Assembly: GCF_011947365.2 (NCBI RefSeq) | Contig: NZ_JAAVSH020000001.1 | Coordinates: forward strand, 1,362,000 to 1,409,703 | From: an endosymbiont of Lamellibrachia barhami | GTDB taxonomy: Bacteria > Pseudomonadota > Gammaproteobacteria > Chromatiales > Chromatiaceae | Direction: 5' to 3' | Length of the DNA: 47,704 nucleotides | Shown: positions 1 through 47,704 of the stretch, in pieces | Numbering within the stretch: position 1 is the first letter of the stretch | Layout of the letters: the number at the start of each line of letters is the position of its first letter | Position numbers and translations under genes: made by a program | The notes under the pieces: model-generated | The model's database searches: none | What the model was told of the DNA's origin: nothing | Seen by the model: only the letters and a program-made list of their open reading frames with translations

Positions 1-2
1 GC

Positions 3-422
3 CAGGATTACGACAAGTGCAATGGCTGTAAATAAATACTACCTGGGCCTGTTCCTATGCAGTGTTCGTGGAGTTTGATGGAGCAGCAGAAGGTGATGAT
101 ATGCACCTCTGCATCGACCGATCACCGATATGAGCCTGCCAGAGTCGAACGCAAGCCTGCCTGTGTTATTTCCGCCCCACCCGTGCACGAATCTATGGCG
201 ATATTCATGATCCTGACTCTGAAGTGTCGGTGGCGATCCAGAGCAGGGGGTATCCGCTGCAGCCTGAGTGGGGACTGTTCTCAAACTAATTATCTGCCAC
301 GGCGCAAGACCCGGATTCAGATCCACGAGGATGAGCTGGTGCGTGTCGATAATCCGTTGAAGAAAGAGGCGCTGCCGACGCTGCCTGAGGCCGGTGAGAC
401 TCTGGACGATGTGGCTTGGTAG
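3..422 (+). pseudogene. DmsB/NrfC-type 4Fe-4S subunit, frameshifted remnant
   Basis: Remains of an iron-sulfur electron-transfer subunit of a molybdopterin oxidoreductase (DmsB/NrfC/TtrB family). The signal is split over frames. DKCNGC followed by a stop lies near base 15-35. ERKPACVIS, the last-cluster region, lies in the frame of base 57. TRARIYGDIHDPDSEV and YPLQPEWG continue in another frame from about base 182 to 265. TNYLPRRKTRIQIHEDEL and the C-terminus return to the first frame and end at 422. At least three frame changes are needed, and the cysteine expected before PTRARI is lost. It sits directly upstream of an intact DmsC anchor, so it was probably the middle gene of a dmsABC-like operon. 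The 5' end lies outside the window. Sequencing error could explain one shift but hardly all of them. Confidence 0.6.
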
Positions 423-425
423 CTG

Positions 426-562
426 ACAGGGCCGAGGGTATAGGGCCAAGGGCTTGGGAATGAATTTTGGAATTTTTTGGAAGATGAATGAAGTGACGGA
501 AATGCGATCCGGTTCGCCGAGCCTTTTTCCTCGGCCCTCTGCCCTTGGCCCCTGGCCCTGTT
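426..562. repeat. GC-rich inverted repeat element (GGGCCGAGGG/GGGCCAAGGG type)
   Basis: The left end carries AGGGCCGAGGG and AGGGCCAAGGGC. The right end carries their inverted counterparts, CCTCGGCCCTCTGCCCTTGG and GGCCCTGGCCCTG. The interior of about 70 bases is AT-richer. A shorter element of the same design lies inside a coding region at 44332-44414. It occupies the gap between the dmsB-like remnant and dmsC and ends just before the dmsC ribosome binding site. Confidence 0.6.
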
Positions 563-578
563 TCAGGAGGAACTGACC

Positions 579-1556
579 ATGCATCCCGCGTTCTCTGTTA
601 TTTTTCTAACCACCCTCATTGGTGTGGGCCAGGGGCTGTTTCTGGCGCTCTATACCGGTCAACTCTATGCGCTGGCAAATTTGCTGCCTGCGCAGAGCAG
701 TAACTTCTATGCGGTTGGGAGCATGATCTCTCTGGTACTGTTGTTTGCGGGTCTGATCGCCTCGCTGTTCCACCTGGGGCATCCGGAGCGTGCCTGGCGT
801 GCGGCCACCCAATGGCGTACCTCCTGGCTCTCCCGTGAGGTGCTGGTCCTGCCGGCCGCCATGGGACTGATCTTTCTCTACGGTACGGTGCACTTTTTCG
901 ATCTGACGAAACCGCTGTTTGTTATCTCCGGCACCCTGCCGGTCGATTTCTCCCTGATTATCGGTGGTCTGGGTACGCTTGCGGTTTTTGGCCTGTTTCT
1001 CTGTACCGCGATGATCTATGCCAGTCTGCGCTTTATCAAGGCGTGGTATTCACCGCTGACGGTAGCGAACTTTCTGTTTCTCGGCATTGCTTCAGGGTTC
1101 ATGCTCGCTTCGGCTTTCTCTGCCTACCAAGGGAATTCACTGGTGGGTTTCTACGGCACTTGGGCGGTGATTGCGACTCTGTTCGGCCTGCTGACCCGTG
1201 TTGCTACCCTCTACCGGAACGGCCGGTTCAGATGCAAGGTTGATTTGAAGTCGGCAGTGGGTGTTCATCATTCCCAGCTGGAGCAGAAGGCCCAGGGTTT
1301 CATGGGTGGATCATTCAATACGCGTGAGTTTTTCCACGGTAAATCCCAGGGATTGCTGAACCTGATCCGGTATGCATTTCTGCTGATGGTGTTTGCCGCG
1401 CCCGTGATCCTGATTCTGCTCGCTTATGCCCTGGAGTCGGAAACCTTGCCGCTGCTGGCTTTTGGGATCCAATACCTCGGCCTGATTTTGGAACGTTATC
1501 ATTTTTTTACCGAGGCGCAGCATCCGCAGAATCTCTACTACCAGAGCATGGCGTAG
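579..1556 (+). CDS. DmsC-family membrane anchor of a DMSO-reductase-type enzyme
   Basis: A 325-residue polytopic membrane protein with about eight hydrophobic segments, matching the DmsC anchor family. These subunits hold the molybdopterin and iron-sulfur subunits at the inner membrane and oxidise quinol. The family-typical segment HLGHPERAWRA followed by TSWLSREV lies around residues 67-88, after the second membrane helix. The ATG at 579 is preceded by AGGAGGAACTGACC, an excellent ribosome binding site. The neighbouring iron-sulfur subunit is a pseudogene and the catalytic subunit is not in view. The anchor may therefore be orphaned or may serve a complex encoded elsewhere. The substrate (DMSO, tetrathionate, polysulfide, other) cannot be inferred from the anchor alone. 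Confidence 0.85.
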   Translation: MHPAFSVIFLTTLIGVGQGLFLALYTGQLYALANLLPAQSSNFYAVGSMISLVLLFAGLIASLFHLGHPERAWRAATQWRTSWLSREVLVLPAAMGLIFLYGTVHFFDLTKPLFVISGTLPVDFSLIIGGLGTLAVFGLFLCTAMIYASLRFIKAWYSPLTVANFLFLGIASGFMLASAFSAYQGNSLVGFYGTWAVIATLFGLLTRVATLYRNGRFRCKVDLKSAVGVHHSQLEQKAQGFMGGSFNTREFFHGKSQGLLNLIRYAFLLMVFAAPVILILLAYALESETLPLLAFGIQYLGLILERYHFFTEAQHPQNLYYQSMA

Positions 1557-1602
1557 CAATCTGGCAATATTTGACTCACTTGATGTGAAAAGAGGTGAAA
1601 CC

Positions 1603-2412
1603 ATGAGACGCGCAGTAAAAGTCTTCATCCTGTTCTTTCTTGGCCTGCAGAGCCTGCCGGCCAGCCCTGATGTTTTAGTCCTTGTGCATGGTTATCTGGG
1701 CAGCGCATCGTCCTGGGAGACCAGTGGCGTCAATGCGATTCTGGCTCAAAATGGCTGGCAGCGTGCTGGTCTTGCCACTCCTCAGGGGATTCTTCCGGGA
1801 CCGGGAAGCAACGCTGTCAATAAGGTCTACCCGGTTGAGCTGCCGTCTCTTGCACCCATTGCGGTACAGGCGAATCTCCTGGGTGGCATGATCTCTGCGA
1901 TCTCTGCCCGGCATCCTGATGAGTCATTGATCATGGCAGGTCACTCCGCTGGCGGTGTGGTGGCAAGAATGGTGCTTGTCCAAGGTCGGACTCCCAAGGT
2001 CAAGAGATTGATCACCATCGGGTCGCCTCATCTCGGTACTATTCGTGCGGTGCAGGCCCTGGATGCGACAGACAGTTCCGGACCCTTTGGCATTATCAAG
2101 GATTTCTTTGGGGGAGATCTCTACGATCTGGTCCAGGACTCCTGGGGAGTGTTGATCGATCTTACACCAGCCCAACCCGGTAGTCTGCTCTACTGGTTGA
2201 ATGCCCAACAGCATCCGGATATCGACTATATCTCTGTGGTGCGTCCTGGACCGGTGGGTATTGGAGATGAAATGGTTCCGGTCTTCAGTCAGGACATGAA
2301 TAATGTTCCCGCTCTGGCAGGCAAGTCCCAGCGTTTCGTTGTGGCTGCCAGTCATGAACTACAACCGGTAGATGGGGTGGGACTGGTGAATATTCTCAAC
2401 AGGGAAGATTAA
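1603..2412 (+). CDS. Exported alpha/beta hydrolase, lipase/PGAP1-like
   Basis: A protein of about 269 residues with an N-terminal signal peptide (MRRAVKVFILFFLGLQSLPA) and an alpha/beta-hydrolase fold. An oxyanion-region motif VLVHGYLGS lies near residue 27. The nucleophile elbow GHSAGG lies near residue 113. A later SHEL histidine near residue 250 is a candidate catalytic base. The IGSPHLGT segment after the elbow is typical of triacylglycerol lipases and lipase-like esterases. I chose the ATG at 1603 over the in-frame GTG at 1585 because AGAGGTGAAACC directly precedes it and it places the signal peptide at the terminus. The substrate is unknown. It is probably transcribed alone, 46 bases after dmsC. 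Confidence 0.75.
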   Translation: MRRAVKVFILFFLGLQSLPASPDVLVLVHGYLGSASSWETSGVNAILAQNGWQRAGLATPQGILPGPGSNAVNKVYPVELPSLAPIAVQANLLGGMISAISARHPDESLIMAGHSAGGVVARMVLVQGRTPKVKRLITIGSPHLGTIRAVQALDATDSSGPFGIIKDFFGGDLYDLVQDSWGVLIDLTPAQPGSLLYWLNAQQHPDIDYISVVRPGPVGIGDEMVPVFSQDMNNVPALAGKSQRFVVAASHELQPVDGVGLVNILNRED

Positions 2413-2516
2413 CGCAGCGATTACGGGAACTTTTTTCTGCCTGCGTGGGCTTATAATCAACGAACTGCCGTGGTGGTGAATCCCTGCGGCCAATATTCGA
2501 AACATGAGTATTCAGT

Positions 2517-2792
2517 ATGGGTAAAATTATTGCGGTTTTGGTGCTTCTGTCCGTTATGGCCGCACCTGCGTTTTCGGCATCTTACTATTTGGTGGAAAGT
2601 ACCTTCAGGGATGCAGGTTGCGACTCATTCAAGACAAAGTTGCTGGCCGCCATGGAAGGGCAGGAGATCTATGTCGGTTGGTGTTCTGCCTTGGAAAACT
2701 ATCTGCTGGTAATCGAATGTAGTTTTGCAGACTGTCGTGTGCTGAGAAAGAATCAGGAAAGGAAAATTCATGGTCTCGACCGTAAATGGTGA
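2517..2792 (+). CDS. Small exported protein of unknown function
   Basis: A 91-residue ORF starting with a clear Sec-type signal peptide (MGKIIAVLVLLSVMAAPAFS, cleavage expected after the alanine that follows). The mature part is about 70 residues with four cysteines (near residues 35, 56, 68 and 73), which would suit disulfides in the periplasm. It ends with a basic tail. I do not recognise the family. It is convergent with the TetR gene, whose stop lies one base further on. There is no strong ribosome binding site before the ATG. Confidence 0.5.
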   Translation: MGKIIAVLVLLSVMAAPAFSASYYLVESTFRDAGCDSFKTKLLAAMEGQEIYVGWCSALENYLLVIECSFADCRVLRKNQERKIHGLDRKW

Positions 2793-2793
2793 G

Positions 2794-3417
2794 TTACCTG
2801 ACCAGTATGCCCTCCATCAACAGACTCTCCACCTTTGCACTCAGGTTGCGCACCTGATCTTGCTCATCCGCAATCCCGCATAGCTGGCCACCGGTGATCA
2901 GCATGGCCAATCCATGCACCATGGACCAGGTTGCCAGCGCAAGCAATTCAGTCTCTTCATTGCGAAAAATACCGGACTGCTTGCCGCTTTCTATCAGGTT
3001 TACCAAGCCCTGAAAGGCGTTATCCGCTGTAGAATCCAAGTTCTCTTTTGGACATTTTTCCATATCGATGAAGCCCCCGAACATCAACTGTGTGATCTCA
3101 GGGTTGTCCAATGCAAGTTCTACATAAGCGACACCGGTTTCGATCAGTTGCCGCTTCGGGTCACCGTCAAACTGCATGGCGGCGTTTCGCGTGCGCTCTG
3201 TCAATGTTTTGAAACCTGTTTCGGCAATCGCCACAAGCAGTGCATTTTTATCTTTGAAGTGACGATAGGGCGCAGTGTGACTGACACCTGCCTTTTTAGC
3301 CAGTTCCCGAAGACTGAACGCATTCGGGCCTTTGTCGCGGATCAGTTCGATTGCAGCGGCGATCAGCGTGCCATGCAGATTCCCGTGGTGGTATGTTTCG
3401 CCTGATCTCTTGTTCAT
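2794..3417 (-). CDS. TetR/AcrR-family transcriptional regulator
   Basis: A 207-residue one-component repressor. The N-terminal helix-turn-helix lies around residues 15-60 (AAIELIRDKG, then SLRELAKKAGVSHTAPYRHF and KDKNALL), the hallmark of TetR DNA-binding domains. The C-terminal ligand-binding half resembles the WHG-type TetR_C domain. The ATG at 3417 is chosen because GAGGAGA lies about six bases upstream on this strand; the frame is open further upstream but has no such site. The gene is divergent from a periplasmic adaptor/RND pump pair, the usual arrangement of a local repressor of an efflux operon. A palindromic operator candidate lies in between. Confidence 0.85.
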   Translation of the reverse strand: MNKRSGETYHHGNLHGTLIAAAIELIRDKGPNAFSLRELAKKAGVSHTAPYRHFKDKNALLVAIAETGFKTLTERTRNAAMQFDGDPKRQLIETGVAYVELALDNPEITQLMFGGFIDMEKCPKENLDSTADNAFQGLVNLIESGKQSGIFRNEETELLALATWSMVHGLAMLITGGQLCGIADEQDQVRNLSAKVESLLMEGILVR

Positions 3418-3449
3418 TAACAATCTCCTCGGAGGGAGTATATCAGTCG

Positions 3450-3489
3450 ATGTTGACATTGCATACATCTATGTATACGCTGTCAACAT
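3450..3489. promoter_or_regulatory. Palindromic operator candidate for the TetR regulator
   Basis: ATGTTGACA at 3450-3458 and TGTCAACAT at 3481-3489 are perfect inverted halves. Between them is a second imperfect palindrome built on CATACAT and ATGTATAC. A further ATGTTGA half site lies at 3500-3506. The element sits 33 bases upstream of the TetR start codon and in the divergent region facing the efflux genes. It fits autoregulation plus control of the pump. Binding is inferred, not shown. Confidence 0.6.
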
Positions 3490-3532
3490 TGCTGTATGCA
3501 TGTTGATACCGGGCTTTGTCCGCCATGAGTTC

Positions 3533-3620
3533 GTAGGCCTGTTCAAGCGTAGCGGATCAGGCAATAAATTAGGTACAACGCATAGCGTTTGCCGCTTCCG
3601 CTATGCTTGAACCGTCCTAC
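3533..3620. repeat. REP-like palindromic repeat pair (GTAGGC...CCTAC)
   Basis: Starts GTAGGCCTGTTCAAGCGTAG and ends with the inverted counterpart, CGCTATGCTTGAACCGTCCTAC. This is the two-unit form of an intergenic family also found at 8735-8797, 24418-24447, 26773-26853 and 47200-47288. The shared core is TCAAGCGTAGCGGA in both orientations, flanked by short GC stems. Confidence 0.75.
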
Positions 3621-3661
3621 ATCTGAAATAGAGCAAACAGTGACAGAAGGGAGTGGAAGCG

Positions 3662-4653
3662 ATGCAGAAGGTTTTGGGAGTGCTGCTACTGATCAGTGGC
3701 CTGATCGCTACTGAAATCCATGCGCAGGCGTTGGTGACGGCGCAAATCGCCACGCAACGGGAGGTGTTCTCAGGGTTTACCAGGGCACGCACGTTGCTGA
3801 CACTCTCCGCTGAAGCCTCAGGCAGGGTGGAGGAGATAAATGCTGATGTGGGTGACCGAATCGACGCCAAGCTTCCGCTGGTTTGTCTTGATGACACCTT
3901 TATCAAACTGGATCTGCGTGCCAACAGAACTGAGACACAACGTCTTGAAATCGATGTCCGCCACTATCGAAAGCAGGTGAAACGTTTCAGTCAGTTGCTG
4001 AAACAGAAGAGTTCCTCCGAGAGCCAACTGGACGATGCGCAACGCAATCTTGACAGCGCCCGCAGTCAGATTGCTTCCCTCAAGGTGCAGAATGAGAAAC
4101 TGCGTGAGAAAAAGAGCGCCACTGCATAAAGGCGCCTGAAGGTTGGCATCTGGTCGAGCGCCATGTGGAGCAGGGGCAGTGGATCAATGCCGGTGAACCT
4201 GTGGCTAAAGTTGGAGATTACAGTCGGTTGCTGGTGCCTTTTGCTCTATCGTTGGCGGAATTTCAGACCCTGCAGGGGCTGGGTGAGAAGCTGGCGCTCT
4301 TTCTGCCCGAACTGGGTCAGAGGATGGTGGCAAAGATCGAGCGGGTCTCCCCCTCCTTTGATGAAGCCTCCCACAAGATCTATGTTGAGTTGGAGATAGC
4401 GGTAGACGCCGGGACTGCAAGGGGCGGACTGCGTGCTGAGTTGACGCTCGATCTTCCCGCCCGTTCCGGGGCAGTGGTATTGCCTGCAGGGGCAGTGTCG
4501 GAACGATATGAGGAGCACTGGCTGAAACGTGCTGACGGCAGTGATATACGGGTTGTATTCCTGGGTCGTGCCAAGGGCAGGGAAGGGGAGTGGGTCAGGG
4601 TGACGGCTCCCGGGGTCAAGCCAGGCGATGAGTTCGTCATGGGTGGGGAGTAA
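3662..4653 (+). pseudogene. RND efflux periplasmic adaptor (membrane fusion protein), frameshifted
   Basis: A periplasmic adaptor that would bridge the RND pump to an outer-membrane channel. The first part (from 3662) has a signal peptide ending AQA and a lipoyl half (ASGRVEEINADVGDRI). It continues as a coiled-coil hairpin with many Gln, Glu and Lys residues and stops at 4129 after EKKSATA. The second part restarts in another frame at about 4110. It reads RHCIKAPEGWHLVERHVEQG, the second lipoyl half, then the beta-barrel and membrane-proximal domains to 4653. One single-base shift near 4100-4118 joins the two into about 330 residues, normal for the family. Because the pump gene six bases downstream is intact, this is either a recent mutation or a sequencing error. 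The start at 3662 follows AGGGAG. Confidence 0.8.
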
Positions 4654-4659
4654 TCCGGT

Positions 4660-7600
4660 ATGGAATCGGTGGTCCAATTCTCGTTAAGACAGAAGGTTTT
4701 CTACAACCTGATGTTCGTCGTTCTGATTGTGGTGGGATTTATCTCTCTCTTTTCTTTGCCGGCGGAACGCTATCCCAATTTTGGTTTTGGAGAGGTGATC
4801 ATCTCCACGGTCTATCCGGGGGCCTCTCCGGTCGATGTGGAGAGTCTGGTAACCCGCAAGATAGAAGAGGCGCTCGAATCGGTAGATGATGTGGAGTGGA
4901 TCAGTGCCACATCATTCAGCGGCCGATCCCACATTCGCTTAAAGTTTGTCGATGACGCCGATTATGACGTGCTTTATAACGAAGTGCGGTTTGAAGTGCT
5001 CAACGTTATCAGCGAACTGCCGGAAGGCGTTGACCCGCCCAACCTGATCAATGCCAAGGTGCAGGACTGGTTGCCGGTGATCGTGGTGAATTTCACCGGA
5101 GATCATGAGAATCGGGCGCTGGCACTGATGGCCAGGGAGATGAAAACCCGGCTGCAGAAGATCGGCGGGATACAGGAGGTTGAACTCTCGGGAGAGTATG
5201 TCCAGGAGTTTCACGTCAAACTCGACCCGGAGAAGCTTAAATCCCTTGGGGTCAGTTTCGATGCTGTTGCCAATGCATTAAGCAAGGCGAATGTGTCACT
5301 GCCCGCCGGTAAATTCAGTAACGTCGCAGGCGAATTCCTGGTCAAGGTTGATGAGCGCTTCGACTCTCTGAAACAGGTTTTGGGGACAGTGATCCGGGTT
5401 GATGCCGATGGCAGCCTGGTACGGGTTGAAGATGTGATAAGCCGGGCCGGGATGGGCTATCGGGATCCAACCGTAATCCCATCGGTAAACGGCAAACCTT
5501 CACTGGCGCTGAAGGTGACCAAGTCGGATGCCGGCAATGCCATGGATATCCGTGATGCTGTCGCGGCTGTGGTCGATGAGTATCGTCCCTTGCTGCAGGC
5601 GCAGGATGTGGAACTGGTCCTGACCCAGGACTCCACCGTCTATATCAAGGACGGGCTGAACACTCTCGGTATGAATATGCTGGTGGGTATCTCGCTGGTC
5701 TCCCTGATTATCTGGTATTTCATGGGCATACGTAATGCCGGTCTGGTTACCATCGGCATACCCTTCTCTTTCATGATCACCATGCTGATCATGTATCTCA
5801 CCGGCAACAGCCTTAATGAAATCACGCTCTTTTCCTTTGTTCTGGTGACGGGGATTGTGGTGGATGATGCCATTGTGGTGACGGAAAATATCTATCGCCA
5901 TGTGCAGGAAGGGCGTCCGCTGCGGGAGGCGATCGTCAAGGGGACTTCCGAAGTGGCCCTGCCGGTGATCGCCGCAACCATGACCACGGTGGCAGCTTTT
6001 CTGCCGATGCTGATCATGAGCGGAACGACCGGACAGTTTTTTGCCTTGGTGCCGAAGGCGGTCACCTTTGCCATTGTGGCCTCGCTGGTCGAATGTCTGT
6101 TGATCCTGCCCATTCACTACCTCGACTTTGGACCCAGAGCCGATAAGAAGATTGCCACTATGAAGCGGGACAATGCTCTGATGCGGGTGTTGCGGCGTTT
6201 TACCAGCAGACTGCTGAAACTGACAATGCGCTTTCGCCTGACCAGTGTGACCTTGGTGATGCTGCTATTCGCTGTTGCTGTGGTCGTGTTGGGTCTGTCG
6301 GCCAGCGGCAAGGTACCGTTGATCCGTATTCAATTCTTTCCCGATGACTACAAACTCTACTATGTCGATGTGGTGGGACCAGGCAACATACCGATCAGGG
6401 TGGTGGACAAACGTGTGCGGAAGATCTCTGAGGCAGTGATGGCGGATGGGCCGGGGATGGCCAAGGCAGCGGCCGGTTATGCCGGTTTCTACTTCAATGA
6501 GGATTATGAGCCGGTCTATGGTAACAATCACGGTTCGGTGATGGTGACCATGCCATCGGTGACTGAACAGACGTTTGATGATCCCCTGCTGCACTTGGAT
6601 CGGATGCGGGAAAAACTCAAACCGATCTTTGAGACAGATGGATTTGAACTGCATATTCACCCGCAGAACGATGGCCCTCCAAGTGGCAAGGACATCAACG
6701 TGCGTGTGGTGGGTTCAAATATCGAATCGGTATCGGCCCTGGCGACGGATCTGCTTGATCATATGCGCAAGGATCCGGATATTGGAACACATCTGCTTGA
6801 TCTGGCAGATGACCGGGGGCTACCGAAACGGGCGATTCAATTTGAAGTACTACAAGATCGAGTGGCTGAATATGGACTCGACAGCGCACAGGTGACGCAG
6901 TTGGCGGCCAGTGTATTGGATGGCCGCTATCTGGGTAAATACCGGCACATCGATGAAGAGGTTGATCTCAAACTCTATATCGACCCCGAGCGGCTGAAAG
7001 AGCCGGAAAATGCGCTCTATATCCCGGTTGTGGAGGATGCTGAACGTCCTCTCCATCTGGCCGATCTTGTCAGAATCCGTACCTACAATGAAGCTGGAGA
7101 GATAAAACGCTATCGAGGGCAAAGAGCCATCAGCCTGAAGGCAAATATCAAACCGGGTGCACCTACCTCAACGCCAACCATCGTGAACGGGGTAAAGCGC
7201 TATTATGAATCTGTTCGTGATTTATATCCCGGCGCAACGGTCACTTTTGGTGGAGAGCATGAAGATACGCGGCGATCATTCGAGTCGTTGGCCTACGCTT
7301 TCATCATTGCAGTGTTGGTCATGTATGTGATCCTGGCGACGCAGTTTCAGTCCTATCTACAACCGTTGATCATTCTGTCTGCAATCGTCTTTGCGTTGAT
7401 TGGCGTGGTGTTCGGCAAGCTGGTGAGTCAGACACTCTTCACAGTCAACAGTTTTATTGCTGTCATCGGCGTGGCGGGTGTGGTGGTAAACGATGCACTG
7501 GTACTGGTCGATTTTATCAATAAACGTTATCGAAGCGGTATGTCACGCCGGGATGCCATCGTTGACGGTGTCCAGGTTCGATTGCGTCCTATTGTCTTGA

Positions 7601-7809
7601 CGACGCGCACCACTACCCTGGGCCTGCTGCCGATGGCAGTAGGTTTTCCAAGTTATTCGCTCATCTGGGGCACCATGGCTTCGACCTTTGTCGCCGGACT
7701 GGCGACGGCAACCGCCTTGACCCTGTTTATCGTGCCCGTTTTGTGGGATCTGTTGCAGGGCTTGCAGGAACGCCGTGAACGCAGAAAAGCGTTGCGGGCA
7801 ACGAACTGA
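4660..7809 (+). CDS. RND-family efflux transporter permease subunit
   Basis: A 1049-residue inner-membrane pump of the AcrB/MexB superfamily. It has the usual twofold design: TM1 near residues 12-34, a large periplasmic porter domain, TM2-6, TM7, a second porter domain and TM8-12. The proton-relay pair is present in VVDDAIVV of TM4 (about residues 401-403). In TM10 the sequence is GVVVNDALVLVDF (about residue 940). The lysine found there in AcrB is absent, as in many RND pumps outside the HAE-1 group. The substrate therefore cannot be guessed by analogy to AcrB. It is co-transcribed with the frameshifted adaptor, and a divergent TetR gene probably regulates both. No outer-membrane factor gene is adjacent. 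Confidence 0.92.
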   Translation: MESVVQFSLRQKVFYNLMFVVLIVVGFISLFSLPAERYPNFGFGEVIISTVYPGASPVDVESLVTRKIEEALESVDDVEWISATSFSGRSHIRLKFVDDADYDVLYNEVRFEVLNVISELPEGVDPPNLINAKVQDWLPVIVVNFTGDHENRALALMAREMKTRLQKIGGIQEVELSGEYVQEFHVKLDPEKLKSLGVSFDAVANALSKANVSLPAGKFSNVAGEFLVKVDERFDSLKQVLGTVIRVDADGSLVRVEDVISRAGMGYRDPTVIPSVNGKPSLALKVTKSDAGNAMDIRDAVAAVVDEYRPLLQAQDVELVLTQDSTVYIKDGLNTLGMNMLVGISLVSLIIWYFMGIRNAGLVTIGIPFSFMITMLIMYLTGNSLNEITLFSFVLVTGIVVDDAIVVTENIYRHVQEGRPLREAIVKGTSEVALPVIAATMTTVAAFLPMLIMSGTTGQFFALVPKAVTFAIVASLVECLLILPIHYLDFGPRADKKIATMKRDNALMRVLRRFTSRLLKLTMRFRLTSVTLVMLLFAVAVVVLGLSASGKVPLIRIQFFPDDYKLYYVDVVGPGNIPIRVVDKRVRKISEAVMADGPGMAKAAAGYAGFYFNEDYEPVYGNNHGSVMVTMPSVTEQTFDDPLLHLDRMREKLKPIFETDGFELHIHPQNDGPPSGKDINVRVVGSNIESVSALATDLLDHMRKDPDIGTHLLDLADDRGLPKRAIQFEVLQDRVAEYGLDSAQVTQLAASVLDGRYLGKYRHIDEEVDLKLYIDPERLKEPENALYIPVVEDAERPLHLADLVRIRTYNEAGEIKRYRGQRAISLKANIKPGAPTSTPTIVNGVKRYYESVRDLYPGATVTFGGEHEDTRRSFESLAYAFIIAVLVMYVILATQFQSYLQPLIILSAIVFALIGVVFGKLVSQTLFTVNSFIAVIGVAGVVVNDALVLVDFINKRYRSGMSRRDAIVDGVQVRLRPIVLTTRTTTLGLLPMAVGFPSYSLIWGTMASTFVAGLATATALTLFIVPVLWDLLQGLQERRERRKALRATN

Positions 7810-7847
7810 TAAAATCGGTGTCCTGTTTGGTGATTTGATACCCCCCA

Positions 7848-8531
7848 ATGAAATTGCTTGCGCTCGAAACTGCTGCCGAAGCCTGCTCCGTCGCCCTTTC
7901 AATCGATGGTGAGATTCACTTGCGCTACGAAGTGCGCCCAAGAGGTCATAGTGAGCTGGTGCTTGCCATGATGGACGAACTGCTGAATGAGGCGGGTTTG
8001 GTGCCGTCGCAGCTGGATGCCATAGCATTTGGTCGGGGTCCAGGATCATTTACCGGAGTGCGGATTGCCACCGGCGTGGTTCAGGGCGTGGCATTTGCAG
8101 CTGACCTGCCAGTAGTGCCGGTCTCCACGCTTGCTGCCTTGGCCCAGCGTGCCTGCCGGGAGAGCGGCGCTAAACGGCTGTTGCCGGCGTTTGATGCGCG
8201 CATGGGTGAGGTCTACTGGGCGGCCTATCATCTTGGTGCGGTTGGGCTGGTTGAATTAGAGGGAGTGGAGGCAGTCGCGAAAGCCGAAGAGGTAAACCTT
8301 CCGGATGGCGATGGCTGGTATGGTGTCGGGACAGGCTGGGCTGTGTATGGTGAGCTGCTGGCAGAACGTATGGGCGCAGGTTTGGAACAACAGATGCCTG
8401 ATCTCTATTGCAGTGCGGAGGATGTGGCCCTGCTGGGTGTGGCGGGTTTTAAGGCGGGGAATAGTGTGGCGCCTGAATTGGCTTTGCCGATCTATCTCCG
8501 GGATCGAGTTGCCAAAAAAAAATCGGCGTAA
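7848..8531 (+). CDS. tsaB: tRNA threonylcarbamoyladenosine biosynthesis protein TsaB
   Basis: A 227-residue ASKHA-fold protein that partners TsaD (with TsaE) to put the threonylcarbamoyl group on A37 of ANN-decoding tRNAs in the cytoplasm. The start MKLLALETAAEACSVAL and the segment AFGRGPGSFTGVRI near residue 62 are diagnostic, and the length is normal. It lies 38 bases after the RND gene on the same strand and is probably expressed from its own promoter. The C-terminus is very lysine-rich (AKKKSA), encoded over an A-rich run near 8515. Confidence 0.92.
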   Translation: MKLLALETAAEACSVALSIDGEIHLRYEVRPRGHSELVLAMMDELLNEAGLVPSQLDAIAFGRGPGSFTGVRIATGVVQGVAFAADLPVVPVSTLAALAQRACRESGAKRLLPAFDARMGEVYWAAYHLGAVGLVELEGVEAVAKAEEVNLPDGDGWYGVGTGWAVYGELLAERMGAGLEQQMPDLYCSAEDVALLGVAGFKAGNSVAPELALPIYLRDRVAKKKSA

Positions 8532-8571
8532 CTATTCAGCACAATTCAACATACTAAGGAGAACGCTGGAT

Positions 8572-8676
8572 ATGCACCCTTTAGTAATCCGGCCAACTGT
8601 TGATGGGTTATGCTGGGCGCAGGGCTTTGTGGGAAAGCGAAAATTAGTTAACGTCTATCCGGAAACCCATATCTAA
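8572..8676 (+). CDS. Possible 34-residue ORF, unrecognised
   Basis: The ATG at 8572 follows AAGGAGAACGCTGG, a strong ribosome-binding match, and the frame runs to TAA at 8674. The peptide (starting MHPLVIRPTVDGLC) has no recognisable domain. It could be a leader, a remnant of a larger gene, or chance. Apart from this, 8532-9028 holds a CACGAAG-type repeat at about 8677-8705 and a REP-like element. I see nothing else in it. Confidence 0.2.
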   Translation: MHPLVIRPTVDGLCWAQGFVGKRKLVNVYPETHI

Positions 8677-8734
8677 CCACGAAGCGCACGAAGTACACGA
8701 AGAAAATTATTTCCGGATGGATGCCAGTTAACGA

Positions 8735-8797
8735 GTAGGCTGGTTCAAGCGCAGCGGAACCGGCAATGCCCGATCCGCTACGCTTGATCGGGCCTAC
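8735..8797. repeat. REP-like palindromic repeat pair
   Basis: A compact two-unit copy: GTAGGCTGGTTCAAGCGCAG, a short spacer, then the inverted unit GCTACGCTTGATCGGGCCTAC. It lies in the 497-base gap between tsaB and the MscS gene, downstream of both (they converge). It could form a stem-loop that stabilises either 3' end. Confidence 0.75.
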
Positions 8798-9028
8798 ATT
8801 ATGGATAGTGGCTGTTTTGTTCAGTGATGTGGCTACTCTCTCGTGGCCAAGGCACTTTTCCAGGATTTCCTGTCTTCCGAATATCGCATGATCGCATCAA
8901 GAATCACATCGTTGCGTTTTTTTCTGTGAGACGCTGAATTGATAAGTGCATAGCATCGGGAACCATTCCCAAAACTATTTTCTATGTTATTTATAAATTA
9001 ATTCACTGACTTGGATTTCCATCTGATT

Positions 9029-10111
9029 TTATTGTTTTTCAGCCTTCGAATCAGATGTTTTCGTTTCAATAATTTCTGAAAGTTGAAGGATTCGCTGTTC
9101 GTTGGATTCGACTTCCGCTTCGATCGCCTTCGTATCGGATTCGCTGTTGGTTTTTAGCAATTCGCTGAGTTCCTGATTACGCGATTTGCGGCGCTCAAGC
9201 TCATCACGGAATTGATCGAGCTCTTCTGCCTCATCGGCCTTGTCGAACATGATGGTTTCCGGTGAATCGTCACTGGCTACCAAATCATCCGGCTTGGCAC
9301 TTGTGTCCGTCGGAATAAATCGGCTCTCCAATCCATATTGGCGCTGGTTCATAAAGGACGGAGAGACGATTTCGACACCGTTTTGGTGCAGTACATCCAA
9401 TACCATCTTTCGCAGATTCGAGCGGGCAGTCAATAGATGTTTCACTTCCGGCAGAAATCCTGCGATTCGATAGGTTACCGCGTAATCGCCAATCTCGGTG
9501 ACTTGAACGAAGCATTCGGATAATTTTACCTCCTCTGCTGCTTCGGTTAATAACGCCTCGACACGGGCGCGGGGTATTTCATAACCAAGAGAGAGGGTTG
9601 TTGAGATAATCGTGCCAGATCTGCGGACGACCGTGATGGGCGTCGTGATCAGAAACAGATTTGGAAAGATTGTCAGATCCCGGTCTTCGGTCTGGATCTC
9701 GGTGTGAAACAGCCCCCGGTCAGTGACTTTCCCGAATTGATCGCCGATACGGATGAAATCCCCAGATCGAAAACTGCGCACCACCCGCAGCATCAGCCCC
9801 GCCATGATATTGGTGACAAAGGTGGTGGATGAGAGGCCGATGACACCGGTAAGTACAATGCCGAGCAGACTGAGTATCTGTCCTCGTGCAGTATCCGACA
9901 TCGGGATTTGAAAGAGCAGGATCAGTATTCCGACCAGTGTCAGGCCTAGAATGAGTAACTGGCGGGGCAGTTTTGCCTCTGCGCCCAGATTGGTGCGCTG
10001 GGTGATGAGGAATCTGTTGGATGTCCAGACAATCACGACAATAACTGCGGCAGTGATAAGTGCCGGCATATAGTGGCTGAACATAGGGAATGTATTAGAC
10101 AGCCATTCCAT
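9029..10111 (-). CDS. Small-conductance mechanosensitive channel (MscS family)
   Basis: About 360 residues with three N-terminal membrane segments (near residues 15-33, 50-68 and 80-108). The pore helix and beta domain follow: SSTTFVTNIMAGLMLRVVRSF then GDFIRIGDQFGKV, the MscS signature. MscS channels open on membrane tension to release solutes during hypo-osmotic shock. The C-terminal tail after residue 260 is unusually acidic and carries a predicted coiled coil (DELERRKSRNQELSELL, then EVESNEQRILQLSEII). ATG codons at 10117 and 10111 are both possible. The second is better spaced from AAAGG. It is monocistronic as far as can be seen. Confidence 0.85.
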   Translation of the reverse strand: MEWLSNTFPMFSHYMPALITAAVIVVIVWTSNRFLITQRTNLGAEAKLPRQLLILGLTLVGILILLFQIPMSDTARGQILSLLGIVLTGVIGLSSTTFVTNIMAGLMLRVVRSFRSGDFIRIGDQFGKVTDRGLFHTEIQTEDRDLTIFPNLFLITTPITVVRRSGTIISTTLSLGYEIPRARVEALLTEAAEEVKLSECFVQVTEIGDYAVTYRIAGFLPEVKHLLTARSNLRKMVLDVLHQNGVEIVSPSFMNQRQYGLESRFIPTDTSAKPDDLVASDDSPETIMFDKADEAEELDQFRDELERRKSRNQELSELLKTNSESDTKAIEAEVESNEQRILQLSEIIETKTSDSKAEKQ

Positions 10112-10166
10112 GATCATGCCTTTCTACAGATTGCAGCACGCATGCGGCTGCCAAGTCGTGTGACGC

Positions 10167-10700
10167 TCAAAAACCGACTCCGATCCCGACGCCACTGCGG
10201 GAGTAGCCGCCGCTACCGACGCCTATGCCGAAGTGTATTCTGGGTTTGGTATCGCGTGCGACTGCTTTCGGCCAAAGATGGGCATCGGCTGTTTTGATGA
10301 CCGGGAATTGATAATCCGCTTCGCCAACCTTGCCCGTTCTGATTTCACTGACAGGACCGCTTATGGTGACTTGGCGCCCCTTGCTATAGTCGACACTCTC
10401 AAGGTATCCCGGTGTGACCGCGATAAAACGTCCGGTTGGAGCGGCATCGAGATCCGGTTTGCCGTTCCCTTGCAAAGGGTAAGCGATCACTTCGAGTTCA
10501 CTGCTGCTCTTCAGGTTCCGCAATTCCATGATGACACCACCCCATTCCACTGGGGATGTCCCGATACTCTGGTTTTTTTCAGCTATCTGCTTTGGTGTGA
10601 CTGAGCGATCTCCTGCCGGCGCCCGGGTTTGGGGAGCGGCGCAAGCAGCCAAAGACAGGCACAGGGTGACGAAGAAAATACGTTTGAAATACTTTGTCAT
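10167..10700 (-). CDS. Slp-family outer-membrane lipoprotein (1)
   Basis: A 177-residue lipoprotein. The signal peptide ends in the lipobox LAAC (Cys near residue 20), followed by Ala-Ala, consistent with sorting to the outer membrane. The body matches the Slp (starvation-inducible lipoprotein) family: VEWGGVI, LEVIAYPLQGNGKPD and GRFIAVTPGYLESVDYSKGRQ are family-typical, as is the late segment DYQFPVI ending at a LWP. A glycine-rich tail (GIGVGSGGYSRSGVGIGVGF) closes it. A paralogue lies nine bases upstream, so the two form a tandem operon. Confidence 0.8.
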   Translation of the reverse strand: MTKYFKRIFFVTLCLSLAACAAPQTRAPAGDRSVTPKQIAEKNQSIGTSPVEWGGVIMELRNLKSSSELEVIAYPLQGNGKPDLDAAPTGRFIAVTPGYLESVDYSKGRQVTISGPVSEIRTGKVGEADYQFPVIKTADAHLWPKAVARDTKPRIHFGIGVGSGGYSRSGVGIGVGF

Positions 10701-10709
10701 AGAGTTGCC

Positions 10710-11267
10710 CTACCAGTAGTAAGGGTACCTGTATCCAAAAGGATACCAGGGGTCATAAAAGGGATCACGATAGTAGCGATAAGGATAATCCTTCTCTTCC
10801 GGCCAGAGAAAGTAGACTTCCGCCTCGACCACTGGATAGGTGTAGTTATAGTCGCCGACACTGCGCTCGATCACCTGGGTGACAGATCCGGTTACGGTGA
10901 GTAATCGGTCTTTTGGGTACTCCTCCGGATCGAGAAACCCCTTCACTTTGACCATGAAGCGCCCCTGCCCATCACTGCCTGAATCCGGTTTTCCCTCCGA
11001 GGCCAGAGAGCGCGCCAATACTTCGATGAGGGTGCTCTCTTTGCGATTATCCACTCTGATAATGGTGCCGCCCCAGCGAACCCGGGAGCGATTGAAACGC
11101 CCGGATGCCTGTTGGACCTCGGCAACCTGAATATCTCCTGGTGGAGCCTTTTTGATCAGTTCTGGCACACTGGAGGAACAGCCGTTCAACAAGCCAGCCA
11201 AAATGCAAACGAACAGGCATCGTTGAAAATATGGAGTGCCGGTGCTGATCAGGTATCTGGTAAACAT
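10710..11267 (-). CDS. Slp-family outer-membrane lipoprotein (2)
   Basis: A 185-residue paralogue of the next gene, with signal peptide and lipobox LLNGC (Cys near residue 30). The same core motifs occur: VRWGGTIIRV, LIEVLARSL, GRFMVKVKGFLDPEEYPKDR and a late YNYTYPVVEAEVYFLWP. The tail is different, with many Tyr and Pro residues (DPFYDPWYPFGYRYPYYW). It is the first gene of the pair. Functions of Slp proteins are poorly known; the E. coli member is induced in starvation and acid stress. Confidence 0.8.
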   Translation of the reverse strand: MFTRYLISTGTPYFQRCLFVCILAGLLNGCSSSVPELIKKAPPGDIQVAEVQQASGRFNRSRVRWGGTIIRVDNRKESTLIEVLARSLASEGKPDSGSDGQGRFMVKVKGFLDPEEYPKDRLLTVTGSVTQVIERSVGDYNYTYPVVEAEVYFLWPEEKDYPYRYYRDPFYDPWYPFGYRYPYYW

Positions 11268-11432
11268 AGAAAACCGCTTTCTGGAGCTATTAGGCCTTTT
11301 CCAATATGGCAGAACAATCGCTAATTCAATTGTAGAACGATTTTGCTTACAGAGGGAGTTCCTGCAACCCCCAACAAAGCACGATCCTTTGCGCTGTCTA
11401 CGGTTTTTATCGGCACAAATGAGCCTGGAGGT

Positions 11433-12314
11433 CTATTTTGTGAAAATAAACTCTGTCATCTGGTCTTTCAAAGCCTCAATTTCATCGCTGCTCAGTGCCA
11501 GCTCATTGATCGCATTGCCAAAAAATTCGGGTATGTTGCTTGCGGTTGTGGATTCTCTCAACAGAATTACGTCAAGAATGTAGTTGGCCGCCTTAATGGT
11601 CGCAATCAGCTCTCTGAGTTTTTCATCTTCAATTTCACTGCACGATTCTTGATGGTGGTGAAGAATAGTCAGGCAGATGATCTCGGGTAACTTCCAGCTC
11701 TCGGCCAGGATAAATCCGATTAAGGTATGGTTGGTCCCATATCTTCGCTCCTCCTCTTCTATCCACCTCCCAGGGTCTGACTTCGCTATCCTGAGAACCT
11801 GGTCATAATCGCTGAAGCGCTTGGCCATAAGGAGGGCGCCGGATTTATGAAAGAGGCCAGCAAGATAGGCTTCATCCTTGGCAACTGAACTGATTGAGCT
11901 GGCGATCCAGACAGCGCACTGGGCAACAGCATTGACATCTTCCCAGATCATCTGCACTGCGGGCTCAGTACTGTCGAATACATGTTTCAGCGCAGAAGCG
12001 ATCACCAGGTTCTTGATGTTTTCCAGGCCCAGCAGAACCGAGGCATGTTGAATGGAATCAAATTTTCGGCCCATGCCGAACGCAGGGGAGTTGATGGTCT
12101 TCAGTACCAGTCCGGAAATTGCAGCATCCTGACTGATCATGTCGGCAACTCTAGCTATGTTGACATCTTTCTTCTGCATCTCCTGCTCAATGTTGAGTGC
12201 CACCTTGGGCAGGGAGGGAACGGGACTGCCTTTCATTATTTCATAGGCATTTCGCAGTTCTGATTCGGTTGGATAGAGCGCTGAATTCACAGAAGATTCT
12301 CGTGTGTTAGGCAT
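11433..12314 (-). CDS. HDOD-domain protein
   Basis: A 293-residue cytoplasmic protein whose residues 25-225 form an HDOD domain. The segments SLPKVALNIEQEM, ISQDAAISGLVLKTINSPAFG and QHASVLLGLENIKNLV are typical. The metal-binding HD pair of true HD phosphohydrolases is replaced (LAGLFHKSGALL), as usual in HDOD. These proteins act as signalling adaptors, often beside chemotaxis or cyclic-di-GMP proteins; the partner here is unknown. No strong ribosome binding site is visible. The 165-base gap downstream and 121-base gap upstream show nothing definite. Confidence 0.8.
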   Translation of the reverse strand: MPNTRESSVNSALYPTESELRNAYEIMKGSPVPSLPKVALNIEQEMQKKDVNIARVADMISQDAAISGLVLKTINSPAFGMGRKFDSIQHASVLLGLENIKNLVIASALKHVFDSTEPAVQMIWEDVNAVAQCAVWIASSISSVAKDEAYLAGLFHKSGALLMAKRFSDYDQVLRIAKSDPGRWIEEEERRYGTNHTLIGFILAESWKLPEIICLTILHHHQESCSEIEDEKLRELIATIKAANYILDVILLRESTTASNIPEFFGNAINELALSSDEIEALKDQMTEFIFTK

Positions 12315-12435
12315 TCGTTATATTTTAGCTGTTTGGAGAAGGAATTCCATGCAAACAGGTTGCTTGAGGAATCTAAGGGTAGGATGACAGCTGTTACGGG
12401 ATCAGGCTGTCCCGCCGGTCGTGAGTGCTTGCAGT

Positions 12436-13485
12436 TTACTCATTGATCATCCGCTCTTTTTTTGCATCTTCCTGGAAGTAGTAGTCATACTTCCTGTGCA
12501 TCTGATTCGTGAAGGTCCAGGCCTCATTATAGGACAGGCCGCTGTTCTTCGGGATGATGACCTTGACGTAAAGCTGGTTGGATTCCTGTGCTTTCAAACG
12601 AGTCAGTGACTGATCGAGCTGTTTGCGCGACACGGTATTGAAGACTTCGCTCCCGGGCGCCTTGTAATCGATGACAAGCTGCCCTTTGATCTTGGCGAAA
12701 CGCACCACCACGACAAATTTACCCCGGGAGGTGCGGGCGGGCCGGACAAGTTTGTCGTATTTGATCTTGAGTGCTTGGAAGTCAATCTTCAGATCGGCAA
12801 GTGTCTGATCCGAGTCCATATTCTGGGCCTGTGCCACCGCCAGCTCCTCACTTTGAGCGCGATAGGATGTGCGCAGGCTCTTCAGCTCGCCCAAGGTCAA
12901 TGTATGGCGCTTAGTGAGCCGATTCACATCTTCACTCAGATTTCCAACGCTACGGGTAGCGTCGTCGATGAGTACTTGCAGACGGTTGGTGTCTGTTGTC
13001 AGCCGGGTGACCTGCACATTGAGACTGTCTTTGTCGTGGGTGAGCCGGCTGACCTGCACATTGAGATCATCTTTGTCATGGGTAAGGCGGGTGATGTTGC
13101 TCTCCAGGTCGTCCCGTTCCAGTGACAGGCTGCTGATCTGGTGCAACTGGCTGGCGATGGCCGCTTCCTGCTGCTCCTGCTGCTCCTCCGCGCGCATCAG
13201 CTGCATGCGCATCATCGAGAGCTCATATTCGCGGGAGAGCAGGCGCTCCTCCAGCGTCTGGTTCTCCTCGCCTGCGGTTTTGACCAGTTCCATCGCCTCC
13301 TGCTCTGCGGCCATGGTTGAGCGCAGCTGGTCCAGCAGCTCCATGTTGCGGATCAGCAGAACCACCATTGCGAGCATGAATATCATGAGAATTACCGTCA
13401 TGATATCGGTGAAAGAGGGCCAGAAGCCCTCCTCAGCCTGGGCCGCGTGGTGATTTAGTCGCAGATCGACGAAGCTGTTATCCAT
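12436..13485 (-). CDS. MotB-like membrane protein with long coiled coil
   Basis: A 349-residue protein with one N-terminal membrane helix (about residues 23-46). The helix is preceded by GFWPSFTDIMTVILMIFML. The Asp in TDIM matches the position of the proton-accepting Asp in MotB-type stators. Residues 50-235 are a predicted coiled coil with a 14-residue internal repeat (RLTHDKDDLNVQVS, RLTHDKDSLNVQVT, then a degenerate third copy). The C-terminal 110 residues form a globular domain that I cannot match to the OmpA peptidoglycan-binding fold. The neighbouring channel gene ends five bases upstream on this strand, so the two should form a complex. Function unknown; it is not a canonical flagellar stator. 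Confidence 0.7.
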   Translation of the reverse strand: MDNSFVDLRLNHHAAQAEEGFWPSFTDIMTVILMIFMLAMVVLLIRNMELLDQLRSTMAAEQEAMELVKTAGEENQTLEERLLSREYELSMMRMQLMRAEEQQEQQEAAIASQLHQISSLSLERDDLESNITRLTHDKDDLNVQVSRLTHDKDSLNVQVTRLTTDTNRLQVLIDDATRSVGNLSEDVNRLTKRHTLTLGELKSLRTSYRAQSEELAVAQAQNMDSDQTLADLKIDFQALKIKYDKLVRPARTSRGKFVVVVRFAKIKGQLVIDYKAPGSEVFNTVSRKQLDQSLTRLKAQESNQLYVKVIIPKNSGLSYNEAWTFTNQMHRKYDYYFQEDAKKERMINE

Positions 13486-13490
13486 GCCGT

Positions 13491-14420
13491 TTAGTCAGGC
13501 TGGCGCAGTCGGAAGCCGCGAATCAGGATGTGTTTGATATCGGCCATGTCGCGGGTGTGCGACTTTGACTGTTCGGCAAAACCATCCAGCGTGTTGAGCA
13601 TGTGCTGTTCCATCTCCTGAACGGCCTGCTGTGACTGGCCCATCTGCTTGACCAGTTCCTGCATGGAGCGGATCAGGCCGGTGAACTCGTAGAGCACACT
13701 GTCGGTATGGACATGGAAACGCGGGATCAGTTCGTTGACCGTGACCTGTTCCACGGCACTGACCAGATTGGTCTGGACGTCGGTGAGCTTCAGGTGGAAA
13801 TAGCCGAAGATGACGTAGCAGACAATCGCGGTAATGGTGGTGGAGAGCGCCGTGGACATGCCGTGTATCATCATGCCCATGCCACCCACATTGATCGCAT
13901 TCTCCAGCAGGTCAGAGGCGCCGATCAGGGCGATGGAGAGGGAGACGATGGTGCCGAAAACACCGGTCAGGATCAGGATGTTGTTGATGAACTTCGGCAG
14001 GCTGTTGCGCGTGCTCTCGTTGGCCAACAGGGTGGACGCCAGTGAGCCGTGGTTGACCGGGCAGTTCGCTTTGAAGAGTCCTTCCATGATGCGGTAGCGC
14101 ATCACGATAATGGATTTTTTCGGCAGCTGGGCGTAAGGCTCCTCCATCCCCTCCCGCAGATTGCGCAGGAAACGGATCAGCGCATTCTCTTCGCGGACAT
14201 AGTGGATGAAGATAAGAACCATGCGCAGAATGCCGATGAAGAACAGCCCGACAATGGTGCCGTTGATGATCAGGCCGGTGCTGGTGAGCTGATCCCGGAA
14301 ATAGACCTGGTTGATAAAATCGAACTTCCAGACGATCAGTCCCGCGACCAGGGTGGACATGATGACCATCCTGATCAGGATGTTTCGACTGAAGTTACGA
14401 CGTAACTGTATGCTTCCCAA
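13491..14420 (-). CDS. MotA/TolQ/ExbB-family proton channel
   Basis: A 309-residue inner-membrane protein with membrane segments near residues 15-32, 48-75, 145-168 and 180-205. The region LTGVFGTIVSLSIALIGA and GGMGMMIHGMSTALSTTITAIVCYVIFGYF matches the two conserved helices of MotA/TolQ/ExbB. The C-terminal 90 residues are cytoplasmic and helical, rich in Gln (MGQSQQAVQEMEQHML). It is the first gene of a two-gene operon with the MotB-like protein. Such pairs use ion flow to drive motion of the partner's extracytoplasmic part. The role could be envelope energisation, gliding-like movement or defence. Confidence 0.8.
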   Translation of the reverse strand: MGSIQLRRNFSRNILIRMVIMSTLVAGLIVWKFDFINQVYFRDQLTSTGLIINGTIVGLFFIGILRMVLIFIHYVREENALIRFLRNLREGMEEPYAQLPKKSIIVMRYRIMEGLFKANCPVNHGSLASTLLANESTRNSLPKFINNILILTGVFGTIVSLSIALIGASDLLENAINVGGMGMMIHGMSTALSTTITAIVCYVIFGYFHLKLTDVQTNLVSAVEQVTVNELIPRFHVHTDSVLYEFTGLIRSMQELVKQMGQSQQAVQEMEQHMLNTLDGFAEQSKSHTRDMADIKHILIRGFRLRQPD

Positions 14421-14577
14421 CGCGGCTTCTCCGACGGTGCTGCAAATCGGTTCAGTTTACCTCAGGAGAGTCTGGGAATTAAGAAGAAGATGGTAATTCT
14501 TTTCGGGAGACTGCCTAGAGCGGCTTATGAGGAAGATGTCTACGGCTATTTGACGGCAATCGTGGGAAAATCAGACC

Positions 14578-15804
14578 ATGAGCACGCCCCGCATGTCACT
14601 GCTGGAGATCTTCGATGCCGCGCTGCAGGCGGTGGACGGCCGCCGCTGCGTAAGGGAGAGGCTGCGGCAGAGGCCGTTAAAGGGCCAAATATCCCTCGTG
14701 GCCGTAGGCAAGGCGGCGGGTGCGATGGCCGCGGGGGCCAGAGAGATTTTGGGTGAGCGTATCGTCTCGGCGCTGGTGATCTCCAAGTCTGGCCATCTGG
14801 ACAGTGTTTCGGCCAGCTTGCCGGGCTGGGAGCTGTTTGAGGCTGGTCATCCACTGCCTGATAATCGGAGTCTGGCGGCAGGTGATCGTCTGATCGCTTT
14901 TCTTCAACAAGAACCACAACGACCGCTGCTTTTTCTGCTTTCAGGGGGGGCGTCCAGCCTGGTCGAGTCTCCTGTCGATGGTGTGGGGGGGGATTTTCTG
15001 GTTCGCTCCAATCGCTGGCTTCTGGGTAGCGGCTTGGCGATTGGCGAGATGAACCGGGTGCGCAAGGCGCTCTCCCGGATCAAGGGTGGTGGGTTGCTGC
15101 ACTGGATGGGTGATCGACCGGTGACTGCACTGGCAATCTCCGATGTGCCGGGTGATGAGCCTGGCGTGATCGGTTCCGGGCTGTTGACGCCTGAGGTGAT
15201 AACCCCCGATGGAATGGAAAACTTTGGTCTGCCAGACTGGCTGGATTCAGTTGTCAGGCAGGCCATTCGACAGCGGCGGATTTATGGGAACCAGAGCCCA
15301 GCCATCGAGATCATCGCCAACCTGGGGCAGGCAAAGGCTGCTGCCGCCCGGGAAGCCCGGAAACTGGGCTTCCGGGTAAAGGTGGTGGATGAGTTCGTTG
15401 CAGGAGATGCGACGGCGGCAGGCGTGCGGCTGGCTGAAGAACTCAAAGCTGCAGAGCCGGGTATGATGATTTGGGGTGGCGAGACAACGGTGATTCTGCC
15501 GCCTGAGCCGGGGCAGGGCGGCCGTAATCAGCATCTGGCCCTGGCCGCTGCTGGGGCGTTGCAGGGCCATGACAATCTTTGGTTTCTCGCTGCCGGTACG
15601 GACGGCACTGATGGTCCCACCGAAGATGCGGGTGCATTGGTGGATGGTGCCACGCTGACCCGGGCACGAAATGAGGGTTTCGACCCGGATCAGGCACTGC
15701 GCCGGGCCGACTCCGGTTCACTGCTGGAGGCGAGCGGAGATCTTGTGACCACCGGGCCTACCGGGACAAATGTAATGGATCTGATGTTGGGACTGAAATT
15801 GTAA
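14578..15804 (+). CDS. Glycerate 2-kinase (MOFRL family)
   Basis: A 408-residue cytoplasmic kinase of the GckA/TtuD type, which makes 2-phosphoglycerate from D-glycerate and feeds glycolate or tartronate breakdown into central metabolism. The N-terminal domain has VAVGKAAGAMAAGA (about residues 40-54) and LLFLLSGGASSLVESP (about residue 120). The C-terminal MOFRL domain has WGGETTVILP, GRNQHLALAAA and AAGTDGTDGPTEDAGA, all diagnostic. Its stop codon overlaps the next start by one base (TAATG), so the two genes are translationally coupled. Confidence 0.9.
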   Translation: MSTPRMSLLEIFDAALQAVDGRRCVRERLRQRPLKGQISLVAVGKAAGAMAAGAREILGERIVSALVISKSGHLDSVSASLPGWELFEAGHPLPDNRSLAAGDRLIAFLQQEPQRPLLFLLSGGASSLVESPVDGVGGDFLVRSNRWLLGSGLAIGEMNRVRKALSRIKGGGLLHWMGDRPVTALAISDVPGDEPGVIGSGLLTPEVITPDGMENFGLPDWLDSVVRQAIRQRRIYGNQSPAIEIIANLGQAKAAAAREARKLGFRVKVVDEFVAGDATAAGVRLAEELKAAEPGMMIWGGETTVILPPEPGQGGRNQHLALAAAGALQGHDNLWFLAAGTDGTDGPTEDAGALVDGATLTRARNEGFDPDQALRRADSGSLLEASGDLVTTGPTGTNVMDLMLGLKL

Positions 15805-16619
15805 TGGTGAATGAAAAGAGCCTCTATCAGGCTGCCCGCCGCTGTCTGCTGGAAAAAGAGGTGGAAACAAAGCTGAATCTTACAGACCAGGTGGCGCAGG
15901 CCTGGCGGTTGGGGGAGTTGGGACTCAGCGACTGGAGCCCTGCGGACGCTATCGTCGAAGCAGGTCATCCCCCCCGGCCGGAACTGGTGCATCCAAGCCA
16001 GTTGCCCCGTCGTGGTCTCGGCACGGAGCAGGGACGTGTGGCACTGATCCACGCCATAACCCATATCGAATTCAATGCCATCAATCTGGCCTGGGACGCG
16101 GTGCAGCGTTTCCCCGACATGCCGGAGAAGTTTTATAGCGACTGGATACAGGTGGCGGTGGAGGAGGTGCGGCATTTCCGCCTGCTGCGGCAACGTCTGC
16201 GGGATGTCGGCGCCGATTACGGCGATTTTCCCGCCCACAATGGTCTTTGGGAGATGGCTGTCCGTACTGCCGATGATCCACTGGTCCGCATGGCATTGGT
16301 GCCCCGCATGCTGGAGGCCCGTGGACTGGATGTCACGCCGGGCATCATGGCGCGCTTCCGCAAGGCGGGGGACCAGGAGACGGTGGTGGTGTTGCAGGTG
16401 ATCCTGGACGAAGAGGTGGGACATGTGCAGTTCGGCAGCGACTGGTTTGCCTGGCTCTGTGAGCAGCGGGGGGTGGACCCAGAAACCACCTATTTCGATC
16501 TGCTGAACAACTTTCTCAACGGCGAAATTCGCTGTCCCCTGCATCGGCAGGCGCGGCTGGATGCAGGTTTTTCGGAACAGGAGCTGGAACGTCTGGAGGC
16601 GTTATGCGCGAAACATTGA
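15804..16619 (+). CDS. DUF455 ferritin-like protein
   Basis: A 271-residue protein of the DUF455 ferritin-like family. Candidate di-metal ligands occur in paired Glu/His motifs: AITHIEFNAINLAWD (about residue 85), VAVEEVRHFRLL (about residue 118), MLEARGLD (about residue 170) and ILDEEVGHVQFG (about residue 199). These suit a four-helix di-iron or di-manganese site like those of tRNA-hydroxylase MiaE relatives. The enzymatic role is not established for this family. It overlaps the glycerate kinase stop by one base. Confidence 0.8.
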   Translation: MVNEKSLYQAARRCLLEKEVETKLNLTDQVAQAWRLGELGLSDWSPADAIVEAGHPPRPELVHPSQLPRRGLGTEQGRVALIHAITHIEFNAINLAWDAVQRFPDMPEKFYSDWIQVAVEEVRHFRLLRQRLRDVGADYGDFPAHNGLWEMAVRTADDPLVRMALVPRMLEARGLDVTPGIMARFRKAGDQETVVVLQVILDEEVGHVQFGSDWFAWLCEQRGVDPETTYFDLLNNFLNGEIRCPLHRQARLDAGFSEQELERLEALCAKH

Positions 16620-16637
16620 GATTGCTGTCTGAAAGCC

Positions 16638-17369
16638 CTAAACCGGCTTGAAGATTTCCACCCTAAGTCCTTCAGGCGACACCACTAATAATTCGGCATG
16701 ATCGGGATGCCACTCCCCCAAAACAAAACGGCTGACTGCCACGTCGGACAACATGAAGTCGTGTCGGCCGGGACGGTGGGTATGTCCGTGGATCAGACGC
16801 CTGACGCCGTGATCCTCCATATATTGCGCCACAGTCGCTTGATTGACGTCCATGATTTCTGCCGCCTTCAGTGAGGTTGCCTCACCGCTCTTCGCCCGGT
16901 ACTCCCGGGCAATGGCAATACGTTCCGGAATGGCCCTGGAGAGAAACTGTGTGATGAAGGCTGGATCGCGAACCTGTTTGCGGAACGCCTGATAGGGCAG
17001 GTCATCGGTGCAGAGCAGGTCGCCATGCATCAATAGCGTGGCTGTGCCGAAAAGATCGATCTGTGTTGGATCATCGATGAGTTCCGCGCCGGTTTGAGCG
17101 CAGAATTGCTCGCCAAGCAGGAAATCCCGGTTGCCGTGCATCAGCAGGATTCGGCTGCCACTGTTGTAGAGTCTCTTTAGTGCGGCCTTAATTTGTGGCG
17201 CGGGTTCGACTTCCAGATCGTCACCGATCCAGGTGTCGAAGAGGTCACCCAGGATAAAGAGCCTATCTGCGCCAGGGGCGCGGTGTTCGAGAAAATCGAG
17301 AAACAGCTGCACCGTCGACCGCCGGTCGCTGGAGAGGTGCAGGTCGGAGATGAAGAGGGTTTCGCCCAA
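16638..17369 (-). CDS. lpxH: UDP-2,3-diacylglucosamine hydrolase LpxH
   Basis: A 243-residue metallophosphoesterase that cleaves UDP-2,3-diacylglucosamine to lipid X in lipid A synthesis at the inner-membrane surface. All metal-site motifs are visible: ISDLHL (residues 7-12), ILGDLFDTW (about 39-47), MHGNRDFLLG (about 75-84), LLMHGD (about 112) and HGHTHRP (about 194-200). It ends a leftward ppiA-ppiB-lpxH group opposite cysS, an arrangement partly shared with E. coli (cysS, ppiB, lpxH). A truncated second copy of its 5' part lies at 19468-19806. Confidence 0.95.
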   Translation of the reverse strand: MGETLFISDLHLSSDRRSTVQLFLDFLEHRAPGADRLFILGDLFDTWIGDDLEVEPAPQIKAALKRLYNSGSRILLMHGNRDFLLGEQFCAQTGAELIDDPTQIDLFGTATLLMHGDLLCTDDLPYQAFRKQVRDPAFITQFLSRAIPERIAIAREYRAKSGEATSLKAAEIMDVNQATVAQYMEDHGVRRLIHGHTHRPGRHDFMLSDVAVSRFVLGEWHPDHAELLVVSPEGLRVEIFKPV

Positions 17370-17419
17370 TTTAATGCATCCGGTAACTGGCTATTGAGCC
17401 AGTAATTATATGGATGATC

Positions 17420-17454
17420 CCCCTCACCCCAACCCTCTCCCCGAGGGAGAGGGA
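17420..17454. repeat. CCCTCACCCCAACCCTCTCCC intergenic hairpin
   Basis: CCCTCACCCCAACCCTCTCC followed by CCGAGGGAGAGGG forms a GC-rich hairpin (CCCTCTCC pairs with GGGAGAGGG) between ppiB and lpxH. The motif is a well-known dispersed intergenic repeat of proteobacteria. Its duplicate lies at about 19857-19891. It may attenuate or process the ppiB-lpxH message. Confidence 0.55.
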
Positions 17455-17480
17455 ATGGTAAGGTGGTTTGTGGCCGACAT

Positions 17481-17969
17481 TTAGTCGGTAATTTCCGCCT
17501 TCTCGATGACGATATCTTCGGCCGGAACGTCCTGATGACCCGCGTTCGTGGTGGTGTCAACGCCCTTGATCCTGTCGATCACGTCCATACCAGAGGTCAC
17601 CTTGGCGAAGACGCAGTAGCCCCAGCCGTCCTGTCCCGGATGGTCGAGGAAGCTGTTGTTCGCCACATTGATAAAGAATTGGGCGGTGGCGGAGTGGGGG
17701 TCTCCTGTGCGGGCCATGGCGAGGGTGCCGATCTCGTTGGAAAGTCCGTTTTTCGCCTCGTTTTCGATCGGATCGCGGGTCTGCTTCTGGATCATTCCCG
17801 GCAGGAATCCGCCACCCTGGATCATGAAATTGCCTATGACACGGTGGAAGATGGTGCCGTCGAAAAAGCCATCCTCGACATACTGCTTGAAGTTGGCGCA
17901 GGTGTTGGGTGCGTTCTCTTCATCCAGTTCGATGACGATAGGGCCGAGGTTGGTGGTCAATGTAATCAT
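17481..17969 (-). CDS. ppiB: Cytoplasmic peptidyl-prolyl isomerase PpiB, copy 1
   Basis: A 162-residue cyclophilin without signal peptide, catalysing proline cis-trans isomerisation in the cytoplasm. The core motifs are complete: FHRVIGNFMIQGGGF (about residues 40-54), GTLAMARTGDPHSATAQFFINV (about 82-103) and GWGYCVFAKV. The protein differs from the copy at 19918-20406 in only two positions, both Ile/Val (LPGMIQKQ against LPGMVQKQ; EDIVIEK against EDIIIEK), while the DNA carries several silent changes. It is followed by lpxH on the same strand. Confidence 0.93.
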   Translation of the reverse strand: MITLTTNLGPIVIELDEENAPNTCANFKQYVEDGFFDGTIFHRVIGNFMIQGGGFLPGMIQKQTRDPIENEAKNGLSNEIGTLAMARTGDPHSATAQFFINVANNSFLDHPGQDGWGYCVFAKVTSGMDVIDRIKGVDTTTNAGHQDVPAEDIVIEKAEITD

Positions 17970-18018
17970 GTAAATTGCCTGTCTTTTTAGTTAGATTGAA
18001 ATAGTGCTGGGTCAGATA

Positions 18019-18588
18019 TTATTTAACCACGCTGACCTTTTCGATGACGATGGGAGTGGTGGGCACATCACGCATGCCGCTTTTGATACCGGTCGGTTGG
18101 GATGCAATGCGGTCCACCACGTCCATGCCTTCAATCACCTCTCCGAAAACCGCGTAACCCCAACCGTCAGGCTTGGGGTAGTCGAGGGAGAGGTTGTCCT
18201 TGTGGTTGATGAAGAACTGGGCAGTGGCAGAGTGGGGATTGCTGGTGCGGGCCATGGCGATGCTTCCGCGTTTGTTCTTCAGACCATTCTTGGCTTCGTT
18301 GGAGACCGGATTACGGGGCTCTTTTCTATCCATATCGCTGGTAAAACCGCCACCCTGGATCATGAAACCTTTGATAACACGATGGAAGATGGTGCCATTG
18401 AAGAAGCCGTCTTCCACGTACTGGACAAAGTTGTCGACAGTTTTCGGCGCTTTTTCACGATCCAGCGCCAACAGGATATTTCCCTGACTGGTCTCCATCA
18501 TGACCCGAACCGTCTCCGCCGCTACAATATTTGCAAAGATGCCGCTCAGCAGCAGAGTGAGTAGTGTTTTGAGAAAAAATTGCTTCAT
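18019..18588 (-). CDS. ppiA: Periplasmic peptidyl-prolyl isomerase PpiA, copy 1
   Basis: A 189-residue cyclophilin with a Sec signal peptide (MKQFFLKTLLTLLLSGIFA...). It isomerises prolyl bonds in the periplasm. FHRVIKGFMIQGGGF, GSIAMARTSNPHSATAQFFINH and GWGYAVFGEV mark the active-site region. The tandem copy at 20458-21027 differs at five residues that I can count (positions near the signal peptide end, LALD/LALN, HRVI/HRII, DMDRKEP/DMDKKET). It lies 49 bases upstream of ppiB and is probably co-transcribed with it. Confidence 0.93.
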   Translation of the reverse strand: MKQFFLKTLLTLLLSGIFANIVAAETVRVMMETSQGNILLALDREKAPKTVDNFVQYVEDGFFNGTIFHRVIKGFMIQGGGFTSDMDRKEPRNPVSNEAKNGLKNKRGSIAMARTSNPHSATAQFFINHKDNLSLDYPKPDGWGYAVFGEVIEGMDVVDRIASQPTGIKSGMRDVPTTPIVIEKVSVVK

Positions 18589-18819
18589 GAAGCGATGCCC
18601 CGTTAAACCTGATAATTTGAAGATGGCTATGATATAGCTTCTCTCAGGCAGGAAAAAGACCTTTCCGGCTGGGGGATCATCCCACCGATACCTTTCTCGA
18701 CAAATGTTGTAGAAAACAGGTCTAATAAAAACTTCAAGTTTTCTTGGGGGATGCCGAATTAAATTGTATCGATTAATTTATATTGATGCGCTACGCCTGC
18801 GCATTCGGATGAGTTGACA

Positions 18820-19470
18820 ATGTCGCAGTACTCTTCTGTTCAATGGAAAATCTTGCCTGCCATGGCCTGATATTCCTGATTATCATGGCAATTGCCACCG
18901 TCTATTCGGCCTATCAACCCAGAAAGCTCAGCTTCTGCCTCCGCCAAGCAGATGACCGATGTGCTAAACGGTTATCTGGACAGCATAATGATGTTGCAAC
19001 ACCATGGCCAATCGGGAGATGCTGCGGGAGAAGATTCTGTCCGCGAAGAGATTGTTGATGTCCGCATGCTCAGAGGAGGCGGTCGTAAGATTTATGGTCA
19101 GCTTTGATATCGAAAAGCCGACCAGTGATCTCGCCAGGCGGGCGTTGGTGGGAAGCATCGTTGAGCTGAAAAAGGTTGATGGGGCCAGAGTGCTCACCGT
19201 CATCCAACCTTTTTTGCGGAATCAACCACAACGGAACCAACTGCCTGACCACCGCCACGCGCTGCCGGAGGTACAGTGCTGAGTGCCAGTCGGATAAAAC
19301 CTTTCACTGGCCAAACGGGACGCCGCAATCGAGCGGGAACTCTGGATTGGCGCCGGGATAAATCTGGTGATCCTGTTGATTGGTCTGGGTATAGTCAGTC
19401 TGATCATCCACAAAGTCGTGTATCTCCCCTCTGAGCCGTCTGCGCATGACCATGGAGGAGATCGGTTCAA
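18820..19470 (+). pseudogene. Decayed 5' fragment of a haem-type chemoreceptor gene
   Basis: A duplicate of the first 220 or so codons of the receptor at 21265-22872. The start region ([16 protein letters not shown]) is readable. A missing C in GGCCCTG then shifts the frame near codon 15, and many further one- and two-base indels follow. The CxxCH haem motif of the intact copy is broken by an insertion near 19242-19256. The fragment ends where the second lpxH copy begins. It is the clearest evidence in the window for true decay rather than sequencing error. Confidence 0.85.
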
Positions 19471-19806
19471 TAGCGTGGCTGTGCCGAAAAGATCGATCTG
19501 TGTTGGATCATCGATGAGTTCCGCGCCGGTTTGAGCGCAGAATTGCTTGCCAAGCAGGAAATCCCGGTTGCCGTGCATCAGCAGGATTCGGCTGCCACTG
19601 TTGTAGAGTCTCTTTAGTGCGGCCTTAATTTGTGGCGCGGGTTCGACTTCCAGATCGTCACCGATCCAGGTGTCGAAGAGGTCACCCAGGATATAGAGCC
19701 TATCTGCGCCAGGGGCGCGGTGTTCGAGAAAATCGAGAAACAGCTGCACCGTCGACCGTCGGTCGTTGGAGAGGTGCAGGTCGGAGATGAAGAGGGTTTC
19801 GCCCAA
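19468..19806 (-). pseudogene. lpxH: Truncated lpxH, second copy
   Basis: Encodes residues 1-112 of LpxH almost unchanged (ISDLHLSND, ILGDLFDTW and MHGNRDFLLG are present), then runs into antisense chemoreceptor sequence up to a stop at 19222. The C-terminal half with HGD and HGHTH ligands is missing, so it cannot be an active hydrolase. The reading frame is still open over its whole length, unlike the decayed mcp fragment on the other side of the junction. Confidence 0.9.
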
Positions 19807-19917
19807 TTTAATGCATCCGGTAACTGGCTATTGAGCCAATAATTATATGGATGATCCCCCTCACCCCAACTCTCTCCCCGAGGGAGAGGGAATGGTAAGG
19901 TGGTTTGTGGCCGACCT

Positions 19918-20406
19918 TTAGTCGGTGATTTCCGCCTTCTCGATGATGATGTCTTCCGCCGGAACGTCCTGATGACCCGCGTTCGTGGTGGTGTCAACGC
20001 CCTTGATCCTGTCGATCACGTCCATACCAGAGGTCACCTTGGCGAAGACGCAGTAGCCCCAGCCGTCCTGTCCTGGATGATCGAGGAAGCTGTTGTTCGC
20101 CACATTGATAAAGAATTGGGCGGTGGCGGAGTGGGGGTCTCCCGTGCGGGCCATGGCGAGGGTGCCGATCTCGTTGGAAAGTCCGTTTTTCGCCTCGTTC
20201 TCGATGGGATCGCGGGTCTGCTTCTGAACCATGCCCGGCAGAAACCCGCCGCCCTGGATCATGAAGTTGCCGATGACCCGGTGGAAGATAGTGCCGTCGA
20301 AAAAGCCGTCCTCTACATACTGCTTGAAGTTGGCGCAGGTGTTGGGTGCGTTCTCTTCGTCCAGCTCGATGACGATAGGGCCGAGGTTGGTGGTCAATGT
20401 AATCAT
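19918..20406 (-). CDS. ppiB: Cytoplasmic peptidyl-prolyl isomerase PpiB, copy 2
   Basis: A 162-residue cyclophilin, two conservative substitutions away from copy 1 and with all catalytic motifs. Third-position differences are scattered along the gene (for example around 20200-20300) while the protein hardly changes, which implies selection on both copies after duplication. It is followed downstream by the truncated lpxH, so its transcript is no longer coupled to a working lpxH. Confidence 0.92.
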   Translation of the reverse strand: MITLTTNLGPIVIELDEENAPNTCANFKQYVEDGFFDGTIFHRVIGNFMIQGGGFLPGMVQKQTRDPIENEAKNGLSNEIGTLAMARTGDPHSATAQFFINVANNSFLDHPGQDGWGYCVFAKVTSGMDVIDRIKGVDTTTNAGHQDVPAEDIIIEKAEITD

Positions 20407-20457
20407 GTAAATTGCCTGTCTGTTTAGATTGAAATTTTGCTTGGAGGCTGTCGGATA

Positions 20458-21027
20458 TTATTTAACCACGCTGACCTTTTCGATGACGATGGGAGTGGTG
20501 GGCACATCACGCATGCCGCTTTTGATACCGGTCGGTTGGGATGCAATGCGGTCCACCACGTCCATGCCTTCAATCACCTCTCCGAAAACCGCGTAACCCC
20601 AACCGTCAGGCTTGGGGTAGTCGAGGGAGAGGTTGTCCTTGTGGTTGATGAAGAACTGGGCAGTGGCAGAGTGGGGATTACTGGTGCGGGCCATGGCGAT
20701 ACTGCCGCGCTTGTTTTTCAGACCATTCTTGGCTTCGTTGGAGACCGGATTACGGGTCTCCTTTTTATCCATATCGCTGGTAAAACCGCCGCCCTGGATC
20801 ATGAAACCTTTGATGATGCGGTGGAAGATGGTGCCATTGAAGAAGCCGTCTTCCACGTACTGGACAAAGTTGTCGACAGTTTTCGGCGCTTTTTCACGAT
20901 TCAGCGCCAGCAGGATATTTCCCTGGCTGGTCTCCATCATGACCCGAACCGTCTCCGCCGCTGCAATATTTGCAAAGATGCCGCTCAGCAGCAGAGTGAG
21001 TAGTGTTTTGAGAAAAAATTGCTTCAT
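20458..21027 (-). CDS. ppiA: Periplasmic peptidyl-prolyl isomerase PpiA, copy 2
   Basis: A 189-residue periplasmic cyclophilin with the same signal peptide as copy 1. The frame is open further upstream to 21180. The start at 21027 is chosen because it matches copy 1 and puts the signal peptide at the N-terminus. Motifs FHRIIKGFMIQGGGF and GSIAMARTSNPHSATAQFFINH are intact. It is divergent from the full-length chemoreceptor with a 237-base gap that duplicates the gap upstream of copy 1. Confidence 0.92.
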   Translation of the reverse strand: MKQFFLKTLLTLLLSGIFANIAAAETVRVMMETSQGNILLALNREKAPKTVDNFVQYVEDGFFNGTIFHRIIKGFMIQGGGFTSDMDKKETRNPVSNEAKNGLKNKRGSIAMARTSNPHSATAQFFINHKDNLSLDYPKPDGWGYAVFGEVIEGMDVVDRIASQPTGIKSGMRDVPTTPIVIEKVSVVK

Positions 21028-21264
21028 GAAGCGATGCCTCGTTAAAACTGATAATTTTGAAGGGACCAATGATATAGCTTCTCTCAGGCAGGAAAAAGAC
21101 CTTTCCGGTAGGGAGATCATCCCACCGATACCTTTCTCGACAAAATGTTGTAGAAAACAGGTCCTAATAAAAAACTTCAAGTTTTCTTGGGGGATGCCGA
21201 ATTAAATGGTATCGATTAATTTATATTGATGCGCCCTACGCCTGCGCATTCGGATGAGTTGACA

Positions 21265-22872
21265 ATGTCGCGGTATATTTCTGTTCAATGGAAAATCTTG
21301 CCTGCCATGGCCCTGATATTCCTGATTATCATGGCAATTGCCACCGTCTATTCGGCCTATCAGCAGAAAGCTCAGCTTCTGCGCTCCGCCGAAACCCAGA
21401 TGACCGATGTGCTAAACGGTTATCTGGACAGCATGAATGCCATGATGTTTACCGGCACCATGGCCAATCGGGAGATGCTGCGGGAGAAGATTCTGTCCCG
21501 CGAAGAGATTGTTGATGTCCGCATGCTCAGAGGAGAGGCGGTCAGTAAGGTTTATGGTCCCGGCTTTGATATCGAAAAGCCGACCGATGATCTCGCCAGG
21601 CGGGCGTTGGTGGGAGAGCGCATCGTTGAGCTGAAAAAGGTTGATGGGGCCAGAGTGCTCACCGTCATCCAACCTTTTTTTGCGGAATCCAGCCACAACG
21701 GTACTAACTGCCTGACCTGCCACGCGCTGCCGGAGGGTACGGTACTTGGCGCCGGCCGTCTAAGCCTTTCCCTGGCCAAACGGGACGCCGCAATCGAGCG
21801 GGAACTCTGGATTGGCGCCGGGATAAACCTGGTGATTCTGTTGGTCGGTCTGGGCATCGTCAGTCTGATCATTCGTAAAGTCGTTATCTCTCCCCTGAGC
21901 CGTCTGCGCAGGACCATGGAGGAGATCGGTCAACACGCCGACCTGCGCCCCCGGGTGGCAGGTGGTGCGCATGATGAATTTCACTATGTCGGCAAGGCAG
22001 TGAACGATATGCTCAACCGTTTTCAGCCCACCATCCATGAACTCAGCACCACGATGGATAATCTGGCGGTCTCTTCCGATGAGTTGGCTCAGGTGTCCGC
22101 TTCAAGCCGTGAGGATTTCTCTGAGCAGGGAACCCAGACGTATCAGTTGAAAATCGCTATTGGCGAGATGGCGACCGCTGCCGAAGATGTGGCCAGGAAC
22201 GCCGCTGGTGCTGCGGAAACGGCAAAAAGTGTTCGCGAACATGCAGCCGGTGGCAAAAACGTGGTGTCAGAGGTCTCCGCGTCGATCAACAATCTCTCAA
22301 ATCGCGTCGCCGAGGCGTCAGAGGTAGTGCAGAAACTCGCAGGAGATACCCAGAGTATCGGGCAGGTTTTAGCCACGATCACGGGTATTGCGGAACAGAC
22401 CAATCTGCTGGCGCTCAATGCCGCTATTGAGGCGGCCAGGGCGGGTGAGCAGGGACGGGGTTTCGCGGTGGTGGCCGACGAGGTGCGCAATTTGGCGCAA
22501 CGAACCCAGGAGGCGACTCGGGAGATCCAGATCAGCATCGAACATCTCGATAGCGCCACGAACCAGGCTGTGACTGTGATGCGGGAAAGTGGAAAGGAGG
22601 CGCAGCAGAGTGTCGAGGATGCGGCGCGGGCAGGTGCTGCATTGGATGAGATTACCCTGGCCGTTGATGCAATCACTGACATCAATGCCCGTATTGCTAC
22701 AGCTTCGGAAGAGCAGTCTGCGATGGTTGTGGGAATCAACAACAGCATCCTTGCTATCAGTGAAGTCACGGATCGTACGGCAGAAGGGGCGCTGAGTATC
22801 TCCGAGACCAGTGAAAAAGTTGCCGTTATTGCCGGACAACTGGATCAGATGGTCAATCAGTTCAAGGCCTGA
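21265..22872 (+). CDS. Methyl-accepting chemotaxis protein with CxxCH haem-binding sensor
   Basis: A receptor of about 535 residues. TM1 spans about residues 11-32 ([17 protein letters not shown]). A periplasmic domain of about 150 residues follows, then TM2 near 177-200 ([19 protein letters not shown]). The HAMP domain ([13 protein letters not shown]) and a long signalling coiled coil complete it. The tip [32 protein letters not shown] near residue 377 binds CheA/CheW. The periplasmic domain has [11 protein letters not shown] (Cys149, Cys152, His153), a c-type haem attachment motif. The receptor therefore probably senses redox state, oxygen or nitric oxide. The start at 21265 is chosen because it precedes TM1 closely. 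The 13 extra upstream codons are less likely. Confidence 0.9.
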
Positions 22873-22999
22873 TTTCGCCGCAACAATCCTCTTCGGCATG
22901 GATTGCCGGCTGTCTCTCTACCCCACTGTTTTGTGAAGCGGGCAGGTTTTCGCTACCATGCGCGCATTTCGCAGACACTCTCAGGGTAGCGGGCCAGCC

Positions 23000-24388
23000 A
23001 TGCTCAAGATCTACAACGACCTCAACAACCGCAAAGAAACGTTTGAACCTCTGGAAGCCGGCAAGGTGCGGATGTATGTCTGTGGTATGACCGTCTACGA
23101 CCTCTGCCACCTGGGGCATGCGCGGGTGATGGTGGTATTCGATGTGGTGGTCCGCTACTTCCGTCACCTCGGCTACGATGTCACCTATATCCGGAATATC
23201 ACCGATATCGATGACAAGATCATCGCCCGCGCCAATGAAAATGGCGAGCCTTTCATGGAGTTGACCGATCGCTTTATCCTGGCGATGCATGAGGATTCGG
23301 ACGCATTGGGCATTCAACCGCCGGATGAAGAACCCAGGGCTACCGGCCATATGAGCGAGATTCTCGCCATGATCGACAAGCTGATCGCCAGGGATCACGC
23401 TTATGTGGCGGAAAATGGTGATGTCTATTACAGCGTGCGCAGTTTTGCCGGTTATGGAAAACTGTCGGGCAAGTCGATCGACGATCTGGAATCGGGGGCT
23501 CGTGTCGAACCGGGGGATGCCAAACGCGATCCGTTGGATTTCGCCCTCTGGAAGGCCGCCAAGCCAGGCGAACCGGCATGGGATTCTCCCTGGGGACAGG
23601 GGCGTCCGGGCTGGCATATCGAGTGCTCGGCCATGTCCTGCACCGCTTTGGGCGATACCTTCGATATCCACGGCGGCGGGGCCGATCTGACGTTTCCCCA
23701 TCACGAAAACGAGATCGCCCAGTCAGAGGGCGCGACCGGCCACCCGTTTGTAAAATATTGGATGCACAACGGTTTTGTGCGCATCAACGACGAGAAGATG
23801 TCCAAATCACTGGGCAACTTTTTCACCGTGCGGGAGATTCTGCTGCGATACCAGGCAGAAGAGGTGCGCTACTTCATTCTCACCAGCCAATATCGCAGTC
23901 CTCTCAACTACGATAGTGAGCACCTCGACAACGCCCGCGGTGCACTGACCCGTTTCTACACTGCGATGCGGGGCTTGCCGCAGGTTGAGTCAGTCGGAGC
24001 TGAAGCTTTTTCCCAGCGTTTTCACGATGCTATGGGTGACGACTTCAACACGCCTGAAGCGCTGGCTGTGTTGTTTGACATGGTGCGTGAAATCAATAAG
24101 TTGCGTGATACTGATCAGGCGGCGGCAGCCGGTCTGGCGGCGGAACTGCGTCGCCTGGGTGATGTGCTGGGTATCCTGCAGGATGATCCGGAGCGTTATC
24201 TCAAGGGGGGAGAGCCGGGTGCAGATGATGGACTCATGGACGATGAGATTGACGCCATGATCCAGCAGCGTATCGATGCCCGCGTCAGCAAGGATTGGGC
24301 CGAGGCAGACCGCATTCGAGACGCGCTGCAAGAGGCGGGAATCCTCCTCGAAGATGGTGCGCAAGGCACCACTTGGCGCAGAGGCTGA
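23000..24388 (+). CDS. cysS: Cysteinyl-tRNA synthetase
   Basis: A class I aminoacyl-tRNA synthetase of 462 residues that charges tRNA-Cys. It contains the HIGH-type motif HLGH (residues 37-40), zinc ligands starting with Cys28 and continuing in WHIECSAM and HHENEIAQS, and KMSKS near residue 267. The C-terminus [12 protein letters not shown] is as in E. coli. The ATG at 23000 gives the family-typical start MLKIYNDL; the frame extends 14 codons further upstream without support. It lies beside the duplicated ppiB-lpxH region, a partly conserved gammaproteobacterial neighbourhood. Confidence 0.97.
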
Positions 24389-24417
24389 ATCTCTAATTTT
24401 CATAGATTACTCTGAGC

Positions 24418-24447
24418 GTAGGCCCGATCAAGCGTAGCGGATCGGGC
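24418..24447. repeat. Single REP-like unit
   Basis: GTAGGCCCGATCAAGCGTAG followed by CGGATCGGGC, one unit of the dispersed palindromic family, here without its inverted partner. It follows the cysS stop by 30 bases. The rest of the 300-base gap to 24689 is without a gene or clear promoter. GATGAGGGA lies just before the next start codon as a probable ribosome binding site. Confidence 0.65.
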
Positions 24448-24688
24448 GTTTACTCCGTGAGCAGAGACTGAGGGTATTAATTTGGAACGGCGTCTCGCCG
24501 CGATTTATCCCTCTACGGAGATATCGTGACGAAGCATCACTCCGATACCTGACGCTATTATTAAAGAAATCCCCTCCCCGGACGATTATCAAGGACAGAT
24601 CCTTTGTTTTCTTACGACGCCCAACCAACATTAAAGGGGCGCCGGAGAGACAAAACCTGCTTTTATCGATCTTGATGAGGGAATTTTA

Positions 24689-25962
24689 ATGTCTATCAAA
24701 GGACAATCGCTTAGCTCCAGGCTGCTGCTATTGGCGCTCGTCGGCACCCTGCTGATGGGCTCGGCTGCCGCATACGGCGTGATTTCACTGCTCAATGTGC
24801 TTGAAATCTATGACTATGCCCTGGACCGCCAAGTCAGCAATGAACGCCAGATGCTCATTATGCAGAGTGACTTTAAGAAGCAGGTGCAGGAGTGGAAAAA
24901 TGTCCTGCTACGTGGATCTGATGCCAAGAATCTTAATAAGTACTGGGGTAAATTCGAAGCCCAGGAGGCCTCGATAAAGGCAAGTGGGGCAAAGTTGCTG
25001 CCCCGGCTGGAAGATGATGCTGCGAAGCAGATTTTGCGATCGTTTCTCGCCTCCCATGAGCAGATGGGGCGTGCCTATCGAGCGGGGCTGGAGAAATTCA
25101 AACAGTCTGGCTTTGATCCCAAGGTGGGTGACAAAGCGGTAAAAGGGATCGACCGGGAACCCACCAGAAAACTGGCCGAAGCGGCGGAGAATATCTCGCA
25201 GCGGCTCTACCAATCCACCAGTCACTTGCGCGACCAAAGTAGCGATGCGCTGTACGTCAGTCTGTTGATTGCGTTGATTGCGCTGGTTGCTATGGTAGGT
25301 TTCACTGTCTGGATGTTAAAACGCGTCATCATCAATCCCACAAAGGATATCTCTGTTTCCCTCAAGCGATTTGCCGATGGGGATTTCAGTGATCTTGATA
25401 TCAAGCATCATGGCGGTGAACTGGGTGAGGTGGCGGAGAGTGCGATACAGGTAAAAGAGCATCTCGGCGGTATTATCCGTGAGGTCAGGGGGAGTGCCCA
25501 TGAGTTGACCCAGGCAGCGGGTAGGCTCTCAGTGGCAACCCGCAGCACCCAGGACGATCTGGGGCGGCAGCAGGGCGAAATCCAGCAGGTGGCAACGGCA
25601 ATGGATCAGATGTCTGCCGTAGTCAGTCAGGTTTCCAGTAACGCCCAAGCGGCCGTTGAGGCCGCGCACAGCGCGGATGCCGCCGCCACTGAGGGCTGTA
25701 GGATTGTGGAGGCGGGTATCATTGAAGTCAGCGGGCTGGCACAGGATGTGGAGGGTGCTGCTGATGTGGTGCAGAGCCTGGAAGGGGATGTGGCCAACAT
25801 CAGCTCGGTACTCGATGTCATCAAGAGCATTGCGGAGCAGACCAATCTGTTGGCGTTGAATGCGGCCATTGAGGCGGCGCGGGCAGGCGAGCAGGGACGG
25901 GGTTTTGCTGTGGTTGCTGATGAAGTCAGGACGCTGGCGGGGCGTACTCAGGAGTCAACCAA
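24689..25962 (+). pseudogene. Methyl-accepting chemotaxis protein, 3' truncated
   Basis: Encodes the first 425 or so residues of a chemoreceptor. TM1 lies near residues 13-34. A four-helix-bundle periplasmic domain rich in Glu, Lys and Gln follows. TM2 lies near 192-212 ([19 protein letters not shown]), then the HAMP domain and the signalling tip [20 protein letters not shown] (about residue 386). After RTQESTN the sequence switches abruptly to the antisense of a ptsP gene. The frame stays open by chance to 26353. The conserved return helix of the signalling hairpin and any methylation sites in it are missing, so signalling is unlikely. It has no visible haem motif. Confidence 0.8.
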
Positions 25963-26730
25963 TCGAAGTCGCTGCCAGCATCGCCAGGCCAGGCATCGAA
26001 CAGCGCCCGGTCTTCAGCAGGCAGACTATCCTCCATCCGGTCTTCCAGGGCCATCAAATCCTCCACCACAGCAGCCCACTGCAGTGCAAATTCCTCCTCC
26101 ACTCCAATACAGGGGTCACCGCACTTGCAGTCAGGCACTCATCAGATCAGCAGGGGATGAACGACTACCGCCGTGCCCAGAGCTGCCTGGAGCACCGGCA
26201 TGTCCCTGCAGAAAACGGGTGGGGGGCGCCACGCCCTCCATGGCGACAAGTTCACCACTCGCCTGGGCATGGGTAATGGCGCCCGCAAGCGGCTGTGCGG
26301 CGAGGGTGAAAAGGATTACCTCGTTGTCATCGAAGGTGCGCTGCTCAATCTGACGCACCACCAGTACGCCGAGTACCCTGCGATTCTGGATAATCGGCAC
26401 ACCGAGAAAACCATGATAGCGGGTTTCGCCTGTCTCATGGGCAAACAGATAGCGACGATGATTGGGGCATCCGCAACATTGACCGGCTCGGCGCGCTCGC
26501 ACACCAGCCCAATCAGTCCCCGATGCAGCGGGAGTCTGACTTTACCCAGCAGACTGCAAACCTTCGGTGGCCCGCAGTACATGTTCGCGCCGCTCGAAAT
26601 CGGTCAGGTAGACGGAACAGACATCGGCGCCCACCGCTTTTTTCACCCGTGTTACGATAAGTTCCAGCGCCTCGCCCAGATCGGGGGCAGCGTTTACCTC
26701 TTTGACGATTCGATGCAGGGTTTCGAGCAT
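25962..26730 (-). pseudogene. ptsP: PtsP (EI-Ntr) N-terminal fragment, frameshifted and truncated
   Basis: Remnant of the PEP-protein phosphotransferase of the nitrogen PTS. It starts MLETLHRIVKEVNAAPDLGE and contains a GAF domain with VGADVCSVYLTDFERREHVL. After a frame break near 26540 it continues with GFLGVPIIQNRRVLGVLVVR and [21 protein letters not shown] short LQGHAGAPG linker follows, then part of the EI N-terminal domain in another frame ([19 protein letters not shown]). It ends at the junction with the truncated chemoreceptor. The phosphohistidine and PEP-binding domains are absent. In many gammaproteobacteria ptsP follows rppH directly, as the position of this remnant shows it once did here. 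Confidence 0.8.
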
Positions 26731-26772
26731 TAGTCCTCAGAGATCAGGTCAAATAAACAACATGCTGGGGCT

Positions 26773-26853
26773 GTAGGCATGATCAAGCGTAGCGGATCAG
26801 GCAATAGACTAAAAAACGGTATTTGCCGGTTCCGCAAGCTTGAACCGGCCTAC
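26773..26853. repeat. REP-like palindromic repeat pair
   Basis: GTAGGCATGATCAAGCGTAG at the left and the inverted unit GGTTCCGCAAGCTTGAACCG plus GCCTAC at the right, between rppH and the ptsP remnant. Same family as at 3533, 8735, 24418 and 47200. Confidence 0.75.
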
Positions 26854-26867
26854 GGGCTGCCGATCTT

Positions 26868-27437
26868 TCAGCGCCGATTTTGCCGCAAAAAGTTCGAATG
26901 CGAACGCGCCGGCATACCTTCGGGATAGAGCAGCGGCGCCAACTCCTCCAGAGCACGGGCATAAACACTGCGTTTGAAATAGATCACTTCCCGCACCGGC
27001 AGCCAGTATTTCACCCAACGCCACTCATCAAATTCCGGCGTGTCGGTACTGTCGAAACAGAACGAATCCTCTGGACATTTTGTCTTCAACAGGAACCAGA
27101 CCTGCTTCTGCCCAATGCAGAGGGGTTGGCAGTTCTTACGGATATAACGTGCCGGAAGACGATAACGCAACCAATCCCGCGTTGCGCCCATGATCTCGAC
27201 CTGGTGGGGCTTCAGGCCGACCTCCTCTTCCAGTTCCCGGTACATCGCCTGTTCAGGCGTCTCATCGCTATTAATTCCGCCCTGAGGAAACTGCCAGGCA
27301 TTCTGACCCACACGGCGTCCCCAGAACAACTGTCGATGGTTGTTGCAGAGAATGATGCCGACATTGGGCCGAAAACCATCAGAATCGATCAAAGGTTCAA
27401 CTCTTATCCAGTTAACAGGGTGCTGTGATTTTTCCAT
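26868..27437 (-). CDS. rppH: RNA pyrophosphohydrolase RppH
   Basis: A Nudix hydrolase that removes pyrophosphate from 5'-triphosphorylated mRNA and so triggers RNase E decay. The Nudix box [23 protein letters not shown] (about residues 53-75) has the full GX5EX7REUXEEXGU pattern. The family start (M)[16 protein letters not shown] lies 16 codons into this frame. A TTG at 27392 could thus be the true start, giving the usual length of about 174; the ATG at 27437 gives 189. The protein is normal to the end ([17 protein letters not shown]). The gene is divergent from a HAD phosphatase gene. Confidence 0.93.
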
Positions 27438-27560
27438 AAACCCAGTTTATCGGCAAGCAAATCAGACAACATAAGACTTTGCTTATAAATAAAAATCCGG
27501 TACCTTTGGGCTATTGGGACTCTTCGTAGGAAGATCTCAGCAACCAACAGGACTTAACCT

Positions 27561-28223
27561 ATGGCCCTTGCCCTCTTCGACCTCGATAACACATTGCTGG
27601 CCGGGGACTCCGACTATCTCTGGGGGACTTGGCTGGTGGAGAACGGGGTTGTGGATGGCGAATTCTACGAACGCGAAAACGAACGATTCTACCAGGAGTA
27701 CAAAGAGGGCCGGCTCGATATCCTCGAGTTTCTGCGTTTTTCTCTGCGACCGTTACGTGACCATGAACCGGATCAGTTGCTGAAATGGCGGGCAGCATTC
27801 CTGACCGATAAAATCGACCCGATCATCAGCACAGGCGCCCGACAACTGCTACAAAAACACAGGGATGCAGGCGATGAGCTGATGATCATCACTGCCACCA
27901 ACGCCTTCGTCACCGCTCCCATCGCCGAAATGTTCGGCGTGGAGAACCTGATCGCCACCGAACCTGAGAAAATCGACGGCAGATATACCGGCGAAGTGGC
28001 GGGAGAACCCTGTTTCCAAATCGGCAAGGTCAACCGGCTCACCCAGTGGCTTGCGCAAAAGGGAATGGATCTGCGAGGCAGCTGGTTCTACAGCGACTCC
28101 CACAACGACATCCCTCTGCTGGAACGCGTCGACCATCCCGTGGCAGTCGACCCGGATGAGACACTGCTCCGCCATGCCGGGGAAAAGTATTGGCCCATTC
28201 TCAACCTGCGTGACGCAAAATAG
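27561..28223 (+). CDS. HAD-IB family phosphatase
   Basis: A 220-residue cytoplasmic phosphatase of the HAD superfamily, subfamily IB (SerB-like). Motif I is DLDNTLLAGD (residues 7-16), motif II MIITATN near 112, motif III the lysine in QIGKVNRL near 155, and motif IV SDSHNDIPLLE near 175. The C1 cap is helical, as in phosphoserine or histidinol-phosphate phosphatases of this group. The exact substrate cannot be told; gammaproteobacterial relatives beside rppH are usually annotated only as HAD hydrolases. The 126-base gap downstream contains a TCATCTCGACCG...GGAGAGATGACA short inverted repeat. Confidence 0.85.
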   Translation: MALALFDLDNTLLAGDSDYLWGTWLVENGVVDGEFYERENERFYQEYKEGRLDILEFLRFSLRPLRDHEPDQLLKWRAAFLTDKIDPIISTGARQLLQKHRDAGDELMIITATNAFVTAPIAEMFGVENLIATEPEKIDGRYTGEVAGEPCFQIGKVNRLTQWLAQKGMDLRGSWFYSDSHNDIPLLERVDHPVAVDPDETLLRHAGEKYWPILNLRDAK

Positions 28224-28349
28224 GCCATACTTAAGGGGAGTTCTGAATGACTCGGTTATTGTCATCTCGACCGTATGGAGAGATGACAGGTTTCTCTATT
28301 CATCCAGAGTTTCCTTAAAGCATCAGCTTATCCAGGCAGACCGCAAAGC

Positions 28350-28583
28350 ATGAACAGAACCGCCTTTTTCGCCGTCTTGATCGTCCTGATTGGCGGCATC
28401 TATTATGTACTCAAAACCTCCGACGCCCCGCCGGAACAGGACATCACCCTGACACCCAAGCAGTACATCGAACTGGTGGAGCGAAAAAAGGCGGCCCGCC
28501 TCGCTGCCTCAAAGCTGGAGGCATCCATACAGCGCTCCGAAGAAAAACTGAAACAGGCGCGGCAGGAAGCGAATCAGCGCTGA
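28350..28583 (+). CDS. Small membrane-anchored coiled-coil protein
   Basis: A 77-residue ORF with an N-terminal membrane helix (FFAVLIVLIGGIYYVL, residues 6-21). A Pro-rich linker and a charged helix from residue 40 on (VERKKAARLAASKLEASIQR) follow, consistent with a coiled coil exposed to the periplasm. Family not recognised. Its 3' end overlaps the convergent gene at 28574 by ten bases. Confidence 0.5.
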   Translation: MNRTAFFAVLIVLIGGIYYVLKTSDAPPEQDITLTPKQYIELVERKKAARLAASKLEASIQRSEEKLKQARQEANQR

Positions 28584-28975
28584 CAGATCGAACGCTGGCC
28601 AGGGTTTTCCACCGCATCGGCGATAGCGTTTACCAGATCCCCCAACTCTTCTGCGGTCACGACCTCCAGCAGACGCCGCATGACCTTCGGATCGATAGCC
28701 GCCTGCACGGTACGGCCGTCCTTCAGGGTGATATTGACCCCGGCCGCATGCACATGATCCTCTCCCTCGGCTTCCGCAACCAAAATCTCGTTGAAGTCCA
28801 GCATCTTGTCGTAGAAGGCCTCAACCCGATCATTGAGATCGTCGTCGATATCCTCCGGCAGCATCACCAACCAGCCCTCATCGCCTTTTGATGTCTCCGG
28901 CACCATCTCCTGATCCTGCAAAAACTCAATGAAACGCCGCCATGGACGCTCATCGAAAAAGATATATTCCAGCAC
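28574..28975 (-). CDS. Conserved hypothetical protein
   Basis: A 133-residue acidic cytoplasmic protein (MLEYIFFDERPWRRFIEFL...). It has a predicted alpha/beta N-terminal half, then a region VNITLKDGRTVQAAIDPKVMRRLLEVV and a C-terminal helix ending in QRSICQR. No signal peptide or membrane segment. I do not recognise a characterised family. The long acidic stretch LPEDIDDDLNDRVEAFYDKM is compatible with a small regulatory or adaptor protein, but no function can be claimed. Confidence 0.6.
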   Translation of the reverse strand: MLEYIFFDERPWRRFIEFLQDQEMVPETSKGDEGWLVMLPEDIDDDLNDRVEAFYDKMLDFNEILVAEAEGEDHVHAAGVNITLKDGRTVQAAIDPKVMRRLLEVVTAEELGDLVNAIADAVENPGQRSICQR

Positions 28976-29000
28976 CTTACCCCTCTTCTCATTTCATAGA

Positions 29001-29030
29001 GGTCGGAGTCAATTTTGACTCCGACCTTTT
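29001..29030 (+). terminator. Perfect palindrome with T-tail, terminator-like
   Basis: GGTCGGAGTCAA and TTGACTCCGACC form a 12-base perfect stem followed by TTTT on the + strand. It lies just upstream of the leftward gene at 28574-28975 and is oriented as a terminator for rightward transcription. It could insulate that promoter region. A dispersed palindrome is the alternative. Confidence 0.5.
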
Positions 29031-29157
29031 CACCTGCCTTACATAAGCACCATTTAACTTACCCTAAAAGCGGGAAATTTTTTAGTTGCGGACTCACGGT
29101 TTGAGCCACCCCCCTTGTTATGGTGACTGTAGCCGCTAACAAAAGGAGCAACAGATC

Positions 29158-29559
29158 ATGCAACGCCGGACCTTCCTGCACACCCTGTTTGGCAGCCTGG
29201 GCATCGGGCTGAGTGGACAAATCAGTGCCAACACCCAACTTCTGGAACCGCAACGCCGAGTGTTACTGCAAGAGTCACCTCTGGCCGGTTACCAATACTA
29301 CCGCGCCTCAGGCATCTGGCAGTTTCTTCAGCTCGGAGAGACCCTGACACTGCGCCGCGAGTCCGCCAACCGATACGACCGCAACGCCATCGCCGTCTGG
29401 TTCAAAAACGAACACCTGGGATACGTCCCGCGCAGCGAGAACCGCACCCTCGCCCAGATGATGGACCGGGGCGAACAACTGGATGGGCGTATCGTAAGAC
29501 TTATGGAGGATGACAATCCCTGGCGGCGGATACGGTTTAGTGTTTTTTTGAGCACATGA
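29158..29559 (+). CDS. HIRAN-domain protein with export signal
   Basis: A 133-residue protein. The N-terminus MQRRTFLHTLFGSLGIGLSGQISA looks like a twin-arginine signal peptide (RRTFLH). Residues 40-133 match the HIRAN domain: GYQYYRASGIWQFLQLGETLTLRRE, YDRNAIAVWF and HLGYVPRSENRTLAQMMDRG. HIRAN domains bind single-stranded 3' DNA ends in HLTF-type helicases. A secreted single-domain version must do something else or bind another ligand. The start follows AAAGGAGCAACAGATC, an excellent ribosome binding site. It lies 56 bases upstream of the next small ORF, outside the cas operon. Confidence 0.75.
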   Translation: MQRRTFLHTLFGSLGIGLSGQISANTQLLEPQRRVLLQESPLAGYQYYRASGIWQFLQLGETLTLRRESANRYDRNAIAVWFKNEHLGYVPRSENRTLAQMMDRGEQLDGRIVRLMEDDNPWRRIRFSVFLST

Positions 29560-29614
29560 AACGGGTTCGGTTATGCTGACATAACAAACCTCTTTAGAGT
29601 AAGGTTATTCACGC

Positions 29615-29725
29615 ATGGATGAGAAGGATGACAAACAGATGGGTAACTTTCCGAAGTGCCAGAGCTGTAGTGGAAGTAGGACGGGGCTTTCTCAATGCTA
29701 CCCCTGGTATGCACAATCAAGGTAA
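29615..29725 (+). CDS. Possible 36-residue cysteine-containing peptide
   Basis: The ATG at 29615 follows AAGG at a spacing of ten bases. The peptide MDEKDDKQMGNFPKCQSCSG... has a CxxC pair and a third Cys, which hints at a small zinc-binding fold. It ends 28 bases before cas3. No family recognised. It may be a leader peptide of the cas operon or a chance ORF. Confidence 0.25.
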   Translation: MDEKDDKQMGNFPKCQSCSGSRTGLSQCYPWYAQSR

Positions 29726-29752
29726 AAGACAGGGTAGGGACGAGAGGTTCTC

Positions 29753-32404
29753 ATGAAAGAGATCTGTGCCAACCAACTGCCCCCAGACATATTCTGGGGC
29801 AAACTCAGAACCAGGGATGACCATGCTCCAATAGCTTTTCTTCCTCTGGTACACCATTGCCTGGATGTTGCCTCGGTATTCCGCAAACTTACCGCCCTAC
29901 CCCTCATCTCACAGCGCCTGGAAACTGCCGCCAGCGTGGTTCTTTCCCCAGCTCAACTTGACCGCCTGGCGGTTCTGGCCCTGCTTCACGACTTCGGCAA
30001 GGCCAACCTCGGTTTTCAGAAAAAACCCTTCGATCCCAAGGCACCACGAGCCGGGCATGTTTTTGAGACAGCGCCATTGCTCAATGTGGAGCACTTGGCC
30101 AACCAGCTCGCCCAATCACTGGATTGGGGTGAATTGATGAGCTGGTTCGCAGAGCAAGAGACACTGAAAGCCTATCTCTTCGCCATCCTTTCTCATCATG
30201 GGCGGCCCATCCATGAAAATGGATTGGGTACAGCTGCACAGAATTACCGCCGGGCAAAAAAATATTGGTGGGTCAGCGATGGCCAGCGTGATCCCTTCCA
30301 CGCCATCGCCGAACTCATGGAGGTGGCGCGTAAAGCATTTCCTGCCGCCTTTGCCGGAGATGTCCCACGCATCCCGAACCCGCCACAGCTACAGCACCGC
30401 TTCGCCGGACTGCTGATGCTGGCCGACTGGTTGGGTTCTCACGACGCTTACTTTCCAATCGACAACGGAAGGGCAAACCGACTGAAACTCGCCCCTGACA
30501 CCGCCACCCGCATACTCCGGGACGTGGGATTGGATGTCCGCGCCAACCAACAATCCCTGCAAAAACAATCATGGCAATTTGAGCCCCTGTTCGGCTTTCC
30601 ACCCCACCCGTTACAGCAGGCCCTGGATCAGCTGCCAACGGATGATCCCGCCCACCGCCTGCTCATTGCCGAAGCGGAGACCGGCTCTGGCAAGACCGAA
30701 GCGGCCCTGATCCGCTTCTTCCGGCTCTTTGCCTCCAAGGAGGTGGATGGCCTCTACTTCGCCCTGCCGACACGGGTAGCTGCGCGGGAACTCTATCAGC
30801 GTGTATTGAAGTGTGTGGAAAAGGCTTTTCCCGACCCGACTACCCGCCCCATGGTGCTGCTGGCAGTGCCTGGTTATGCCAAGGTGGATGGAATAGAAAC
30901 AAAGCTGCTGCCCGACCGGGCGGCAAGATGTAGTGATGAGAGCGATCAACAGCTCCAGGAACGTACCTGGGCTGCCGAACGCCCCAAGCGATTCCTCGCC
31001 GCCACCATCGCCGTCGGCACCATCGACCAAGCCCTGCTCAGCGCCTTGCAGACGCCTCATGCCCATCTGCGTTCTGTCTGTCTGGACCGCCAACTGCTGG
31101 TGGTGGATGAGGTCCACGCCTCCGATCCCTACATGCGCCACCTGCTCAGCGAGTTGCTCCGGCACCATCTGGTTGGCAGCCATGCCTTGCTGCTCTCCGC
31201 CACCCTGGGAGCGGTGGCACAGGATGCCTTTCTCGGTGCCGCCGGGGCAAGGCGATCTGAGTCTAAACTCAATGATGCGCTCAAAACGCCTTATCCCGCC
31301 CTGACCAACGGCGTGGGCGAGCGCCTGCCCCTCGTGGCAGCAAGCACTCGGTCGAAGTCCGTGACGGTTGAGTGTGTCCCCCACCTCTCTGATCCGGGCG
31401 CCCTACTGCTAACTATCCAGCAAGCGCTGGCACAAGGAGCCCGTATCCTGGTGGTGCTCAATACCGTGGGCCGCACCCTGGCGTTGCAGCGAGCGGTGGA
31501 GGATGCAGTGCCAGCGGATACCCTGTTTCACTGCCGAAATGTCATCACCCCCCACCATGGCCGTTACAGCCCGGCAGACCGGGAACTGCTGGATGGCGCC
31601 GTCAGTCAACGCCTGGGTAAGGGGAGTGCCCCCGGCCCCCTGCTGCTCATCGGAACCCAGACCCTGGAGCAGAGCCTGGATATCGACGCCGACCTGCTCA
31701 TTACCGACCTCTGCCCGATGGATGTGCTACTGCAACGTATCGGCCGCCTGCATCGTCATGATCGAGAACGCCCGACCGGCATGAAAGAGGCTCGTTGTCT
31801 GCTGCTTACTCCCGAGAGCGGCAGCCTAGAGGATTGGCTACAAAGTGATGGCGAGGCGACTGGAAGCGCCAAGCGTATTGGACTGGGAAGTGTTTATGCC
31901 GATCTGCGAACCCTGCAGCTCACCTGGGACTATCTCCAGCAACACCCACAGATCGAGATCCCCCGCGACAACCGGCTGCTGGTGGAGAGTGCCACCCACC
32001 CGGATGCACTGGCGCAATTAAAAAATTCACGTTGGCAAAAGCACGCCCAAAAGCAATTTGGTGCTTTGATAGCTCAAGAAGACAAGGCGGATGGAGTTTC
32101 CCTTATTGGCTGTTATGACAAATCTTTTGGCACCTTTGCATTTCCAAAAAAGATGGAAGAAAAAGTTTCAACCCGGCTGGGCTTAAATGCATTACGACTC
32201 CCGTTGCCTGTGCCTATCGATAGCCCTTTTGGCATCCATATCACAGAAATGATAATACCTGGCCACATGGCTCCAGAAAGATTGAAAGAAGAAGAGATAA
32301 CTGACCTAAAACCAACCGAAGGTGGCTTCAAGTTCCGCCTTGGCCCCAAATACTACCGCTACAGCCGTCATGGATTGGAGATCCTCGATGAATCTACTAA
32401 CTGA
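29753..32404 (+). CDS. cas3: Type I-E helicase-nuclease Cas3
   Basis: An 883-residue effector that is recruited by Cascade and then unwinds and degrades target DNA 3' to 5'. The N-terminal HD nuclease has HHCLDVA (about residue 34) and LLHDFGKANLGF (about 78). The SF2 helicase has Walker A AETGSGKTEAAL (about 307), DEVH in LLVVDEVHASD (about 452), SATLG (about 482), LIGTQTLEQSLDIDAD and QRIGRLHRH (about 662). The C-terminal domain follows. The length matches E. coli Cas3 (888). From about base 32015 the sequence becomes clearly AT-richer, a change that continues through cse1. The start follows GAGAGGTTCTC. Its end overlaps cse1 by 17 bases. Confidence 0.96.
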   Translation: MKEICANQLPPDIFWGKLRTRDDHAPIAFLPLVHHCLDVASVFRKLTALPLISQRLETAASVVLSPAQLDRLAVLALLHDFGKANLGFQKKPFDPKAPRAGHVFETAPLLNVEHLANQLAQSLDWGELMSWFAEQETLKAYLFAILSHHGRPIHENGLGTAAQNYRRAKKYWWVSDGQRDPFHAIAELMEVARKAFPAAFAGDVPRIPNPPQLQHRFAGLLMLADWLGSHDAYFPIDNGRANRLKLAPDTATRILRDVGLDVRANQQSLQKQSWQFEPLFGFPPHPLQQALDQLPTDDPAHRLLIAEAETGSGKTEAALIRFFRLFASKEVDGLYFALPTRVAARELYQRVLKCVEKAFPDPTTRPMVLLAVPGYAKVDGIETKLLPDRAARCSDESDQQLQERTWAAERPKRFLAATIAVGTIDQALLSALQTPHAHLRSVCLDRQLLVVDEVHASDPYMRHLLSELLRHHLVGSHALLLSATLGAVAQDAFLGAAGARRSESKLNDALKTPYPALTNGVGERLPLVAASTRSKSVTVECVPHLSDPGALLLTIQQALAQGARILVVLNTVGRTLALQRAVEDAVPADTLFHCRNVITPHHGRYSPADRELLDGAVSQRLGKGSAPGPLLLIGTQTLEQSLDIDADLLITDLCPMDVLLQRIGRLHRHDRERPTGMKEARCLLLTPESGSLEDWLQSDGEATGSAKRIGLGSVYADLRTLQLTWDYLQQHPQIEIPRDNRLLVESATHPDALAQLKNSRWQKHAQKQFGALIAQEDKADGVSLIGCYDKSFGTFAFPKKMEEKVSTRLGLNALRLPLPVPIDSPFGIHITEMIIPGHMAPERLKEEEITDLKPTEGGFKFRLGPKYYRYSRHGLEILDESTN

Positions 32405-33995
32405 CCCTGTCTTTCATGCTCAGACCCGCCAAGGGTTGAAGCAGCTTAGTCTGCCAGCCCTCCTTGTTGCACTGGGCCGGGATGAGATTGACTCTCTTAC
32501 AGGTCTGCAACGCCATCAGGAGGATGCATTTCATATCTTTCTCTGCTATCTCGCTGCCGCAGTATTGGAGCGTGAGCAGAAAAATGACCCAAAACAGGAA
32601 AAAGCTTTTTGGTGTAACGCCATCCGCCGCCTTGATGGTGGTGGAGATTCTGCCTGGACTTTGGTTGTTAAGGATATAACTCAACCAGCATTTATGCAGC
32701 CAGCCTTGCCTTCGAGAATCTTGTATGAGGAAAAATTCACAAAAAATGGGAAGGCTGAACCGGATGCTTCTACGCCAGATGTTCTTGACTTGTTAGCCAC
32801 GTCAAAAAACCACGACATTAAAGCACGCAGAACAAACCATGATAGCGAAGAGGCATGGGTTTATGCCCTCATCAATCTACAAACAATGACTTGTAGAAAT
32901 GGGGCTGGTAATGAGGGCGTTGCACGCATGAGTGGCACCTTCAGTGCTCGAATGAGAGTACAGATCTTGATTAGCAAACGCCCCGGCAAACAATGGGTGA
33001 GAGACGTAAAAAAGTTGCTTAAGTACCGCCCCATTATTCTTAATCGAAAGTTACGGTATAAGCCCGATGGCATTGTTTTGACATGGGTTGAACCATGGGA
33101 TCTTGAGTCCAGTTATATAACCACTGATCTTGATCCTTTCTTTATTGAAATAAGCAGGGCAAGACGACTTGTGATAACAAATAGAGGGATCGCAGCTTAT
33201 AACGCTAGCGCCTTGCATAGAGTGTTGCCAAAGTCAGTCAGAGAGCAAATTAATGGAGACTTGGGTGACCCATGGATACCGATAGATACAGAGAAATCAC
33301 AAGCCTTCAACGTTTATTCCGAGGGGTTCACTCCTAGAATTACAAGAGACTTGCTGTTTGGCATTATTGACAGTAGTGAGATTATTAAAAGGCCATATAT
33401 GCAAGAGCCAGAAGCGGATGACTCCGATTGTTGGTTTTATGCGTCGGGTCTTTCCAGGCGAGGGAAGGATAGTAATACGGAAGGATTCCATAGTGTTTGC
33501 ATCCCGATGAAAAAGGAAGCTACTCATTTACTTTTCAGTGCAGGTAAAGATCGTGACATGCTCGCTGAAATGAGCGAAGAGGGTCTACATTTAGCCGCAA
33601 TAATAGAAGGGCTATTAAAGAAAGCCTTACACTCTTTATTGCTTGGGGGGGTGAAGGAAAACGAACTGCCGAAAAGAAAAAAGGATATTCCAAGAGAAGT
33701 ACAGCAATGGACAAAGGAAGCCCTTCTTGTCTACAGCGAAGCCTGGTCCCGCTACTACTTCGACTGGCTCTGGCGCACACTGGATCACGACGATGAGGAT
33801 CAGGCCCGTCTGGAGTGGCTGACCGCCCTCAAAGAGAAGGCAGTCAAGGTGCTTGATGACGCCATCGACCGTCTGCCAGAGCGCCAGGGCCGCCGCTACC
33901 GGGCGCAAGTCAGGGCCCGCGGCCTCTTTTACGGTTCCCTCTACAAACAGTTCGACGAACTCAAGGAGCAACGTGATGCAAAACACACAGCCTGA
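32388..33995 (+). CDS. cse1: Cascade large subunit Cse1 (CasA, Cas8e)
   Basis: A 535-residue large subunit of the type I-E Cascade, which reads the PAM and recruits Cas3. The N-terminus MNLLTDPVFHAQTRQGLKQL and GLQRHQEDAFHIFL are family-typical. The C-terminal four-helix bundle (YSEAWSRYYFDWLWRTL) is also recognisable. I chose the ATG at 32388 because it gives this conserved start; the open frame reaches back to 32322 inside cas3. Most of the gene (to about 33700) has a much lower GC content than the flanking cas genes, then returns to high GC, a sign of recombinational replacement. Confidence 0.93.
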   Translation: MNLLTDPVFHAQTRQGLKQLSLPALLVALGRDEIDSLTGLQRHQEDAFHIFLCYLAAAVLEREQKNDPKQEKAFWCNAIRRLDGGGDSAWTLVVKDITQPAFMQPALPSRILYEEKFTKNGKAEPDASTPDVLDLLATSKNHDIKARRTNHDSEEAWVYALINLQTMTCRNGAGNEGVARMSGTFSARMRVQILISKRPGKQWVRDVKKLLKYRPIILNRKLRYKPDGIVLTWVEPWDLESSYITTDLDPFFIEISRARRLVITNRGIAAYNASALHRVLPKSVREQINGDLGDPWIPIDTEKSQAFNVYSEGFTPRITRDLLFGIIDSSEIIKRPYMQEPEADDSDCWFYASGLSRRGKDSNTEGFHSVCIPMKKEATHLLFSAGKDRDMLAEMSEEGLHLAAIIEGLLKKALHSLLLGGVKENELPKRKKDIPREVQQWTKEALLVYSEAWSRYYFDWLWRTLDHDDEDQARLEWLTALKEKAVKVLDDAIDRLPERQGRRYRAQVRARGLFYGSLYKQFDELKEQRDAKHTA

Positions 33996-34494
33996 ACGTG
34001 CTGAACACCGCAGTAACCCACTCGCTTCGATCATCGGCTCGATCAGCGGCCTGATCGCCAGCGAACATTTCCCCAACGGCGACCGCGCCGCGCTCAAGCG
34101 GATGAACCCGAAGAAAGAACCGCCTCTGAGCTTCTACCGCTTTGCCTTCCGCCATCTGCCGCAGAACTGGCAGGGCCAGCGCAAGGCGTGGCAGGCGATC
34201 CTCACCGGCATGGCTCTGATGTCGCCCCATATTCACAACTTGAAACAACCGCTGGGCAAGGTACTGGCAGAAGAACACTTCTCTGAAGCTCGGCTGGAAC
34301 GGCTGCTGGCCGCCGAGGGCGAGACCCGGCGTACCCTGACCCTGCGTGCCGTGCGTTTCCTGGCGGCGAAAAAGCGGCCCGTCAACTGGGTCGATGTTGC
34401 CGGACTACTACTGACCAGCGATGCAGAGAGACGGGAGAAGCTCCATCTGTGCATCGCCGGCGACTACTATAAAAACTTCAAAGAGAAGGAGTAA
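33976..34494 (+). CDS. cse2: Cascade small subunit Cse2 (CasB, Cas11e)
   Basis: A 172-residue all-helical small subunit that forms the Cascade belly and stabilises the R-loop with the non-target strand. The segments SFYRFAFRHLPQNW and GMALMSPHI, the late LRAVRFLAAKKRPVNWVDVAGLL and the end HLCIAGDYYKN are typical. The ATG at 33976 follows AAGGAGCAACGTG and overlaps the cse1 end by 20 bases; the frame is open 41 codons further upstream but those are antisense to nothing conserved. Confidence 0.92.
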   Translation: MQNTQPERAEHRSNPLASIIGSISGLIASEHFPNGDRAALKRMNPKKEPPLSFYRFAFRHLPQNWQGQRKAWQAILTGMALMSPHIHNLKQPLGKVLAEEHFSEARLERLLAAEGETRRTLTLRAVRFLAAKKRPVNWVDVAGLLLTSDAERREKLHLCIAGDYYKNFKEKE

Positions 34495-34499
34495 TCATC

Positions 34500-35666
34500 A
34501 TGTTTCTGCAAATGCATACCCTCACCTCATTTCATGCCAGCCTGCTCAACCGCGACGACGCGGGTCTCGCCAAAACTATTCCCTTTGGAGATGCATCACG
34601 CCTGCGGGTCTCTTCCCAATGTCTAAAGAAGCATTGGCGCGATGCCTTACAAGAAAACCTTAACCTTCCTGATGGACTTAGAACCAGAGAGTTTTTTTCG
34701 CGTGAAGTGAAGCGTCGATTGACTGAAGAAAAAGGGGTTACCGATGAATTTGCCCACTCCTTAGTACTGACTTTAGCAAAAGGGATTATTAAATCAAAGG
34801 GAAGCCCCGTCGATGAAAATACACTGAGAATGGAACAACCTGCCCTATTTGGTAAACCTGAAGCTGATTTTTTCGTGGCGCTGCTGGCCGAATGCGCCGA
34901 GGCAGAAGACGAAAAGGCGGCCAAGGCGCTGCTGGCAGAGCGCCTCAAGACCGACAAGAAAGGCTTCAATGCGATGCTCAGCCAAGCCGGTCATGGCAAC
35001 CTCTATGCAGGCTTTGAGGGGGCGCTGTTCGGCCGCTTTGTCACCTCCGATATCCTGGCCCGCTCCGACGCGGCAGTACATGTAGCCCATGCTCTCAGCG
35101 TCCACCCGGTAACCACCGAAGTGGATTACTTTACCGTGGTGGATGACCTCAACAAGGACGAAGAGACCGGTGCTGCCCACGCCGGTGATATGGAACTGGG
35201 CAGCGGCCTGTTTTACGAATATGTGGCCGTTGATATCCCCCTGCTGGTCTCCAACTTCACCGCCTGCGAGCCTAAGGTATGGCGGAAACAGAATGCTACC
35301 GATGTCAAGACCACCCTCAAGGCGTTGCTCAAGGCCATTGCTACCGTTACTCCAGGCGCTAAGCTTGGCGCCACCGCCCCCTATGCCCGGGCCGACTTTG
35401 TCTTGTTTGAAAGCGGCTGCCAGCAACCCCGCAGTCTGGCCAATGCCTATCTCCAATCCCTGCGCTTCCAGGAGGGTGATGACCCGATGCAGCGGGCCGT
35501 GGATGCACTGGGAGGACATCTGCAAGCGGTCGATGGCATGTACGGGGTCACGGCGGATCAACGCGTGGCCGCCACCACCAAGGAGAGTGGCGCCCTTGCT
35601 GGCATCTCAGTCAACTCATTGGATGCCGCTATCGATGAGACCTTGAACGCCATCTTCGGAGCCTGA
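34500..35666 (+). CDS. cas7e: Cascade backbone subunit Cas7e (CasC, Cse4)
   Basis: A 388-residue backbone protein, six copies of which wrap the crRNA in Cascade. The N-terminus FLQMHTLTSFHASLLNRDDAG and FGDASRLRVSSQCLKKHWR are diagnostic. The thumb segment includes VDYFTVVDDLNKDEETGAAH. The C-terminal domain has GAKLGATAPYARADFVLFE. Bases 34620-34870 are AT-rich compared with the rest of the gene, a second compositional patch in the operon. The start follows AAGGAGTAATCATC, five bases after cse2. Confidence 0.95.
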   Translation: MFLQMHTLTSFHASLLNRDDAGLAKTIPFGDASRLRVSSQCLKKHWRDALQENLNLPDGLRTREFFSREVKRRLTEEKGVTDEFAHSLVLTLAKGIIKSKGSPVDENTLRMEQPALFGKPEADFFVALLAECAEAEDEKAAKALLAERLKTDKKGFNAMLSQAGHGNLYAGFEGALFGRFVTSDILARSDAAVHVAHALSVHPVTTEVDYFTVVDDLNKDEETGAAHAGDMELGSGLFYEYVAVDIPLLVSNFTACEPKVWRKQNATDVKTTLKALLKAIATVTPGAKLGATAPYARADFVLFESGCQQPRSLANAYLQSLRFQEGDDPMQRAVDALGGHLQAVDGMYGVTADQRVAATTKESGALAGISVNSLDAAIDETLNAIFGA

Positions 35667-35670
35667 TGTG

Positions 35671-36414
35671 ATGGATGCCCTGATACTGCGCTTCGACGCG
35701 CCGCTGATGAGCTTCGGCGGGGTAATGGTGGACCAGCACGGCCCCACCGACCGCTTCCCCGGACTGGCCATGCTGACCGGCCTGCTGGCCAACGCCCTCG
35801 GTTACCGGCACGGCGACTTTGACAGGCTGCAGGCATTGCAGGCGCGAATTCAATTCGCTGCCCGCTGGGACGTGGAGCCGGAGCCTATCGTCGATTATCA
35901 CACTGTGGATCTTGGACAGCCCAAGATGATGGGGTATGTCAACGGCACACAACCATTGGGATGGACTACACGGGGCAGCCCTGAAGGACGAGGGAAAGGG
36001 AAGGCAACGAAGGAAACTCATATCCGTTACCGCCACTACTGGGCCAATGGCGTCATGACCCTCGCTGTCACCCTCGAAGGCGAAGGCGCACCCAATCTGG
36101 ATGAACTGGAGGCCGCCTTGCGCCGACCCGCCCGGCCCCTGTTCCTCGGCCGCAAGACCTGCCTCCCCGCCGCGCCCGTTCTGTTGGCGCGAGTCCAGGC
36201 CGCTGACGTACTGGATGCGCTCTGCGGCTACTCCGCCCATCCCAGGATTGCAGAGAACGACGAAGAGACTCTGGCCGCCTGCTGGCCCGCCGGCATCCCC
36301 GGTGGCGTGCATGCCCGCACGGTCAGTCGCTACGACCAGCGGGAGTGGCGAAACCAGATCCATGCCGGCCGCCGTGAGTACAATGAAGGCCGCATCGAGA
36401 GGCCCGCATCATGA
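35671..36414 (+). CDS. cas5e: Cascade subunit Cas5e (CasD)
   Basis: About 247 residues. Cas5e caps the 5' handle of the crRNA in Cascade. The N-terminal RRM-like start LILRFDAPLMSFGGVMVDQHGPTDRFPG is diagnostic. GLLANALGY, ARWDVEPEPIVDYHTVDLGQ and FLGRKTCLPAAPVL follow as in the family. GTG at 35668 and ATG at 35671 are adjacent possible starts; ATG is preferred. The stop overlaps the cas6e start by four bases (ATGA). Confidence 0.93.
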   Translation: MDALILRFDAPLMSFGGVMVDQHGPTDRFPGLAMLTGLLANALGYRHGDFDRLQALQARIQFAARWDVEPEPIVDYHTVDLGQPKMMGYVNGTQPLGWTTRGSPEGRGKGKATKETHIRYRHYWANGVMTLAVTLEGEGAPNLDELEAALRRPARPLFLGRKTCLPAAPVLLARVQAADVLDALCGYSAHPRIAENDEETLAACWPAGIPGGVHARTVSRYDQREWRNQIHAGRREYNEGRIERPAS

Positions 36415-37106
36415 CCACGCCACTCACCATGCTGGAGCTTCGGCTCAACCCCCAGGGATTGATTCGTTTCGCCCAGGAAAACAATGTCAACCGCAACCGG
36501 GATGAGGATCTGGGATACGCTACCCATGCCTGGCTCAAGGCCATCTTTCAAGAACACTCGCCCAAACCTTACCGGCTCATCCGAGGCGCCAATCTCAAGC
36601 TGCTCGGGTACAGCTCCGATTCAGGCCCGGACCTGCTGGAACAGGCCCGGACCTTCGCCAGCCCCCTGGCGCTGGGGGTGACCCGAATCGAAGACCTGCA
36701 ACACGCCAAGTCCATGCCCAACGAATGGCGGCCGGGGCGGCGGCTTGGATTTGAATTGGTGGTCTGTCCCACCAGCCGCAAAGAGGGTCATGAAAAGGAT
36801 CTCTACCGCCATCGCATGGAGCGGTTGGCAGAAGGGGAGCAGGCTCCGTCGCGGGAGACTGTCTACCGGGAGTGGCTGGAAAAACAGATGGGCGATGCGG
36901 CCAGACTGGAAAAGGTCAGCCTTGGGGAATTCCGGTTTGTCTCCCAGCACCGGCGGGGAATAAAGATAAAGCTGGATCGTCCCCAGGCGCTGCTCAAAGG
37001 TGCGCTGACGGTAGCAGACAGTGATGCCTTCAACCGTCTGCTGGCCCGTGGAATCGGCCGCCACCGAGCCTTTGGCTACGGTATGCTGCTGCTGAAACCG
37101 GCATGA
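36411..37106 (+). CDS. cas6e: CRISPR RNA endoribonuclease Cas6e (CasE)
   Basis: A 231-residue pre-crRNA nuclease that cuts each repeat at the base of its hairpin and stays on the 3' handle. Two RRM-like folds. The candidate catalytic His is in GYATHAWL near residue 39. The C-terminal glycine-rich loop GIGRHRAFGYGMLLL is the Cas6 signature. The repeats downstream form a strong CCCCGC/GCGGGG stem, the expected substrate. It overlaps both neighbours by four bases. Confidence 0.94.
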   Translation: MTTPLTMLELRLNPQGLIRFAQENNVNRNRDEDLGYATHAWLKAIFQEHSPKPYRLIRGANLKLLGYSSDSGPDLLEQARTFASPLALGVTRIEDLQHAKSMPNEWRPGRRLGFELVVCPTSRKEGHEKDLYRHRMERLAEGEQAPSRETVYREWLEKQMGDAARLEKVSLGEFRFVSQHRRGIKIKLDRPQALLKGALTVADSDAFNRLLARGIGRHRAFGYGMLLLKPA

Positions 37107-37997
37107 AAGGGGGGCTCTTTCCCGGCCGCCTCGGGCTGGCCGAATCCCGCATCCCCCATGCCGACCGGCACGGCCTGATCTGGCTGTCACGCGGCAAGCT
37201 GACCGTAAATAACGGCACTCTCCACTTCACAGCAGCCAAATCTGAGGAGTTGGACGCCGGTGATTACGCCATTCCCTACCAAGGCGTCTCCATGATCCTG
37301 CTGGGTCCCGGCTCAACCGTTAGCCACGACGTGCTGCGGCTGTTGGCCCGGCATGGCACCCTGCTGGCCGCAGTCGGTGAGGGCGGCGTCAAATTCTATA
37401 CCGCCCCCCCCAATGGGGCAGGGACGCTCTGAGGTGGCCCGCCAGCATGCCCGTCTCTGGGCGGACGAAACGGCCCGGCTGGACGTGGCCCGGCGCATGT
37501 ACGCCTTCCGCTTCGGTCGGGTCCTGCCACACCGGGACATCGCGGTGCTGCGCGGCATCGAAGGGGGGCGCATGAAAAAGACCTACCAAATCCTGGCCGA
37601 CGAGCACGGCATCCCCTGGAAGGGCCGCCGGTATGATCGTCAAAACCCGAATGGCGCCGACATTCCCAACCAAGCTATCAACCACGCCGCAACTTTTGTG
37701 GAAGCTGCTGCCGACGTGGCCGTCGCCGCCCTAGGTGCGCTGCCACCACTAGGCTTCATCCATGAGGACTCCAGCAACGCATTCACCCTCGATATCGCGG
37801 ATCTTTACCGCGCCGAAATCACCCTGCCAATGGCCTTCACAGTCGCCAAAAAGGCCATTGACAACCCAGAGCTACCTCTGGAACGCACCCTACGCCGAGA
37901 AGCCGCACTGCAATTCCGCAAACAAAAGCTGATCGCCAAAATGATCGACCGGATCAAGGAACTGCTACATGCCGATGACCGTGATAGTGACACGTAA
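37103..37997 (+). pseudogene. cas1: Integrase Cas1, frameshifted at a C8 tract
   Basis: Cas1 inserts new spacers together with Cas2. The first frame (37103-37432) reads GLAESRIPHADRHGLIWLSRG, VPYQG-like AIPYQGVSMILLGPGSTVSHD and GVKFYTAPP. It then continues wrongly as NGAGTL and stops. The second frame resumes with MGQGRSEVARQHARLWAD and continues through VLRGIEGGRMKKTYQIL and ALPPLGFIHEDSSNAFTLDIADLYR to 37997. Removing one C from the run of eight at 37404-37411 restores ...YTAPPMGQGRSE... and a normal 297-residue protein. This is either a sequencing error, a loss-of-function mutation or a slippage-prone switch. The catalytic Glu and His residues lie in the second frame. Confidence 0.88.
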
Positions 37998-38268
37998 TGT
38001 CTCCGGCCGGATGCGTGGATTCCTGGCCTCCTCCATGCTGGAAATGGCCCCGGGCGTCTACAGCGCCCCCAAGATGTCACCCGCTGTACGCGAACGTGTC
38101 TGGAATGTCCTCACAGAATGGTTTACTGCCGAACAGGGGGCATCAGTAACCCTCCTCTGGGCCGACAAAAATCAACCAGGAGGCCAAAACGCCAGAACAC
38201 TGGGACTCCCCCCCACCAAACTGGTTGATCTGGACGGGTTACTCGTTACCCACCGACCCACCATATAA
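37969..38268 (+). CDS. cas2: CRISPR adaptation protein Cas2e
   Basis: A 99-residue partner of Cas1 in spacer acquisition, of the type I-E kind with beta-alpha-beta start MTVIVTRNVSGRMRGFLASSMLEMAPGVYSAP. The C-terminal LPPTKLVDLDGLLVTHRP is also typical. The ATG at 37969 or 37975 may be used. It overlaps the end of cas1 by 29 bases, consistent with coupled translation. Confidence 0.93.
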   Translation: MPMTVIVTRNVSGRMRGFLASSMLEMAPGVYSAPKMSPAVRERVWNVLTEWFTAEQGASVTLLWADKNQPGGQNARTLGLPPTKLVDLDGLLVTHRPTI

Positions 38269-38318
38269 TTTCCACGCTCTTTAACAATTTGTTACTATTC
38301 ATGCTGTTAGATGCTAGA
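38269..38318 (+). promoter_or_regulatory. CRISPR leader
   Basis: A 50-base AT-rich stretch between the cas2 stop and the first repeat, ending TTAGATGCTAGA directly before the repeat, similar to the AT-rich leader end of E. coli type I-E arrays. It is short, so the array promoter may lie partly inside cas2. Confidence 0.6.
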
Positions 38319-39200
38319 GCCTCCCCCGCATCCGCGGGGATCGACCTCCACTGACACTCCCCGTGATCCTGCAAAAACCGCCTCCCCCGCATCCGCGGGG
38401 ATCGACCCTCAACACCTCAGGCAAGATGCTCGCCAACTACGCCTCCCCCGCATCCGCGGGGATCGACCAACTGACCACCCTGCAGCACAAATACCGCGTA
38501 CGCCTCCCCCGCATCCGCGGGGATCGACCCACTCTCTGATCTAGTTCCTTTTGTTTCTGTCGGCCTCCCCCGCATCCGCGGGGATCGACCCTGGCGCCTT
38601 GCCAGACTCCATTTCCCACATCAGCCTCCCCCGCATCCGCGGGGATCGACCCTTCAGCTCATTTGCTTCCTGCACCCAAAGTTCGCCTCCCCCGCATCCG
38701 CGGGGATCGACCCTTAACTGGATACGGATCGACAAGAACTAGGTGGCCTCCCCCGCATCCGCGGGGATCGACCTGCAGTATTTGAGATCGAGTCCAGGCC
38801 TCAAACGCCTCCCCCGCATCCGCGGGGATCGACCTGCCATACTCTCTTCCAAGCTCATGCCGCTACCGCCTCCCCCGCATCCGCGGGGATCGACCTCAAG
38901 TCGCGGGCGGTTGAGTCATGAACGAACTGCCTCCCCCGCATCCGCGGGGATCGACCCCTTGCTAAGTGATTGGGAGAAGTGCGGTCTTTGCCTCCCCCGC
39001 ATCCGCGGGGATCGACCTGAACCTCTCTGACTATATAGATGCGTATTTTGGCCTCCCCCGCATCCGCGGGGGTCGACCTTGAGTGTTCGGGGGAATTGTC
39101 AACCTTGGCTTGCCTCCCCCGCATCCGCGGGGATCGACCCTTTTGCGCGGACCGTTTATGTCCATTCCCGATGCCTCCCCCGCATCCGCGGGGATCGACC
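38319..39200 (+). CRISPR. Type I-E CRISPR array, 15 repeats and 14 spacers
   Basis: The 28-base repeat GCCTCCCCCGCATCCGCGGG followed by GATCGACC recurs every 61 bases from 38319 to 39173 without exception. All 14 spacers are 33 bases. CCCCGC and GCGGGG make the Cas6e hairpin. Fourteen repeats are identical. The thirteenth (39051) has one A-to-G change in the 3' arm. The last repeat is perfect, although trailer-end repeats usually decay, and its final base abuts the attC-like site. The orientation (leader at cas2) fits the I-E consensus. I found no spacer matching another part of this window by eye. Confidence 0.98.
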
Positions 39201-39289
39201 TATAACGTCGCAAATAACTGGGCGTTAAAAGTGTTGCGCGTTTTTTGCGCGACGCTTTTAACGCTCCATGTTGATTTGCCTTGTTAGGC
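39200..39289 (-). other. Integron attC-like site 1, abutting the CRISPR array
   Basis: Read on the minus strand it starts GCCTAAC (39289-39283, R''-like) and ends GTTATAG at 39206-39200 (R'-like). Between them GCGTTAAAAG pairs with CTTTTAACGC at 39221-39262. Outer arms CAAAT...GCG pair with a few unpaired bases, as in attC folded strands. It follows the stop codon of the cassette gene by three bases. The R' box starts exactly where the last CRISPR repeat ends. Confidence 0.6.
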
Positions 39290-39292
39290 GAA

Positions 39293-39745
39293 TTACCAGA
39301 ACCATATAGAGTTGTCATTCTTTGTACCACCGCGTATCTCTGATTTAACACTAAAGTCATATTCACCTTTTTTGTATTTTTCCAAGGCATCGGTTAGCTT
39401 GATAACACCAGCAGAACCAATATTTATCATTAGAACACTGCCATCAATGTTCACAGATATTCCAATATGATCCCTATTGTAATTGAGTTTAACTTTTGAG
39501 TAATACTCGTAGCGCCTGTTATAACCATTAACTGATGCGACTTTATCTGTTGTTTTAGTTAGGTTTATTGTCCTTTTCCCTTCATCATGAATTTTCAGGA
39601 TACTGAACAGTTGTAAGATATTGTCCGTAGATAGTTTGTCGCTACTTAGATGTAAGCCACCATAGCTTCGTTTTGAGTTATTAGCATAATGCCAAATATA
39701 TAATTTACCTTCCTGATTCCAGTTATTTAAGGCAGTGCTGTTCAT
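39293..39745 (-). CDS. Integron cassette protein, unrecognised
   Basis: A 150-residue cytoplasmic protein (MNSTALNNWNQEGKLYIWHY...) with an AT-rich gene unlike its GC-rich chromosomal neighbours. Predicted mostly beta, rich in Asn, Lys and Tyr, with no known motif. The ATG lies just inside the cassette boundary marked by attC-like site 2, and the stop lies three bases before attC-like site 1, the standard design of a one-gene cassette. Function unknown. Confidence 0.65.
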   Translation of the reverse strand: MNSTALNNWNQEGKLYIWHYANNSKRSYGGLHLSSDKLSTDNILQLFSILKIHDEGKRTINLTKTTDKVASVNGYNRRYEYYSKVKLNYNRDHIGISVNIDGSVLMINIGSAGVIKLTDALEKYKKGEYDFSVKSEIRGGTKNDNSIWFW

Positions 39746-39753
39746 TTTTCTAC

Positions 39754-39850
39754 GCCTAACGCCTTGCTCAGCGGCAGTTTAAAGTGGCACGTTTTTGCGT
39801 ATGCAAAAAAAGTGACGCTTTAAACTGTCCGCTGGAGCTATTTGTTATGT
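39754..39850 (-). other. Integron attC-like site 2
   Basis: On the minus strand it runs from ACATAAC (39850-39844) to GTTAGGC (39760-39754), the canonical cassette junction. Inside, AGCTCCAGCGGACAGTTTAAAG pairs with CTTTAAACTGCCGCTGAGC, leaving single extrahelical bases. The loop region GTCACTTTTTTTGCATACGC follows. The upstream HNH gene ends with TAA inside the R'' box. Confidence 0.75.
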
Positions 39851-40576
39851 GCTTTCATTGAGTGATGCACCCTTAGATTGGTTGTGATAACTGCACAACA
39901 ACTCGGCATTTTCTAAAACTGTTTTTCCACCTTTAGCATGAGGTATAACATGATCTGCTTGGTAGTCTGACCAACCAACTTTTGCTTCGTTTTCTGGTTT
40001 TTCTTCTCTCAAGCACTGTTGGCAAAATCCTTTTCCTTTTCGGTAAATGATAATCCGCTCAAGCTCAGTAAATGCCCTTTTTTCATCTTTTTCTATTAGT
40101 TCTTTGTTATTATCTTGTAGATATTGGAAAAACACCTGACGCAAAATAATATCCCTTATTTCTAAATCTTTTTCGCCTTGCTGCCTTCTATTGCTAAAGG
40201 TCAGTAAATCAGTATCAGTTGATTCATCATATGTTTTCCAGCGTGTATGGAAATGATAAATAAACTCTCTGATATTTATTTTGGTGCTGTCATCTATTAC
40301 ATAGTATTTATGTAAATGCCTAATTAGTAAGTATACAGAAATTATAAAATACTCAACTGACAACTCTTTGATGCCAGATGTGGCGTCAAGCATTGGGTCA
40401 TCTTTGAATATTTCATAGAATACTTTTAAATGACTTTGGTAACTGGCTGTGCCACTTTCTTACTCATTCTCAAAGTCATAATTCCCAATGCCATCATCTT
40501 GTTTTGAACTATTAATAAACTCTTCAATTTTTCTATCGCTCAAATCAGCATAACCTTCTTGGTATACTTCGTTCAG
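39845..40576 (-). pseudogene. HNH endonuclease (DUF262-like C-terminal part), interrupted cassette gene
   Basis: The intact part (182 residues from 40393) ends with an HNH nuclease: CQQCLREE, then YQADHVIPHAKGGKTVLENAELLCSYHNQSKG, with paired Cys residues for zinc and the catalytic His in ADHV. The frame upstream of 40393 continues to read plausibly (YQSHLKVFYEIFKDDP). It contains an in-frame TAA at 40460-40462, before which NEVYQEGYADLSDRKIEEFI is readable up to 40576. So a longer protein lost its N-terminus, probably when the intron remnant next to it was deleted or rearranged. HNH-DUF262 proteins are often restriction or phage-defence enzymes. The AT-rich composition agrees with a cassette. 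Confidence 0.6.
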
Positions 40577-40579
40577 TTA

Positions 40580-41017
40580 CGTATTGCTGATGCGAAACTT
40601 TCTCTTGGCTAAGGCCTTCAACTTCATCATTAGAATCCACTACTATGCCGTCTGCTGACTTCTGCCCAATCACCTCATGCATTACTGCATGAAGCGCTAC
40701 CACCGGTGGTGGTCGCAAAGTCGGGCAGATCTCCCCGGGTAAGAGCATGATCTTTCCCTGCACAACTGCCGCATTTAGCATCCCCCATGTTCTCCAGGCG
40801 GGTTTCGTGATGTTGTGCTCACTCACCCAGGGGTTCGGCCTTATATGCGATTTCTGTTCGTCAGCTCGCAGGTTTGCACTTAGGCTTCTTTCAGACGGTT
40901 GGTCGCCCTTCCGCCCTTGCCATCGGCTAGTACTTTTTAAAGGTGACTTTTCGTCTCCTTTCTGGAATATGTACAGAGGACTTTCACCTCATAAAATCAT
41001 GCCCATGCCGGGCACAC
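40580..41017 (-). mobile_element. Group II intron 5' remnant inserted in an attC site
   Basis: Read on the minus strand the element starts GTGTGCCCGGCATGGGCATG at 41017. GTGYG is the standard group II intron 5' end. It contains GAGGTGAAAGTCCTC (40990-40976), a domain I motif typical of bacterial group II introns. It continues with TGCAAACCTGCGAGCTGACG and AACAGAAATC. The reverse transcriptase gene and the catalytic domain V are absent. Short ORFs on both strands here are best explained as intron RNA, not protein. The preceding exon TTTTTGT belongs to attC-like site 3, so this looks like an attC-targeting (group IIC-attC type) intron reduced by deletion. Confidence 0.6.
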
Positions 41018-41109
41018 ACAAAAAGCTCCAGCGGACAGGCTAAAGCGGCACTTGTTTTGCTTACGCAAAAACGTGCCACTTTAGCCTGCCGCTGAGCAAG
41101 GCGTTATGA
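41018..41109 (+). other. Integron attC-like site 3, disrupted by an intron
   Basis: On the + strand AGCTCCAGCGGACAGGCTAAAG (from 41024) pairs with CTTTAGCCTGCCGCTGAGC, and the site ends GGCGTTATGA (R' box at 41103-41109). Its sequence is very close to site 2 in the opposite orientation. The R'' box is cut: only ACAAAAA remains before the intron 5' end. The DUF4145 gene starts 16 bases after the R' box. Confidence 0.7.
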
Positions 41110-41124
41110 GTAAAATACATCATC

Positions 41125-41808
41125 GTGTCTGAACTGAAAAAAATACACTGCAATACATGCAAACGTGAAACCAACCATGAGTTGTTGGCAACACATGATT
41201 GTGACTACCATGAAGCAGAGGGCAAAGTGCTTATGTGGTATGAAAATACACGCTATGGATTTTGGGTATGCAAAGGGTGTGATACAGCAATATTAGAAGA
41301 AAAGTATACCTGCTCAGGAATGCATGATAGTAATGGAGAAGATATCTACTCCTATGAATATTCTCCTGAAAGAAAAAATAAAGCATCACGTACAGCAAAG
41401 AAATTTGCTCATATTAATAAAAAACTAAATTCAGCCTACTTAGAAATCATAAATGCACATAACCAAGGCCTCGTAATTATATCTTCCATAGGGGTTAGAG
41501 CTTTATTAGAGGGTATTTGTGTAGAAGAAGGTATAGATGACAATGTAAGTAGAGGTCTAGCCGGTAAAATCAAAGAGCTACAAAATAAAGGAAATATTCC
41601 AAAGAGCATAATTGATGGCTTAAATAGCCTGAAATTTATCGGAGACAATGCAGCTCACAGGTTAGACTCAAGTGATACTCACACTATTAAGCTGTCAACT
41701 GTCGATTCAAGCGCTGAACGCCGGTTTTGTCTCGAAGATGCTTTCGAGAAGAAGAGCTGTTTATTTCCTCCAACGACCGGTCGCAACAGGCGGCTTGAGT
41801 TGAGTTGA
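41125..41808 (+). CDS. DUF4145-type cassette protein, probably 3' altered
   Basis: A 227-residue protein starting at GTG 41125. It has an N-terminal zinc-ribbon-like part (CNTCKRETNH, then WVCKGCDTAILEE) and a helical DUF4145 region with IINAHNQGLVIISSIGVRALLEGIC and SLKFIGDNAAH. DUF4145 proteins are often linked to restriction or defence nucleases. After HRLDSSDTHTIKL the family pattern stops and a Cys- and Arg-rich tail follows (from about 41700), where GC content also rises. The cassette has probably lost its own 3' end and attC and now reads into chromosomal sequence. Confidence 0.65.
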   Translation: MSELKKIHCNTCKRETNHELLATHDCDYHEAEGKVLMWYENTRYGFWVCKGCDTAILEEKYTCSGMHDSNGEDIYSYEYSPERKNKASRTAKKFAHINKKLNSAYLEIINAHNQGLVIISSIGVRALLEGICVEEGIDDNVSRGLAGKIKELQNKGNIPKSIIDGLNSLKFIGDNAAHRLDSSDTHTIKLSTVDSSAERRFCLEDAFEKKSCLFPPTTGRNRRLELS

Positions 41809-41873
41809 GTTACATTTTTTCCATCACACCGAGTTATGTCACATCGCTGTTTAACACTAGGAGAGTCAGCAAA

Positions 41874-42596
41874 ATGAAGAAGTTGATCATCGCCCTCAGT
41901 CTGGCCGGCCTCTGCGCCCTGCCTGTCACTGGACAGGCCGCTAAATATAAAGAGGTCTCCGTCAGCAACGGCGGCACCATCACCGGCAAGGTGAGTTTTG
42001 CCGGCAAGGACAAAGCGCCCAAACGAACAATGATGTCTGCGGCACAGGTACCCGTGAGATCGACTCCGTCCGGGTCAATAACGGCTCACTGATGGACACA
42101 GTTGTCTATCTGGACTACAGGTCAAAACAGGCAAAGCCTTCGACTACGCCTCGATTTCAAATGCAGTCCTGGATCAGAAAGGTTGTGAGTTCAAACCCTT
42201 CCTGCAGGTAATGAAGAACGAAACCAAGATCGCAGCCGTCAATCAGGATCCTATCCTGCATAATATCCACACCTACGAGATCATCGGACGCACCAAGAAA
42301 ACCGTCTTCAACGTAAGTCAGCAAACCCAACACCCGTCACCAAAAGCAGTCGAAACTGGAAGCACGGATCCGCCATGAAGGTTGAGTGTGACGCCCATGA
42401 TTTCATGCACGGTTTCGTCTTTGTCGCCAAGAACCCCTACTACGCTATGGTAGCGGAGGACGGCACTTTCAGCATCGACAATGTACCCCCGGGCAAATAC
42501 ACCATCAAGGCCTGGCACGGCACTCTGAAGGACCAGAAATCCAAGGTTGAGGTTGCCGCCGGCGGCACCGCCAACGTGGATTTCACCTTCAAGTAA
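41874..42596 (+). pseudogene. Secreted carboxypeptidase-regulatory-like protein, multiply frameshifted
   Basis: The signal peptide MKKLIIALSLAGLCALPVTGQA and the start VSNGGTITGKVSFAGKDKAPK are in one frame from 41874. CGTGTREIDSVRVNNGSLMDTVVYL follows in another, then FDYASISNAVLDQKGCEFKPFLQVM and LHNIHTYEIIGRTKKTVFNVSQ. Finally SAMKVECDAHDFMHGFVFVAKNPYYAMVAEDGTFSIDNVPPGKYTIKAWHG runs in frame to 42596. At least three shifts separate these pieces. The family consists of periplasmic beta-sandwich proteins with conserved His and Cys residues that may bind metal. The last 73 codons (42375-42596) are open. The start follows AGGAGAGTCAGCAAA. Confidence 0.75.
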
Positions 42597-42653
42597 AACC
42601 TTGAGGGGACTGTCGGATAGCCTATTCCGGCAGTCTCCCATGGAGACCGGACT

Positions 42654-42770
42654 ATGATATTTTCAAAACGGCTGAACCTGGCGCCGCTCGACTATCTCGC
42701 CATCGTTGCCGGGATCATCAATGCATTGGTGATCGGAGCCATCGTCGTCTACTGGTTTCTTAATAACTAA
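42654..42770 (+). CDS. 38-residue single-pass membrane peptide
   Basis: The ATG at 42654 follows GGAG at a spacing of eight bases. The peptide MIFSKRLNLAPLDYLAIVAG... ends VIGAIVVYWFLNN. It has one hydrophobic helix (about residues 14-35) with a short basic cytoplasmic start. It lies between the secreted protein remnant and the USP-PCP_red gene on the same strand, 57 bases from the former, and may be part of the same operon. No family recognised. Confidence 0.55.
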   Translation: MIFSKRLNLAPLDYLAIVAGIINALVIGAIVVYWFLNN

Positions 42771-42845
42771 AAGGTGGCAGGTTAAAGGTGACAGGCGACA
42801 CGTCCTGAATCCTGCGACCTGTAACCTGTAACCTGTAACCTGTCT
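42771..42845. repeat. ACCTGTAACCTGT inverted repeat element, complete
   Basis: The left arm AAGGTGGCAGGTTAAAGGTG and ACAGGCGACA faces a right arm of three ACCTGTA units (CGACCTGTAACCTGTAACCT). The related element at 47141-47336 has the same ends but is split by a REP-like unit. The right arm reaches to within 12 bases of the USP gene start. Confidence 0.6.
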
Positions 42846-42856
42846 CCTTTTTATCT

Positions 42857-45091
42857 ATGCCCGCACAAACTCAAGCCAGCTCCAATGCGCCGATAAGGCT
42901 ACCTACCTATGAATCCATCCTGTTCGCGGTGGACTCTTCCGATCATTCAAACCGCAGCATCACCGAGGCAGTCAATCTGGCTGGCATCTGGAACAGCGCC
43001 CTAACTGCCGCCCACGTCTATGCGGCCAAACTGCACGATGTGCGCTTTCGCCAAATGGAGGGGGGGCTGCCGGAACAGTTTCGCGAAGAACAGGAACTGG
43101 AGCGCCAGCGGGATGTGCATGACGACCTGATCACCCGGGGACTGTCGATCATCACCGACTCCTATCTTGATCAGGTGGAAAGGCAGGCACAACAACAGAA
43201 CATCGAACTCAAACGCTGCTCTCTGGAAGGCAAGAACTACCGGGAACTGGCGCGTGAGACCAACAGCGGGAACTACGACCTGCTGGTAATGGGCGCCCTG
43301 GGCCTTGGCGCCGTCAAAGGCAGCCGGCTCGGCACCGTTTGCCAGCGTGTCGCAAGACGCAGCAACATCGACATGCTGGTGATCAAGGATCCCCAACATT
43401 CAATCAAGAGAGGCCCCATCGTGGTCGCAGTGGACGGCTCCACCCGATCCTACGGCGGTCTGCTCACCGCCCTCGCCCTGAGCAAGGCGTGGGACGTCCC
43501 GGTGAAGGTGATCTCCGCTTTCGATCCCTATTATCACTACGTCGCCTTCAATCGTATCGCCGGCGTACTCTCCGAGGAGGCAGGCAAGGTGTTCCGTTTC
43601 CAGGAGCAGGAGAAACTGCACGAAGAGATCATCGACTCCGGCCTGGCGAAGATCTACCAGGGACATCTTGAAATCGCGCGGAATATCGCTGCGGATCAGG
43701 GCATGCGAGTGGAGATCAAACTGCTCGACGGCAAGCCTCACGACGTCATCAACCGCTACCTGAAACTGGAACAACCCTCTCTGCTGGTGATCGGCAAGCT
43801 GGGCATCCACGCCGACGACGAACTCGATATCGGCGGCAATGCCGAGGCCCTGCTCAACGACGTGGATTGCGCGGTATTATTGAGCCAGCGGGAGTACCGC
43901 CCGCCGGTGGAGCGCATCGCCGAGGTCACCACCTCCTGGACCCACGAGGCAGAGGTTCGCATGGAGCGGGTCCCCTCCTTTGTGCGCAACATGGCGCGCA
44001 TGGCGATCCTGCGCTACGCCCAGGAGCACGGTCATACGGTCATCACCGAAAGCATCGTTGAAGAGGCCACCGCCCAGCTGATGCCGGGACGCGCCGAACA
44101 GGCGATGTCCGAGATCGTCGAGGCCTACGACAATGGTGAGTTGAAACGCAAACCCTCTGCCGAAGAAGCCATGCGCTGGGATGAAGCGGCCAAACAACTG
44201 CTGCTCACGGTGGATAACCTCAGTCTGCGGGGCAACCTGAGCATGCGGGCGGAGAAGAAGGCACGGGCCGCCGGTCTGCGTATCGTCTCCGCAGAACACA
44301 TCGAGCCGTTTCTTGACAAGGACCTTGATGAGGGCCGAGGGCCAAGGGCCAAGGGCCTAGGAAAAGAACGCTCTGCCCCACCCTCGGCCCTTGGCCCTGA
44401 TTCCTCGGCCCTGATACATTGGCAGGCCGCGGCACTGGCCCGTCTGATGCGGGTCCCCGAGGGTTTCATGCGGGACGCATCGAAACAGCGCATCGAAGAG
44501 TATGCCAGTGAGCAGGGACTCAGTGAGGTCTCCCTGCAAACCGCCGAAGCGGGACTGGACAGGACCCGGGATGCTATGGCGTCGGCCATGCAGGGCGATG
44601 CTCAACCCGCCGCCCCGGCAGCGGAGAAAAAGAGCGCCTGCCCCTTTGCCGAACTGATACAACCCGCACCACAGCCAACGCCCTCCGCCCTTGAACACAG
44701 GCTGGATTGGGACAGCGATGCTGAGGCAATGCTTGCCAACGTCCCTGCCGGTTATTGCCGCGATATGACGGTGAAGGCTGCTGAAACCATTGCCGGACAG
44801 AGCGGCATGGAACAGATCGATGCGGATTTTCTGGGCCAGGTCATGCAGACCTTCACCCAGGGTTCAGCAACCGTAGAGGAGACAATGCCCTGGAATGAAG
44901 GTGCCCGAGAGCGCATCGCCAAGGCGCCTGAGATGGTTCAGGGCATGCTGGTGAAAGAGATCGAGGGTTGGACCCGACGGCAGGGACTCGACCGGGTCGA
45001 TCACGATGCGGTGGACGCGGTGAAGGCAGAGTGGGCCGAAGGTGGCGTATTCCACCTCGATCCCAGCGATCCCCGCAACGGGAACACCTGA
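42857..45091 (+). CDS. Tandem universal-stress protein fused to five PCP_red-like repeats
   Basis: A 744-residue cytoplasmic protein. USP domain 1 spans about residues 17-178 (YESILFAVDSSDHSN; nucleotide-loop-like GALGLGAVKGSRLGTV). USP domain 2 spans about 186-344 (GPIVVAVDGSTRSYGG). Five repeats of 45-50 residues with the PCP_red pattern W..EA...L..VP..FVR......I..YA...G follow, at about 360, 438, 519, 615 and 676. The first is canonical: SWTHEAEVRMERVPSFVRNM. PCP_red is known as the C-terminal domain of the light-independent protochlorophyllide reductase B subunit. The in-frame segment at residues 493-519 is encoded by a dispersed repeat. There is no good ribosome binding site. The radical SAM gene follows after 12 bases. 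Confidence 0.85.
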   Translation: MPAQTQASSNAPIRLPTYESILFAVDSSDHSNRSITEAVNLAGIWNSALTAAHVYAAKLHDVRFRQMEGGLPEQFREEQELERQRDVHDDLITRGLSIITDSYLDQVERQAQQQNIELKRCSLEGKNYRELARETNSGNYDLLVMGALGLGAVKGSRLGTVCQRVARRSNIDMLVIKDPQHSIKRGPIVVAVDGSTRSYGGLLTALALSKAWDVPVKVISAFDPYYHYVAFNRIAGVLSEEAGKVFRFQEQEKLHEEIIDSGLAKIYQGHLEIARNIAADQGMRVEIKLLDGKPHDVINRYLKLEQPSLLVIGKLGIHADDELDIGGNAEALLNDVDCAVLLSQREYRPPVERIAEVTTSWTHEAEVRMERVPSFVRNMARMAILRYAQEHGHTVITESIVEEATAQLMPGRAEQAMSEIVEAYDNGELKRKPSAEEAMRWDEAAKQLLLTVDNLSLRGNLSMRAEKKARAAGLRIVSAEHIEPFLDKDLDEGRGPRAKGLGKERSAPPSALGPDSSALIHWQAAALARLMRVPEGFMRDASKQRIEEYASEQGLSEVSLQTAEAGLDRTRDAMASAMQGDAQPAAPAAEKKSACPFAELIQPAPQPTPSALEHRLDWDSDAEAMLANVPAGYCRDMTVKAAETIAGQSGMEQIDADFLGQVMQTFTQGSATVEETMPWNEGARERIAKAPEMVQGMLVKEIEGWTRRQGLDRVDHDAVDAVKAEWAEGGVFHLDPSDPRNGNT
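44332..44414. repeat. GC-rich inverted repeat element inserted in frame
   Basis: GAGGGCCGAGGGCCAAGGGC at the left and CCTCGGCCCTTGGCCCTGA at the right are inverted versions of each other, as at 426-562. The insertion adds about 27 codons (reading GRGPRAKGLGKERSAPPSAL...) to the linker between the second and third PCP_red-like repeats without breaking the frame. Confidence 0.75.
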
Positions 45092-45103
45092 CCGGGCCAC
45101 CCT

Positions 45104-47152
45104 ATGTCTGATCGCGACCTTTTTCTTCTGGCAGTCAACCTCACCCGCCGCTGTAATCTGGCCTGCGACCACTGTTACATGGACGCCGACGCCCGGGAGA
45201 GCGGCGGTCAAAACGAACTCACCACCAACGAGGTCAAAACACTGTTGGAGGAGGTCGCCAGCCGCAGCAATGAGACCATGGTGGTGCTCACTGGAGGCGA
45301 ACCCCTGCTGCGTCGTGACTTGGTGGAACTGGTCAACCACGGCAGTTCACTGGGACTCTCCATCGTGGTCGGCACCAACGGGGTTTTGCTCAATGAGTCC
45401 AGGGTACAGCAGCTGAAGGCGGCAGGCGTCATGGGTTTGGGCATCAGTCTCGACTCCCTGGATCCCACTCAGCACGACGGCTTTCGCGGCTGCCCCGGCA
45501 GTTGGGAGAAGACCCTTGCAGGCATGGAGACCTGCCGCAAGCTCGATCTGCCTTTCCAAGTCCACTTCTCGGTCACCGAACAGAATGCCCACGAGATCCA
45601 GGGCATGATCGACTTCAGCCGGGCCGCCGGCGCCCATGTGCTGAACATCTTCTTCCTGGTCTGCACCGGTCGCGGCGAGTCGATGAGCGACATCACCCCG
45701 CAACGTTACGAAGCCGTGTTGAAACAACTGGTAGAGGCCCAGGCCGCCACCAGTGACCTGATCATCCGCGCACGTTGCGCACCCCACTACAAGCGCATCG
45801 CCTACCAGCTCGACCCGGAATCCCCTTTGACCCGAGCCCAGGGATACGAGGGCGGCGGCTGCCTTGCAGGCATTCACTACTGCCGTATCACCCCGGAGGG
45901 CGGTGTCACCGCCTGCCCCTACATCCCCGATGAAGAGGGAACTATCCGGGAGACGACTTTCTGGCAGATCTGGGACAACTCCCCCACCTTCGCCCAGCTG
46001 GCCCACCCAAAACTGGGCGGCAAGTGCGGTAAGTGCGAATATCAACAGCTCTGCAGCGGCTGCCGTGCACGACCCAAGGCCCTCGGCGGCAGCCTGATGG
46101 ACGCCGACCCCTGGTGCTCCTACCAGCCGGAGGGCAAGCCGATAATCCAGCCACTGGTCCCCGCAATAGCCGATGATGTGACTTGGTCGTCCGAAGCGGA
46201 AAAGCGTCTCTCCCGGGTTCCCGGATTTCTGCGCAAGATGGTACGCAAACGGGCTGAAGACCATGTGCGGAAACTGGGAAAAGCTGTGGTCACCCCGGAG
46301 CATATGGCGACTTTGGCAAAAAATCGCTTCAAAAACGGCATGCCCTCCGGTCCACCCGGTAACGTCAGTTCCATCGCCGAGGCGGGAGCGCAACCCATCA
46401 GCGATGCGCCTCCCCTGCCCTGGACAGCTGAGGCGCAAACCCATCTCGATACCCTGCCCCCTTTCCTGCAGGAGGGCGTCCGCCAGGTGGCAGAAGACGT
46501 CGCGCGCAACGAGGGCCGGCTGGAAGTCAACATGAAGCTCCTGCAACGTCTGGAGGATGAAGACGAACCCAGGCGCGCCTTCCCCTGGGATGAAGAAGCG
46601 GAACATCTGCTGAAAATAGCCCTGTCCGACCGGGGGCCCCAGGTCAGCCTCTTCGTCCAGCCATCGATGGAAGCCGCAGTGGAACGGGAGGTGAAACGCC
46701 GCCGGGCACAGCGGGTGGCCGTCGAGGATGTCGTCAAGGTGCTGGATACCCTGATGGCCGGGGTTGAATGGAATCCTGAAGCACTGGCACGGGTGAAGAC
46801 CGCCCCCGAATTCGTCCGTGCCGGCATCAAAAAAGCCGCCGAATTCGCCGCCCGCCGGGAAGGCCTTGAGGAGATTACCAGCAACGACCTGACCCGGTTC
46901 CGCAACCGCGCCATGATGCGGGCGGTACGGCGCATGAAGGGATTCGATATGAAGACCCTCGACTTCGACGCCTTCAGTATCGCAAAAGAACGCATGCCCC
47001 GTCTCAAAGACAACGAACAGGCCGCCAGACGTTTCGCTGAAATTCGCGAATACGTCGAAAGCCACCAGAACCCGGACGGCAGCGGACTCGGCACATTGGG
47101 GCGGGACCTGATCGAAAAGATGCGGCGGGAATTGAAGGAAGGTGACAGGTGA
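45104..47152 (+). CDS. NirJ/AhbD-like radical SAM-SPASM protein fused to four PCP_red-like repeats
   Basis: A 682-residue protein. The radical SAM core has CNLACDHC (Cys17, Cys21 and Cys24 binding the SAM cluster), then LTGGEPLLRRDL (about residue 63). The segment RARCAPHYKRIAYQ (about 226) and YCRITPEGGVTACPYIP, with the auxiliary-cluster region CGKCEYQQLCSGCRARPKALGG (about 308-329), match the NirJ/AhbC/AhbD group, which modifies tetrapyrrole side chains. Four PCP_red-like repeats follow at about 360, 438, 492 and 553 (first: WSSEAEKRLSRVPGFLRKMV). A C-terminal helical tail completes it. The neighbours, a PCP_red fusion and a protoporphyrinogen-oxidase-like flavoprotein, support tetrapyrrole chemistry. 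The stop codon lies inside a dispersed repeat. Confidence 0.85.
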   Translation: MSDRDLFLLAVNLTRRCNLACDHCYMDADARESGGQNELTTNEVKTLLEEVASRSNETMVVLTGGEPLLRRDLVELVNHGSSLGLSIVVGTNGVLLNESRVQQLKAAGVMGLGISLDSLDPTQHDGFRGCPGSWEKTLAGMETCRKLDLPFQVHFSVTEQNAHEIQGMIDFSRAAGAHVLNIFFLVCTGRGESMSDITPQRYEAVLKQLVEAQAATSDLIIRARCAPHYKRIAYQLDPESPLTRAQGYEGGGCLAGIHYCRITPEGGVTACPYIPDEEGTIRETTFWQIWDNSPTFAQLAHPKLGGKCGKCEYQQLCSGCRARPKALGGSLMDADPWCSYQPEGKPIIQPLVPAIADDVTWSSEAEKRLSRVPGFLRKMVRKRAEDHVRKLGKAVVTPEHMATLAKNRFKNGMPSGPPGNVSSIAEAGAQPISDAPPLPWTAEAQTHLDTLPPFLQEGVRQVAEDVARNEGRLEVNMKLLQRLEDEDEPRRAFPWDEEAEHLLKIALSDRGPQVSLFVQPSMEAAVEREVKRRRAQRVAVEDVVKVLDTLMAGVEWNPEALARVKTAPEFVRAGIKKAAEFAARREGLEEITSNDLTRFRNRAMMRAVRRMKGFDMKTLDFDAFSIAKERMPRLKDNEQAARRFAEIREYVESHQNPDGSGLGTLGRDLIEKMRRELKEGDR

Positions 47153-47336
47153 CAGGTATCAGGGAACAAAACCGGCTCTTCGACTTGGCACATGAGTCTG
47201 TAGGCCCGATCAAGCGTAGCGGATCGGGCGGCCAGAGCATGGCGAAGCTTTCGAGGGTGCCGGTTCCGCTACGCTTGAACCGGCCTACAACTCTTTTCCT
47301 ATTGTCGCTTCAGAACCACAACCAACCTGTAACCTG
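47141..47336. repeat. Split ACCTGTAACCTG element with nested REP-like unit
   Basis: The left arm GGTGACAGGTGACAGGT starts at 47141, overlapping the last four codons of the radical SAM gene. The right arm ACCTGTAACCTG ends at 47336, three bases before the flavoprotein start. A two-unit REP-like repeat lies between them, so one mobile repeat family seems to have inserted into another. Confidence 0.6.
47200..47288. repeat. REP-like palindromic repeat pair
   Basis: GTAGGCCCGATCAAGCGTAG at the left and the inverted CCGCTACGCTTGAACCGGCC plus TAC at the right, the best conserved two-unit copy in the window. The two arms are of the two different subtypes (CGATCAAGCG and CGCTTGAACC). Confidence 0.8.
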
Positions 47337-47339
47337 AAT

Positions 47340-47681
47340 ATGATCGAAGCGAATATTCTCATCATCGGCGGCGGTATCTCCGGCCTTTCCACTGCATGGT
47401 GGCTGGCCGAGGGTGGCGCTCGACCCGAGGTCTGGGATGCAGCACCACGTCTGGGCGGCAAGATTCGCAGTCATAGTGAATCCGGTTATCTGACCGAGGA
47501 TGCCGCCGGTATTCTGATGAACTTTCACCAGGAAGTGGATCAGTTGGTTGAGGCATCGGGCCTGTCCGATAAGAAGATTTCACGCGGCACCGATATGCGC
47601 CGCTATGTGGTACATAAAGGTGAGCTTCGACCGGTTCCTATGAAACTACCCGCCTTGTTAAAATACCCTTATGAGCAATAA
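47340..47681 (+). CDS. Protoporphyrinogen-oxidase-like FAD flavoprotein, 5' part only
   Basis: 113 residues starting MIEANILIIGGGISGLSTAW, with the dinucleotide-binding GGGISG motif, the following LAEGG and a RLGGKIRSH segment typical of HemY/PgoX-type amine oxidase-fold flavoproteins. The segment DAAGILMNFHQEVDQLVEASGL continues the family pattern. After LPALLKYP the frame runs into YEQ and a stop at 47681, although such enzymes have about 450 residues. It is thus truncated or frameshifted near 47670, and only 23 bases remain to decide. It lies downstream of the radical SAM gene and would supply the oxidation step in a tetrapyrrole pathway. Confidence 0.65.
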   Translation: MIEANILIIGGGISGLSTAWWLAEGGARPEVWDAAPRLGGKIRSHSESGYLTEDAAGILMNFHQEVDQLVEASGLSDKKISRGTDMRRYVVHKGELRPVPMKLPALLKYPYEQ

Positions 47682-47704
47682 TGCAACGGAACCAGTAATA
47701 ACAA

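Follow-up and report, generated by a model that had tools for sequence, protein, structure and literature searches.

The window (the whole stretch of DNA analysed, 47,704 nt from an endosymbiont of Lamellibrachia barhami) ends in a cluster in which two neighbouring genes encode proteins with arrays of the PCP_red domain, followed by the start of a HemY-type gene. The cluster as first delimited (42654-47681) does contain both PCP_red proteins, but it opens with the gene for a 38-aa single-helix peptide rather than with a named protein. The features upstream of, and within, the first of the two large genes are as follows:

41697..41790, plus strand: 3' end of the HEAT-repeat gene of the operon (end coordinate approximate), where synteny with relatives begins
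41873..42597, plus strand: secreted carboxypeptidase-regulatory-like protein of the operon (cluster 8), here a broken copy with indels relative to L116, including a 16-nt gap; family assigned from the intact gene
42654..42770, plus strand: gene for the 38-aa single-helix peptide, directly before the USP gene; similar peptides in relatives
42857..45091, plus strand: USP-USP-PCP_red x5 protein, 744 aa; Pfam matches, relatives in other genomes, dN/dS
42908..43387, plus strand: first USP domain; best Pfam stretch 18-177
43415..43891, plus strand: second USP domain, limits approximate; two Pfam USP stretches, strands and helices at 188-343 in the model
43937..44068, plus strand: PCP_red copy 1 of the USP protein; 55.6 bits, genome scan
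44177..44302, plus strand: PCP_red copy 2; 47.8 bits with a home-made profile from its own copies, one of five Pfam stretches
44420..44548, plus strand: PCP_red copy 3; 41.0 bits, genome scan
44708..44836, plus strand: PCP_red copy 4; 32.2 bits alone, 32.5 with its neighbours
44891..45025, plus strand: PCP_red copy 5; 28.6 bits alone, under the 32.5-bit family cut-off; 43.5 with the home-made profile

The USP protein matches PF08369 at 140.8 bits (E 1.3e-41; cut-off 32.5) in five stretches and PF00582 (Usp) at 112.8 bits in two stretches, over the cut-off, which bears out the double-USP front end described in the initial annotation. Its gene has a dN/dS of 0.12-0.14 against two relatives. A G-x2-G-x9-G-T motif, spotted by eye in the first USP domain, is presumably of the nucleotide type, and the best Foldseek match to the tandem is 3ab8, a tandem USP solved with ATP (3cis was also matched). 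Peptides similar to the 38-aa one were found by eye inspection in most of the 32 loci in which the secreted-protein and USP genes lie a short distance apart; the count of 27/32 reflects a loose pattern, and at least one of these (L026) is a different peptide. Several small membrane peptides are encoded in the operon. The second large gene and the gene that follows it comprise:

45104..47152, plus strand: radical SAM/SPASM-PCP_red x4 protein, 682 aa; Pfam and NCBIfam matches, dN/dS
45134..45616, plus strand: radical SAM core with CX3CX2C; Pfam stretch 11-171
45860..46039, plus strand: SPASM domain; Pfam stretch 253-312, with the Cys motif extending to about 46117
46184..46309, plus strand: PCP_red copy 1 of the radical SAM protein; 55.0 bits, genome scan
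46421..46549, plus strand: PCP_red copy 2; 36.2 bits, genome scan
46592..46753, plus strand: PCP_red copy 3, approximate; one of four Pfam stretches, helices at 497-549 in the model
46769..46897, plus strand: PCP_red copy 4; 42.0 bits, genome scan
47340..47681, plus strand: cut 5' end of a HemY-type protoporphyrinogen oxidase gene; scaffold gap, 113-aa ORF

The radical SAM protein matches PF08369 at 115.8 bits (8.3e-34; cut-off 32.5) in four stretches, along with Radical_SAM (89.5 bits) and SPASM (23.2 bits), and its gene has a dN/dS of 0.09-0.10 against two relatives. The arrays of five and four copies claimed earlier are thus present, with significant profile matches beyond one repeat in both proteins; copy 3 of the radical SAM protein gave no match with the home-made profile and is absent from the genome-scan list. 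In copy 1, W361, P373, and F375 are invariant across 61 aligned homologues, including 12 short forms. A single PCP_red copy is found in 14/69 radical SAM proteins, and in the 12 of these that were aligned it occupies the position of copy 1. Structure models of the two PCP_red proteins (mean pLDDT 78.2 and 77.8; pTM 0.57 and 0.54) give the domain order and leave the packing of the arrays undefined.

Relatives of the PCP_red proteins are present in many Proteobacteria, and the three-gene neighbourhood is conserved, in recurrent gene order, in many sulfur- and iron-oxidising bacteria; one cultured bacterium that carries the operon is Sedimenticola hydrogenitrophicus (loci L025 and L027). The two PCP_red genes form a conserved pair, usually followed by the HemY-type gene (61/80 loci, the best 80 of 139 relatives having been kept), in keeping with the grouping first proposed at this locus; some loci (L096, L108) have the pair with no adjoining HemY.

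The initial description of the radical SAM core as NirJ/AhbD-like agrees with its best NCBIfam models, NirJ2 (311.8 bits) and AhbD (309 bits), which it matches below their equivalog cut-off (500 each); with the NirJ profile it reaches 156.5 bits, under the cut-off of 515.45. The next family, TIGR04053 (251.3 bits), lies ∼58-60 bits lower, and named peptide maturases score lower still. Both CX3CX2C and a second cluster, CX2CX5CX20C (Cys308, 311, 317, and 338 of the protein), are conserved in 60/61 aligned homologues. The latter is the cysteine spacing published for AhbD (PMC3942049), and the protein shares both motifs with AhbD. This ranking bears on the proposal that a small protein encoded in the operon (e.g., the single-helix peptide) is the substrate of the SPASM enzyme, with PCP_red acting merely as a helical binder. 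Maturases of this kind (PqqE, SkfB, SuiB) are among the phmmer and Foldseek neighbours of the radical SAM protein, candidate substrates exist in the small membrane peptides of the operon, and elsewhere PCP_red occurs as a lone protein next to genes that show no obvious connection to tetrapyrroles. The solved structures matched include no chain named AhbD or NirJ, so the fold search is unable to separate a tetrapyrrole enzyme from a maturase. Peptide or protein maturation nevertheless appears quite improbable, given the profile scores and the frequency with which HemY follows the pair.

As for HemY itself, the earlier annotation of a HemY-like flavoprotein was correct as to type, but the piece within the window is a cut 113-aa fragment, which reaches 63.8 bits with TIGR00562, short of the 97.85 required. 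It stops just ahead of a run of N that starts where the window ends (L008:7705-8112), and downstream of the window lies an intact HemY-type gene of 492 aa (L008:8435-9910) that matches TIGR00562 at 229 bits, over the cut-off. All 30 module genomes tested have HemY over the cut-off. A HemJ-like match was found in 17 of them and none in the other 13, and these 13 likewise have no full-length HemG-family match. Because of these 13, the HemY of the module may also serve ordinary haem synthesis, and in the 13 genomes themselves it probably does.

The same observation lends weight to an alternative route to haem b, in which HemY would act on coproporphyrinogen, a ferrochelatase would yield coprohaem, and the AhbD-like enzyme would decarboxylate this to haem b, while PCP_red would hold the coprohaem; the module would then boost the haem supply for a cytochrome-rich operon. 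An AhbD score near-equal to the best, the AhbD cysteine spacing, and the location of ahbD with hemY/hemH/hemQ or ahbABC sets, as given in a review (PMC10548856), are also in accord with it. However, the classical-route enzyme HemN is encoded in 15/16 genomes tested, including that of the endosymbiont (the sole exception, G287, is a 1.6 Mb genome that may be incomplete), so a second haem route is not needed; the idea that a missing HemN forces the AhbD route was rejected on this basis. The HemJ-like matches in 17/30 module genomes also speak against the haem b route, which in addition leaves the PCP_red arrays, the USP part, and a strong tie to one oxidase unexplained, and we regard it as unlikely.

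The NirJ-family similarity could alternatively indicate a NirJ-like variant supplying haem d1 to a cytochrome cd1 nitrite reductase or its relative. Cytochrome D1 proteins are encoded in 23/30 module genomes, but the remaining 7 have none at E 1e-30, the three of the endosymbiont genome lie ∼0.73 Mb from the module, and a beta-propeller protein encoded beside some modules matches lactonase-type N2O reductase (L-NosZ) over the cut-off and D1 only weakly. As the constant company of cytochrome D1 proteins was not observed, haem d1 supply is mostly rejected and seems highly improbable. The L-NosZ tie itself, seen in some Gallionella-type and Mariprofundus loci, had been overlooked in the initial annotation. 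The possibility that N2O reductase is the main partner was rejected, since it occurs in just 11/37 module genomes; therefore, the bd-like oxidase described below fits better.

Regulatory genes are also found in the neighbourhood, often after the module: a histidine kinase family in 38/81 and a sigma54-type regulator family in 34/81 clustered loci. Together with the nucleotide-type USP part, these would suit a sensor of haem or redox state that controls how the oxidase operon is expressed, via the kinase and regulator. Several Gallionella-type loci (e.g., L068, L076) carry the pair with neither regulator, though, and a radical SAM enzyme with HemY is better suited to synthesis than to sensing, so that a sensor role seems very unlikely.

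A scan of the whole endosymbiont genome with PF08369 returned seven single-domain matches, all inside the USP and radical SAM genes, and no further PCP_red gene. The idea that these domains belong to a chlorophyll reductase was rejected on this ground. In two relatives, PCP_red is also found C-terminal to a bilin reductase domain (PF05996), and this fusion strengthens the tetrapyrrole role. The dedicated tetrapyrrole system put forward initially is reinforced to that extent; what it missed is the tie to a bd-like oxidase.

The PCP_red pair strongly co-occurs with a CydA-like oxidase and its c-type cytochromes. We surveyed genomes at least 90% complete at the level of the class and the order, judging by eye, from how many matches each had and how long the frames were, which of them carry multi-copy PCP_red genes. 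In the order survey (170 genomes), and among the matches listed, all 29 oxidase genomes carry multi-copy PCP_red genes, the oxidase is present in 29/31 genomes with such genes, and it is present in 0/73 other PCP_red genomes (Fisher 1e-30, a value inflated by kinship). The 31 comprise, among the matches listed, 30 genomes with six to eight matches and G470 (two matches, verified by reading); G360, G467, G470, and the endosymbiont genome were read as sequence stretches, and G393 (five matches) and G425 (four) were placed among the 73 others. In the class survey, both features occur in 9 genomes, the oxidase only in 2, the PCP_red genes only in 2, and neither in 263; the eleven genomes with PCP_red genes are G000, G012, G103, G108, G137, G181, G190, G193, G194, G202, and G235, the last having no more than a fragment of the radical SAM protein and a HemY that is split. 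Weak CydA-like matches (E 1e-5 to 1e-8) were excluded from the oxidase count, which includes fragments in G190 (113 and 180 aa, class set) and G414 (194 aa, order set).

The exceptions run in both directions. Two genomes with the oxidase, G080 and G174, lack PCP_red genes, and in G080 the three module genes are missing between retained neighbours. Conversely, the endosymbiont genome has the PCP_red genes, with a module dN/dS of 0.09-0.17, and the oxidase was not found there. The oxidase was re-checked for 26 of 37 loci with none in view, for the endosymbiont genome, and for three positive controls; 7 of these 26 further module genomes have no oxidase at E 1e-20, and two of the 7 have L-NosZ. 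One member of the partner oxidase family matches PF01654 at 63.6 bits (cut-off 26.2), and 46/46 partner oxidases, which we take to be of the OR-C type, retain the histidine that occupies position 19 in E. coli CydA. For the OR-N types, a putative role as cytochrome c oxidases has been described (PMC10839748); neither protochlorophyllide nor radical SAM occurs in the main text of that paper.

The explanation we favour, to which we assign about an even chance, is that the genes form a tetrapyrrole maturation module, probably for a modified haem, dedicated to the bd-like terminal oxidase, which probably draws electrons from cytochrome c. In its favour count the co-occurrence with the oxidase, the recurrent gene order, the AhbD cysteine spacing, the single PCP_red copy at the copy 1 position in short radical SAM proteins, the bilin reductase fusion, HemY in 30/30 genomes, and the lack of cytochrome D1 proteins in 7/30; against it stand the exceptions given above, the loci where no HemY adjoins the pair, the lone PCP_red proteins beside apparently unrelated genes, and scores short of the NirJ2 and AhbD cut-offs. 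In the chemistry we infer, HemY would oxidise a porphyrinogen to the porphyrin, a housekeeping ferrochelatase would insert iron, and the radical SAM enzyme, like AhbD and NirJ, would alter propionate or vinyl side chains. The macrocycle would be kept in the active site by the PCP_red copy adjoining SPASM and passed on by the arrays of both proteins, while the nucleotide-type USP pair might serve as a scaffold or as a switch for release. What the oxidase receives in the end would be a modified haem. More tentatively, and less likely than not, the bd-like oxidases of sulfur and iron oxidisers might hold at their oxygen site a haem-type cofactor not yet described, made on PCP_red carriers by the AhbD/NirJ-like radical SAM enzyme.

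To our knowledge, there is no account of the cofactors or assembly of these non-quinol bd-like oxidases, and no description of the module was found in the literature searched, of which few papers were relevant. A gene pair that closely tracks one such oxidase would offer a direct genetic handle on its cofactor or assembly. Non-quinol bd-like oxidases occur in several chemolithotroph groups, including Nitrospinota (PMC10839748) and the sulfur and iron oxidisers considered here. If the oxidases do hold such an undescribed cofactor, PCP_red would serve generally as a carrier or lid domain for tetrapyrroles, with a reach far beyond chlorophyll synthesis. Its attachment to BchB (known), to a bilin reductase domain, to a radical SAM enzyme, and to a USP protein suggests that it is likely a general tetrapyrrole-handling part.

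Compared with known systems, the arrays belong to the same domain family (PF08369) as the C-terminal PCP_red of BchB/ChlB in dark protochlorophyllide reductase, and their sequence matches the solved domain 2kru and the lone domain 2l09. However, only the last 55 positions of BchB are matched (TIGR01278, 87.7 bits against a cut-off of 490.35, profile positions 456-510 of 512, and hence no full-length BchB match), and the domains here stand in arrays on USP and radical SAM proteins. The bilin reductase fusion is likewise a tetrapyrrole enzyme family with a C-terminal PCP_red, although its catalytic domain is different and its two genomes lack the oxidase of the module. With AhbD (haem b synthase) and NirJ/NirJ2, whose profiles are its best in NCBIfam, the radical SAM protein shares the radical SAM domain and the C-terminal Cys cluster; it differs in its score (∼310 bits versus a cut-off of 500), its additional C-terminal PCP_red, and the oxidase genes as recurrent neighbours. 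The HemY gene has the full-length match over the cut-off expected of HemY-type protoporphyrinogen oxidases (TIGR00562), and differs in sitting within the module and in coexisting with a HemJ-like protein in 17/30 genomes. With the cytochrome bd-type oxidases of the OR-C/OR-N kind, finally, the partner oxidase has in common the PF01654 match and the position-19 histidine.

Two adjacent genes of the Lamellibrachia barhami endosymbiont encode proteins carrying arrays of the PCP_red domain, and the five and four copies proposed in the initial annotation are recovered with Pfam. Together with the gene that follows, they form the module considered here:

42857-45091: USP protein, 744 aa; two universal stress domains and five PCP_red copies (Pfam)
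45104-47152: radical SAM protein, 682 aa; radical SAM core, SPASM domain and four PCP_red copies (Pfam)
47340-47681: 113-aa ORF; truncated 5' end of a HemY-type oxidase gene

A PF08369 scan of the endosymbiont's genome gave zero matches outside the USP and radical SAM genes. In relatives, where copies were counted with a profile built in this analysis, at least one is kept in 80/80 clustered USP proteins and in 66/69 radical SAM proteins (the remaining three, of 201-319 aa, are truncated), and the domain's presence on both proteins is therefore not due to chance. By the same profile, 64/80 USP proteins have five copies and 14/69 radical SAM proteins a single copy (own protein included in each case). 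Across an alignment of 61 radical SAM proteins, including 12 of the 14 single-copy forms, residues W361, P373 and F375 of the SPASM-adjacent copy are invariant. As this copy is the one retained in single-copy forms, the sequences suggest that it may work at the radical SAM active site. Ahead of the USP gene, window positions 42654-42770 encode a 38-aa single-helix peptide, and similar peptides precede the USP gene in most of 32 short-gap loci.

The third gene had been described as encoding a HemY-like flavoprotein; the HemY-type identity holds, and the window contains only the cut front of the gene. A run of N begins at the window end; it is followed by another, broken copy of the radical SAM tail and then by an intact 492-aa HemY gene (TIGR00562, 229 bits; cut-off 97.85). 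The cut copy is most simply read as an assembly duplicate, as is probably the case for the whole scaffold gap between the cut HemY and the broken radical SAM tail (window 47681-47704, with positions 7705-8340 of L008, the same locus past the window end).

Relatives of the USP protein, taken as the best 80 of 139 from a scan of genome contigs, span tubeworm symbionts, Sedimenticola, Thiodiazotropha, Gallionella, Ferrigenium, Mariprofundus, Parabeggiatoa, and many other Proteobacteria; many of these organisms are sulfur or iron oxidizers. The neighborhood is conserved: the radical SAM gene directly follows the USP gene in 68/80 loci and HemY comes next in 61/80, with more than 2.2 kb of sequence available past the USP gene in 71/80. 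HemY does not adjoin the pair in L096 and L108, and is in the opposite orientation at L095. Upstream of the module in the window (∼35600-39290), the ORFs, read by eye, are a putative part of a type I CRISPR-Cas locus, which includes a repeat array.

Genes that recur nearby encode a protein resembling cytochrome bd subunit I (PF01654, 63.6 bits; hereafter the oxidase), c-type cytochromes (of which one carries an ethylbenzene-dehydrogenase-type domain), a HEAT-repeat protein, a secreted carboxypeptidase-regulatory-like protein, and, in 14/81 loci, a thioredoxin-like protein read by eye as SCO type. The oxidase is visible in 43/80 loci, and 13/80 show a lactonase-type N2O reductase (NF052460, 770 bits against a cut-off of 700); one or the other is visible in 50/80. 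In these counts many contigs stop too early for absence to be judged. The N2O reductase is carried by 11/37 module genomes; at L076 (6818-8653) this clade III (lactonase-type) enzyme adjoins the module, as seen in Gallionella-type and Mariprofundus loci. A molybdopterin oxidoreductase (PF00384) lies near the module in two genomes (L097:13531-17076 and L093:11354-14890), the L097 protein best matching the type II DMSO reductase subfamily, below cut-off. The histidine at position 19 of E. coli CydA is conserved in 46/46 aligned oxidases. Of the E. coli GRQPW stretch, which is a mark of quinol oxidases, only W is retained in the two oxidases inspected at this stretch. The partner is putatively of the OR-C type.

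In a survey of 170 genomes of the order, the oxidase occurs in 29 and multi-copy PCP_red genes in 31, and all 29 fall within the 31. No such oxidase was found in that survey's 73 other PCP_red genomes (chiefly BchB-like by frame length; four with a lone PCP_red domain only). Among 276 genomes of the class, nine have both, two the oxidase only, two the PCP_red genes only, and 263 neither. The Fisher values (1e-30 for the order, 1e-13 for the class) are both inflated, because kinship makes the genomes non-independent; within the order, those with the oxidase are spread over 14/50 genera, and the two surveys share at least the endosymbiont's own genome. We consider it likely that the module and the oxidase are functionally linked.

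The pairing has exceptions. The endosymbiont itself has the pair and HemY, and no oxidase was found in its genome by the order, class or targeted scans; all five of its genus-mates have both. Synteny with relatives begins at 41697, within the end of the HEAT gene, and the copy of the secreted-protein gene is disrupted; the join may reflect deleted or rearranged DNA, or else an error of the assembly. A DUF4145 ORF (41125-41808) crosses 41697 into the HEAT tail, reflecting a rearrangement or a wrong join. Values of dN/dS for the three genes against two relatives (0.09-0.17) reflect mostly the time before oxidase loss. Conversely, G080 (∼90% complete) keeps the oxidase and its neighbors, between which the three genes are missing, and G174 has the oxidase with no PCP_red found. 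The targeted search covered 26 of the 37 loci without an oxidase in view, the endosymbiont, and three positive controls, which were detected. The oxidase lies elsewhere in 19/26 of these genomes (in G479 as a short fragment only) and was not found in 7/26, a result that slightly lowers the likelihood of the functional link. Two of the seven (G293, G476) carry the N2O reductase, and another, G492, appears to be G467 of the order survey, as its locus L074 and the G467 stretch have genes in common and lie on contigs of equal length.

The module might instead serve general haem supply. HemY exceeds its cut-off in 30/30 tested genomes (one gene in 28, two in G285 and G291), and a HemJ-like match occurs in 17 (five over the curated cut-off, twelve somewhat below). 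HemG (PF12724) is matched at full length in G294 only, which has HemJ too; the 13 HemJ-less genomes give about half-profile matches in five and none in eight. In each of these 13, HemY is by coordinates the module's own (G285 has a second). In about a dozen genomes, the endosymbiont included, no other oxidase of this kind is well matched, and the module's HemY probably serves ordinary haem synthesis there as well. HemN is present in 15/16 genomes tested. Cytochrome D1 proteins occur in 23/30 genomes, were not found in 7/30 at E 1e-30, and lie ∼0.73 Mb from the module in the endosymbiont. Neither a missing classical haem route nor haem d1 supply therefore explains the module well.

Elsewhere, PCP_red occurs in other settings:

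L110:7470-8489 and L109:7426-8400: ferredoxin-dependent bilin reductase domain (PF05996; 39.2 and 38.0 bits, cut-off 31) with C-terminal PCP_red (domain scan)
L107:6872-7045, L113:6891-7064 and L092:2354-2536: lone PCP_red-like proteins, 58-60 aa, Gammaproteobacteria

Both bilin reductase relatives also have BchB-length PCP_red frames; two frames of similar size (L111, L112) are further candidates. One lone 58-aa protein adjoins a DAHP synthase gene, which counts against a purely tetrapyrrole role.

From gene content, order, co-occurrence, motifs and family scores, all observed, we infer every chemical and transfer step of a possible route. HemY would produce a porphyrin and ferrochelatase would insert iron; the radical SAM enzyme would alter side chains while its SPASM-adjacent PCP_red holds the macrocycle; the arrays of both proteins would retain the product and pass it on, the USP pair serving as a nucleotide-gated scaffold, for delivery to the bd-like oxidase. 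We regard the route as a whole as about evenly poised between right and wrong. Searches of open-licence papers returned no description of a PCP_red module or its combined parts, and neither radical SAM, chlorophyllide nor universal stress is mentioned in the main text of a Gallionellaceae pangenome paper or of a Siderophilus paper; the module is undescribed as far as such searches reach.

Among known systems, the radical SAM protein best matches NirJ2 (311.8 bits) and AhbD (309), both below their cut-offs of 500. AhbD has the motifs CX3CX2C and CX2CX5CX20C (PMC3942049) and NirJ has CX2CX5CX20-21C (PMC10548856); CX3CX2C is present in 60/61 homologs (missing from L022, whose frame is cut), as is CX2CX5CX20C (missing from L025).
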